Shown in pieces: positions 1 through 64,000 of a DNA stretch of 64,000 nt (its first letter is position 1; each line of letters starts with the position of its first letter). The stretch spans positions 1,550,001 to 1,614,000 of the forward strand of contig JBANAY010000001.1 of the NCBI GenBank assembly GCA_037952775.1. Direction: 5' to 3'. The notes below the pieces were generated by a model, which was given only the letters and a program-made list of their open reading frames with translations, did not search any database and was not told where the DNA came from. The position numbers and the translations under genes are program-made. This stretch comes from Clonostachys chloroleuca (taxonomy: Eukaryota > Ascomycota > Sordariomycetes > Hypocreales > Bionectriaceae).

Positions 1-1229
1 GTGCGGTCACGGCAATGTACAAGAACTCACCCAAGGGCGCCCCTCCCGTCATGCTTCGCTCCTACGACTCGAGAAAGGAGCCACCCCCTGAATTCGATTG
101 CAAGATCTGGCAGGCTGGGCGAGCCACCTGCGCCATCGGCCTGGCCTTCAAGCCCATCCGTATAGGTCAGTCAGAGTTTCACGATGATGGAGTAGGAACT
201 TTCAACCCGGCCCCAGAAGCGTTGGATGAGGCCGTTGTCAACGAATGGCCAGGGAGAGACGTTGGGGTGTTCGTCAGTGTTGGTACCGGCAAGAGGCCCA
301 GGACTAGCGACGCAAACCCGCAAATGTGGTACGAAGGCTTTCTCGGGGAATTTGCCGAAGCTCGAAGAAGGTTGATATCCAAGATTGAGGCATGTGAAAA
401 TATCCACGAGTTTATGATGCGTGAGCATTTATCAAGGCGGGGCGTCAACCCGGAGAATTACTACAGACTCAACGTGGAAGTCGGGGTGGGCGAGTTTGGG
501 ATGAACGAGTTCTCCCGTCTGGGGGAGATCAGCACGGGAACTCGAAGATATATGGCCAAGCCTGAGGAGCAGAAAATGGTGCTTGGGATTAGTAGCAAAC
601 TGGCCAAAGTAATCAGAGCCAAGGCCAGATGGGAACGAGCCTTGAGGGGCGAAGTACCTGACCAGATCCGGCCGCCGCCGCCACAATTGGATATCCCCAT
701 GGAGGCCGAGCTCCCAGGGGATATGCCTTCGACGCCCTCGCCGCTCAGCCCTCGTGGCCGAGAGTCTTTCGAATCTGGGAGGGATAGTTTACGGGTGGAC
801 TCGATTTTATCGGTTTCCCCGCGCTCATCAAATGATCTCTACCCCAATCGTCCTCATACAGCCTCGTCGCCGCCTATGACTGCCGCAAGGCTAACTCCAC
901 GTGGAGATGGTCCAGACAAGCTCATGGTAGAATCGCCGACACCGGCCCAGTACTGGGATTCATCTGGCGCGGACAAGATTGCCATCATGAGTCCTGACGA
1001 ATACCCAAAACCTCCTCCTGCGTCGCCAAATACTATCCCTCCTCTACGCATTGAACCTCCGCCTCTGCCACCAAAGACACCCATTCCAGGCCATCAACAG
1101 GCCACGCGAAGGCCGCCGCCGCAAGGACCGACACCCCCTTATCCGATAGATGACGAAGCCCCGCCACCTCCTGTTAATATGGCACGAAAACCAGATTACA
1201 GGGCGAACAACTTCAGCCACTCCTCCTAG
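1..1229 (+). CDS. Patatin-like phospholipase domain protein, C-terminal part (5' end outside window)
   Basis: The frame is open from base 3 through the window edge, so the gene starts upstream and only the end of the lipase domain is seen. The first ~140 residues resemble the second half of fungal patatin-like lipases: a hydrophobic AVTAMYKN stretch, an MLRSYD segment, an H-D-DG motif (the Asp-Gly of the Ser-Asp catalytic dyad) and a VSVGTG strand. The nucleophile GxSxG motif must lie upstream of the window. After about residue 215 the protein becomes a Pro/Ser-rich low-complexity tail with several poly-Pro runs, likely disordered. Patatins hydrolyse acyl esters of phospholipids or neutral lipids; the substrate here cannot be told. 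It ends at TAG 1227-1229. The family call is fairly sure, the exact role is not. Confidence 0.75.
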   Translation, partial: AVTAMYKNSPKGAPPVMLRSYDSRKEPPPEFDCKIWQAGRATCAIGLAFKPIRIGQSEFHDDGVGTFNPAPEALDEAVVNEWPGRDVGVFVSVGTGKRPRTSDANPQMWYEGFLGEFAEARRRLISKIEACENIHEFMMREHLSRRGVNPENYYRLNVEVGVGEFGMNEFSRLGEISTGTRRYMAKPEEQKMVLGISSKLAKVIRAKARWERALRGEVPDQIRPPPPQLDIPMEAELPGDMPSTPSPLSPRGRESFESGRDSLRVDSILSVSPRSSNDLYPNRPHTASSPPMTAARLTPRGDGPDKLMVESPTPAQYWDSSGADKIAIMSPDEYPKPPPASPNTIPPLRIEPPPLPPKTPIPGHQQATRRPPPQGPTPPYPIDDEAPPPPVNMARKPDYRANNFSHSS

Positions 1230-3484
1230 GTCCTGTGACCATTATGAGCGTCATGTACTCGCACAATATATAAACTATTTTCAATGATTGGACGACTTTC
1301 TTTTGCTCTCCAAGCAGGTTTTTGTTTTTCTTCTCAGCAGGCTAAGGAATACCTGCGAGGCGTTGGACTTGACGTGGCTTGATATTTAGTTCCTTCGGCC
1401 CATTTTTAGCATTCGATATCATTGGCTTCCGACCTCCCGTTTAGGTTTTTTTTGGAAGGACAGCCTGTTTGTTTTTCAGGGCGATAGTCTATTTAGAGAT
1501 TTGAGGGGCGATGTTTCGTCGGCGTAGCGTCGATACCCGGTTGGTTGTACATGGGAGAATATACAAATAGAAGGCCTAAGCAATGGCAGATCCGTTTTGT
1601 ATTGTGCCGTGCCCTGTAATATTCCGGTAGACACCACCGTCCACACTATCCAGAGTGACATGTGAGCTCCCTGTTCACTGGTAGGGTTGTTATTTCATGG
1701 TTCCCGCCATTGCCGCCAGTCCGGCATTTAGTGGGCCTCGATCTAGTGCCTCGTAATCCCCTGTCTCTCACTTACCGGTCAACATGAGCTCGTTTGTGAT
1801 CAGCGCAATTAGCTAGAGCTTTCGATGTTAAAGTTGTGTGGAGGGGGAAGCTGAATAGATATGGCACCTAAGTTGGCGATGCTAATCCTAAAATAGAGTA
1901 AAGCCGGGTTGAAAACAGACGATGCAAATGCTAACCTGAGCATCATGTTATAGGACCAAGTATCTATAAGTATCCAGCTTATCTGGCGTTTGCCGCCTCC
2001 TCACCCGGGAATGGGAAGTATCCATCAATAGGTGCTGCTGATATTACCCGATCAAATCGTGGCCTACAACGCAATGTTTCTGTCGATTCCCACGGCATTT
2101 ACACAGTGGCTCCTCACCAAAGGTGGGGTAGTCACAGGGAATTTTCCACGGAAGCAGGCCAAGGTTTAGCTCCAGCGCGTGCTAATAGAACAATCTCACA
2201 GGCACACCGAAACGCCATGCTAAAATCACACGTCGATCATCAATAAACTTTAATGACACAAAAATAGCGGGCGAAAAAGGGGTTGATGCCGCAGCAATAG
2301 CCCGATGCTGTAACCGGTTGAACAGCACACCTAGCATATCCTGATACCGACTATGAGAGGCCAGACCGCACTGTGTAAACCTCGACCGAGGGGAGTACTT
2401 TTCAGGTACCTTTCCGCTAACAAGTCCCGTTGACGACTTTACCTCAGCCCTATCTGGGCCGGTAGAACTCTGACACTTACCTAGGTACGCAAGCTAGAAC
2501 CCCTCTTTGCCCCAGAACCAGGCTCGCTCTTTGTTTAGACTGGAATGCTTCACAACTACCCAATGCCATTGTTTCGAGAGATCAGCACCGTAGGACACAT
2601 CCGGAGCCTCGTAAATTACCGCACCGCATGGGCACGCAGAGCAGGGCTAAAAGTAGGGCAAGACCTTGAGTAAGCTGTAGGAACCAACGAGAAAGGGAAG
2701 GGGAAAAGAGCAGGGTATTAGGCAAAAGGGAGGAGCACAAAGGCGCCAACGAGACCCAGTGCGGCGCCTTGTCCACGTCAGGCCAGTGCTAGCGACAGCT
2801 GCAGGTGCGACACACGGTACAGACGGCAGGATGAGGCAGGAGGCAGGTGGCAGGTGGCAGGTGGCAGGTGCATACCTTAGGCGTGTCTTCCCTTCACCAG
2901 CAGGAGCGTAGCAGTCGCATCCATGCCTTCCCAAGCATTACCTGCCGCTACACACAGGTACAAAGCAGGTTACCCCAATAATTCCATCAAAGTCGCATTG
3001 CCGCCACCACTTCCAGCTTTTCTATCCCTGCTTGCTTGACCCTCCTCCATCTGCCTCTCTCTCGTCCTGTCGCGCGAGCTCTTGCTTCCCTCGCTCTGTC
3101 TCTGCTCCCAGGCTCGAACCGAGCTCGATGTGCGACAATGCTACAGATGGAGAGACCGTCAATCACCTAAGGACCCAGACCCCTCGTAAGGCTGAGCATC
3201 GCACGTCTAGAGACGCTGGCTCTGACCCGGCCCAGCTCCGAACCCCAACTAAGATTATCCTGCCACTTTGGCATCACCAAGAGGAAGGCTCAATCCGGCC
3301 GGGCCTCCGGTTCCTGGCCCCGATTGATCCGCATCAGATCTGATCAGACATCTGAGCCTAGTCTGGAGCTTTCCCCTATCGAATTATCCTAACGAACTCC
3401 CGGGTTGTTCTGCTCGATTTGACCAGCTCCGCACCATTCGCGCGTATACGCCCATTTGCCCTCCACCCTGGTGGCCGTGTCATC
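1230..3484. other. Intergenic, no gene supported
   Basis: About 2.2 kb between the lipase and the zinc-cluster gene. Only short overlapping ORFs with no recognisable motif are present. The last ~450 bases (from about 3030) are C/T-rich, as is common for a fungal promoter and leader. It contains a short heptamer tandem repeat, listed separately. Confidence 0.6.
2842..2869. repeat. Four tandem copies of GGCAGGT
   Basis: Four perfect head-to-tail copies of the heptamer GGCAGGT, preceded by related GAGGCAGGA sequence. It is a small minisatellite in noncoding DNA; no function is evident. Confidence 0.9.
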
Positions 3485-6253
3485 ATGTCCGATAACTTGC
3501 AGCAGCGCCGGCAGGGATCCTCATCAACAACCTCCAGACGCCGCGCCGCCGAACCTCGACAAGCGTCCTCGTGCTCGGAATGCCGTCGTCGCAAGCAGAA
3601 GGTACCCAATCTTTCTCCCCATCCTTGCTATTTTGCCCAATTGGTTCTCGCGATCGACGCAGTTGTTCCTACATTCACCCGTGCGCGTCATTCGGGTGTC
3701 CCCTGATGGGGATGCACCACCATACCCAAGTCCACACTAGCCTTTTCAAGATGCCTCATTCGCCTGTTTCCCATACATCACGCTTCGACTGGCCATCGCC
3801 CTGGGCTTTACTACGGTAACCCTTGGTGTATATCCCTCCTTGGAAAGATTCCTGGTTTCTTGCCCCAGACCGTACCATCCTTCTTTGCCTCCCTTGGAAT
3901 GAGTTCCAGCTAACATTGGCGGATTGTTCGGTAAACTAGTGCTCACAAGGACAGCCCTGCACGAACTGTGCCCGGCGATTTCCACAACCGATCTGTGAAT
4001 ATGAGGGTCGCGTCAAGGCGTAAGTTTATATCGTACTCGCAGAATCTTGGCATTTCACGACGGTGGGGTCTAACTGATCTTGCCCTGCAGCCGTAATCCA
4101 ACCACCCACGCCATCCAGACAGCTGGAACCCAGGTCTTTACCAGAGAAGGACCATATGCTCACCTGAAGCTGGATGGTATGCATGATGCTATTGTCCAGG
4201 TCGAGGAGCACAGGATCAAGGCTCGTCTCAGCCGTGAGGATGAAGATACATTTAGCCTCATCCCTTATAGTCAATTCCCTGACCCTTCGCAACCCTTCAC
4301 TGCATCCCCGATTCCCTCCGAGGAATTTATAGGGCACTACCGCAACTGGCTCCCTTTCCGGCTCATTGTAAGAGATCGGGCTGGCCAGCCGGAGAATGTA
4401 TTGATCTCGGACGCAGTAAGGGCTGTAACCGGGAATGGAGATAATGGCACACGAATCAGTGCTGAGGACGACCTACTAGCAGACGCTATAAAGCTTGTTC
4501 AGACAGCTCGAGGGTCCAAGGCGCCTTCACACTGTCTCTCTCGCGAAGAGAATGAGCTGAATCTTCTACCAATGGCCTCAACAAAATTAAACAAAGAGCT
4601 TGTTCGAACATGTGAGTACGCCCCCCATCCCCCTTTTCGCCCCTCAAGCTTGGGGACGTATTCCGTCACTATACTAAACTTGGAACAAACTGTATAGTTC
4701 TCCGACTACTTTGTCGATTCAAGGGATCGGTCAGTGGAACACTTGATGATAATCAGCTGAGAAACCGTTGGACAAACGTCATGATACAAGATCCTCTTCT
4801 CATGAAGGTTACTCTCTTCACCTCAGCATGTTTTCTCAACGAGATAGGTTTTATACCTAAATCCGTTGTTATTGCTCTTCGGGGAATAATTTATACATCC
4901 CTCAACGAACAGCTCGCGTCGAGAAGAGATCAGATCAGCGATGCTACCATTCTCGCAGTTTGCGAAATGGTGATGGATGAGTGGTTCTGGGGCGCCACAG
5001 AACAGCTTCATGCGCACATGACCGGCCTGAGAGTTATGATACAGATGAGGGGAGGGCTTCGGGGACTGGGAATGCACGGTTATCTGAGCAAGATGATCTT
5101 AGTGTGAGTACTCGCCCAAATTTCCTTTAACTTTTCAGCCCTTCTAACATTCTTTGGGCAGGCATGATTATGTTATGGCCATTGCCCATGATACCCTTCC
5201 AGAAATGTACGGGCTGCCTGGTTATGAGTTTGAAGACCCTGTCCTGGTACCATTCGAGACATCTCTGAATTCTCCTCTCATGGCCGAAGGCCCGTCATTT
5301 GCCAGCTCCACGGGAAAACTGCATCTACACCCGTGTACGGCAATTATTTTAGACGAGGTTCGCACGATGATATGTGCTATAACGTATCTACCGATTGATG
5401 CGACCGCGGAACAAATATCAGAAGCAGTCCATGCTGCTCACTGGGTAAATCAGAGAATCGGCGAGCTGCCCGAGAACGTGTCTCTTAACCAGGTTTACAA
5501 TCTGAACAAGCCCACAGGATCCACGGTTTTGAAATCTCACAAAAGCATGTCTGGAACTGCTAGTGAGACGGCAGACAGTCCTGATAGTTCAGGGTTCGCA
5601 AAAAGCGGGCAGTCACCGAAGCAGTCGTCGAGTTCATCGGGTGTTGAAGCTATTGAAAGGGAGAACCCAGAACTGGCAAACCCCGATCAGATGTACAAGC
5701 TAGTACGTCTAACAGCTTCCATTTACTGCCGGGCCATTATCAACCGTGCACCTACAAGCGAGGTTTGCAGTGACGATGAATTCACAAAGCTTTGGCTACT
5801 TATTTGGCGTGTCAGTAAACCTCGATTACACCCCTCAAGCGTGATGGTTTTGCTAATTTAATTCATCAGGTACCTGTGGCTGCACGAAGATCAATTGTCG
5901 GAATCTTTCTTTGGGCGCTCATCGCCATTGCCCCAAGTTGCCATACGAAGGCACCGGCACGATTTATCAGAACATTGATCACCAACTCATATCTAACTAT
6001 TGCAGTCGAAAATTGGCATCTGGGCATTGAGGCCGCGAATGCGGCCCTGAACCTGCAGAGATGGCTCAGGGGCTCCTCGGCAACTGGAGGACTTATAATT
6101 GGTGGCGAGGGCACGATTGAGACATACGGGTGGGCACAAAAGGAGGTATTGAAAAATATAGCGACTATTCACAAAGCTAGCAACCGTAGTATGGAGGAAG
6201 AGGACGAGGACGAGGACCAAAATAATGGGGGCGATCACGTCATGCGCAATTAG
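3485..6253 (+). CDS. Zn(II)2Cys6 transcription factor with fungal-specific C-terminal domain
   Basis: My model has six exons: 3485-3601, 3940-4019, 4091-4611, 4698-5103, 5162-5810 and 5870-6253, giving 718 residues with consistent phases and GT-AG borders. The DNA-binding zinc cluster is split by a 338-base intron right before its third cysteine. Joined, the spacing is C-x2-C-x6-C-x5-C-x2-C-x8-C (residues about 30-57), with the basic stretch RRRKQK between cysteines 2 and 3. The middle and C-terminal parts match the fungal-specific regulatory region (Fungal_trans_2/DUF3468 type), with a W-x-LH...RGGL...SKMIL segment near exon 4. The last ~25 residues are acidic (EEEDEDED). Such proteins are nuclear regulators of metabolic or developmental genes; the targets cannot be inferred because no gene cluster surrounds it. 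Confidence 0.9.
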
Positions 6254-9244
6254 GAATGCATATGGAGGAATAGACCCCGAGCGTCACTTGTTAGATTGGC
6301 TTTTAATCAGATGATGTCGCCATTCCTTGCGAAAATCGCATATGTTCTACATCAGATGATAATATGCTTGACACATCAGAAACAGTGTGCTAATGTCTTT
6401 GTTGGCTCAAATATTAGAATTTTCTATATCTAGTACCGATATCCCATATACAGGCAGCAATAGCCGCTATAGAGGAGCAAGGCAATTGAATTTTCCCCAA
6501 ACAAGTGGTACCGGGCCATCATGGATGAATTCCCGTATTTAACAACTGCTACCAGGAGAAACATCCGAGCAGTGACTCATCTAGTTGTCGTCGTGATTGG
6601 GGTTTGTCGAATAATGATACCCTATACCAACCCAGACAAGCGACCAAACAGCGATGGTTAAACAACATAGACTCCCATATTAGCTGTAACTCGACGTCTA
6701 GATGGCCGAAAGTAGAAGGATGCATTCGTTCGAACCTAGAAACAAAAGTACTCCATCAAACATGTAACAAGTGATATGCGCAGGGGTCGTTGACATGACA
6801 GGCAATGGGCAGACTTGTATTCTCCTTTCACCTAGACACAATGCTCGCAATAACAGAAGCCAAGCATCATTTTCACGCAGATATATTCGATTGACCGAGT
6901 CTTCTTTCCATTACGTCAAAACCTGAGCTTGAGAGTCGACTGTTGATATAGGGCATTCTGATCCGATATAGTCGTGACTCTTACCCCTCCTTTGCAGGCA
7001 GCACCAATCCCGTCAGACAAAGAGGTGCATGGCTGGTGATAGCTCAAAGGGCCATGGCAATTTACACCAATCCAAGAGCGTCACTCGGATCCCACGGATT
7101 CCTATTCGTCTGGACGAGCCACAACATGCAGGCTTCGGTGTGCACAGAGAGCCCGCTGGGAGGGGTCGCCTCATGCATGGCCACGTCGACCAGGCCAATG
7201 ACGTCCCCCGCGTGGCCAGGTTTTCCTGCGCGGGGGAGGGTGATGGTCGGGTCCCAGTGGAGAGTCGTGGCATTTCAAGAACAGGTGAGACCGCCGGTTC
7301 ATGGTGCAACAGGGTCATTTCCCGCATCCAAACATTCGCATTTGCCTGCGGTTGGAAGATGGTTCTGGGGATACCGGATTGATCTTCGGAGCGCAACCTC
7401 ACCTGTATTATTTACATACTCATTGAAACTACGCGGCCGACACATGATGTCGCCGAAATATCGCCCACGCCGGCGTGCCAGTCTCGCTCAGGACTCGGAC
7501 GAGGAGCTGGAGGGCACGAGGAAGAGAACAAGGCATTCGGCGCGGCGGTGCGGCGCCACGGGGCTGTTGGTTGACGAATCAATGGCCCGGCAGATCCGAC
7601 GGCGGAGGGACTGGAGCTCCAGACGGACCTATGTCGAGCAGCTGTACCGATACGAAGAGCATACCTGAGGGTGAGGGAAGGGCCTGTCTGGCTAAGTTGC
7701 TCGTCGCAAGTAGCAACAAGGCGGGTAACGGGAGACGAGGCTTTCGACTGGCCGGGAGGAAGTGCTCCTGGCTCGGAGATGAATCATCTAGGCGGGCAGA
7801 AAATTAGACGAGTTGCGGGCGCGCGTTGGGCCTTATGGTCGGGGATACATAAGAGACAGGGAGAAGGCTTGTTCTGAGGACCCTTGGCGGTCGGTGACGC
7901 TGGGCTGGGATCGTCGTTATTGGGAGGTTCATGGATGAAATGGAATGGAGAAGGATCCATCGATATCATTGAGCAAGAGTGATCCACGATGACGGTTGGC
8001 AAGGGAGGAGTGTGTAGTTAGAGTTGGTGACCAGCTCCAGGACCAGGTCTGAGATCAGCGGCATGGGTTTGGAGCCTGGGTTTAGATACTGGCTTGGTTT
8101 GCTACGCGATGCTTGCCTGCGTGTATATGCGTACAAACATACGTATCGTGGATGTAGGTACACGCGTGCCGCCGCAATGGGTCTCGGTATGTGGATATAT
8201 TGGGGTTTCTTTGGTAGTTTCATATGGTGGATAGGCAGCATGGGGTTATGGGAAAGGGCGACATGCATGTACGTTAAGAGACGAATTGAATGTCTAAGGC
8301 TGGCTCCATTGGCCAACGAACGATGATATTAGTGCCCAGTGACAAGGTTGACACCGTGGAAGCTGAAAGGGCTGGAGGGGGCGTGGCTAATGAAGAGACG
8401 TTATTATCAATTGGTTTAGTCGAGGCGACTGGAACAGACAGCCGGTGAAAATGTCCCCGAGAGTGGCCTCTGGCGGGTAATAGTCTGTAGTTAGGCGAGC
8501 GTGTGCCCAATCATGGATCTACTGCTGGCTCTGGAGTCTGTGGCGGAGATTAGCATTGGCGTTATGGACAAGGTCATGGGTGAGAAGACTAATGAAAAGA
8601 TGGAGATGAGGCTGCATGTGTGATCGACCGGCGGCTCGCACGTGCATGCCTAGCACGTACATGTGCATTGGCAGATGGCCAGGACGGGCGCGGTTGGTGG
8701 GATACCGGCTGCAGCTCATATTAGCTACGAGCTAATGGGTAATATTGACCATGAGGACTGGCAATCAAAATACGAGTGCGTATGCCCTCATCCCGAATCA
8801 AGGCAGTGAGATGAATGGGGAAATTGAGGGCGGGGCAGCGCCTGGGAGAAGCCCCGCTCCATCGCGAGTGATTTGCACTGGACCACTCATTCGCACTCGG
8901 ACGGTGAGGCTCTCTCTCGCAACTCTCCCCTCCCCTCACGCTCTCGCCACTCGTCTGTTGAACCTGCTGGGACCAGCCTCCGATCGCAAGGGACCGCCAG
9001 GAGAACTTGGCCAGTACGGGCTAGCCACCAGATCTAGCACCACCGACGACTCCTTGGCCCTGATATTAGCCCACCACGGCTTCTTCCTCGACAGCCCCGT
9101 CCAGCTACATAAGGCAGCGAGCCCAGATCGCCGGTCTAGACTGGAAACCGTGCCTCGACCTCGCAAGATCACCCCGTCACGCACATATCGCCGCAGTCAG
9201 CAGACCACCCGGTCAGGCCATCTGCATCTCCCCCTCCGTCCACC
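6254..9244. other. Intergenic, about 3 kb, one weak small ORF
   Basis: No gene is convincing here. Long GC-rich reading frames around 7.0-7.8 kb lack motifs and overlap each other on both strands. Only the short ORF at 7444-7668 is noted, with low confidence. Bases ~8880-9244 are C-rich and probably carry the promoter and leader of the oxidoreductase. Confidence 0.55.
7444..7668 (+). CDS. Possible small basic protein, 74 aa (doubtful)
   Basis: An ATG-ATG start opens a 74-codon frame rich in Arg (RPRRR, RKRTR, RRRR) with one acidic DSDEE patch, ending at TGA. The sequence reads like a disordered nuclear-type peptide but matches no family I know. GC-rich DNA produces such frames by chance, and no intron, conserved motif or clear neighbour supports it. 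Reported only as a candidate. Confidence 0.15.
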   Translation: MMSPKYRPRRRASLAQDSDEELEGTRKRTRHSARRCGATGLLVDESMARQIRRRRDWSSRRTYVEQLYRYEEHT

Positions 9245-10505
9245 ATGGCTCCCATTGGCGTGGCCATCATAGGCAGCGGCATCTTTGTCAAGGAGGAGCA
9301 TCTCGTGCGTCTGACCCGCCCCCGCAACTGGTCTGATCCATCCACCACCCATCTACCCATGTCCCTGATCCCATCATCCCCTTTGCAGCCGTCAGCTATA
9401 GTCTGCCACTACGTCTTACCTGGACGTAGATAGCACCTACGCGGATATTGCAACACCAGCCGCCCCGTATCACTCGCGTATTAGATCCACTGACCTGACA
9501 TCCACCTGCTCCTAGCCTGCTGTGTTCAAGTGCGCCGATCTGTCTCTCAAAGCAATCTTCTCGCGATCCCTGAGTTCAGCTCAGAAGACGGCGGAACTGG
9601 TCCCTGAGGGCCAGCCCAAGCCCCAACTGTATGCGGCCGACGCTGGGTCTGGCAGGGAGTACCAGGATCTTCTCAGCCAGCAGGACATCCAGGCGGTCAT
9701 CATTGCACTTCCCATCCTGACCCAGCCCGAGTATATCAAGGCCGCACTAGCAGCGGGGAAGCACGTACTGGCGGAGAAGCCAATAGCGGCAGACGTTGCT
9801 GTTGCTCGGGACCTCATCGACTACTACACCAAGTTGGCACCGGAGAAGAACGTGACCCTCTCCATCGCTGAGAATGTGCGGTTCAAGCCCGCCTTGTCCT
9901 ACGCCAACGAGCAGGCCCGCCAGCTGGGTCGAGCAACCCACTTTAGCATCAGGGTCTTCTCTCACATGAAGACCGACAGCATGTGGTACAACACTGAGTG
10001 GCGCAAGACCCCCGGGTACCAGGGCGGCTTCCTCCTGGACGGGGGCGTGCACCATGCGGCCTCGTCGCGGCTCTTCCTGTCTGGGGACGCCAACAGACCG
10101 GACTCGGTGCGCGCCTTCACCGACCTGGTGCAGAGCCATCTACCCCCCATCGACACGGTGAATGCCATTATACAGACAAAGTCCGGGGCAAGTGGCACCT
10201 TCCAGCAGTCGGCGGGGACGCACCTCTCAGCATATGAGTGGCGCTTTGCTTATGAGAAGGGCACTGTCGAACTGGTTGGTGACACAGTCATTGTGACACC
10301 TGTCAACGGGGAAAAGATTACGAAGGAGTTCGCGCGCACCAGCGGTGTGTCCGAGGAGGTTGCGGCGTGGGCACAGAGTCTCATTGAGGGGAAGCAGAAC
10401 CCGTTGCAGTCGCCTGAGGAGGCTCTTGCGGACCTTGAATTCATGGAGAATATGTTCCGTAGCGGGGAGGAGAAGGGGTCAGAGAAGGTGTACAAGTTTC
10501 AGTAA
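9245..10505 (+). CDS. Gfo/Idh/MocA-family NAD(P)-dependent oxidoreductase
   Basis: Two exons, 9245-9304 and 9516-10505, separated by a 211-base intron, encode 349 residues. The start has a strong context (CACCATGG). The N terminus holds the Rossmann glycine motif in GVAIIGSG. The family hallmark EKP sits in the AEKPIA segment after the expected AAGKHVL strand, and GGxxxDGGVHH supplies the conserved His region of the C-terminal alpha/beta substrate domain. Family members oxidise or reduce sugars, inositols or trans-dihydrodiols with NAD(P)H, usually in the cytosol; the substrate here is unknown. The length is normal for the family. It is convergent with the thioesterase gene 214 bases downstream. 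Confidence 0.9.
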
Positions 10506-10719
10506 TCTTGGTACCTGGCTTAGCATCAATTCACCAAACAAATGAACACACCCATGAGCATAGGTGATTTTAGGAGCCAATGGCAACTAGGCTGGACAAC
10601 TAGCGCGAGACGCGTAAGGCTCAAGTCTGGAAACAGAGTAATATGTAACAAGAAAAGGCGGTAGTCACAACGCTGACCGCCGTTATTGGGCTGTCCTCCC
10701 ACGAGCTCATCTTACTTGA

Positions 10720-11513
10720 TTAGAGCTTGCTTGATTCGACCCCAACGTAGATCTTCTGCAGGCCCTCCCTAAGCTGGTCATTCATGCCTGTCTTGGCCGG
10801 CCTGGCCGTGGCTCGCTCGACGAAGACGTGGACAAACTCGCCCACGGCCTTGACGCCGTCCACCCCCTTCTCGAAGACGCCTACCTCGTAGGTCACGCTC
10901 GACTTCCCAAGCTTGTTGACGCGGAGGGCCAGCTCGGCGACGGCTGGGTAAGCAAGGGAGGCAAAGAAGTCTGTGTGCAGGTGGGCCGCCAGTGGGTGTT
11001 GTTCCGACTTTGATGGATCAAGGCCACAGAACTTTAGCAAGTAGTCGTTGACGATGGAGTCGATTCTTTTCCCAAGTCTGGGTGTTAGTGTATTTCATGC
11101 AAGGGTGTTTCAGTGTGGCAAGTAGAGGTCCTCTGCTAAGAGCACGATCTGTCACATCACTCACAGGAAGTTGTAGACCGAGTTGTTCATGTGATGGTAC
11201 ATGTCGTTGTCATTCCTATTCGGAGCGCCAGGCATCAAGGTCAGTTGCTGCTCCTGCATACCGGCAACCACTCACGATGCACACGCCTCCCCATGGTACT
11301 CAGAGATTTCAGAAGGGGATCCATGCTTCCTCTCCGTCGTGGCGCAAGCTCAGACCGCGGATGCTGCATGCCTATACACACGCCTCTTGTGATGGGATGG
11401 CTGATTGGGTAGTCACCCTTGATGCTCGCGCCAACTTACCATCTCGTCCTATAGTCGAGGAAGTACCTGTAGTCCCCACGCTGCCGCGTCCTCAGCTGGT
11501 CGAGGGACGTCAT
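10720..11513 (-). CDS. Hotdog-fold (4HBT) thioesterase family protein
   Basis: Minus-strand exons 11513-11440, 11215-11165 and 11077-10720 join in phase to give 160 residues. Joined, they form the signature W-N-D-N-D-M-Y-x-H-M-N-N, the acyl-CoA thioesterase active-site helix with its catalytic Asp, followed by an SIVNDYLLKFCGLDP helix and the hotdog beta strands. Members hydrolyse fatty acyl-CoA or act in acyl transfer, often in mitochondria. The 5' end is uncertain: the frame stays open past the ATG at 11513, and a GTAAGC donor near 11565 with a CAG acceptor just before 11520 could add an upstream exon, perhaps carrying a targeting sequence. The core assignment is sound; the exact start is not. 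Confidence 0.8.
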
Positions 11514-12142
11514 AATGGATCTGGCAAGAGGCGAGGTTGCGTAGTTTCAGCTTACGTATCTCCGCAGGCTACCAGGGACGATGTTGGTTGGAAGAAAAAA
11601 AAGAATTTTCAACTACTCGCTTGACAGGACCAACTTCGGAATGCCCATGGTTGCCATGAAGGAAGAAGAGCGCATCTGGGTACATCTCCGAAGAGCGGAG
11701 AAGCCGAGGTATGCATGCATTGCGCCACACCGACCGGAGGTCAATCGTCCACGTGCGGCGCAGCAGCCCTGATCGACGTGGCGCACACCCTCTGACGAAT
11801 GGAGCTAGAAGGAGTTGAGGCTATTCTTGGTGCTTCTGCCGCCCGTCACCGCCAAAATTTTCCCCATTGTCAATATGCATGATTTGCCATGTCATTTTTG
11901 TTAGGGCAGGAAGATTGATAGCTGCATATCTAAGCCCGGAAAAAAGACCACACTCCCTGGTACGGATTTGACGACATAGTTTCTTTTTTTTTTTTTTTTT
12001 TTTTTTACGAGGCGGGCCCCTTACCGATACCGCCACTGTGGTTCGGAGAGCTGGCGAAAACCGTATTCAGTCCCGTGACAGGCTGAACGCCCCTACCTTA
12101 CCCCTCCATACCCCCCTCGCCCTCCTGGTGGGCGGGCAGCTC
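11514..12142. other. Intergenic between thioesterase and pseudouridine synthase
   Basis: Holds the presumed divergent upstream regions of both genes and a long T tract at 11984-12006. A possible extra 5' exon of the thioesterase may lie around 11560-11620. No other gene is seen. Confidence 0.6.
11984..12006. repeat. Homopolymer T tract, 23 bases
   Basis: An uninterrupted run of 23 T on the plus strand, about 140 bases before the first in-frame ATG of the pseudouridine synthase gene. It pairs in orientation with the A36 run just after the gene. Confidence 0.95.
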
Positions 12143-13627
12143 ATGCCTTTAAGGGTCATCCGGAGAGGCATAGGACGACTTCTTACCAGACCATTCACCA
12201 TGGAGGCTCCCAAAGTCACCGTGGCCGCAGACCCCGAACCGTCCGAGGGTAAACCAGTCCAGGGACCTTCGGCCCACGCAGCCAAGCAAGTGACGCTGAG
12301 CACACCCATTGGGGACATGTGGCCGAGGCCGTACATCATTGATGACGACCTCCGACGTGTCGCGCCGTACCACTTCACGTACAACACATGGTGCAAGGAG
12401 AGATGGCGCAACCGGCCCTTGATCGAGATCTTCGAGTCTGAGTTCCGGGATCGGCCTCTTGCGTACTACAAGCGGGCGATGGAGAGCGGCTCCATCTACG
12501 TCAACGGCCACCCCGTCGGACCCGACTACATCGTCCGCAACGGCGACAAGATCTCCCACACGCTGCACCGTCACGAGCCGCCCGTGACGGCGGAGCCAAT
12601 TGGCATCATCCACGAGGACGACGACATGATCGTTATCAACAAGCCCGCGGGCGTCCCCGTCCACCCCGCGGGCCGCTACAATTTCAACTCGGTGATTGAG
12701 ATCATGAAGTCGGAGAGGGGGCCCGCCTTCACCCCGCACCCCTGCAACAGGCTGGACCGCCTGACCAGCGGCATCATGTTCATCGGCAAGACGCCAAAAC
12801 GGGCCGAGGCGCTCGGCGTGCAGATCAAGTCGAGGACGGTGAGGAAGGAGTACCTCGCGCGCGTGACGGGCATGTTCCCGGACGGCGAGGTCGTCTGCGA
12901 CCAGCCCATCCTGTCCATCTCGCCTAAGCTGGGTCTCAACCGCGTGCGCGCCAACGGCAAGTCGGCGCGGACCGTGTTCAAGAGGCTGGCGTACTACCCG
13001 CCGCTTCGCAATGGGGCCCAGGAGCAGGAGCAGGAGCCGGCAGCAGAGCCCGGCGCGGCGGCCGAGGAGGAGAAGAGAGGGGGCATGCCCTGGAAGTCGA
13101 AGCAAGGGTACTCTATCGTGAGGTGTATGCCCGTCACGGGCCGCACGCATCAGCTGCGGGTGCACCTCCAGTACCTGGGGCACCCGATCCAGAACGACCC
13201 CATCTACGCCAACCAGCGGGTGTGGGGGTTCGACCTGGGCGAGAACGACGCCGACGGGACGGGCACCTCGGACGAGGACGTGATCACGCGGCTGTCGAAG
13301 ATGGGCAAGGAGGAGGTGGCGCAGGCGGTGGTCTACTACGACGAGATGGTGGACGACTACGAGAAGAGGCGGGCGGAGAAGATGACGGGCGAGCTGTGCG
13401 AGGTCTGCGACACGCCGCTGTACTCGGACCCGGGCAGCCACGAGCTGTCGCTGTGGCTTCACAGTCTCCGCTACGAGGACGCTGGCGGCGAGTGGGCGTA
13501 CATCAGCCCCCTACCTAAGTGGGCTCTGCCGCCAAAGGGCATGAGCGGGCCGACGACGGTCGGTGGGATGGAGGAGATGGTGCAAGTGGTGAAAGATGAG
13601 AACCCAGAGATAGCGCCGGCGTCATGA
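12143..13627 (+). CDS. Pus9/Rib2-type RluA-family tRNA pseudouridine synthase
   Basis: Intronless gene. An S4-like RNA-binding region (around RPLAYYKRAMESGSIYVNG) precedes the RluA catalytic domain, whose motif NRLDRLTSG holds the catalytic Asp (residue 186 counted from the ATG at 12200). GRTHQLRVH follows as the second conserved motif. In yeast, Pus9 and Rib2/Pus8 make pseudouridine at position 32 of mitochondrial and cytosolic tRNAs; this protein lacks the C-terminal deaminase domain of Rib2. There are two in-frame starts. ATG 12143 has a weak context and adds 19 residues rich in Arg with no acid (MPLRVIRRGIGRLLTR), like a mitochondrial presequence, giving 494 aa. ATG 12200 has an ideal CACCATGG context, giving 475 aa. 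I list the longer form. Confidence 0.9.
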   Translation: MPLRVIRRGIGRLLTRPFTMEAPKVTVAADPEPSEGKPVQGPSAHAAKQVTLSTPIGDMWPRPYIIDDDLRRVAPYHFTYNTWCKERWRNRPLIEIFESEFRDRPLAYYKRAMESGSIYVNGHPVGPDYIVRNGDKISHTLHRHEPPVTAEPIGIIHEDDDMIVINKPAGVPVHPAGRYNFNSVIEIMKSERGPAFTPHPCNRLDRLTSGIMFIGKTPKRAEALGVQIKSRTVRKEYLARVTGMFPDGEVVCDQPILSISPKLGLNRVRANGKSARTVFKRLAYYPPLRNGAQEQEQEPAAEPGAAAEEEKRGGMPWKSKQGYSIVRCMPVTGRTHQLRVHLQYLGHPIQNDPIYANQRVWGFDLGENDADGTGTSDEDVITRLSKMGKEEVAQAVVYYDEMVDDYEKRRAEKMTGELCEVCDTPLYSDPGSHELSLWLHSLRYEDAGGEWAYISPLPKWALPPKGMSGPTTVGGMEEMVQVVKDENPEIAPAS

Positions 13628-13658
13628 CAGCAGCGAAATGATCCTAGAACGAAGCAAC

Positions 13659-13697
<39 letters not shown>

Positions 13698-16600
13698 AAC
13701 GAAATGAAATGCCAAAGTAGATGACTTAGCCAAGACCCTTCGCCGTGTAAGCCAGAGCAGATCGTGTGCCCCACGACGGTCGTTGTTTTGGGAAACCCGG
13801 GCGGACGTCCTGCAAAGTGCCAGGACGGGACGAATGAAGGAAGAGCCAGAGCTGAAACAGGATAACGCTCTGATTCCAGTAACCACATACCGATCAATCT
13901 CAGCAAGATTGCTGCTTGGGCGTGGACATTTTAGTCTATGGATCGTAGGTATTAATTAGATGGCACAGGCCATAGGCTAGCACCTGTCAAAGAAAAAAAT
14001 AAGTTAATAAGGCGTGAAGAGGGTCCTACTCAAGGGACAAAAAGAACCCACTTGTGGGCTTTTTCTTGCCCACTTATATAACACAAAACCCGTTTTTTCC
14101 AGCACAGCAGGGTTGCTCCCTTCCATCGCAGGTTCTCTGTGGCAAAAGCAGATGACAGTGCCGATGAAATAGTTTCAGTGTACGAGGTTCGGCAGTGAGG
14201 TGAAGCAGATGGGGGTTGTGGGAATCCATCCGGGCCTTTTTTGGTCCTGGTCAAGCTGGGAACATGCCTGGATGGCCTGGATGGCATTTGCTCGGGAGAG
14301 AGCGAAAGGAGGTTCCATCGTAGGACCCAACGGGCCCTCCCCACACTGCACTGGTCTATCAAGAGTATGTATGTTTTGATTTTGATGTGTGGTTTAGCGG
14401 GCCATTGGGTAGGATCTACGTTGGCTCACTCGGAGGACTGAGGGGCGGGGGACAAGTGCAACAAATGGATATTGTTAGAAGATTGGAGGGACTGCAGGCA
14501 GCTTGTTGATTGGGCCATGCAAGCCAGCTCTATGCTGGCTCGCATGAAGATCAACCTGCGACTTGCAATGTCAATCACACAGCTCGTAAAGTCTTGGCCC
14601 ATATTTGCTTGAACGAACTAACAAGATGCAAGGCGCAAGACGCGGCTACCCTTGGGTGAATCTACGTGTAGCGAGAAAGAATTTGGACTTGGGCCCCACG
14701 GCAATGAAACAGGAATGCAACATATAAACTAATGAGCCAGGACGATCTAAGTTCGACCGGCGAAAACGAGCCAAAACAGGGCAAAACAAGTCTTGTCGGT
14801 TGCTGGTGGTGTAATGAGTAGCTAATGGTATGGAGTGGATGTTGTTTACCCTCTACCATGACCCTCTCTAGGTCTAAGGGAGGTGAGATGAGTGAGGTGT
14901 GTTGGCTTCGCAGGAAGATCTCGAAAGGGACACGAAGGAAATGGGATGTCTCCATCGAGTCGATGTCATCGTGTAAGCGAGGAATGGGGCTATTAAAAAA
15001 AAATAATGATTGGCTATACTTCACCGCCTGTCATCTGAGCTGCCTCCTCCAACGGTTACGGGCGGCTGGTTGGCAGGCTGTTAGGTAAAATGTCAAGCTC
15101 AGGGCATGAGAGGGAATCAATTTTTTGCTTATTAGCAAAGGTGAGTTGCAGATGAGCCGACGCAGCCGCTACTGCAGGAAGCAGGGCGAGGGACTTGGCA
15201 GATGCGGACACTCCGGGATCATGCCCGTTGCAGCGAGCAAGGCCAGCTCAACAAGGCAATGCAATACGATGCCGCTCACGGAGGTGTTGACGGGCCTCTA
15301 GGGGAGGCCCTGGCGTGAGTCGGTATGACGAAATTTGAGATGGACGTCTCCTCCTTGCGCTAGGATCATTGTTTGAAGTGAGCAACTTGGTGAAGCCCAA
15401 ATATGTGGAATGCGATCAATCGATGGGGCAGCGGAGTCGCTAATCATCGCGGCATAAGGCCAACCCATCCCCGGCGGCCAAGACCAGGACAAGACGGAGA
15501 AAACAGAGGGGAAAAGCGGCGCCGTCAGGCGGAAAAGCAAATTGCGTTCGTCGGAGGGCACTAATCCGATGCCTCAATGCTAGCCCTATTAGTCCTCTGC
15601 GACACCAGCAGGCCCGTGATGCTGTCATCGGCCGCGACCGTTGTCGTAGCAGGACCGGCCTTGAAATGTAGAGAATGAGACACAGCGTGCGGCGAAGGCG
15701 GCAATGGCGGTCGGAGAACCGTCCGCCGGGCCAAGGGAGACCAATACGGCGGCCAGGTATAGGTAGGGGAGTGGTATATCAGTTACGAGGATGTATGTGT
15801 GTGTGTGCATGTGGTCGAGGTAGCAGTAGGTAAGGTATGTAGGAACGTATGAAGTGTGCTCCGCTTCGGACAGCACGTCTGAGATATGATCAATGTCTCG
15901 GGTCTGCGCGGTCAAGGTATGAGACACACAGACACCCAGGCACCATGTCTGCATCCTGGCAAATGGGAGGCAGCGGCGAGATTGGCCATTGCGTCGCCGT
16001 GCAGCAGCTTCATGCAATCGAATTTTTCTAGAGCACAACCCAAACAGGACGGATCCTCACATACACAAACAAGATGACGAGGAGCCCCAGGTCAGCTAGC
16101 GGGAGAAGGTGGATGGGATTGCGGCGGTTGGTATTGGTTAACCCTGTGGCGATGGTGTGGGTAAGGATTTTTCCTGCTGCCTAAGTGAAGGTGAGGAAAA
16201 GGGTGAGCGAGAGAGTGAGATGGTGGTTTGGCTAAGGCAGGCAGGTTGTTGGCAAGAGCGACCATCATGGGTGATGGTGGATGGTCGATCGTCAGGTACC
16301 TCCCTGGATGCGACGCTGTGTTGCGCTGTGGCAGTACTACTGCAGCAGCGGAGCCGTATCCAGCACCTTGCTGCCTCGCAATTGAATCGCGCACCGCCCA
16401 GCAGGCCTCAGCAGCTGAGGTTGGGGTCTGTGGCAGCGCTCCAGGCATGCAGGTAGGCTGTTAGGTGGAGAGGATCGCTGTTAGCGCTACCTTACCTGCT
16501 GTGGCGGTCTGCGGCGTGCACCCGCGCTATAGCAGGTAGCTCCAAATCCAGGACCTAAGCAGACGACTTCCACTGCCATCCTGCCCGTTCAGCCTGCCTC

Positions 16601-19600
16601 AGTCCTTGTGGGGAGACCTTTGCTTAGAGCTACAGGGGCCCCTGGTGACTATTGCTGCAGGTTCCTGGCCCTCCGCACGTAACAGTCCGTCAGAGCAGCC
16701 AGATGTGCGCACATGTAATTAACACCAGGGTCCAAGGTATGGGAGCCATGCTGCGCTCGGCTCGTGCAGGGGCAGGACAGCTCCGAGGAGTTGGTTCGGA
16801 GGATTGCCTGGCCCACCTTACCGACCTAATTCCTGTACCGCCCTGAAAGCCTCGCCATACTGCCCGGCTATTACAGGAGGAAAGGGCAGTTTAGGTGCTG
16901 ATAGAGCACGGTCAGCGCCATTGGACTTACCAAGTACCTGGTGCTGGTCCGTCGCTGGCTGACTGCTGCCAGCTGGCCACGTTAGAGCCATGTGCTAGAC
17001 AGATAGGTACGGTGAGGAGGTGTGAGGTGTTTCCGTCTCCTAGAAGCCACATGGGGAGCCACATTACGAAGGGCTGCCGTGCTAATTCCAGCCGTGGTGG
17101 TGGGAGGGTGCGAGAGTCAACTTGAGCGTCTACGTCCGCTTGTGCTACTAAATGCGGTGTGGTGTGGTCCGTCCGCCCTACTCATTAATAAAGTGTTCTA
17201 CAAAGAGAAGGAAGGATCGAGGGAAGTGGAAATGGATGCCCCCAGGAATTACCCAACCCAAACGCCCAGGGCCAATCAACCATGCAAAGAAGATGCGCTT
17301 CTACTTCTACTTTTGAACTGTCCATACAACTTGGGCAAAAGCAAAGCAAAAGGAAAAAAAAAAGCGCTCATTGGGATCCTGCCGCCTCCCCACACACACT
17401 TTTGCTCTCCTTTCTCTAAATTTCCACCGCGCCAACGTCGAACACGCATTGGTGCTGCAGGGCCGGTGCCAGCTCGACAGCTTGACTGGCTGATCAGGGT
17501 TGTTTCTGCTCCATAGCTGTTGCGCTTGGTGATAGCGCACCAGAACGCGTGGCTTCCCGCACCCACCCCCAAACCTCGACATGTCACTGCTGCTGTCATG
17601 CCATGTGTGAAGTGGCCGCCTGGCTCAGGCTGGCTCCTTCGAATGAGCACTAAATCACCTTCTAGGGACAAGGTATGTTGCCACGCGACACGTCCTTGGG
17701 CCAATTCGTCCTCTTCAGAAAGTGCCGGACAGAACCTTAAAAAGAGGTACTCTCGCGTCTCGAGGCGAAACGCACCTAACGGAGAGGCGAAACGCTGGAC
17801 GACGTATGTGATGTCGAGTCCGTCACTGCCCGACCGATTGGTAAAGCACTTGATCCGGCGACGGTCAGTCATCCGTCCCCTGGTCGGCCTGAGACCTTCT
17901 CGCCACTTTTTCGACCGTCCGTGGAGATCCCCCAAGTCTCTCTCGTCCAAGCGAGCCATGTGGGCGAACGGGGCTCCCTTGCCTTCTCTCACCAATCAAC
18001 GCCTTTCGCTCGACCGAGAGACCCCGAGATCCGACCTGTCACTTTTTGGAATGGCATCGAATGAAGCCAATTTGACTGATCTCATTGCTACGGTACATCC
18101 AGCCTGTGTCGGGTAAGTGACGCCTGTTTCCAAACCTTAATGCCCTCTATTCATTCGCTGATTGACAGCGATCGATCCTTGTCCTCGGAAAGAAGGCCGA
18201 CCATCGCTTGCCATGTCAAACATCGATGCTGGCCATCCCTCTTTCGAGCTGCCCAAACCAGGTGACGCCCCGAGAAGGTGCTCGGACGTGCCTGGGTTTC
18301 AATTGCCTGGTATACGCACCCGCACAGTTTCGCCCACACAGGTAAACTCCCTTTCATAAGAAGAACCGTGCCCTTAGCAAACGGGCAGGCTTTTAGATGG
18401 AAAAGAAAACGGGCACACCGGAAACTGTCTTTGGCTTGCTGGCCTGAGCCGGATATAAGGCTGAGCTACGGATCTAATAGTTCCATGTTTGTACGTGCTC
18501 CAGACTCAGTCATGTTGGGTACGAGCCTCTGTCTAGCTGGTCTAGATAAGCTCGACACCGTTGTCGCGGATTGCAGCTTGCCGCCGGGATATGGACAGTC
18601 CGTCTCGGTGCCGGTTACGGCCAGCTCTGTGTCTTGAGCCAGCTCTGCTCACCGTCCTGCCCTAGGCTGTTTAGTGGAGGCCGCTTTCCAGAAGCCCGCA
18701 ACCTGATTTTGCTGGCGACTCCACCACGACGGGCTGGACCAACTCTTCGGGACGGGGACGGTGCGGACAAGCACTTACTTTCGGGAATCTGGTTCAAGTC
18801 GATCCCCCCGTTTGGGTCCAGGCCTATCATCCAGTATAGTCCCTTTGTTAATTGATTCTGCTAGGAGAGCATGATGGGGCTGGTGGTCGTTGTTTGATCA
18901 GGTCTATACAAGTTGCACCCCCATGGCCACCATTGTTATCACGCAGCAGGATGGGCGGACACAAGTTTACGCCCAGCAGCAGCAAGCAGCAAGTAGCAAG
19001 CCCCGGATCGTCGATTATGCGGGCATTCGATAGCTGCTGGCAGAACCGCGAATACCCCCCAATCCAGCTTTGCAACTAGCCAACCCCAATGTTTGTTTGT
19101 CGGGCACAGGAAGAGTATAATTGGACAGACGTTGGAGTGCCAGATGCTCAATGCCGCCGGCAAGGATAGTGGCCACATGATTGGGACGACGCCACAAATT
19201 CCCATTGATGACTACTGGAGCTACCTATGTATGCATGTATAGATGTAGATATGTACCTCCTCTCTAGTCGAAGGCTGGGTGAGAGTTGAAGAGCTAGTGC
19301 GCTAACATCCAATACAGGAAACAGTCAGGTAGCGTTGGTGCCGGCTGGGATCCGGAGTGGGCAAGAAACTGGCTGGATTTCCCCCATAGGCATGGTGAAT
19401 CGAAGAGCAGCGGAGTTACCAACAGAACAGCTTCCTATGCTAAGCTTAGCTAGGGCTGGTCGGACTTGGTCCGGCCGGGGAGGGGGGTGAGCAGAAGTAA
19501 GAGCAGCATGGGGGTGGTCCGGCATCTCCCAACAAACTACCTAGTATCAGAATGAACACACCCTCCGCTCCACACCCCTTGACTTCTCCACCATAGACTC

Positions 19601-20129
19601 TGCAGCATACGCCACCACCATCTACGCCTCTCGCACGCCCTCACGCCCCGGGTACCGAGATGCAGCTTCTATCCCAACCTGGTCTCCTTGGCTTTGCCGT
19701 GAGCCAAGCCTAAGCAAGAGATGCATTACCTATATAGCATGCGTTATCCTCCACCCAGTCCTCATCCCAGTCGACGTGCCAGATGAAGTTATAACAACAG
19801 ATCTTCCCATGCAAACAACCTGCCTTTGGATGACGACGAACTAGAAGCAGCTCCGCATTTGATAAACCCTGCAGCCCTCGTCCAAGTCGAACATACATAT
19901 ACATAGCAGCCACCCCTTGGCCTTAACCTCCCTCGACCCTCGACCCTCGACCCACGTCTTGAAGCAACATCCAACTGGACCCTTCGTCTCCTCCCAAGAC
20001 AATAACAACAACAATCCACGGGCTATAAATCACAAACGCATCCTTGCTTTCCTGCCTACCTTTGTGGCAGCATCTGAATCACCCGGATTCATACAACTCT
20101 CTTCAACACACCACCCCACAACCATCAAA
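13628..20129. other. Gene-poor stretch, about 6.5 kb
   Basis: No supportable gene. Many GC-rich frames overlap on both strands (for example 17276-17995 minus against 17520-18116 plus) without motifs or plausible splice structure. A GT-rich microsatellite sits near 15790-15810. Bases ~19550-20129 are C/A-rich and probably include the promoter and long leader of the bZIP gene. Confidence 0.5.
13660..13695. repeat. Homopolymer A tract, 36 bases
   Basis: An uninterrupted run of 36 A beginning 32 bases after the stop codon of the pseudouridine synthase gene. It may be a slippage-expanded tract or the trace of a reverse-transcribed poly(A) tail. Confidence 0.95.
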
Positions 20130-21218
20130 ATGACCACAACTCCCGACAATCGCCGTAGCCGGCCTACCTCAGCTCCCTCAAACGACTCTCCCTCGCCAAC
20201 CATAGTTCGATCATCATCAGCAGATCAGGCCAAGGTATCCAAGCGCAAGGGTAAGCTCCCCTTCCCCCGCACAAGCAGCTCCCACTGACCGAGTCCTTGC
20301 TTGCCATTAGGTACCCGCAGTGTCTCAACCCTGACACCAGCACAGCTCGCACGGAAGCGCGCCAACGACAGAGAAGCACAGCGAGCTATTCGTGCTCGAA
20401 CCAAGGAGCACATTGAGCGTCTAGAGTCTGAGCTCGAAGAACTTCGAAGCCAGCAAAGTCGTGACAAGACCCTCCAGGAATTGCTCCGCAGGAACAAGGC
20501 TCTTGAAGAGGAGCTTCGCCGCCTTCGAGAGACCATGGGTGTCTCTCTAACCTCCTCGCCTTATTCAACTCCTGGTACGTCCTCCAAGCTGATAGTCTAC
20601 TGTCTCGTGTTTCATGTCTAACATGCAGTTTTCGCAGTCTACGATGACAACCTGAGCACTGCAAGCGGCCCCATCACCAGCCCTCGCACATCTCCCTTTC
20701 CTACCGGCGACTTTGGCTCGAGCGGTCAATTACCAGAGTACGCCCCAGGATACGTGCCCTTTCCCAACAATACAGAGAGCTGGGCATCCGGCGTAACCAA
20801 CTCTGTGCCTTCAACCGTCTCCAGCCCTGCCTCGTCAGGAACACCTGACGAGTACGTCGCACCCTATCTCCCAACCAGCGCGCCCGCAGGCCTCATCTCA
20901 CCTACTGGAAACGGCCACCGAGGAGGCCAAGAGATCAAGATGGAGTACGAGGATGGCAATGGTATGTACATCATCCCTTACTTCATTCAGGAGAATGAAG
21001 GCGGGCTCAACCGTATCATTTATGAATAGAAGGGACTGAATGAAGCTGATTTGTAGTTGCTAGACCATGGATTCCATCTTGGTAGCCGAAGCGCCACTGG
21101 AACCCCGCCTATTCCTACTCTAGGCCCCTCAGCATTCATCCACCCTCACCAACAAGCTGCCTCATGGAACAACATGTACGCAATGTACTACAACCCAGTA
21201 CAGTCTCCGGTCCACTGA
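20130..21218 (+). CDS. bZIP-like transcription factor with atypical basic region
   Basis: Four exons, 20130-20250, 20311-20574, 20629-20961 and 21064-21218, give 290 residues. The start ATCAAAATGACC has a good context. Residues ~53-79 form a basic region, RKRANDREAQRAIRART, running into a coiled coil with leucines at 78, 85 and 99 and many Glu/Arg pairs. Aligned with Yap1-type basic regions (NRAAQRAFR), the usually invariant Asn is Asp60 here (DREAQRAIR). The rest is Ser/Pro/Gly-rich and likely disordered, ending in a Trp/Tyr-rich tail (SWNNMYAMYYN). Such proteins are nuclear DNA-binding dimers. Exon 3 has two CAG acceptors nine bases apart (20628 and 20637), either of which keeps frame. The last intron acceptor (CTAG at 21063) was chosen because only it keeps the terminal frame open. 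Confidence 0.8.
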
Positions 21219-22264
21219 ACGGCATCTACACGGAGCAGGGAGCATTATCGGATCACGTCACAAAATCCGCAGCTGCAGCTTAAGCATCGAATATTCCGGG
21301 GTCCAAAGGGGCAATGACGCCGCTCTACCCCAAAGATATTTTTCTGGAGACGAATACTACTTCCAGAGAAACGGATCTAAGGCTTCTGGAAAAAAAAAGG
21401 ACGGAAAAAAAAACACAGCAAAAAAGTGGCGGCCTGACCGATAACTGTCCGCGCCCGCATCGGACATTATCGCAGCATGCAGATAGATCCGCAATCATGC
21501 GTCTAGCGAACCAGCTTCGCAGATTTGGCTGCAGCAGAGTCTCTTTACATTGGTCGCGACCGGCGAGGACATGGGCCGCCACACCCATCCACCCATGCCA
21601 AATCCCACCCTCCATCTTCTTTCGTCCATCCGATCTTATGCGGCTTGGTCGTCGCGTCAATGGTTTTTCTATTACTATTCCATTTTTTTCACCGCCTATA
21701 TTTCCTTTTCACCATCTTTTTCATCCTCCTCTTGTAATGCCCGCGTGGAGGGTGGGCATTTTGATGATCCCCACGTGTTGTTACGATCGCATATCTTATT
21801 TCCTTCTGTCCATGGCCGGGACTGGCAGAGGAGGGGCGCTGGACACTTGGTTTTCTTCTTTTTCTTATTTGATACATTCATGCTTGCTACTGTACTTTCT
21901 TGCTTGCTTGAGTTTCTTGATGGATGATTGACTGCGGATATGGTTGAGGTGTATCTTCGGGAAAATACAGTACCGCTGGGCAGGTTGGTATCATTGCATG
22001 TGCATTGGAGAAAGGGAGCAAAATGACGGTTTTGACTGGGCTGTTTGTTGTTGCATCGCACTAGATGTTGATCACACTGAGGCGTTTACTTTTTTAGGCG
22101 CAAAGCAAAGAAGATGAGAAGAGAGATTTTCCCACCACATGTTGTTTCCACATTCCTGTTACTTTGACAAATCAATCATCTTCTGGTACGGAGTAAATAG
22201 ACCTGCAATTCCATCCATCTTCACTGATACATCAAAGTCCCATGCCACACGAGCCTCTGCCAGT

Positions 22265-22288
22265 GACATAGCATGACATAGCATGACA
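22265..22288. repeat. Short tandem repeat of GACATAGCAT
   Basis: Two perfect copies of GACATAGCAT followed by a partial third (GACAT). It lies in noncoding DNA and no function is visible. Confidence 0.8.
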
Positions 22289-22903
22289 TGAATAAGTCAA
22301 TGCCCCCTCCCCCGCCCTGGCCATGGGTAGTGACAGGCTGGACGAAAATCACTCCTCCATCTCGATCTGGCAGTCCAAGGTTCGTCTGTACATACATAAC
22401 ATGCCTTCTGCCGCTTCCATTTGCAGATCTCTGCGGTTCCCAACCCCTACCCTCGTCGCCCAAGCGGTATTTGGGTGCCATCGGTATCAAGCGTGAGCCG
22501 TCTCTAGCGTTGCTACGGCATAGGTCTCTCGTTGTCTCCCGGATATCTCTCGCTGTTGTTCCTCCGGGCCTTCGTCATTCGGGATCCCCTGGGAGAGTTC
22601 TACTCTTGGAAGCATTGAGCCTCCATCATACCACCCCCTGCGACCTACCTTGAAGAAGGCTGCCCTCCTTGCATCATCACTAGCAGGCGTGTTTCCCCCT
22701 CTACTTCTACCCCTTCCCGGCTGTCTCTCAAAGGGTTAGGGCTGTTCTGGTGTATATTCGAAGGGGGGCCTGCTCAGTCCCTTAGGGTCCGGCTTCCAAC
22801 TAGAAACCACTAGCACCATGAAGAATCAAGACGACGAGACAGATACATTGCAACGGGACAAGTATCCTAGGGGGCAGGACAGGTGAGGCCCAGCGTCAAA
22901 GTC

Positions 22904-22925
22904 AAAAAAAAAAAAAAAAAAAAAA
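22904..22925. repeat. Homopolymer A tract, 22 bases
   Basis: Uninterrupted run of 22 A, about 210 bases before a 23-base T tract on the same strand, so the pair is an inverted homopolymer repeat. Confidence 0.95.
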
Positions 22926-23136
22926 CATGGGAAATCTACGATGGATGGGAGGGGCCCTTCTCGCCTCCTACACCCCCCAGCTAAGCTTCCAAGTGCGCGC
23001 GACCCTTCTCCCATCCATATCCGGGCGCCAGCTACGAACCGGAAAGACATGGAAGAAGGAAGAGCGTGCGGAAAATCTCCACAGATTTGGCTCCGTCGGC
23101 TTTGTCTCCATTTGTGGTGCGTAGAGGCGAGTTTCC

Positions 23137-23159
23137 TTTTTTTTTTTTTTTTTTTTTTT
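23137..23159. repeat. Homopolymer T tract, 23 bases
   Basis: Uninterrupted run of 23 T, complementary to the A tract at 22904-22925. Confidence 0.95.
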
Positions 23160-26100
23160 GTGGCGGGCGGTTTTGCGCTGGAGTGTGAGTTCCTCAGATA
23201 GAGTTTGGCGCCAGCAGCAAGGTTTCGTTCCAGGCCAGCTTCTAGAAATTGCTGGGGGAAAGTCGACACGAGGGGGCGGGAGAATGGAACCGGTACGTTT
23301 CCGATCCGAAGAGGCGTTGTGTTCCGGGTAATCGCTGGCTGATTGTCGACTGGAGGCGTTGGATGGGATGTACTGGGAGGAAAGCGCGCGCGCTTCATCA
23401 AGGGGATTGTCTGTGTACATGCAGGTATGTGATGGATGTGATGATTATAGATGCGGACTAGCTGCTGGCTGGCGCTGCAGGTTCTGCTACCGCCGACGCC
23501 CGTAGGCCGACCTGCAGATGAAACTCGGATCGACCTGCTATGCACATTGACGAGGCGTCCATGTGCGAGAAGTGCGTTATCGTCACAGCGCAGCCAGGTA
23601 GAGTACATATGTACCTAGAGGATCAAAGCATCAGAGCAGTAGAGCACGCCCATCATCACCCACTTCCCCCTCACTTCCCTCGTCCACCACCTCCTGGCTG
23701 ATACTAGATGCTAGGTGCGTGGTATGTCTGCAGCGGCTGGCGTTGGCTTGGCGCGCGTGGCATGTACAACGCGCTACCACCAGGGCCAACAAACGGTCAA
23801 CACCCACGAGGTAGAATTTCCATTGCCTGCTAGCTCCCCGAGGGTCTGCCCACTACTGTATCTACCTTACTCTTGGGCGCATGTCGCGTTTTGCCCTGTT
23901 ATGGCGGCGGTTGGTGTCGTACTCCCCCCATCCACACGCCCTCCCAGCCTATGTACATACAGACCTGTAGCAGTAGCGCTGTTGCGTGGCGGTGGCATAC
24001 TAGAACTGGAAGCCTCGCAGATGCATGGCAAGCCTGTTGGCTCTAGCTGGGTTTCTCGTGGGTTACGGTGTGGGTGATGAGCAATGCGGCTGCAAGGGAG
24101 AGTCGTCACCAACTGGCATGCTCGCAAGCTTACCTCGAAGGGGGGCAAATGAGCCTGGGGAAGTTTGGTTTCCGGTAAGATAGGCGAGTAACGGTTAGAG
24201 GGAAAAGATGCAAACGAAGGGATGATTAACGGCTGGATGATCAAGCATTACTCCCTGTCCCGGGCGGGCGCAGCTTGGCCAGGCCCCTCGCCCGCAGGTA
24301 AAATGCTAATCACTCAATTGAATTTCAGGTCCCTCCTACCTTTTTTACTATTATTAGCGGGGTTTAGGCTATCCCTTTGACGGGCTGGTGAGGATGCGCC
24401 AGCCAGAACTGGGCGCCGCGACGACTCCGCTCGGGCTGGATACGAATGTCCCAGGCCCTGGTGAGACGGTGAAGATCTTGTTCAGGTCATCGGAATATCT
24501 CTCACTTATATGCATGCATGAGGAAGAGGGCACCGTCGAGGGCGGGGGAGCTGGGACTTCCGTTGCATCCACGCATAACGCCGACGGTGAGCTCGCTCTC
24601 GTTGAATTGGATGAGGGCAAACCAAGCAAAATGCTGGCTGCAGGACTGGCCTCTGCCAAGGTCGGGGAGCCCACTGCACTACTGCACACGCCCCTCCTGG
24701 CCCCCCTGCTCCCACGGCTTTCTTCTCCCCTGGACCTCTTCTTCGGCTTGATACACATCAGGGTCACCCCCCCAGCCAGAGGTGATGTCGAAGCCGCAGC
24801 GGGCAAATTGGCGAGAGGCACCGTGCAGGGCTCCGCTCGCTGAGAGGCACCTCAACTGTGTCAAGAGAGGCTAGTGGGATGTGGAAACAGGTTTGAGGAG
24901 AAGCTCCAGCCATCCATCCATCTAATTCTGGTATTTGTTGTGGTTCACTAATGCAGTCGAGACACAGTAGAGCATATGGCTGAAAAGACGGATCAACGCC
25001 TCCAAGGTTGTCTAGCCTGCTCTTGGGGGAAGCGAGAACGAGAGGGTTGAAACGGGCCACACCCATGTAGCAAATCAGTCTGGAGAAAGGCATCTATCTA
25101 TCCAGGTAGTAGGGCTGCATGTAACTGTAAATAAAGAAAGTAGCATGGATGAAGGATCGATCACGGCAGATCCCCACCCCTGCTGGAGAAGAAGAAACAA
25201 AAGAAAGCAATTCTCGGAAAGCCCCTTTTGGTTCCGGACAACGCGCGAGCGAAGAAGGCAAGAGAAATGAGACAATTCGGATAATGGTCTTGCCTGGTTG
25301 GCTGCGCCGTGTGTGAGTGTGAGTGTGTGAGTGTTAGAGCTGGTGGTGGTGCGCGTGTGTAGAGAGAGGCTGCATCTTCCGCAGGGATACAGCAGATCAC
25401 AGGTGCCTCGCATATCCGGGCAGTCATTGGTCAGTGAATACGTATGTATTGATTTAGAAAAATTTGTGGCCGGCTGGATACCGCCATTTGCTGCAAGCAC
25501 GGACATGTGATGGCAGCGGCATAAGCTGGACTCTGTCAGGTGATGAAATGGCGGAGGGCTTTTGGGGGCTCATTGGCAGCACAAACCGGCGGATCTGGAC
25601 TTTGGCACATCAATTCAGTTATTAGTTGAGATACCTGCCTATCATACTTGTACATGCAGACGTCGATTCAACCAACATCAGTACATTTCCAATGGCGTAG
25701 AATTGGCAACTGGGCCAACCCTCAAGACACCCACAAGCTGCAACATGCAAACCCCCTTCTTCTCGACTTCATCATCACAGCATCATCCACCCATCCATCC
25801 ATCTGCGCCGTGGATCCATGTCTGGATGCACCCCGATTAGACTGAGTTCACCCTATGGGAGGGACCCCCTTCTCTTGGCACGCGTCGCCCCGGCCGATCC
25901 ACGTGGCATGGGTCCTGGTCAGAATCTTCATTGTTCAGGTCCCTGGTTTCTTTTATTGTTTGCTTTTCTCTTCTAGCTCAACACGTCCCTGTCTGTCGAT
26001 TGCCACTCTGCCAGTTTCTATGTGTGTGGATATCATGTGCGGTCGATCGGGCCTTCGTAGGCGAGCGTTGATTGATTACTCCAGATTTCGTGTTTCATGT

Positions 26101-29100
26101 ATATGCACGTCCGAGTACATTAGGAGTAGTAGACACACACACACGTGTGCTTTAGGTCTTTTCTTCCCTGCCCCGAGTCTAGACTTGATAGCCTGCATGT
26201 CGTTGCTTCCGTTGAAGATCCGAGCAGGCGGCTTATTCACCCATCACCCATCCTTTCGTCCTTCCTGAGACATTCCGCCTCGAACGCATCCCTATTCTGT
26301 GGCACGTGGAAACTTGCAAATGCGGACGCGCATACTATGTTACAGGGGTACTCCTTGGCCCGGACGGAAGCGTGGCTACATTTAACCTTCCGTCCCTCCA
26401 ATGAAGACCGGATCATAGTAATATTGAGCGGAAGAGCCTATAGAATGATGACTGGCTGCTTTAGCTTCGAGCCATTCAACCTCGTTGCCATCTGCGTATG
26501 ACTTCAACTTCTTCCACCCGCTATTGATCGGACGATGGCTGCCACTTTGGTCACCCCTTTTCCTGGGACTTGTGCACACCATCACCGCCGACGAGAAACG
26601 CGTGTGTGCAATCTCGAGTAATGTTGCTAGCTCGTGTTTGCAGCTCATCCATATACATCTACCTACATAAGCGCGAAGTGAGTTTTGTGAGGGAGTGTGT
26701 GCATAGAGAGAATGTGCACGACGCCATCAGGATCCTTTTTTGGGCAATCTTCATCATCCATCTAGCCATTGTTCTAGCAAGGGCTAGAAGGACTAGATGG
26801 GCTACCAGTCGCTAGCCACCTGTGAAGAGTGGTGATTTGCAGTGTGGCAGGGGACAAGCTCACCCTTTAGCCAGCTTGTGATTTTCGCGCACAACTAATC
26901 TTGCACTACCCTGTAGATGCAGCCTTAGATCACTGTAGGGTGCAGAACAACCTGAACTTCGCGCTAGAAGGGATTCAGAAGCTTGTCACTGTGTCATCGG
27001 CAATTCACCGATACGTAATGATTTCTAGTTTGCAATATTAACGTTTTCGCCTACTCTCATGACGTATCGTCCGCGGCGAAGGAGGGCGGAAATTCCAGCA
27101 AACGGGTCAGTGGACTGCTGGATGGATGGAGCGTCGATCCAGAGCAGCAGGAATCTTACCGGATCCATGTTTCCTTCTACTGCCGCTGAAGTAGCAGAGT
27201 GGCACATCGCGCTTGAGCAGCAATAGAGCAGGATAGACTTTGGCGCTAGAAACATCCACGGAACCGCGAACCCGAACTCATATCCCAAAGGTGTGGCAGC
27301 CCGGCACAAAAGCCCTCACGCCTCAACCTCCTTGTCATCGATTCTGGAACGGCGGTCTTTCTTTCCTATTCCAGCCGTTCCAGCGGCTGAGACGTCTTAC
27401 AAGCGCAGCCTTTTGGTGATCACCGTCCGTTGGGCCTCAACCACCCCCTCCCCTTCCCATACACCCAAGCAAGAAAGTACTGACCGGCCACATTTTAGAC
27501 TTCTGGTTTCTCCTGCTGTTTCTCCGGTCCGCAGACGAGATATCGGTGGCGCAGAAGGAACGATTCTCCATGTACCTGGACAGTCATCGTAGCTAGCGCA
27601 GGGGGGAGCGAAAACGCATCGGCAGCGGCGGATAGCCATGTGCTCGCACAGCGCCTGTTCAACCTGCATATCCCCATATCCACATGCACGTACTTCTCGT
27701 GTGAGTGGATGTGACCGCCCTAGTGTTTTGTGGTGGTGGATGTTGGTGGGAATCGATTACGGCTCTGAGCTTGGGATGGAGTTACACCACGCACACACAA
27801 CCACCTTCCCCTCCTAATTCCGTCCCGTACCACTGCAGGCCTTGTGCTACTCTGCAATTCTACATTGTACGTAACGCGACCCTTGGCACCGCAGGCTAGG
27901 CCGGGTTCCTCTGAGCTATCAAGAGGCTAAACCTTCAGCTATAGTGTTCTGTGTGGGACCCGAGAAAGGCGATTCGTCCCATGTAAAACATGCAGTCAGC
28001 AGGCTGCCAGGCTAACTCGCAGCACCCTGGCTTGATAGAGGTACAAGTGGCTAGTAGCCGATGCTCGACCTCGAATCCGTACCGTCGCTGGGATCGGCTG
28101 CTGAAACGAAACGCATTTGCCCACCCATGTACACATGGCAAGATGCCGACTAACAAGTCACTTCGTGCGGGGAGAAAGCCGAAGAAGGATAATGAGATCA
28201 ACAAGCTGGGATGTGTGTAGACAGATACCTGCAGGATGATATCTTCGGTATCTACCTATGCCGCTTCTAGCTCGACCCCTCACAGCTGGACATAGAGGGC
28301 CCCTGGATGCCACTTGTGGTTCCTGGCCTCGGGCCATGTGCCATGTTGGAATATTGGCCGGAGATGCTGTACTCAGGGATCAGAGAGAGATGCTGGCTTG
28401 GTTCTCCCAATGTCCTTCTGCTGGCTGGACTTGCTATTCTACGGGGAAATGGCGTTCTGATAGAGTATATTGTGCGCCCAACTGCCGCCCTAGGCAACAC
28501 TACTAGCCTTACACCAGAAACGCCAACATCGAAGGAGGAGCGTGCTCTGGGCGTGAGTTCAACCAGATGGTGAGATGGATGTTTGGTATGGCCTCCTGGT
28601 CCTGGCCATGGTCGTACTCAGGACTCCTCTCACACACTAGGGGAGAGCACTCCGTTCATGCCGCTGCGGAGCTTGGGCTCGTGAGCGATCCTCCGATAGA
28701 TTGAATCGTACGTCTTTTAATGGAGCTGGCCAGCAAGGGAGCCTAGATCTGCATTGGGGTCCCTTTGGAGTGGAGGGGGATCGGTACACCGTCCACCGTG
28801 CCCAGACCGAGCAATGACAGGAACGCAGACAGCTCGTTTCCTCGTCCAATTGGGTGCCAACTTGCCCCGAGGGGTGGCTAGCTGTTTGGACTGAGATTTG
28901 AGGCCGGCCCTTGGCCGCTATCGAATCGACCCCGTGAAACACGAAGTTGGCCGGGGTTTACTACATGGCAGCAACAACGAGCACTGAGAGATGGGCTCCA
29001 GTGCGCACATGCAAATGCAGATCAGGCTCGCAAACGCCTTCTTCATCCCGCCCAAAATATGTTAGGGACGTGGTACCTGTGCCATCTTTCCCTTGGCCCT

Positions 29101-29999
29101 TCTGACCGAGACTAGCCAGGGCGATCCTGGACTTGCTGATGCCATGAACACACTTCCTCGGAGACAGAAGAAGAGAGAGACCCGTCCTTTTGCTGCAAGG
29201 ATATCGCCCTTCCAGCCGCATCTTCTCCGGTGTGGCTCAGAAATTCAGGCAACGAACTTTCTTTGCTTCCCCTACCTTCTCCCTCCTTTCGAGCCCAGGT
29301 CCGACCCCTGCCTGCATGACCAGCCCGAGGTCAGTCCCAGATAAGCCCGACCAACATGCAGATGGAACGGCTGCATATTCCCTTCCCCTCGTGCTTGGCT
29401 GTATCAGTCCGTTCTTCATGCACTTGCATCAGCCGTCACAGCATGCTTACCGGAAAGGCTAATGCATCTTAGCTCACTGCGGGCCGGGGCTCTCCTGTCA
29501 GCTGCGAACTCCTCTGTACGCACGCCCATCCTAACCCAGCGGGAACTTCTCGCCAACACGCTTCATGGCGCTTGGAAGGAATATCGCTAGTCTATCATTT
29601 CCCCAGCCTGAACCAGCGGTTGGCGTGTCGGTTGGTTGGCGCGCCATCTACCCGTCAGCCCTCGAGTCCACCCAGCTCCGATTTGAGCCTTGTTTCCTTG
29701 AATAGCATCCGTCCAAGAACCCAAGGAGTTGGGATATCTCGTGCTTATCTGCAGGGCGTTATTTGGCCTCCCTTGGCAGCATGGGTGGTGAATCTCCCTG
29801 TTTGTATACTTGCTTTTCCTTATTTAACTGACGGCGAGCCTGTGAAGAATCTTTACCCTACACTGGGGAAACAGTTTCCGCCCCTTGCCATGATCTAGGG
29901 CATTTAACGAGAAAGGGTATGAATAGTAGACTGTAAAGAACGATAGATGTTGTGTTTCATGTTTATCTGTAATGTGTGAACTCGATCTATGGGCATGGT

Positions 30000-32900
30000 T
30001 GTATGTTGGGCGTAAGGTATGGCTAAGCGGGACTCTCTTCCTTTGCACAAAGGCTCGTAGAAGCCCGCAACTTACACCAAATTACCCCCAGTGAATAAAT
30101 CGGCATGTTAATTGTGCAATCACAACGCTCCATTCGTGACACTGCTTGCAGCTGATATAAAACCATGCCACTGGTCCCCCCGAGGGCTGTCTACGCGATA
30201 CTGTTCATGTTAGTCATTGATATTGAAGTGTAATGAGAGACAAAAGAGCTACGGCGAATGGAGGAGTGAGATGCCCAAAAAATTGAACCTTTACAACCAA
30301 CAGACTCGCTAGTGTTGGATTGTTTGGCCTTTCGGAGAGAGGTTTGCATTATGCTAACTATATTCCTACTTACCAGAAAGAGTCGGCGGGAGCTTGTGTC
30401 GTAAAAGGGCACTACAAAAGGGCTGGGAACAAGAGTATTTGGGAAGCGAAGGCTGGTTTGGATCGAGCTGTGCACCTCCTACGCTGAAGTTTCTTCGAAC
30501 GTCATACGCAAACGAGCCCACCATTTCTAATCTTAAATATGCTACGTGCGTATATTTCCATAGCTTCTAAAGAGTTGGTCAATTGCTTGATTGATAAGCT
30601 GTCGACATCCATAGAGAGCGAGACTTTGGCTGTCTGAATCATCTAGCTCGAGCTACTGATGATGGCGAAAGGTAAGATAATCATTGCTCGTGCCCCAATT
30701 ACACCGTCCTCAGAACGGAGCGACCGGCATCAAATGTCACACATCTCATGAATCTCACCAGTGAGATTTAATCCAAAGTGAACACTGCAACGGCGAGAGA
30801 CAGTCAACCTGATAATGCCACGCTGTTTCTGCAATAAAGAAGTCGAGGGAACGACTGTAATTAGCCATCGCTAGTGTCCGTATAATTCTGAAACCGGTAT
30901 GCGGCCTCGGTTTATAGGTCAACTCACGGAGCTTAGGCGTTAATGAAATGATGGTGTCCAAACCCAAATAGGGTCGGCCATGCCCAAATATGTAGGCTCA
31001 TCTGGAAGGTTGGTACTAGGGGATCTGTATTTCGTAATTAAAATTGCTCCGGGATTGGTTTCTGAACGCTGTTACAACTTTGTGACATCCAATTTACAAT
31101 GATTTGTCTCATCTCACCGACTTAAAGAGGGTATAGTTATCCGCCGCTTGCCCTGGCACTTGCTTGCGATTAGAACCAGCGAACAATCCGGGCATTTGAG
31201 AGAGACGGAAAGGTGAATCTGGTTGATATTGGGCTTCGAACACGTTTGAATGCTCCTAGAGTGATGGCAGGTAGATCGTCTGCCAATCTCTACCAAACGA
31301 CATTGACAATTATTATCCCATCAATAAGGGAGGCTAATATCGAGAAAGCAGGGAAACTCGTGTGAAAAGTCGTATGATTAATGAAAGAGGAATCCCCCCC
31401 TAACCCATTTCGCAGTCAACTTGCCCACACTTTTCTTAATCGTTTTTCATCACGTCTCGACTTGTCCGACAGATGAAATTAGAGGAACTCAATGAGAAGA
31501 AACTCCTTGCATACGAGCATTACAATAATTATGCGACATTCCAAGCTTGCCGCCAGGAGGTAGCTTCTATAGAGGGAGTCATGCCATAGTATCGGGCGAC
31601 TTTCTTTTGGAGGACACTCGTAGTGCGGAAAGAAGTAAGACCTTATGTCAAAGAACTTCTCTCGCTTATATGGCCTGTATTTCTGCTAGATTTCCCCTGC
31701 GCTTGCACTATTGTTTAGGACGCATCTTCTACTAACGTACGTTAATGTTGTCAGTTACTTCACATATATTACATGGGAGATTTTCTCCCGGAAGAGATCT
31801 ATTCTGCCTCGATTTTCTGTTTTAGATGGCGCCCGAATGTATGGGAATACTGGTCTCGTGGAATCCGGTAGGTCTCAATTTGAGAAATATCTTCTTTTAG
31901 CTACTACCAGCGTGAGGGAAACCACGTAAAGGTAACCATCTGACAAGTAACTAGCAGTTCGTCCTGCAATCCCTGGCTCGTGTCCAATAAAAATTGAGGG
32001 CAAATAGTCGTTTCAAAGAAATAAATATGAGAGCTTGACATATTCGGGCATCGCTGACGACTCCCATACTATGTAATTACCTGAGGCCCTCAAAATACCC
32101 ATAGCAAGACTCAATTGTACGTAAGAGTATGTTCATAGGCAAGAAACTCCTCACCTTTAATATTGATATGTGCCCCTAGGTTGCCACCAAGGTATTCATG
32201 ATTGCTTTGGTGCCAAAAACTCCGTGGCGAGTTCTTAGGAAGCGGATCTTTCGACATGACAAAAATGTTTAGGACCTATGGATCAACCTTTCAAGGGCAT
32301 TGTCCAAACTGACTTCATTCGTCAAATAATTAAGGTAAATTGCCATCACAATGAGCTATTAGCGCATGTAGCGCAACTGAATACTATTCTCAAATAATTT
32401 GATCCATGCCAATATTAAAGGCACTCAGACGTATTTCAGTCACCAGAGGTTGAAGAACCTTCAAACTTGTCTCCTACAACGCTGGATCTCCTCTCCGTGA
32501 TGGAGGAATAAGTCATGTACCCTGAGAGAATTAAAGCAATGTGTTAAAGAGACATAGTAGGGCCGCTTTGTGAGAAATTACTTGCCTGCTGTCAAGTGAA
32601 TAGAGACCTCAAGGTTGCTGTGTATTTTTGTCTTCAGTTTGTTATCACATTCTGGGGCTGGCCCTGATTTATATCCATCAAGACTGGCATTATTTGGGGT
32701 TTAAGGCCACGACATTGAGACCCGAAGAAGCTCGCAATATACGTCAACTTCAACAGACTCTCTGACATCACAGTTGCTTTGGTGGAAGGATGGATCTCAT
32801 GACAAAAGGCTATTTGAGAAGTATGCTTGGGGGTGAGTTGAATCATCTTCTCAGGAGTAGCTGGTTAGTATTCTTGGGGGAACCTCGAGGCAGAAGCACC

Positions 32901-33500
32901 TCAGTATCTCAGTTTGTTTCCTGTCAAGGGCATAGATACTATCGAAGACCGATATGTGCCAGTAGGTCAGCCTAAGTCTATGCTTTCTCTCAGCCATGCT
33001 GGGATTCATGAAGACATTTTTCATGCATAGATCATAGTTGGGGTCATAAATTTCAATGGTAGCTTCATAAATGTCCAATCAGAGTGGGAATCTGATTGGC
33101 ATAGAAAGCGTAGTGAAGTATCTCGCAGACATGAAGGATACAACATGACAGAAAACTCCGCAATTAGCCTTTGATACGTATCTTTCACACTCAACTGTTC
33201 TTTATCCATGGTTCTATGTTATTTGCTATTGCATGTTGCCCTGGTATTCTGTTGCTTATTGTAGTTGTTGCCTTGATATTGTGGTTGGAACACAATGTCG
33301 GTGGCCTTGACCCGCACTTGGTCGTATGATTTTCCTACTACCTTGCCACCCTGAGGCTGAGGAGGAACTATTGACCAACGACAAACCGACCTTCTGCTTA
33401 TTGATGATTGATGAGGTGGCTATCGCCACGCTCAGTTGCATGATATCATCTGCCTAGTTGGGTTGGGAATGAACTATGAGAAGGAGGGTCTAGATGATCG
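30000..33500. other. A/T-rich block, possibly a degraded repeat (unidentified)
   Basis: Compared with its surroundings this stretch is visibly richer in A and T, TA-rich, and broken by frequent stops on both strands. In ascomycetes such blocks are often old transposons damaged by repeat-induced point mutation. I could not recognise a reverse transcriptase, integrase or transposase motif, nor find terminal repeats by eye, so the boundaries are approximate and the origin is inference. Confidence 0.3.
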
Positions 33501-36171
33501 GGGCCTGGGGACAAGTATATCGGAACATGCTTTAAAGAAATAAGCATAGAGTTCTCGGTATGTATTCATGACCAAGAATTACGCCAGAGGCTGGTGGCTG
33601 AAAACCAGTTGGGCAATAGCCTGCCGAACGGGTAACTTGACCCGAGTGTGGGCTTACCATAGCGTAGGTATGATTAGAAATAGTTGGGGCTACTGTCGCC
33701 GGGGACGCATTTGGGCATTCATTTGTGGATCTTGTAAGTGAGGCAGTGTCTGTGGTTGAAGAGGTAGTCACATCCATATAGCTATTCTTCGTCTGATGTG
33801 CGTCGCTAGATCGTTGCCACGTCAAGCAGGGGAAAGGGAATCGTGAGAACCGGGCATCTCTATTGGTCAGGGATCTATTGGTCAGGGACAGGTTCAAGCA
33901 CGGATGCTTAGGAAAATGCGCCTCGGCGCCACGTGAGTCCTCGCCTGATCTGGTTTGATGGTGGTTTGGAGAGCACGCAGTGGAACGGCGGAGAGAAGGC
34001 CAACCAAACTGGTGGGACGGGAGAGGCTTGTGGGAAGAGGTTCGTTGCAGTGGCTGGCAGGCACAACCAGCCACACAGACGTAGGGCTATTTTTAGGTAC
34101 TGGCCTAAGGAACCATGGATCACAATGGCTCCAGGGGCTTAGAGCTGCTAAAACCCACGATGGGTCCCTACATACAGTGTCACCACACACTGTAGTTTCT
34201 CTCCTCAGTACGGCTTTCCTCATTGTTGAATAATAGCTGGTCATCGATGGCGGTCACAAATCGCCCTTTCTTGCTGCTTAGTAACGGATCTTTTAATGAG
34301 AGTGAGGAATGAGCACCATCCAGGTAGTGATACAATTAAATATCCGAGACTGAACATTCAGCTGTGACATTGTGCACAGATGAGGTTTCCAATCCGGAAG
34401 AAGATCTGACTTCCTTAGATAGAATGATACACAGTGCAGATTGACGCTATGAACGCACTGTATTTCCACTACGTCTAGTGGGTCTCGCTGTCTGACAACC
34501 AGAGACCGCACAGAAAACAACCTTGCTCAACACCCGTGGTTCCTTGTCTTGGCCTAAGCTTGTTGATGCCGACATTCATTCTGGGAAGACGAAGGCTGAT
34601 TCTATACGCCGGAGGAGGCATCAGCTTAGACTGTGTTGGTGTTATTATTCTCAGTCTGCTCTGGACACTGACCTCCTTGCGCTGCGCTCGGGCACCTCAC
34701 TGTAATCATGTGCTATCTTCCAATAGCGCACAGTGGCCCCCTCCAGTGCTCTCCACTGACAATCATCACAGCACTTGTCATTACAGCAACCGTTGAGACG
34801 AATCCTTCTTGCCAGAGAGTGATTTTGGTGTTGGAAATAGGGGCCATGCCATGTGGGTAGCATTGTATCATCGCAGCAGGTAGTGCCAGAGTAAGCATAG
34901 ATGGAGGCTGCCGGGGTGCAGATCCGCCCCGCAGGTTTGCAAAGTCCTCGAATCAATCTTCCTCAGGTCTTGCTCTCTCGCTCGCCTCTCACTGGCAGCC
35001 GGCTCCCTTATGGCGCGCATGGTTGTCCCCCATGCCTCTTCGGGCAAGGCCGTTCCCCATCTGCTCAAGGCTGTGCGCTCTGTTTGTCGTAATAATAGTC
35101 ATCTTGGCCATAAGCACGCAGGGCAGAGCGAGGTGCCAACCATGCAGCCATGTAGATGTAAATGTCTGAGATCTACCCAGCTGGGACATGGCTATTGATA
35201 ATGTATTCGCTGTATTGACGGGAGAGGAATGAATGCGCATATACTGTACTGCATACATAGCGCTGTTGGTAGTTGTCCAATTCTCCATTGATTCATTGTT
35301 TGGAAGAATCAATTATATTATCCACTTACCCACCACCGCCCATTCAGCCGCTCGGCCTGCAAATCTCCTCGGCTCGCTCCCTCGTTCTCTGCTTCGGGAG
35401 ACAAGATCTGCTCAGCTCCTCAACCCAGTCTTGAGTTGTGTAGACAGCCGATCGACCCTTGGCTGCTCTGGTCCGACTTCTGTCAGCACCTCGCGAACCC
35501 CGGCACTCCTCTGAACCGAATTAAGATTGCTGTAAGGAGCTTCTCTTTCTTTCTCCGTCCCTCCCCCTCTCTGCCTTCTACCACCCCGTCGACCATGTTG
35601 CTCCGTTATCACTCTATTTGACCGTCTCCATCCCTCTACGTTTGTTGGTGGGGGAGAACCTCATCTCTGCCCCCCACATGCATAAGGCCTTGTAGCTGTG
35701 CTACCCTGCCACACACCTCTTTTTGTTTAGCAAGGACCCGTGTCGGGATTGTTTTAGTACCACTTGCTTCCCTGGTCGCCTTCCATCGAGCGCACGTCCT
35801 TTCGCTCTCAAGTAGTGCTGGCTTCCATCTAGAACACTCGTGGAAGGTCCTTCACTCTCCTCCCTCTTCACTTTCTCACCTCGCGCTCACCCTCTCATAA
35901 TTCCTCAATTCTACCGGCGTCACTCGAAGTTTTTCTTTTTGCTTCTTTTTTCCTCTAATGATCGTATAGTTCAGGTTCTTCATGCTGATCCATTAATTGG
36001 GACCCTGCCAAGAGACATTCAACCTCTTGGCGGTTGCTTGTAATATCCCCACGGCACGCTTCGCAAACAAGGACCGCTGTATATATTCCAGTCATCTCGA
36101 GTCTTTGATCAATTGTTCATTCCGACCCTCATTTCAGGTTAATTGGCTTTGGTTGAGCCGTCATTTTCACC

Positions 36172-39136
36172 ATGGCGGACTCCAACCCTTCCAATCACCA
36201 CCCCCAGCATGGGCAGCATCAATACAATGACGGAGGGGATGAACCCGTTTCAGCAGTTTCGCCTGCTTCTGCTGGTTACATTGGTGTCGTCTCACCCTTG
36301 AACAACTTCACGTCAGTCAGCCTCTTCAGCCCGATCGGCTATTCGCCCCTCGGTGGGAGCCACGATCAGAGCCGGGACATGGAGCTCCTCGAAGTCGCCC
36401 AGGACCATGGCTCTGCTTCTGCATCACCAAAGATGACGCAAGTACCAGGGGAGCGCGTCCAGGCATCGGATTTGGGAATCACGGTCTTTGACAACAGCAA
36501 TGTCCACCAAGTCCCCGCTGCTCACAACCCCAGCGTAGGCGGCGCAAAGTCGGTACGCGCCTTTTTTGGTGGTACACCTGGAAGCTCCGCCGCGTCGACC
36601 CCTTCCAACATCCGAAGCAGGTCACCGGCCTTTCCATCAGATATGGGTGGAAGCGCTCAGCAGGCCGCTCAGGATACCGGAGAGAACTCAAACCACCAAG
36701 CGTGGTTAATGCCCCCTGGCGAGAACTCTCCATCCGCAACCCCATCACAGACAAACTCGGTCCCAGGCAGCCCAAGAAAACTTGGCGCAAAAAGTCGCAA
36801 ACTGAACAACAGCAGTGATGATGAGGAGGAGTTTGATGATGGAAAGTTCTATAGTGGTTTTGGTGCGCCCCCTGCCTGCGACTCACGAAAGGATATTCAT
36901 ATCAAGAGGTCGAATTGGCTTTCCATCATCATCTACATTCTTTCCGTTTATTCAACAATCATGAGCGGACTCTGGCTTGTCACCGCCATCCTCCAGCCCC
37001 GGTGGGGTCGTGATATCTCATCCCGCAAAGGTTTGAGCCCCTCGACAGCCACAACTCTGGCTGCTCTTGCCGCCAAGTCCATCGAAATGAGCTTCGTCAC
37101 CGTCTTCATCTCCTTCCTTGGTCAGGTTCTGACCCGCCGTTCCCTTCTCCGCAACTCCAAGGGCATGACTCTTGCTGAGATTACCATGCGCAACTGGGTC
37201 ATTCAGCCAGGTTCTCTCATCACCCACGGTGAGACCTTGCCCGAAGCTGGGTTGACCATTCTCGGTCTTTTGAGTCTGACTGCTACCCTGGCCGCTACCT
37301 TCTACACCACCGCCTCTGATGCCATGGTCGCTCCAAAGCTCAAATTCGGTAACTGGGACCAGACGGTCATGGAAGGTCACATCATGGCCTCTTACGGTAA
37401 TGCACTATACATCTCGAAAACCTGCCCGTCTCTCATTACAAAAACCGACACACTCCACGGCTCCGAAGCTTGCATGAACATTCAATCCTCCGGTCAGTCA
37501 TACCGCGACTTGCTCAACTTCATGGACCAATGGCAACACACCTACTTGGACAACAATGTGAACGCGGCGGTCGCTCAGGTTGACCGCCCACTGGGCACTA
37601 GTCTCTATGAAAACACGACCATGGTCGCTTCTTGGATCGAAACCGATAACAGCGATGTCGAAGCTTCATTCAAGCAATACAACCGCATCATCAACAACAT
37701 CACCATGGCCATGCCTCATCCAGGAGTCCAGTCTGCTGCCAAGGAAGAATTCAACGGAATTCTGCAGCCAGATGATCTTGGTGGTGTAGGATCATATTCC
37801 ATCCGTGCTGGTGTCGTATCTCCAACGGTAAATGTGATGTGTGTCAATATGAACAAGGAGGAACTGGAGCCGTTGATTTATACCGCTTGGCCCGACGCTC
37901 GAACTAACAGCACGGGTGTTGGCGATCAATTGATTGGAGCTGTTGACTGGACCAACGACTTCCCAAACATCGACGACGATAAGGATTTCCTCAACAGAAC
38001 CAAGGTGGATGACATCTTCAGATGGGGCCCCAAGTACCAGCGCCGCCCCCCGTACTTCCAACTTGTAGGCTTCCCGAAGATTCTGCGGCAGACGTGGTTG
38101 CAGCTGGCTTACTTACTGTTCTATAGTATCCCTCTGACTACAATACCATCACCAACTCCACGATGATAGGGTCCGAAGCCATATACCTCCTGGGTAAAAA
38201 GCCGGATTTCTCGGACTACACTCTCTGCGAGCTTCGATCATGGGTATCTCCTAAGTGCTCCACGCGCTTCGATATTTCTGGTACGTCGGGGGCCAGGGCA
38301 TCTTCTTATTGCGAAGACCCAGAGGATAAAGATAGCTTTATGCGTTCGTACCCCGGTGATGAGATTGCTTCTACTCCTGCCCCCGACTGGAAATGGGTCG
38401 TAAGTCTACCCGACTGCTACTTACCTGTAATTACTTGAGACTGACAGGCAGCTCACAGGCGGATGCATGGAGACTTTCAATGGACGTCAGCGGCGGAGTG
38501 TACAACAACAATGCTTCCAATGCAAGACTGCTTACGCAGCTCGTCCTCTCTGAACCAAAGATGCCAGCCCAACTTCCCAGCATGGCTGAGGCTCTTGCTG
38601 TGTATATCGGCTCTACGCTTGTCACCAGCTCCATCAAGACCCCTTTCCGCCATTACTGGGATAACCCCCAGGCTATCCTTGAAGATCCAGGTCAGCTCCA
38701 GGCCTTCAATGCCTCCATTCGCTCTCAACAATACACATCTGGCCACGTCAACGACTGGCAGGCCATCTTCTACGCCGTGCTTGCCCTCGTCTTTGCCATC
38801 AATCTATTCTGTCTTCTCTACCTCTTTCTCCGCTCTGGACTCGTCACCGACTATACCGAACCCCAGAATCTGTTCGCCCTCGCCATCAACAGCCCTCCCA
38901 GCGCCCAGCTCACGGGTAGCTGCGGGGGTGGTCCTGAGAAGAGGGACGTCGTCGTCCCCTGGCGTGTTGCTTATGCGCCTAGTGCGAACCACTACTTCTT
39001 CGAAGAGGCTGCCGACAGGCCCAAGGCGAAATATATCAAGGTCGACGAGGGTGTGACCACGGGGGCTAATCCTCACCACCTTAGACCGCAGTCTAGCTAC
39101 AAACGCTTGAGCTCATCAAGGGATTGGAACTTCTAG
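36172..39136 (+). CDS. Fungal conserved membrane protein, four predicted helices, function unknown
   Basis: Exons 36172-38064, 38127-38399 and 38459-39136 give 947 residues with phase-0 introns. The start ACCATGG has an ideal context. Residues 1-245 are Ser/Pro/Gly-rich and probably a disordered cytoplasmic tail with an acidic DDEEEFDDG patch. Hydrophobic helices lie at about 248-274, 297-320 and 360-382. A ~440-residue loop follows, with NxS/T sequons and paired cysteines (TLCELRSW..PKCS, YCED), which suggests an exposed, glycosylated domain. A last helix at ~822-848 precedes a short tail. I recognise the layout as one common among unnamed Pezizomycotina proteins but know no function. It may act at the plasma membrane or an endomembrane; that is inference. 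Confidence 0.85.
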
Positions 39137-39748
39137 TTGTTCAATAGCATTTGTTTTTCTTCTTCTTCACGGATACCTCGGCGTCTTACGAAACGGAAAA
39201 AGGAGTATGGGGGTGGGGTTTATACTCGGAGTTTGGCGCTTTTAGCATATATACACACTTGTTGATTACCATAGCATAGACCTGGACTTTGACGTCATGC
39301 CCATAACGAATAGAGACTTGTTCATGATACCTATCCTCGATTGAACATAACGCTGATAAGTGAAGCGGAAACTGGGATCATGCATCTGCAGTGTCTCCTG
39401 GCCTGAAATGACGGTGATTGTCTCTGATTGTTTATGTCGACGGCCTCTTGTGTTCAGAAGTGGCGCCCGCTCTCGTTCCTTCCTCAAGTATATCCGAGTT
39501 GCCAACTCCGGTCCTTCCTTCCCACATTCAGTGAGGTCGAATTAGCGGGCACGTGTCTGATTTTGGGTCGTATTACTTGCCCCTCTGATATATCTTTATG
39601 TTGATCTCGCGCGCTCTCCCTTTCCTTGCTTCGTCTCCAGCTACTCAGGTTCGCAAGACATCCTATCCTACTATTTTAACGCTGGCATTTCATCATTTAT
39701 CTTGTCGGCAGCAACCCTATTTCTTCTTCATTGATATCTTTATGCACG
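39137..39748. other. Intergenic between membrane protein and calpain gene
   Basis: 612 bases containing the 3' end of the upstream gene and a C/T-rich presumed promoter and leader for the calpain gene. No ORF of note. Confidence 0.6.
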
Positions 39749-42448
39749 ATGCCGGAGTCAGATAATCAGCCGCAGCCTTCTGCGAAGGACTCCAAATTGC
39801 TTGGACCGCAAGACACTATCGATAAGTTCTAGGCGAAATTCACCTCAAAAACACCTGGAAAAGGTAGAATCAGGCGTCTCCAATGTTTGGATCTGTCCCA
39901 TAACCTGTGCCATAACTAACAATATTGCCCTTCTCACCTTAGCTACATCGGTCATCCCGCAAAGCCCGCATGCGGTGAGACTCCCAAACGCCGTTTACGA
40001 TGGGCAACAGCCACCTTCAGAAGCCGCCTACGTCTCGTACGATGATGCTGTCGCGATATGCAGAGCCAAGGTTGAGAAAATTGTCAAGGAATGTCGTCGT
40101 ATCAACATGAGATATCGAGATCCGCATTTCGACCTTGAGGCGGACCTCAAGTTGGGACGACGGGACTGCTTGGAGTCGCTTCCAAGCTTCCAAGAAGGGA
40201 AGCCACCGGGGCACACGTTCAAGCCCCAAAGTGCGAAACGAGTAGTCGACATTTTTGACGAGCCGCAGTTCTTTGTCGACGCACCTTCATCCAACGATGT
40301 CAAGCAAGGCAGAGATGGAGACTGCTGGCTCATGGCGGCTCTGTGCACATTGAGCAACAAGCCTGGACTTATTGAGAAGATTTGTGTGGCCCACGATCAG
40401 GATGTTGGTGTTTATGGGTTTGTTTTCTATCGAGATGGTGAATGGATCTCTGAGATCATTGACGATTATGTTTGTCACCACCACCCCTTTTCCTCTCCCT
40501 GTTGGAGAACACAGAAGCTGACGCGCCACATAGCTCTATCTCACCAAGCCGGACTACGACGAGAGCTACTTGGATCGTGTGCTGTTTGATGAACTGGAGA
40601 GAGCCAACCCCGAGGAAGCCTATCGCCGGGTGTATCAGTCCAACAGCAGTGCCCTCTATTTTGCCCAGTGCCAACACCCTCAAAAGACATGGCTACCGCT
40701 TCTAGAAAAGTGCTATGCAAAAGCACATGGAGACTATGCTTCCATCGAGGGTGGCTTTGGCGGCGAAGGCATTGAAGACCTCAGTGGTGGCATCACATCT
40801 GAGCTCTTTACCAGTGATATTCTCGACAAGGTAAGAGCGAGTACATTTGGTGGCGCAAGAAGGTTGGCATATAATAACAAATGACATAGGAGCGTTTCTA
40901 GGGCGAGCTCCTCCGGGTAAATGACGAGTTTCTTTTCGGTTGCAGCACAGGTGTGTGGGGCCTGAATCGAAGTGATAACAAAGGGATTGTCGAGCTTCAC
41001 GCATATTCTGTCCAGAAAGCCGTGGAAATCGACGGGCAGAGGTTTTTGCGCCTGAAAAATCCCTGGGGAAAGGGGGAGTGGAAAGGGGCATGGAGTAAGG
41101 CGTAATCTTTTTCTTCAGCACAAGATAGAGCGGCTGACAACATGTTCTAGGCGACGGCTCGAAAGAGTGGACTTCAGAGTGGCTACAGAAACTGGGTCAT
41201 AGGTTTGGAGAGGATGGAGATTTTTGGATGACATACAGCGATCTTCTGCGAAAATTTCAAGCATTTGAAAGGACACAACTGTTTGGCCCGGATTGGGGCG
41301 TGGCGCAAATTTGGACAACCCTCACAGTTCCTTGGACGACGAGTTACCACGACACCTCTTTTTGCTTCACTCTTTCAAAACCAGGGCCCGTGGTAATTGT
41401 TCTCTCCCAGCTTGACGATCGGTATTTCAGAGGCTTGCAGGGCCAATATCATTTCCAGCTTGCTTTTCGTCTACATAAGACAGGCCATGAGGAATATATT
41501 GTCCGCAGCCAAAGTCAATATCGCATGCGGCGATCAGTCAATGTTGAAGTCGAACTTGAGCAAGGCAGTTATCAAGTGAGGCTGAAGATCATCGCAAGCC
41601 GCCGCGAACAAGTACTCCCTCTTGATCAAGTCATTCGAAACCATGCTAAAAAGAGACGGGATAAACTTATTCGCGTCGGTCTGGCCTATGATCTTGCACA
41701 TAGGAAAGGCAAGTTTGTGGAACTACCAGAAGAAAAGGCGGCTAAGGAATTGAGAGACAGGACAATAAGACAAGCTAAACGAGAGGAGGTAAAGCACAGG
41801 ATCCTGTGTGCCCGGGAAGAGTCACATTACATGCGGCGAAAACAGCTGCGCCGAGAGAAGAGGAGGGCGAAGAACAAGGGTAGAATGCAGTCCACGGTCG
41901 AAAAGAGGGACAACCTAACAGCTTCCAATTCTGACCTCAAGGTAGCACAAGGAATGGGAAGAGTCTCTTCGACCGATGAAGCCACAAAAGACCACCGACA
42001 AGTCAGCCGAAAGGAAGATCTAGCTAGCTCTGAAGATTCGGAGTCCCTGTCAGATCTGTCTGGGCGGGAACTGGATTTGGAGATTGATGCCCACCTCAAG
42101 GAGAGCAGGGAGCCCGCGCAAGAAGGATGCCCTCCCGGACTTGATCAGGACGAACTGGATGAGTTTGAAAAAGACCCGTGGAATGCGGTTGCAGTCGTCG
42201 GCCTCCGAGTGTACTACAAAATATCAGATACCGATGAGAATACCCAAGTCGTGAAGCTGAAGGTAGTCCGGCCACAGCTTCTCGAAGGTGTGAGCAAGGA
42301 TGAGATGGAGGAATGCCAGAAAAGCCAGGGCCTGGACATAGACGACAGCTCGAAAGATGCCACGCTAGAAGGGGGTATAGTGGCAAGGAAGAAAAGCATC
42401 ATTGGTGAAGAGGTGCGAAGTGTTCGCAAGGATAAAGAGCAGCTTTGA
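39749..42448 (+). CDS. Calpain-family (C2) cysteine protease with two in-frame TAG codons
   Basis: Exons 39749-39863, 39943-40469, 40534-40830, 40890-41094 and 41151-42448 join in phase to 814 codons. The CysPc domain holds the calpain triad: Cys166 in GDCWLMAAL with the oxyanion Gln in KQGRDGDC, His350 in ELHAYSV, and Asn370 in KNPWG. A C2-like domain III follows (FGPDWGVAQIW to about residue 530), then a charged Lys/Arg/Glu-rich tail. Calpains are intracellular regulatory proteases. Two TAG codons interrupt the frame: codon 28 (39830-39832, in DKF-stop-AKFTSKTPGK) and codon 317 (40899-40901, in ERF-stop-GELLRVN). From memory of the family, Trp is expected at both. There is no frameshift and all splice sites are intact. 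Read literally, the product is a 27-residue peptide, so the gene is either recoded, for example by mRNA editing, or recently inactivated. It is not a PalB-type calpain by layout. Confidence 0.85.
39830..39832 (+). other. In-frame TAG in calpain exon 1 (expected Trp28)
   Basis: The context is TTC TAG GCG. The adenine at 39831 follows T, the base preferred at -1 by fungal A-to-I editing; A to I would give TGG, Trp. It lies in the loop of a weak hairpin (TTC/GAA stem, 39827-39829 with 39835-39837). No plausible intron removes this codon without deleting the conserved N terminus. Confidence 0.9.
40899..40901 (+). other. In-frame TAG in calpain exon 4 (expected Trp317)
   Basis: The context is TTC TAG GGC. 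The adenine at 40900 would give Trp if edited. In spliced mRNA the site lies in a 13-base loop closed by a perfect 6-bp stem: AG ending exon 3 plus GAGC at 40890-40893, pairing with GCTCCT at 40907-40912. The same TTTCTAG could also act as an alternative 3' splice site that removes four codons in frame. Confidence 0.85.
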
Positions 42449-43398
42449 CAGAAAGCATGGTTTTTTTGAGGGCAATCAACTGTGCTTGCGTCACGCAGGA
42501 TTATACACCTTAAGATAATACATTACTCCTCTCCTTACTGTATGATGGCCTACTTCTACCCAATCCTAGATATCTTTTTTGTTTCCAACTCAAGCCAGAC
42601 CTTGGACAAGTAGCAAAGTGTACGTGGTTTCTAGTTGCGGATAGGCAACACTCGGAAGAGTGTCCAGCCATCATCCTATTATCACATTACGTGATATTGA
42701 TCATCCATATCGGGTATGTCTACAAGCTGACCTACCTGACTCTCCTCATTGACCTGTGCTTTTGGGTCGTTCCAGGCAGATCGTACTCCTGACTTGCCTC
42801 CTGATTTTGTCTCCCGACTTACCAGTCTACCTACCCTTTGACAATCAGACAGGAGCTCGCTCTCCCGATCTTGGCCCGCGGTGCCTCGCGGTGCGGCAGG
42901 CTCCCCTACGACAGACGACAACAACTTCTTACAACACACACGAGACTTACCTCAACATCTCATCATCTACTTCAACAGTTTCATCTCTCAAATGAACTCG
43001 TGACTGATTCTTGGTCGCTCGCACTCTCCTCTTTTACACCATTGTCAACTGCGTCATCCACGTTTGCCACCCCCTGCTCTCCAACACTTCTTCCCGCCAG
43101 CCTGCACCGGAGCAAAGGGGGAGGAGGGAAGCCACAGCCGGGTTGTTGCACAACCCAAAAGCCTGCATCGCGTTCCCCCTTTGCGTCCCTTGCCTGCCCT
43201 CCCCTCACCGACTTCTCTCGTTTCTCTCTTTCCCCCATTGATATCTGCTGTGCCGTTCTTCTTTTTACCAATCATTGAGCGACATCATTTCCCACCTCCA
43301 ACAGCGAGTGTTCTCAGCGAGGACGCCGCTGTTGGATTTGTTGGCACAGTAGATTGCGCAGGCACCCGATGCCTTGCCATGCGCCCAGCACTATTAAT

Positions 43399-43503
43399 AT
43401 GTCGTCCTCTCGGATTGTGAGGTTGCCCCGAGGCGATTTCCAAGCTCACCAACACTATAACACACTCAGAGTACTGCTGGGTATATCCATCGCCGGTGCC
43501 TGA
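43399..43503 (+). CDS. Possible 34-aa small protein (doubtful)
   Basis: An ATG frame of 34 codons, basic at the start (SSSRIVRLPRGDF) and hydrophobic at the end (LRVLLGISIAGA), ending at TGA. It follows a C/T-rich tract that looks like a promoter or leader with no other coding region to serve. No family is recognised and chance occurrence is likely. Confidence 0.15.
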   Translation: MSSSRIVRLPRGDFQAHQHYNTLRVLLGISIAGA

Positions 43504-43524
43504 ACTTATTCCAGGTCGTTAAGA

Positions 43525-43534
43525 GTCACGTGAT
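43525..43534. promoter_or_regulatory. GTCACGTGAT palindrome (Cbf1/bHLH-type site)
   Basis: The ten-base near-palindrome GTCACGTGAT matches the RTCACRTG core bound by Cbf1/CPF1-like bHLH proteins in fungi. Its target gene is unclear because it lies between convergent genes. Confidence 0.35.
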
Positions 43535-44183
43535 AAATACCTTTCGTCCGCGTCGTGAAAGGAAGTCATGGGTGTGATCCAAAGTCATATCGATAAATGT
43601 CGTGTCAAGTCGATCATATCTGATGGGCGGGGCCAAGCAAAAAGGGGAAAGGGGGCTACGACTGCGCCGGCATCTCGTCACACGTCGAGATGAGCCGGCC
43701 CAAACACTGAACCCCCTTTCCTCCCGGACTGCCCGCCGTCAAGCTCCCCAGACAAGCAAAAGTCAACTCTCGTTGGGACTTGATTCCGGTAAACCCGATC
43801 GATAAGAGATGACTGAAGCGAAAAAAAATAGAGGTGTGATAAAAATGAGACCGATTGCGCCGTTGTTAAGAAAATCCAGGATCATCAAGAAAACGTTAAC
43901 GAGCCGTGCAGACAAAGGAGAGCCAATGAAGAAAAAGGAAAGAGGCTCTCCCGATAAGGAAATCATTTCATAGAGGTGCAAAGAAGCCAGTGTCATATAG
44001 TCACATGGAAAAAAGATGCAAAGTGAGAAAGTACCGATGCAGGCAAGAAAGAAAGTGCTGCAAGTGAAGTGATCTCCCGCCTAGTCGAGGAGGGTCAATT
44101 ACTCGCACGAGTGGAGCTCCCGCCGTAATGGATCATGCCTGTAGTGAGCCAAGGAGGAGATGCGGGCGCTCATATACTGTCGC

Positions 44184-45031
44184 TTAGGCGACAGGAGCGA
44201 TAGGAGCCACGGGAGCTGCGACGTTGTTGATGTCAACCTCGGTATTGATCTCGCCGCTGGCAGCCTTCTGCGGGCAGTCACGGGAGATGTGACCAGCCTC
44301 ACCACACTGGTAGCAAGTCTTTCCAGCGGTGTTCAGGGGTCCACCGTTGGGGGCGGTGCAGTCGCGAGAAATGTGACCGAGCTTGCCACACGCGTAGCAC
44401 TTCATGGCTTGAGCCTGGCAATCGCGGGCGAAGTGGTTGGGACCACCGCACTTGTAGCAAGTGGCAGGGCGAGGGCCGCCGGCGAAACCACCACGGCCGC
44501 CATAGGCACCAGGATAGCCACCGCCGCGAGGGATGGGAGCACCTCGGCCCAGAGCACCGGGGCCAACGGGATTGGGGCAGGCGCGCTAGGAAGATACGTC
44601 AGTTCAAGTTCAGATGCTGTGCTGTTTGGGTTCGTCTTCTTACAGCCAAGTGGCCGGGCTGGCCGCAGTTATAGCAGCGTCCACTGGCGCCAGTTCCACT
44701 GAGCCTCAGAGTTGGGCAATCAGCCTGGACGTGGCCAAGGCCCTGGCAGTGGTAGCACTGCTTGGCCTCGGTGGTGCGGGGAAGAGGGCAGCCGTTGGAC
44801 TCGTGGCCTGAAGGATAAGAGTCAGACAAGATCACATTCTGCGAGAAGCATCTTAATTCAACGTACCAGGCTGCTTGCCTATGAGGAGAAGAGTTAGCAA
44901 ATGAAGTTCCACCGCACTATGAGGGTTATATACATACAGTTGTAGCAAAGACGCTCAGCAGAAGAACAGACCTCGGCGTAGTGGCCAACGTTGCCACACT
45001 TGTAGCAAGCTCGACGAGAGAGGGAAGACAT
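44184..45031 (-). CDS. GIS2: Seven-zinc-knuckle CCHC protein, Gis2/CNBP/Byr3 homologue
   Basis: Minus-strand exons 45031-44938, 44878-44867 (a 12-base micro-exon), 44807-44644 and 44585-44184 give 223 residues in perfect phase. The protein contains seven C-x2-C-x4-H-x4-C knuckles, beginning CYKCGNVGH, CYNCKQPGH, CYHCQGLGH, CYNCGQPGH, CYKCGGPNH, CYACGKLGH and CYQCGEAGH. A Gly/Arg/Pro-rich RGG-like linker lies between the fourth and fifth. The second knuckle is completed only through the micro-exon. Gis2/CNBP proteins bind single-stranded G-rich RNA/DNA, associate with polysomes and stress granules and tune translation of particular mRNAs; seven knuckles is the normal number. The acidic/Pro-Ala C-terminal tail after the last knuckle looks fungal-specific. 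Confidence 0.95.
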
Positions 45032-47897
45032 TTTGGTGGTGATAAGATATGTTTAAATGGAATCGAACCTGCAGTGCGCAAAAACGTGTTAGTGAAACCG
45101 GACATCGATTGATAATTGGTTATGCATGGGTGCACAGAGCCCAAGAGCTCAAGGCCATCCTGTTCGCGCCGCCTGTCGTGATAGAATCGGGTTGTCGGCA
45201 TTCATAGTCCCGGTAAGTTAAGCCATGCCACGGGTGGTTGCCTGATTCCTGGTATGTCTGACCGTCCGGACCGAGGGGTTGCTGCGTCATTATAGACAAA
45301 GGCGTTATTGCAGGAGCCCATAAGACACAGTCTCCAACTCGACCGACACGTCGCTGGCAGGACGGCCTCGCGCAGGTAGTATCAAGATATAGCGGCATTA
45401 AAGCCAACCTTGTCAATGACAGCAACATCATGAACTACCCGATTGCGCGCCTCCATATTGTTTGCGACAAAGTGTCGCTGTTCGGATGGGTTGGCGCGCA
45501 GTCCTCGTCGGTGGAGGAGGGGCGAGGAGGAGATGTGCGATTATTTCGGGGTATTACAAGTAGGCGACAAACGACGAATCGAATATTGGTACCGGATTAT
45601 GCGCATAGAAAGGGAAATCGGATGCGCCGCATCGAGGTCGCACGGCTGGATGGCAGCGTCGCACACGGCGGATACTACCCATATCCTCGGTACCTGGGTT
45701 CGCTTGGGTGAGGTGCGCCCGGCAGATCAGAACGGCAATTGACGAGGATCCAAGTGCAATGCGGAGGCAGAGCAGAACCAACGTGATTGCGGCGGCGGCG
45801 CGACAGACAGGACAGTGTTCGGGGAAGGCAGGGCGGGCAAAACAAAGCGCTCGCGAGTCATCGTGGTTGGTACGCACCTAGGTAAGGTATTTCCTCGTTG
45901 CGCAGACGGTACAACGGCGTGTTAGACACTTGGTCGGAGAGCAATGGTGGCACCAAATGGACGTCCGGCGGATGGGGCGAGTTTTCGGTGGACAGGAAAT
46001 TCGCGATGATGGTTAGACAGCAGAAAGAGGGAGAAAAATTTTACTGAGGAGAAATATTTATTGGGAGGGAGGAGGGGTGGAGGAGGAGCACAGCGAGAGT
46101 CGGCGGGAGCGGGTGGAGTGGAATTGCAACTAACAGCGACTGGAACCTACGAGGGGGATTGGCCTGGCCGGAATGCCTCGAGCATACCTACTTTAGTCCC
46201 TAGCAGCTCGGACGAGTCGCCTCTGGATTGAGGCGATACGACTAGTCAGGTAGTCTGTAATTAACATGTGTAGCTGGATGGAGAACAGATGGATGCCCAT
46301 ATGCACCTCAGGTAGGGGTACCAGCGCCCACCACCTGCACCACCTTGGCCAGAGGATGTGCTATTTTAATTACCCTGCGCACAAGCGACTCCTAGCGCAC
46401 ACTGCTGGCGGTTGGTGGTAACGTGAGTGGTCATGCCGTGTCCTGCGCTGTCATTGGCATTCGCGACGGGATGGAGGGGACTCGGCGCATCACCCTGCAT
46501 GCCTTGCGCATATTGGCCTGTGAGATAATGCAGAGGCCGATCCAACTGTCGCACGCTGATGTGCCTCACGACCCTCGCTTGCAGGTTGCGCTCTTTACAG
46601 CCATGGCCTTGCTGGAGTTCGCGAATCGAGCAGACGAGAAGTGCCGGCAGCGAGGGGTCGCAGCCACCGAGGCCAATGCCAGACATCACCATATCGCTCT
46701 TAGGGCCTGGCCTTTAGGTTACTGCAGAGGGAGCAGCCAATAGGTCAGTGCGCTAGCCACCGACCTGGAGGGGAAGCGGTACTTGCCCACCCTGCATCTG
46801 CTCCACGCAGCGTCACATCTGTACTTTGCGGTACCTGGCCCGCGCTCCTGCTGGCGTGCTCTGCCCGCCGGCTCAGCGGGGTCCACGTGTACAGTCAATG
46901 TCGCTCGCCTGCTTGTTCTGGACTAGACGCTGTGCGACAAGTACCCCACTACCGGAGCCATGCCCTGAAGGGGCCCTGAAGAGGCGCCGCTCTCATGCAG
47001 GTAGCGTTAATTTGCTTGTGGGGACTCCACGAATGTCCGTTCAATGCATGCTCGCATTTGCCTCTCACCAGACGCACCTGCAGGATGCAAGCCCCAACAA
47101 GCTGGTGGGAGCACTGCATGAGACGGGACAAAGCAGGCATTGCCTGGTTGCCCATTTGGTCAGCCCGACTAGCCCTGCGCAGCCATTCAAGGTCCGTTTC
47201 GGTCTATTCTGCACCGTGGACCTGGCCTTATATCACATCCTGCCCAACGCCAAGCAATGAGCTTGCCAGACTCTACTCCCTCCCAAGAGGGTGACATGGA
47301 ATTTGAGACACTCAAACATGAAGCTGCTTGTCCTCGAGTTTGCAACCGGTATTATCAAATTATTGAGTGCCAATAATGAATAATGTATGCTTGAGAGATA
47401 ATACTGCAAATATTGTCACTTCCCTTATTTTTATACTACTGAATTTCTTGATCCATCTTAGAAAAGTAGAACCACTCTTCCATTGGGTGTCTCATCTCTC
47501 CCGTCACCCACTTGCCTCCTCGTCCATCTATTCACTCAGAAGCGTAACCATTCAATACGAATTCTTTGGGACGAGGTAGAGTTACATCGGGTGGTGGTCT
47601 GCTTATTCATTGCCTCGACCAGTAGACTACAAGAACTCGTCACCAATTAGCAGAAGAAGATGACATGTTAATCGACAGCATGTAAATTGACAATACGCTA
47701 CATACGGCGTTATATTATCCAAATGAAATTGATGCTTTTTCCGAAATGCGATATCCGTGATTCTCATAGCTGAGCCGAAATCAAGGGCTCGGATGACGAT
47801 CCGCCCTCCTGTCAAACGCCTTGCGTGGCCCATATATACATAATAATAGGGAATGTGAAAATGAATGTATCTATTGATGCTGAAGTCTCCCTCCATC
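45032..47897. other. Intergenic, about 2.9 kb
   Basis: It carries the upstream region of the Gis2 gene and the 3' region of the PPxY membrane-protein gene. GC-rich chance frames occur at 45.4-46.7 kb. A box-B-like GGTTCGATTCC on the minus strand (45059-45069) does not belong to a foldable tRNA. No gene is supported. Confidence 0.55.
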
Positions 47898-49282
47898 CTA
47901 CCAGGCCGCTCTGTCGTGGCCAATTCTATCAACTTCAGAGGGATTCGGTGGCATTGATTCTGTGGATGATGGTGCAATCGATCGAGGAACAGCCTCGACC
48001 ACATATGATACACCATCGTCCGAAGCATAAGACGGCGGCCGAGGACCAGCTCTCGCCGCCGTCGGTTCTGGCATACTTGGAACTGTCTCCTCGTTGCGTT
48101 TCCAATATAACCGATCAGGGTCAGCCCGCTACAAAAGCGTTTGTTAGTCGATCCCTTTTCCACAGGGCAAAATGATCATGAACAGGACTTACCACACTCT
48201 CCCGCCACATGCCATATGCGGGCGGAGTGACTTTCTTCTTGTCCTTGACAGCGCCCACCGCCTCCTCGTCACTGGCCAGTCGAACTTGTATCGGTTGCTC
48301 GGGAATTGTGTATACGCCGGGTGTCCATGGCTCCGGCCGGCTTGTCGCCCGCACCCGCTCACGATCCCGTCGTAGAACCAAGACGCACAGACGGACCAGA
48401 CCATAACAGAATACCAGTGTGCCCAAGACAATGATGACGATGAGAACAATAGTGAAGTCTCCCATTTGGATGTTCTTTGTTAACGATAGAGCGAGATCTA
48501 ACACACGCAATCCAATAATTAGTATCTGAGACCGAATCATTGCCACCAATGAAGCACTTACAAACCGATAGAAGTGAGACCAGGAATAAACCGGTGACGA
48601 AGCATCGTAGGATCTGGGCACGCATCTCCCGCGACTTGACCCAGGGGAAGCAGCCTAGAAACCTCTTCGGCTGCTTCTTCGATCGCTTCCGACTCCCACG
48701 ATGGCCTCTCTTCTTGTGTTTATGCCGGCGGCGACCATGCCGACGCTCATGTCTTGGCCGTGAGGAGGATGTATCCTGGCTGGTAGACACATCCTCCATG
48801 CTTGAGTAGAAACTCGAGGGTGCCCGGATGGTTGACCGAGCATGCGTGGCTAGCTGTGGCGGGGAAAGACCCCCGGCTTGGTAGTCTGTATTAAATGTCG
48901 GAAGAGCGGATGGCCACTCGGAGTGCGATGGTGCTGGAGATCCTGGCCCGTTTGCGCCGCTGGCCCAAAAGCGGCTGAACCTGGGGAGGGTGAACCGGTG
49001 ACCGGCTCCCTGCTGAACGACGACTGGCGATTTGGGCTCCTCGACAACCTCGACCTCGGGCATTTGCTGCCGTTGCTGCCTGCGCTCGTTCATGCGGGTG
49101 AACAGGCCTGCCAGACCTCCGCGAGCTCGCTCCTCATCCTCGCCCAGTTCTTCGGGAGAGTTCCCATGCGGAAGACCCTGCTCCAGGTCAAGGCCTCTCT
49201 CCATTCGTGCGCGCCGAATTAGATCCTCACGGATTCTCTCCAGGTTGCCGTCCGCAGTCATGATTGGTGATGTGGCTCTCAT
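47898..49282 (-). CDS. Fungal two-helix membrane protein with two PPxY motifs
   Basis: Minus-strand exons 49282-48562, 48497-48193 and 48128-47898 give 418 residues; a second in-frame Met lies seven codons later. The N-terminal ~220 residues are disordered, ending in a strongly basic stretch (RHGRRRHKHKKR and following). Two hydrophobic helices (about 225-248 and 255-280) form a tight hairpin or double span. The C-terminal cytosolic tail carries PPAYGMWRESVRADP (PPxY at 332-335) and PPSYASDDGVSYVVEA (PPxY at 373-376). PPxY is the ligand for WW domains of Rsp5/Nedd4 ubiquitin ligases, so a role as a membrane-bound ligase adaptor is plausible, as inference. I remember this C-terminal pattern from unnamed fungal proteins; no function is known to me. 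Confidence 0.85.
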
Positions 49283-50588
49283 CTTATATGCTCATTCCCG
49301 TAACTGTAGATAGTACATAACAATACAAGGGGGAGGAAAGAAGGGATGTGTTAAATAACGAAAAGAAGGGATACAGAGACCAGCTCTATATTTGTTGCAA
49401 AGTAAATGAATCGATAATCCAGCTAGAGGAGAAGCACGGCTTCTTTTAGGCCCAAGCAGACGATGCTTGAAGAAAGCACAGTACAGTCCTCACGCAAGTG
49501 CGGGAAGAAGGGATAGAAATGTTTTCCAGAAACAAAGTTGGAATAGGAACTGGAGAAAAATAGACTGAACAAAAACAAGTTTGGTGGAAGAAGGGACTGC
49601 GGAACAAGGGCAAGATCTGCTTCGCTCCAGGCAATCAACATTTGGACAAAACGACTGTGGGAAAAAAAGAGTGGAAGAAGCTGTTGGTGCTGCAGATCAA
49701 ACTCGCGCTACGGCGCCAAGTGCAAACACAGGCCACTCGAATGGAATCTACGAGCTGTCCATGAACCCGATGGGACGCATGGCGTTCTTCAGAGAACCGG
49801 CAGTATGAGCACATGCTGTGTGCTGTAATTGCATGCCAGCCGTCGCGGTGCATGGATCGAATCGCAGGAAAACAGGGGTCACCTGCGACAGTAGCCTGGA
49901 TTCAGGAGACGAACAGTGCGTCCCGCCCCCATTCTGCTGCAGGAGCGCCAATCCTGTGAGAAGTGCAGGGATCTACGGTTTCACGTTGGCTATCATCTTG
50001 GTGTTTTAGTGGCTCAGGGCGGCAGATAGGCGCGCATAACTGGGAATCCGAAAATGAACAAGGACCAGGCATGATCAGGCATGGCGACACAGACAATACG
50101 AGCAATATTACTTGTTGATTGATGGGCGACAGGTGTTGCAGCGTGCCAAAACCTGGCAGAGATCATTGGACAGACCGGACGATTCAGGGTCGCATCGCGG
50201 CGCGGCCTGCCCGTGTTCAGGGCGTCTAAACATTCTTCTAAGCTGGACCTGTCCCTTCATCTGATACATGTTGGTTCTCAAACTTCTACAAGGGGCTATT
50301 GCCCACTCAATAATTGGGCAAGGGCTCGCCAACTCCGGTGCCCCCACCAGGTCGATCCGTACATCTGCTCAGGGCTGAATGCAATTATTCCAGCCCAGAG
50401 ATCAGCCACTCCCCACCACAAGGTGTAACAAGAATCAAGATACGATGCGGAGAACAAGTACCGTGCCTCGCTTATTTCCAACCTTGAAGCCGTTTCATAC
50501 ACAGCTATCATAATCTCCATAGACCCCAGTCCATAGCTGAGGAATAATACTTGCCCTGCGATTGACATCATGGTTGGCTGTGACAGCT
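49283..50588. other. Intergenic, about 1.3 kb
   Basis: Upstream region of the PPxY protein and 3' region of the WD40 gene. Only chance frames are seen. Confidence 0.55.
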
Positions 50589-51824
50589 TCACTTGAGCTC
50601 GCCTAGCAACATAGTCCGATCGGATGAAGCAGATAGTACTAAAGAGGAAGGAAAGATGTTAGCACTCTGAAACAAGAGGTAGATCTGAGGTCGACTTACG
50701 GATCGGATCTTGGCCAGGCGAGAATTCGGCGCAGTTTACTGTGCCCTTATGACCAGGGAGTTTATACAGAAGCTTGCCGCTTGCGCTGGACCATACCATG
50801 ACGGTGCCATCGCCCGACGCAGCAGCAATCTTCTTTCCATCAGAATCCCAGCTGGCTCCCAGGAGATTGTTCTCGATACCCTTGGTTGCACCATCAAAGG
50901 TTCGGATTTGTCGTTGGGCTGGGGCAAACGGCCGAATGTCCCACGTCCGCACTGTCGAGTCCATGGCATACGACAGCAACGACTGCGAATCTGGAGAAAC
51001 ACGCAGTGAAGTGATGGTATCGGAATGACCTGGCATCGAGTATATCACGGCCTTCTTCCTTAAATCCCACACTCGAATGTCATTGTCGATACCGCCCGTG
51101 TATATCTCGTTTCCTGCTTGCGATAAAGCCAGTGCCGTTATTGGGAAGTCGGTCTCAATGTAATCCGCAGCATTCTTCGTCCTCGGATCCCAGATACCAA
51201 TCGTCGAGTCGTCGCTACCGCTAACAAGAAGTTCTTCACCACGTCGACTGATATCCACGGCATTGATCACCTCTTCGTGCCCGATATATCGCCTGATTCT
51301 CGTACCCGACGTCAAGTCCCAGCTTGCGAGGTGCATATCGGCGGATGCTGTGTACAAGATCTCCGAGTCGCGAGACCATTGGAGGTCGAGAATTGCGCCT
51401 TTGTGTCCATTTAGCACGCCGTAGTTTTCGCAGTCGCCGTATGTCCTCCAGAGTACTAGTACAGTTAGCGATCCCGTCTTCACAAGCATGATAGAGAGGG
51501 GGGTCCATACAAACACTCCTGTCCATGGAGCCGGAAGCGATCAAGTTGCCCGTGAGATCAAACTTGGCTGTGAAAATCTCCCCAGAGTGTCCCGACAACT
51601 CCATTACAGGAGCTTGAAGGGCGCTTGTTCGGGGAGCCTGAATACCAATCAGCAATCTATGGAAGCCAAGCAGTCGAAACTCAACTTACTCCTCCCTGCA
51701 CAAGTGCGTTGCTAGACGCATTCAATCGAGCAAGCGCGCCGGTTGAATTGCTCACGTTTTGTCGCTTCACGAGCGTCTGGCTCGCGCCAGGATCATCGTC
51801 GGCGGGTCTCTTTTCGGCGGACAT
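50589..51824 (-). CDS. WD40 protein, U5 snRNP 40 kDa (SNRNP40/Spf38-type) homologue
   Basis: Minus-strand exons 51824-51690, 51637-51511, 51455-50700 and 50638-50589 give 355 residues; all junction phases agree. After a ~45-residue N terminus (KRPADDDPGASQTLVKRQ) come seven WD40-type blades, visible as GH...SGSMDRSVLLW, GHKGAILDLQWS, GHEEVINAVDIS...GIWDPR, VWDLR, GHSDTITSL...TWDIRP, VMVWS and GHKGTVNCAEF...LLSASSDRTMLLGEL. The order and wording fit U5-40K, a spliceosomal propeller that sits with Prp8 and Brr2 in the U5 snRNP, in the nucleus. The very short last exon supplies the final strand that closes the propeller. It is divergent from bet3 with 432 bases between the start codons. Confidence 0.9.
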
Positions 51825-52256
51825 GTTCGTAGTGGTGGTAATGATTGAAGGAAATAGCTAGCCGCTTTCAATATGTAGCTTCGGGGTTTGATGGGAATAG
51901 CTTTTTATCTTTTTTGTTGTGTTGTAATTTATGCAAGCTTGAACCGGCCATCGCAACGCGAGAACGAGATTTGTTTGAGTATGGGGATATAGCTAGGGCG
52001 CTGGGGCTTTTGATTGGGTGCCCTGTGCCAGCACTGTAGTAGGTCCCTATCATCATCGGCCAAATTGGGGAGGCGGTATGGCATAGCGTTTACGACACCA
52101 ACCAAGCACATGTCCAGCCGAAACGAAGCGATCCCTTCGTACTCCAACTCCTGCGATCCCTACGAAGAGATCCTGCGATTCCATTGAGCCGGCTCTTCTC
52201 TAGATTTCCATCATTGTGCCGAGCCGAGCGCACCACCACATACCAACCCCGCCACA
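51825..52256. promoter_or_regulatory. Divergent promoter shared by U5-40K and bet3 genes
   Basis: 432 bases separate the two start codons, so both housekeeping genes must be served from this stretch. No specific binding motif is assigned. Confidence 0.6.
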
Positions 52257-53025
52257 ATGGCTGCCAACAAGGCGTCAAGAATAGGCGAGGAGTAGGTCAA
52301 CCAACTTCTTCCAGTATTATTTACTGTGCTAACCATATGCTCCAGAATATGGAAGTGAGGCTCCCCCATACACGGCCCCCCTATGGGGAGGAAGCTGACC
52401 ATTCTGCCTTCAGGACACGCATCGACAAGGTCAATGCCGAGCTTGTGACCCTCACGTACGGCACGATAGTGGTTCAGCTCTGTAAAGACTTTGATAACGA
52501 CTACATCGAGGTGAATAAACAGCTCGACAAGATGGGATACAATATCGGGTTACGCCTTATCGAAGATTATCTGGCCAAATCAAACACGATGAAAAGATGC
52601 TCCAACTTCCGCGAGACTGCCGAGATGATTGCAAAAGTATTTTGCCTTTCCTATCCCACAATTTCTGATACCGAGAGAGAATCCATGATATCTAACGCAA
52701 ACGGAACTTGCAGGTGGGATTCAAGATCTTCTTGAACATTACTCCACAAGTGACCAATTGGACCAGCGAAAATAACCAGTTCTCCCTCGTATTCGACGAA
52801 AATCCCTTGGCCGATTTCGTGGAACTCCCCGACGATGGTAGAGCGCAAGACGAGCTTTGGTTCTCAAATATCCTGTGCGGTGTGTTAAGAGGTGCTTTGG
52901 AGATGGTTCAGATGCAAGTTGAGGCGCATTTCATCAGCGATATCCTACGAGGCAATGATACGACAGAGATGAGGGTGTCTTTGGTACGGTATCTTGACGA
53001 CGAACTACCACCTGAGGATGACTGA
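52257..53025 (+). CDS. BET3: TRAPP complex subunit Bet3 (TRAPPC3)
   Basis: Exons 52257-52291, 52346-52354 (nine bases), 52414-52636 and 52714-53025 give 192 residues. The protein is almost entirely the Bet3 fold: [23 protein letters not shown] near the start, YLEVNK-like [16 protein letters not shown], then [19 protein letters not shown] and the C-terminal [15 protein letters not shown] conserved Cys in MKRCSNF matches the S-palmitoylated Cys of the family. Bet3 is an essential core subunit of the TRAPP tethering complexes, which activate the Rab Ypt1 on ER-to-Golgi vesicles. The nine-base exon encodes the Ile-Trp of the conserved GEEIW motif, so skipping it would remove invariant residues. 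Length is normal for the family. Confidence 0.95.
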
Positions 53026-55426
53026 ACAATACTTCGAAATGTCAATATCAACCGGGGCGGGCTTCACATCCAGAAAGCGGGAATATATGCACTGCAGCGG
53101 CCGTATTCTGCAAGCTTGACATACAATGCAAATTAGATGCCCGAGGCCGGTTTGTGCGCTTTTCTGGCAGGTCCAAGATCATAGCCCACAAATAAGATGC
53201 GACCGGGTTAGTAGCTGCAAGAGAGGCAATGCATGCCAAACCGCCAACTATATACAGAGGAGGAGCAGACGCTGTATTCGAGGCGAACGTTCGTCATTCC
53301 AGCTGGTGTGCGGATGAAGTGTAAGACATTGGTGGTGGTCTCCTATATTTGGGCCCCCAGACTAGAACTAATGACAAACTTTGCAAGTCTACATATGACC
53401 TTCAGTTGCTTTCAACATGTGAAGTCCTGGTGTGAGAACCCCATCGTGAGGGGCAGAGTAACCAACAAGAGGAATTATATCTGCAGGAACGCAATGAACA
53501 ACTGCTTCATAAGCAGCCTAAAAGATGGAAGCAACTGATCTGGTGTCTCCCTGGTCCTACGATGATGCAATTGCACATATTCTTCACCTAAATAAGTGAT
53601 GATAGATCCATGGAAGCTCCAATACCCGCCTGCCAAATTATCCACCTACCTTGTTTATCCAAACAGCATATTAATTATCAAGTACGCTTAATTTAGTAGT
53701 ATCGATCAAACTACTAGTGCGTGCGGTGCACTTAGAAGATCGCTAACATCAAAAGCGTCTCGCGCCAAATGAAATCAAAAGTTCATGGCTTGCTTAGCAT
53801 GTGCCATCAGCTTCCACTGACACTCATCGACCTAGGTAGGCAATATGCCCCTTTCAAAGATCAGTCCTATTATCTAATGGTGGTTGGGTATCTTCTCAAC
53901 AAGTTGGTGTTTGCTCTGTTTGTGCCTAAGGCAGAAGGCCCAATCAGGCGATAGCGGGCTCAAAAGTACGCAGCCATGCTGAGGCCTACGCAGCCTGTCG
54001 GCAAGGCAGATCACCCACCTCGAAAAAAAGGTGTAGCAGGTTCGATACAGGGGCCCATTACCTTGAAAAGTTGGGCATAAAAGAACAGCAGAACAATCAT
54101 TCATCATCAGACGCGCAGCATAAATAAATGATAAATTGCCTGTCGGGCCAACCCAAGTCGGGAGATGCCATTTGCAGTGGTCCGAATGAGCCTGGCAACG
54201 TAGATAGAGAAATAGGAGAAACAAAGGTCGTCTTTTATACAATTTTGGCGGAGTTGCCACCACGGCCAGTTCTAGGTTGCGACCGTAGCGAGGCGCGTGA
54301 GCTAAAATCAGACGTATGAGTGAGCGTATGTACTCTGCTCCCGCCGGGTTTTCCACCCGCACTGTGCATCATGCCACCTAAAACAGGCCCGGCCCAGCGC
54401 ATGAAGTACCGTGCAGACACCGGCTTGTCCGGCCATCAGCACTGTGCAGCGCTGGCGAACTCACTGTGGCACCCTGCTGTCTGGCAGGCAGCGGACACCC
54501 ACCCTCCTCAGTTTGATTCCCTTCTTCCATTTCCATTTCCCAGTTCGATCCCACCTCGCTCTGGATTTGCAATCCCCTTTCATCTCCCATCACCACGTCC
54601 GTCTGGCCATCCTTTCGCCCAACTATCGCGATACCAGATTTTGGAGTTCGGCACTCCACGCCACCGAGCGATCCAAAGGGCAAACCCAACACCCCAACGT
54701 GCAGCTCGAGCCAGACCGTGTTGGGTCGGGGGCGATTGACCGACCAAGACATTCTCACGACGGTCGTTGGTTTTGGACAGCGGAGGGCTCGCCGAATCAA
54801 CACCTTGCACTCGCATCGCCTCTACAAATCTGTTTGACTGTTGAGGCTGTCATTTTTGCAAGTCCAGCTTGGATTTGTAAGTTCATTTCCCGTACTTGAC
54901 GTCCCGTCATTTACGTGACCGCGTACCGCAGCCACATTAGCTAAACTTTCTCCCAGCCTATTTAACTCGCTCGCCCGCAACTCGATTCATTTCGTCTTGC
55001 ACTTGCTCCCCGGCTCTTTTAATCTGAGCGCCCGGCCCTAGATTGACCGCAACTCAAATCCCGGCGAGTTGGATCGTCACGACACACGCCACGGCTCAAC
55101 GAGACGAGTGTCGCTTGTCGCAATTACCCAAGCACCACACCCCGACACGCTCTGCTCGGAATACCTTTTTTTTATTCGCGGAACGACCAACTAGGTCTCA
55201 TCCAATATTGAACCTCGTTGCGCCTGCTAGGCCAACGGCCTTTTAACCCCCTCGTGACACATTCCCGTCACGTCCACTACCTGGGATCTCGCAAGTCCTT
55301 CAGTGTGGCAGTGCGGGCTGTCTTGGTCACTCACCGTTGTGAGGCTTTGGCCTCAATACATCCTCTTGATTCATCCCTTTTGTGTTGCGGATCTTGCAAA
55401 TTTCTCACCTGATTCAAATCTCTACA
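53026..55426. other. Intergenic, about 2.4 kb
   Basis: The 3' region of bet3 and the promoter plus probable long leader of the Som1-like gene; the last ~500 bases are C/T-rich. Only chance frames are seen. Confidence 0.55.
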
Positions 55427-58135
55427 ATGAATCCAAACGTCAACATGGCGAACATCAACCCAATGGGGGGCCCGTGGGTGGTGCGCCAATCCCAATGATG
55501 AACAATGGTGCGGTTAACCCACAGGCCGCTGCTGCAGCTGCTGCAAACGCCGCAAATGCTGCAAACCTCGCTCGGCAACAACAAGTCAACGACAGCCAGC
55601 GAGGCGTGCTCAATACTTACATCTATGAGTACTTCCTCCGCTATGGCATGTATGAATGCGCTCGTTCAGTCATTCAGAGCGGCCAGCCCGTCAATGTTCA
55701 AAAAGACGGTCCCAAGGGCGGGAACAATGTCAATGGCGTATCTGAGGATGGCATGGACACTGATATGAAGGATGATCCCGACTCAAAGCATCCCGATGAC
55801 CTTCCTCCTCCCAAGCTTCCCATGCCAGCGTCCGATTCCTCCTTCTTATACGAATGGTTTTGTCTCTTCTGGGATATCTACAATGCCCAGCGCACCAAGG
55901 CTGCCAATGGCAACGTAAACCAATATGTTGCCCACACTCAGGTAAGAAACTCTCGTCAATCATCCCTCCTTCATCGTCACAGCACATGTACACCTTCTGT
56001 CAATCCCCTGATTAGTCTGGGTTGACTAACTCCACCTCCCACCACTTAGCAGCAATTAAAACAGCAAGAACTCCTCCGTACGATGCGGCCCGAAGGTTTA
56101 ACGCAGCAACAATATCAGCAGATGATTCGAATGCAGAGCGGCGCCGCAATGGGCATGCCGATGAAGCCCGGGACTCTTGTCCGCACCGCGATGGCCAACA
56201 ATCAGAAGTAAGTCCTCTCCACTCAGCAACAAGAACTCTTCCTTGGGAGCCGTTCATCACTAACATCCCAACCTCTTACTAGCCCAGGAATGATGATGCA
56301 TCAAGCAAAGCAAAATCAAATGCAGAGGGATCCTTCCCAGATGGACCCTAATCGCGAGCGTCAATCATCACCAGCCTCGGGCGAGAACGCGCCATCCCCC
56401 TCAAAGAGGCAACGCCCCAACGACTTTAACCCGAACCCCGCTGCCGTTGGTATGATGCCAAATGGTCGCCCAGCCCAGGGCATGCCTTCGCAGCAAATGC
56501 TCGGCGGACCGGGTGCTGTAGCTACCCAGATGCTCACGGCGCATAACATAAACCCTGCGCAACTGGCAGGACCCCAGTTTCAGAACTTTGTAAATATCCC
56601 TCCGACCGCCCAGCAGAAATCCATTGCAGCTTACTCGCAGCACCTACAGCACCACCACGGTAACCAGATGGGCACTAAGCAGCCCAACGCCGCTGGTCCT
56701 CAAGGTCAAGGCTCCCCGATGATGGCGCCAGGCCCGGACGGCTCTACGATGAACTATACCTATAATACCAACGGCGAGATCCCAACCCCCAACGGACTCC
56801 GAGCCCAAGCTCCTGGAAATGGACAGGCTGCAGGCGGCAGTAGCAACCACGCCCTTCAAGACTACCAAATGCAACTGATGTTGCTTGAACAGCAAAATAA
56901 GAAAAGGCTCATGATGGCTCGCCAGGAGCAAGACAACATTGGTGGAGTTCCCAGGGAAGGCCAGCCTCCTGGTCCCGGCGCACCTGGCGGTCCCGGTGTG
57001 CCAAATGGCCAACCCTTCCCCGATACATCTCCTCAAACTATGAGAACTGGCGCATCTCCCAACCCCACAGAGCAGATGAAGCGAGGTACTCCTCAGATGA
57101 ACAATCCCGGCATCCCATCACCTGCTCCTGAGGGTGGACCACAATCTCGTGGCTCCCCCAACCCCGCCATGAACTTCATGGGCAACGCTGATCCCAACAT
57201 GGCACCACACTTCTTTAAGGGTGCAGATGGCAATATGGCCGGTGGCCAACCTATGAACGGTATGCGACCACCTAGTTCGCACCCTGGCCAGCCATTCAAC
57301 GGCCAGATGACTCCGCAAATGATGGCTGCTCGCCAAGCCCAGGGACAGGCAGGTCAGAACCCACAGCAGTGGCAGGGCCAAAATAACCAGATGGTTCCTC
57401 AAGGCATGCAACAGAACCAGCAGGTTCAGGGAACTCCTGTTCAGCGTTCTATGCCTCCGCCATCGGCTCCAGTCGCCGCTGCTGCCAATGCCAACAATCG
57501 CACAACGGCTTCACCTCAGCAGACAGCCGCTGCCCCCCTACCCCGAACCAGTCCAATAAGGCTGCTCCCAAGAAGAAGAAGGAAACTCAGGCTGCCAAAA
57601 ACAAGGTAAGCTACAGCAATACCATACATTTAATGCGAATTCTAACTTTCCCCAACAGAACACGGCTCAAAAGAACAAGCCAAACTCCAACATCAACGGC
57701 TCAGGCGCAACGCCGGCGGCTGATAATAATGGTGACTCAGAGCAAGCAGCACCCGCAACACCCATTACTCCAGTCACTACTGCTGGTTTCAAGCCGGGCC
57801 AGAATGCGACAACTACCACTGCTCCCGCTCCCGTTCCTGCTCCCCAGGCTCCTATTGCACCTCCACAAGGCCCTGACCCTAACAGCATCAACATGGACAG
57901 CTTCCCAATGGTAAGTTCCACACACGTTTCTTTTCTGTCGCCCCTTCAAAGTCCCAATATTAATACATTGCAGGATTTCGGTGGCCCTCTGATGGGAGGT
58001 GATGGAATCCACACCGGAGATGTCCTGAACGACTTCGACTTTGACTCATTCCTCCACGATGGTGATGGAGATAATCAACCATTCGACTTTAACGGCGCCT
58101 TCACCGGCATGGAAGGAGAGATTGGAGCAGAATGA
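55427..58135 (+). CDS. Som1/SomA/Flo8-like LisH (LUFS-domain) transcription regulator, with two apparent one-base gaps
   Basis: Exons 55427-55941, 56050-56207, 56283-57605, 57659-57910 and 57974-58135 encode about 803 residues if two single-base losses are allowed for. The N terminus has Asn/Met/Gly repeats, then a LisH segment (VLNTYIYEYFLRYGMYECAR, about residues 60-90) and the partner SFLYEWFCLFWDIY (about 136-160) of the LUFS domain shared with Flo8 and plant LEUNIG. The rest is Gln/Pro/Met-rich activator-like sequence with a KKKK nuclear signal near the end of exon 3 and an acidic, Phe-rich tail (DFDFDSFLHDGDGDN). Homologues act below cAMP/PKA to control adhesion, conidiation and virulence. 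The frame breaks at the G6C3 run (55465-55473) and at the C6 run (57533-57538); downstream frames and splice sites are otherwise perfect. Confidence 0.85.
55465..55473 (+). other. Frame break 1 in the Som1-like gene (GGGGGGCCC)
   Basis: The start frame reads MNPNVNMANINPMGGP and then runs to a stop within eight codons, while the next frame continues without interruption as VGGAPIPMMNNGAVNPQ. One base too few in this G/C run explains it. Confidence 0.8.
57533..57538 (+). other. Frame break 2 in the Som1-like gene (C6 run)
   Basis: After QQTAAAP the frame would become Arg-rich and stop at the intron. One additional C gives PTPNQSNKAAPKKKKETQ up to a proper GTAAGC donor, and on in phase into exon 4. 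Confidence 0.75.
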
Positions 58136-59002
58136 GATCTCCTCGAAGACCCTATGTACCCCAATCATTTTTATTCTTTCTGGGCTTGGACTATATTTAA
58201 TCTGGCATCATTTGTCACGGCGTTCGGTACGGGTCTATATCATGGTCATGAGGCGATCAGGTTTCTGGGTGTGAAGAATACGCTGCTATTCTCGCAAGTG
58301 GTGGTGGCTTTTGTTTGCAATGGGAGGAAAAGAGTTGATGTCACCTGTGCCTATGTGCTTGCTTACTCACTTGTTTATCCTTGCTCACTCCTTGCTTTCT
58401 ATCTCTTTTCTACCCTTTCCCTTTGTTTCTTCCTTCCCTCCCCTATTTCTTATTGATTTCCCTTTTTTTCCCCAAAGCTCTGTCTGCTGTCTTCAGTTTC
58501 GAGGAGGTGAAAATACTCAAGAGGAAGCACAACCCGAATTTTTTATGTAAGCTCGTTTGTTGTTTTGTTGTCTGACGATGGTTGAAAAAATTACAAATAC
58601 CATGGTGTGTTCAGTAATTGATGGATTAGCGATGTTTACAAATGTCCAACACATTGGAATATGCTCTCAACTTGTCCCAACGTGATGACTTATAAGCAGA
58701 GTAGTGAATAAGTGGTTGCGTCGGTCGTGGGTTGCAAGAACGCAGAGGAACCAAGCTAAATATGAGCGAGATAGTGAGTGGTATTCAGTCTTCAAAATTC
58801 ACCGATGAATCAACCAAAATATGACGAGAATTTTTGTTTTTTTTTCTTTAGGTTTCTCATCTATGAGAAACAGCTAACACTCAACCCGTCAAAGCAAGTA
58901 AAAATATATACATGAAGCAGCAAGACGTATCGAAGTTGGGGTATCAAACACCGTATATAGAAGAAGAAATCAAAACATCCGACACCAAAGATCTCAAGAA
59001 GT
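58136..59002. other. Intergenic between convergent Som1-like and GH16 genes
   Basis: 867 bases of presumed 3' untranslated sequence, T-rich at 58380-58480. No gene is seen. Confidence 0.6.
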
Positions 59003-59848
59003 CTATACGCTCTCATAAACACCAACATAAGAAACCTCCATCATGTTGCCGTAGCCGCTCTCAGTAGAAGCGTCTGGGTTTCCGGGCAAGTTTCCACCAA
59101 CGGCAACGTTGAGAAGCATGTAGAAAGGAGAGTGGGCGAGCGTGGACCAGATACCTTGGTCGCCGATCTCAGCGCCAGTCACGGTAGAAAAGGGGGTTCC
59201 GTCCCTGAGCCACTGAATTGTCTCCGTCTGCCAGTTGTTGGAGGTACGATCAACTACAAGAGCCCAGTTGTGGAATTCGTTGTCTGGGATGGTCGTGGTG
59301 ACGCCGCGTCCCTTGGGCTCATTGCAAACTCCACCCTCTTTCTGTCCACAGTGGATGGTGCCAAAGCCCTCCATAAGACCGTTGACCTGCTCGAAGATGT
59401 CCAACTCGCCGCACATGGGCCAGCCGGTACCGTGTCTCATGGCGTCGCCCAGCATCCACCAGGCAGGCCAAAGACCCTTACGATTGGCAGCTGTGCCCAT
59501 GCGGATTCCAGCCTGCCATTGCATCTTCTTGCCGGGCTGGGGGGTATAAGATGCCTTCGACTCGATACGACTAGATGACCAAGCCCCGTTGCTGCCCTTC
59601 ACAGGGACGATCTGCAGGGTTTCACCGCCAGAAAGCTGGAGGTTCTTGTTGGAGGTCGTGTACGTCTGGAGCTCGTTGTTTACTTGGATGTCCAAAGCAA
59701 TGGTCCAAGCGGTCGAGTCGGGTGGAGCGCCAGCAGCGCCTTTGAAATCCTCACCCCATGTAAGCTTGAAGCCGTTGATAGCTGGAGGCTGGATAGCCTG
59801 GGCCAAGGATGCGGTGGCAATGACGCCGTAAAAAGTTGAAGGCTTCAT
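59003..59848 (-). CDS. Secreted GH16 endo-beta-1,3(4)-glucanase-like glycoside hydrolase
   Basis: Single exon, 281 residues from the ATG at 59848; the frame is open seven codons further but has no ATG there. Residues 1-18 (MKPSTFYGVIATASLAQA) form a signal peptide. The GH16 signature is in CGELDIFEQV, with nucleophile Glu148, Asp150 and acid/base Glu153 (E-x-D-x-x-E spacing, the form with an extra residue between Asp and the second Glu). WPAWWMLG before it and GTIHCG after it are further conserved GH16 segments. The enzyme likely cleaves beta-1,3 or mixed-linkage glucans outside the cell, in wall remodelling or nutrition. There is no GPI signal or carbohydrate-binding module, and the protein ends right after the fold. 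Confidence 0.93.
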   Translation of the reverse strand: MKPSTFYGVIATASLAQAIQPPAINGFKLTWGEDFKGAAGAPPDSTAWTIALDIQVNNELQTYTTSNKNLQLSGGETLQIVPVKGSNGAWSSSRIESKASYTPQPGKKMQWQAGIRMGTAANRKGLWPAWWMLGDAMRHGTGWPMCGELDIFEQVNGLMEGFGTIHCGQKEGGVCNEPKGRGVTTTIPDNEFHNWALVVDRTSNNWQTETIQWLRDGTPFSTVTGAEIGDQGIWSTLAHSPFYMLLNVAVGGNLPGNPDASTESGYGNMMEVSYVGVYESV

Positions 59849-61320
59849 TTTCAAAAATGGAGAGAACAAGCGAACAATGTGACGTGGTTATGTATGTAAG
59901 TGTTGGTTCGTGTGTGTTAGTTTGTGTGTGCTTATGTGCTGTATGAGTGCTGCCGGTTCAGGAGCAATGAATGTATGAATAGAAAGACGAGCCTCCCGGG
60001 CTTGATAATGAATGTCAATACCAGTTGATACTGTGAAGGAAAGGAATGGTCGAGATCAACCGACAAGCCAACCGGCGAACAGCAGGAGAAAGAGAGAGGG
60101 AATGATGGAGAGGAAAGGTGAGGAGATCGAGGGCGGCTCAGCCTCCAGAGACGACTTGGTTCTTATAATATTGCCCTGGGTACGTTCACTCGGCGGTAAC
60201 CACCTGAGCTAACAAGCAATGCAACCTGTTGCACCGCATCGCATAGACAGCTACCCAGGCCAAGACGGGCACAAGCCACGATCAAGGCCCATGCGTGTTG
60301 GCCGTTGATTGGAAAGCCGGCATCAAGAGAGCCGGCGATGAAACGACCAGGGTCCATATCCTGGCCTTGGCACGGGGGCCGGCGGTGGGTCGTCTGGATA
60401 AACAGGCACACTTTCTCTCGTTCGGGAACCCCTGATTGCCAAGTCGAGTTTCGGGCAGGTAGTTCCCATCACTTTTTACCTTTCATCTGGTCCCACAGGA
60501 TGTTATCTGAAGCCAAGGGACGCGGAAATCATGCGCGCTTAAAGGCTTGTCCGGGTACGAGGTGGAAACACTCATTAAAGGAGTATGCCACGCCAATAGT
60601 GCGTAGGAAGAGAGGGCCAATGAGGGAAACAAAAGGCACTTTCTCAAACGCCCAAATCTCTGCTGGTACGAAGCGGCTATTGGCATAATTGTGGGTTTGC
60701 GTCCAGCCCGAACCAAAGTCACCAACCCCAAACACTGCTTATATGTAAGCCAGCACGCAGCATGAGCACATGTTGTCATCCAGAGCCTGCGGGCGCACGC
60801 ACCGCCGTTCTTCCTGCATGGTGCCAACTGACAGACCGGGTGCATCAATGCAAGCGGGAAATAAGGGACGAGAACAGTCGAGGGAGGAGGGGCATTGGCG
60901 ATCTAGCAGGCCCGATGTTTGAGGATGCCGGCACCCACTATGCATCTATCCAGGGGGAATGGCCCGCCGGATTCCACGGATTGCTTTTTCCAATGGAACC
61001 AAGCCATCTCATCCAGGCACCAGCCAATGAGGAGCGTGCGCAGTATCTGGACAACATGCCATGCCAGCACTCTATATTGCAGGCGGCCTGCAGGCCAGGG
61101 AACAAATCACCATGCGTTATCCATGCACGTATAACGGCCCCTCTTCGGGCATGCTTTCGTCTCTTTTAGGATTGATGGTTGGCCGTAAAGAGCTGAGGCC
61201 GAATGCATGCGAAGGTGTGGTTAATTTAGGCACCGCCGAGCATCACCGGCACAACGTACGTGTCGCAGATCCTTTGAGCTACCTGTCCGCCCATCTCACC
61301 ATAAAAATATCCCTCTTGTG
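59849..61320. other. Intergenic, about 1.5 kb
   Basis: Upstream region of the GH16 gene and 3' end of the following minus-strand gene. No gene is supported. Confidence 0.55.
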
Positions 61321-62239
61321 TTAATTCTCGGACATGTTCCTGGCTGCCAGCGGGTCGCCCAGCCGCTCGCCCAGCTGCACAATGGTGTGCTCATAGATTC
61401 TGGCTGCGTCCAAGTGAAGCCTATCATCATCGATGTTCCACGAGGCGGTGTAGATGCCACTGTCGGATACTCTTGACTGGTCAAGGTCGTCATCGGTCGT
61501 GTCATGTTCTCCCTTTTCGTCGTCGTCGTCGTCCTCCTCCTCAATATCTTCACCGTTACTCATGACTTCGACCATAAGAACCCGAGTCTGCTCAACAAGG
61601 CTTCGACAACGAACCATGTCGGTAGTACTCATCCCAGCTCGTAAGCCATTTTCGAATCCGGGCAAGGGTTCCTTGGAGATGATATCCTGCCCCGTCAAGA
61701 GACTGGAAAAACAATGATCCAACTTCCCCAGGATTTCAAAGGAAGCTCTTGGCGACGCAGGGAAGGACCGGACATATTGCGTGAAATCACTTGCCAATTT
61801 GAGCAGGAATGGAATTTGCAAGCCCGCTGTGCAAGTCCGAAATAGTTAGCAAGGGAACGTTTATAAATAGGTAGATAAATGAAACACGGAAAGGGGACAA
61901 AGGGAACCCACGCGTGCCGGAAAGCCAAAGTACATTAACAACACCGTCCAGATCACGGCAGACCTCGCTGAAGCTCTTATAGCCAACAACACTATCGCCG
62001 ACGTCTGGGTCACCGAACTTCTTGACGTACCGCCGAGATGTGTGCAGAAGTTTGTCTTCGACATATCTTCGTACCATGTCCTCCTTGTTCGAGCCAGGCT
62101 GGAGGGATTTCCCTCGAGGATGAGGCAGTAAACTTAGACCATGTTGGCTGGAAGCAGTTGATGGGGCTGGGGAGGCAAGGCCTGTGCCCTGCCACGGGCG
62201 GATAAACCCTCCAGGTTGTGTTTCTGATGACTCTGACAT
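61321..62239 (-). CDS. Conserved fungal hypothetical protein, 277 aa
   Basis: Minus-strand exons 62239-61912 and 61826-61321; the junction gives VLWLSGTPGLQIPFLLKLA in phase. The N-terminal ~50 residues are disordered. A mostly helical region follows: EDMVRRYVEDKLLHTSRRYVKKFG, then SFSEVCRDLDGVVNVLWLSGT and RASFEILGKLDHCFSSLLTG. Near residue 205 is an acidic block (EDIEEEDDDDDEKGE), then a helical C terminus (HLDAARIYEHTIVQLGERL). I recognise the pattern as one that recurs in ascomycete genomes but cannot name a function. It is probably soluble and possibly nuclear because of the acidic block; that is a guess. It is divergent from the Tom6-like gene. Confidence 0.8.
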
Positions 62240-62606
62240 GGTTCTCAGTTGTCTAAAATGGCTATAGCCTTTCAAGAGACGTATATTTATTCGAATATAT
62301 TGATTGAAGAACAAGTTCTCGCTGTAGCCACGAGATGCTGATTACAGTGTGTGGTGGTGTACAGTGCGCCATAAGCGAGGATCAACGAGAATCAGCACTG
62401 TATCTTGATTTGTCACCGATTTGATCTAGCGATTAAGCGCCGATCATGTGACGCAAGCGCCGGGTTTAGACGCGCCGACTTGCCGAAATTTTGTCGACGA
62501 GAGCTTGAATCACCAGCGGCTTATCTACAAGTTCCATCTGCTACGAGACCAAGCAAGTTAACCGCGCCTACTCCATCTATCCAACCAGGTTCACCGTGCT
62601 CTCAAA
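62240..62606. promoter_or_regulatory. Divergent promoter of the hypothetical and Tom6-like genes
   Basis: 367 bases separate the two start codons. It includes GATCATGTGACGC around 62443, an E-box-like core; otherwise no motif is assigned. Confidence 0.5.
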
Positions 62607-62960
62607 ATGCCTCCCAAGCGAATTGCCGTCGACCGATCGGGCTCCCGCGGTGCCTCCAAGGGCTTTCTTGCCTCGACCTATGATACATTGACCTCATCAG
62701 ACAATGCTGCCGTTGTTCGCAGCATTGGTGTCTTCGGAGTAAGATGATTCCTGGCCTTGCCTTTGATCGCATGCATACAATCAGATACGTCTCTTTTCCG
62801 TATGCTAACGTTTTCCAAGCTTGCAGTCGCTTTCCTGGCCAGCTCCTGGGGCGAGGTTTTGCTGCCACCGTATGTCTATTCTGCCCCTCCAGCTCCTGCA
62901 AACGAGATCCATTCATCCAATTTTCGATCCATGAGACTAACCTTGCCATCCAGTAACTAA
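62607..62960 (+). CDS. Tom6-like small subunit of the mitochondrial outer-membrane translocase
   Basis: Three exons, 62607-62738, 62820-62869 and 62954-62960, give only 62 residues; the last exon holds seven coding bases including the stop. The N terminus is basic (PPKRIAVDRSGSRG), followed by KGFLASTYDTLTSSDNAAVVRS and one C-terminal hydrophobic helix (IGVFGLAVAFLASSW) with the ending GEVLLPPN. That layout of a cytosolic basic tail and one C-terminal anchor fits the small Tom subunits, and the wording fits the fungal Tom6 family as I remember it. Tom6 helps Tom40 and Tom22 assemble into the import channel. Tom5 is the alternative assignment. The size is typical. Confidence 0.75.
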
Positions 62961-63678
62961 ATCGAAAGCACAAGCTACTGCGAAACGATTGAGTCCTCAA
63001 GTGAACTGCAGGCCATTAACGAGATGGTCGTATCAACAATAAAGGACGTAATACTTGTACACTATTACACCGGGGACGGTTTTGTACTCTAGGCTCGGTT
63101 CTGATGACGGGGGTTGATTCTCCAACAAATCATTGATAGATAATGAAGCACGGCGCGGCATATGTCGGCCTAGGAACTTTTACGATAACTGCGAACGATG
63201 GCGTCCAACTTTCCTCTCTAATAACCGCGTGCATAATGAAGATGATTTTGTATTCTTTCATTCAAGATTTAGAGCACTAGCCCAGGTCTTTCTCGCTTAA
63301 CTCGGCAAGAAGCAGGAATAGAGATTGCCCAAGCCTAGCCGTCCAATTCCAAGCTGCATAACAAGCCAGCACGCTCTCTCCTATCTGTTGGCAAGCGCCA
63401 AGGACCACGAGTTTTGCACATGCTTCAGGAAGTCCATAATTTTCGAAGGAAGGCAGAGCTCACTAAAACTTGGTATCTCTTTCTTTGCGAAATGTAGCAG
63501 TTGCGTTGGCCGGAATGGCCAGAGGGTGAACGAATAATGGTCCAATTATCACCTATGCATCTAGTACCGCACATCAATACATTGCTGGGTCCCATAAGAC
63601 TCTTCATCTGCATTGATATGGGCCAGTTCTATCATCTATTCAACTCCAAGTCAGCTTCAAGCAGAGTTTCAATGCGCG
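62961..63678. other. Intergenic upstream of the last gene
   Basis: About 720 bases: 3' untranslated region of the Tom6-like gene and the promoter of the last gene. No other coding signal. Confidence 0.55.
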
Positions 63679-63689
63679 ATGTCTGCTAA
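63672..63689 (+). promoter_or_regulatory. Five-codon upstream ORF overlapping the next start codon
   Basis: ATG at 63672 reads five codons to TAA at 63687-63689 in a different frame and overlaps the main ATG at 63679. If it is in the mRNA, it would compete with the main start. Confidence 0.4.
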
Positions 63690-64000
63690 TGCGGCCCTTT
63701 TCGCGGCCACCGCTCCTCTACCTACAACACAAGAACCTAAACCTGCCGCATCTACCCGTCGGCTTGGTAGGGGCTTGGCTGATCTCGTAGCCAGATTTGA
63801 GGATGGGTCTGTCTCAACCAACAACAACGGTCAAGATTCTCGGCGAAGGACAGACCCGGGAGTGCGACGCCCAGCTTGCAACTCGCCAACTTCGCATTCA
63901 AGTCCACAATCTGGGCAAAGCACTCGAGGAAAGTCTTCTGGAGCACTCGAAGCAATCTCAGTCGGAACTGCGCCCAACAATGTCCGTTCCAAACGGAAAA
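63679..64000 (+). CDS. Unidentified protein, N-terminal part (3' end outside window)
   Basis: The frame is open from ATG 63679 to the window edge, 107 codons. It begins MSANAALFAATAPLP and has a short Arg/Leu helix (STRRLGRGLADLVARFED) resembling the LxxLVxRFE segments found near the N terminus of various fungal cytoskeletal or signalling proteins. Ser/Gln/Arg-rich disordered sequence follows (PQSGQSTRGKSSG). The steady open frame and Ser/Pro composition favour a real gene. Without the rest, no family can be assigned. Confidence 0.55.
   Translation, partial: MSANAALFAATAPLPTTQEPKPAASTRRLGRGLADLVARFEDGSVSTNNNGQDSRRRTDPGVRRPACNSPTSHSSPQSGQSTRGKSSGALEAISVGTAPNNVRSKRK

Follow-up and report, generated by a model that had tools for sequence, protein, structure and literature searches.

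A calpain gene of Clonostachys chloroleuca with two in-frame TAG codons at tryptophan positions, a candidate for restorative A-to-I mRNA editing

Introduction

A-to-I editing of mRNA in fungi related to the mycoparasite and biocontrol species Clonostachys chloroleuca is the work of the tRNA deaminase Tad2-Tad3, assisted by a cofactor, Ame1, and takes place mainly in sexual development; a hairpin loop holds the edited A at about 62% of the known fungal sites. In PUK1 of Fusarium graminearum, two UAG codons in one open reading frame (ORF) are read as UGG after editing in perithecia (PMC4817773, PMC11156358), and automated annotation evades these stops by false introns, which are also placed at 69 genes of that fungus (PMC4817773, section 12). 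CHE1 of the same species, a zinc-finger transcription factor edited in hyphae, has a premature stop that is kept in close relatives, and its annotation problems comprise false stops, downstream starts and small false introns (PMC11169179). In FgBUD14, editing and alternative splicing act at one premature stop, which lies inside an alternatively spliced intron (PMC11156358).

The gene described here resembles PUK1 in having two UAGs in one ORF and in the way that gene models avoid them. The PUK1 stops are tandem and their editing was measured, whereas those of C. chloroleuca are 289 codons apart and their editing is deduced. With CHE1 it shares the same annotation problems and, probably, stops kept in close relatives, although its product is a protease of the calpain family. 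Calpain-1 (PDB: 1tl9), of cysteine protease family C2, is alike in its catalytic triad and in the sequence match; calpains of this family differ from the C. chloroleuca gene, which has two in-frame stops.

Results

The gene is located on the forward strand at positions 39749-42448 of the window, that is, the whole stretch of 64,000 nucleotides analyzed, in the genome of strain Cc878 (59.38 Mb in four contigs, PMC11256822). Once joined, its five exons (Table 1) are in frame over 813 codons, with TGA at the end, and the TAGs at codons 28 (site 1) and 317 (site 2) are the sole lesions of the joined ORF, which is free of frameshifts. The only Pfam family matched is Peptidase_C2 (residues 137-420, E = 1.7e-59), and the calpain triad residues Cys166, His350, and Asn370 are all found in their expected motifs. 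The initial annotation of this DNA had described cleanly joining exons, an intact triad and no lesions other than these TAGs, and our results agree on each count. The predicted product is a calpain of family C2, with orthologues in many Sordariomycetes. As to the surroundings, the upstream neighbor (window 36157-39136, forward strand) consists of long membrane-protein-like frames, the last of which ends TTC-TAG, and the reverse strand at 44184-44916 has frames with repeated CCHC zinc knuckles (CYKCGGPNHFARDC etc.), like those of small nucleic-acid-binding zinc-knuckle proteins.

Table 1. Coordinates of the calpain gene and of its sequence features in the window
Feature	Position	Strand	Remarks
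Exon 1	39749..39863	+	codons 1-38 and first base of codon 39
Exon 2	39943..40469	+	holds catalytic Cys166
Exon 3	40534..40830	+	
Exon 4	40890..41094	+	holds His350 and Asn370
Exon 5	41151..42448	+	post-core part, variable C-terminal tail, TGA stop
Site 1, TAG at codon 28	39830..39832 (A39831)	+	replaces near-invariant Trp
Site 2, TAG at codon 317	40899..40901 (A40900)	+	replaces near-invariant Trp; doubles as alternative in-frame 3' splice site
Hairpin at site 2	40890..40912	+	AGGAGC / 13-nt loop 40894-40906 / GCUCCU 40907-40912; loop centered on A40900

The initial annotation expected Trp at both sites and proposed an alignment of orthologues. In the protein alignment of the 120 relatives listed of 2141 matches, Trp is found at site 1 in 117 and at site 2 in 119, so the expectation was borne out. 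The first of these counts is approximate because a few N-termini, e.g., those of P0005 and P0075, seem to have been misread. Among these 120, the sequences without Trp at site 1 are P0001, P0002, and the partial P0036, and at site 2 P0001 only. At the paralogous loci of the same genome (L001-L008), every tblastn piece covering a site has Trp there. Two supporting points carried less weight. The codon TTC does precede both TAGs, as described, but it is no extra evidence because Phe precedes Trp at both sites in nearly all relatives; the U before the A, offered as an argument for editing, conveys little information, since U(-1) belongs to any UAG.

The stops in Clonostachys relatives were deduced from protein gene models. 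The C. rosea IK726 protein (P0001) is without precisely the two TAG-bearing stretches, and the window DNA, spliced at 39826-39964 (donor GTTCTA, acceptor AAG) and to an acceptor at 40901, gives the junction peptides of P0001, TIDNPHAV and DILDKGELL. Because the model skips both stretches and the window DNA reproduces its odd junctions, we infer both stops in C. rosea IK726; the second junction needs an AG there, and site 2 of this strain should therefore be NAG, most simply TAG. Another protein named C. rosea (P0002, 83% identical) reads ERFWGELL at site 2, that is, Trp, and has an N-terminus that corresponds to another frame of exon 1 and permits CAG, CCG, TAG, or TCG at site 1 but never TGG, a codon permitted in the control, P0005. 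We infer a stop at site 1 in all three Clonostachys sequences, and site 1 appears to be the older stop, followed by site 2 in the lineage of C. chloroleuca and C. rosea IK726. The P0002 model moreover leaves out residues 426-446, a stretch of 21 with three Trp among them, and this skip is reproduced from the window DNA by a 63-nt in-frame GT-AG piece (41281-41343), so that a further hidden stop is possible in that lineage. Skips of at least four conserved core residues occur in 8 of the 120 relatives, namely both Clonostachys proteins and, as a control, 6 of the 118 others, which speaks against relying on skips in gene models as signs of a stop. The database model of C. chloroleuca itself (P0122, 223 amino acids) starts at Met94, keeps the acceptor at 40889 and ends at site 2; it presumably derives from the published annotation, which was built with vegetative and in planta RNA-seq (PMC11256822).

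The bases preferred from -2 to +4 around an edited A (PMC9600606; first position taken as -2) are present at five of the six positions at each site, where U(-1) and G(+1) match because any UAG supplies them; a score of five is also reached by 2 of the 14 other Trp codons and by 253 of 1300 TAGs in the window. The loop of the hairpin at site 2 is closed by six pairs and has a hairpin-loop probability of 1.0, in accordance with the 13-base loop on a 6-bp stem that had been described for the second TAG. Of 85 UA adenosines, site 2 itself counted, 4 score as high when the flanks are 30 nt and 6 when they are 20 nt. For the first TAG a weak loop had been claimed, and this was not reproduced: in seven folds with flanks of 10 to 60 nt, A39831 is base-paired, lies in an internal loop or is unstructured, but never falls in a hairpin loop, and its sampled hairpin-loop probability is 0.0 with 20 and 30 nt flanks. 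A loop counts for more where the neighboring bases are less favorable (PMC9600606). At Trp372, where there is no stop, the context is more favorable than at either of the two sites (six of six) and the loop probability is 1.0, equal to that of site 2.

In mRNA the first two stem bases of the hairpin at site 2 are the last bases of exon 3 (40829-40830); in pre-mRNA, where the same stem can form, the last bases of intron 3 (40888-40889) take their place. The change that made the TAG at site 2 also made an AG acceptor 12 nt past the old, presumably ancestral one (40889), and its use would drop Glu-Arg-Phe-stop in frame. Site 2 could accordingly be spliced out through the new acceptor, with site 1 edited or bypassed by a start at Met94. 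The C. rosea IK726 model uses this in-frame acceptor, and FgBUD14 is a precedent for editing and alternative splicing at one premature stop, with the difference that the calpain TAG is itself the acceptor, and that for the second stop only. The old AG is in the pre-mRNA stem and the new AG in the loop, and RNA structure could therefore influence the choice of acceptor. Against splicing, its product loses ERF together with the Trp position conserved in nearly all relatives, no other AG comes between the branch-like motifs (themselves weak, matching a relaxed motif only) and the old acceptor, and P0122 retains the old acceptor. Site 1 is beyond its reach, because only two GT donors of exon 1 precede it and the one taken by the C. 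rosea model has AAG as its acceptor. Removal of site 2 by splicing is thus, in our judgment, an unlikely explanation of the locus.

Decay was assessed from the distribution of amino acid changes along the protein. In comparison to P0001, 5 of 233 residues are changed before site 2 (81-316), 5 of 258 after it (318-575), and 19 of 145 in the tail (576-720), giving Fisher p values for core against tail of 3.7e-5 before and 1.1e-5 after site 2. In comparison to P0002, the changed residues are 12 of 236 and 13 of 237, against 32 of 145 in the tail (p = 8e-7 and 2e-6); these are four uncorrected tests, with gaps and X left out. This distribution suggests that the protein is still under selection on both sides of the stops, and the constraint after site 2 implies that ribosomes pass site 2, or that splicing removes it, if both stops are present in C. 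rosea IK726 as deduced from P0001. A recent pseudogene decaying after two nonsense changes would be in keeping with the two stops, with a database model that ends early, and with a somewhat long branch: the tree, built from 34 chosen sequences, places the tips of Clonostachys at a distance of 0.30 from the hypocrealean node, and of the 25 other hypocrealean tips 21 are shorter. The branch is nevertheless within the range of the orthologues (0.16-0.40), and the sister P0005 is close at 0.27. The marks of a pseudogene, relaxed uniform change and further lesions, are absent, since constraint is unequal along the protein between sequences deduced to share stops and no frameshift or other stop is found in 813 codons. 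Both stops also stand at Trp. TGG to TAG accounts for 4.6-10.4% of the nonsense opportunities in the ORF, and the probability that two of two random nonsense changes are both of this kind is therefore 0.002-0.011, depending on transition bias. We regard a decaying pseudogene as quite unlikely.

The change from TGG to TAG is typical of repeat-induced point mutation (RIP), in which CpA becomes TpA. If RIP-type changes alone are considered, TGG to TAG makes up 14 of 57 opportunities (about a quarter for each stop) and the probability of two of two is about 0.06. A RIP signature (TpA excess, CpA/TpG loss) was sought in the calpain gene and was not seen: TpA/ApT is 0.58 and (CpA+TpG)/(ApC+GpT) is 1.37, ordinary values compared to 0.67 and 1.33 for the window, and the 57 RIP-type nonsense opportunities of the ORF are still intact. 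Sequencing error could be suspected in an assembly from Nanopore reads only, with long-read correction only (PMC11256822). The same stops are, however, deduced in the separately sequenced C. rosea, and RIP or sequencing error is a highly improbable origin of the TAGs. Decoding of UAG by ribosomal read-through or a suppressor tRNA would likewise keep the ORF under selection, but is the least credible explanation, considering that the next upstream frame also ends in TAG, that passing two stops would leave little product, and that UGA CUA, the fungal read-through context, is absent.

All six frames of the genome were searched with residues 1-535 for an intact second copy. The pieces outside the gene are only 32-58% identical (the longest 52%), and therefore no close second copy was seen among them; a further weak calpain-domain match is located at C3:20156821. 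The further calpain-like loci L001-L006 and L008, with pieces 32-58% identical to the calpain gene, represent a small expansion.

Corrected stops were also searched for among kinases, with at least 140 matches (123 of 317 candidates scored), of which 33 have an internal TAG, in 32 stretches. Read by eye, these stretches gave one candidate, L045, while many other TAGs are at intron ends. L045 (C4:13069494-13070721, reverse strand, A at C4:13070397) has a kinase-like frame that a TAG interrupts between AVKQLKQRVPPDNRD and KSMKREIKALSNLHH; judged by eye, Trp is nearby in L042, a similar kinase, and we count L045 as a second candidate for a corrected stop. Tandem stops like those of PUK1 were sought by pattern, with three matches, none of which is in a kinase-like frame. 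No TAG was found in the matched domains of the homologues of RID and SPO22, two genes edited in F. graminearum.

Concerning the editing machinery, a deaminase at C3:20809218 has the motifs HAE and PCVMC, from which we take it to be Tad2-like. Tad3 was not identified in the C. chloroleuca genome, where one weak deaminase match is located at C1:3482534. Three DUF726 genes are present, and in two of them Ser, Asp and His are spaced as in Ame1 (58 and 40 residues by manual count). Of these two, the copy at C1:2966221 is the likeliest orthologue of Ame1; it has LV at two residues said to be essential, where Ame1 has MV (positioned by hand), and the copy at C3:26349453 has LN there; the ancestors of Ame1 had KN. 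According to its description, C. chloroleuca is likely heterothallic and forms no perithecia when cultured alone, and homothallic C. rosea strains fruit in single culture (PMC13401452). The review consulted on this point, in a search with most subscription papers outside its reach and absence from print not implied, gave no report of editing in Clonostachys.

Discussion

Correction of both UAGs by A-to-I mRNA editing is the best explanation of these observations and, judging from sequence, probably the right one. The editing interpretation of the initial annotation is partly supported, by the replacement of Trp, by the site 1 stop deduced in three Clonostachys and by constraint on the protein; its arguments from TTC and U(-1) are weak, site 1 is without a loop, and the acceptor at site 2 was missed. 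The two premature UAGs at Trp positions would be converted to UGG-like codons, in C. chloroleuca presumably via Tad2-Tad3 and Ame1 and perhaps only at certain life stages. From unedited mRNA, translation that begins at the first ATG would yield a peptide of 27 residues, or translation that begins at Met94 a fragment up to site 2 without the catalytic His and Asn; double-edited mRNA would yield the full-length protease. In vegetative cells the calpain would then be silent, and editing would be a precondition of its activity.

A more elaborate possibility, which we consider improbable, combines editing with splicing in a switch with two locks and two keys, in which site 1 is opened only by editing and site 2 is both an editing target and a splice acceptor. 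The later mutation at site 2 would have created in one step both an in-frame acceptor and an editing target, the two within one perfect hairpin loop. Hyphae would produce the spliced form from Met94 without ERFW and fruiting bodies the double-edited full-length protease, with RNA structure choosing the form and Clonostachys lineages carrying different sets of stops.

In summary, restorative A-to-I editing of the C. chloroleuca calpain is a well-supported candidate, on the evidence of comparative sequence analysis, for the same phenomenon that is known from Fusarium. The case illustrates that gene models are able to hide stops in false introns. If editing is confirmed, restorative A-to-I editing would reach the Bionectriaceae, a family with biocontrol mycoparasites, and a calpain. 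The order of stops deduced here, with site 1 in three Clonostachys sequences, site 2 in two and perhaps a further stop in the third, would offer a natural test of whether premature stops pile up once a gene depends on editing.
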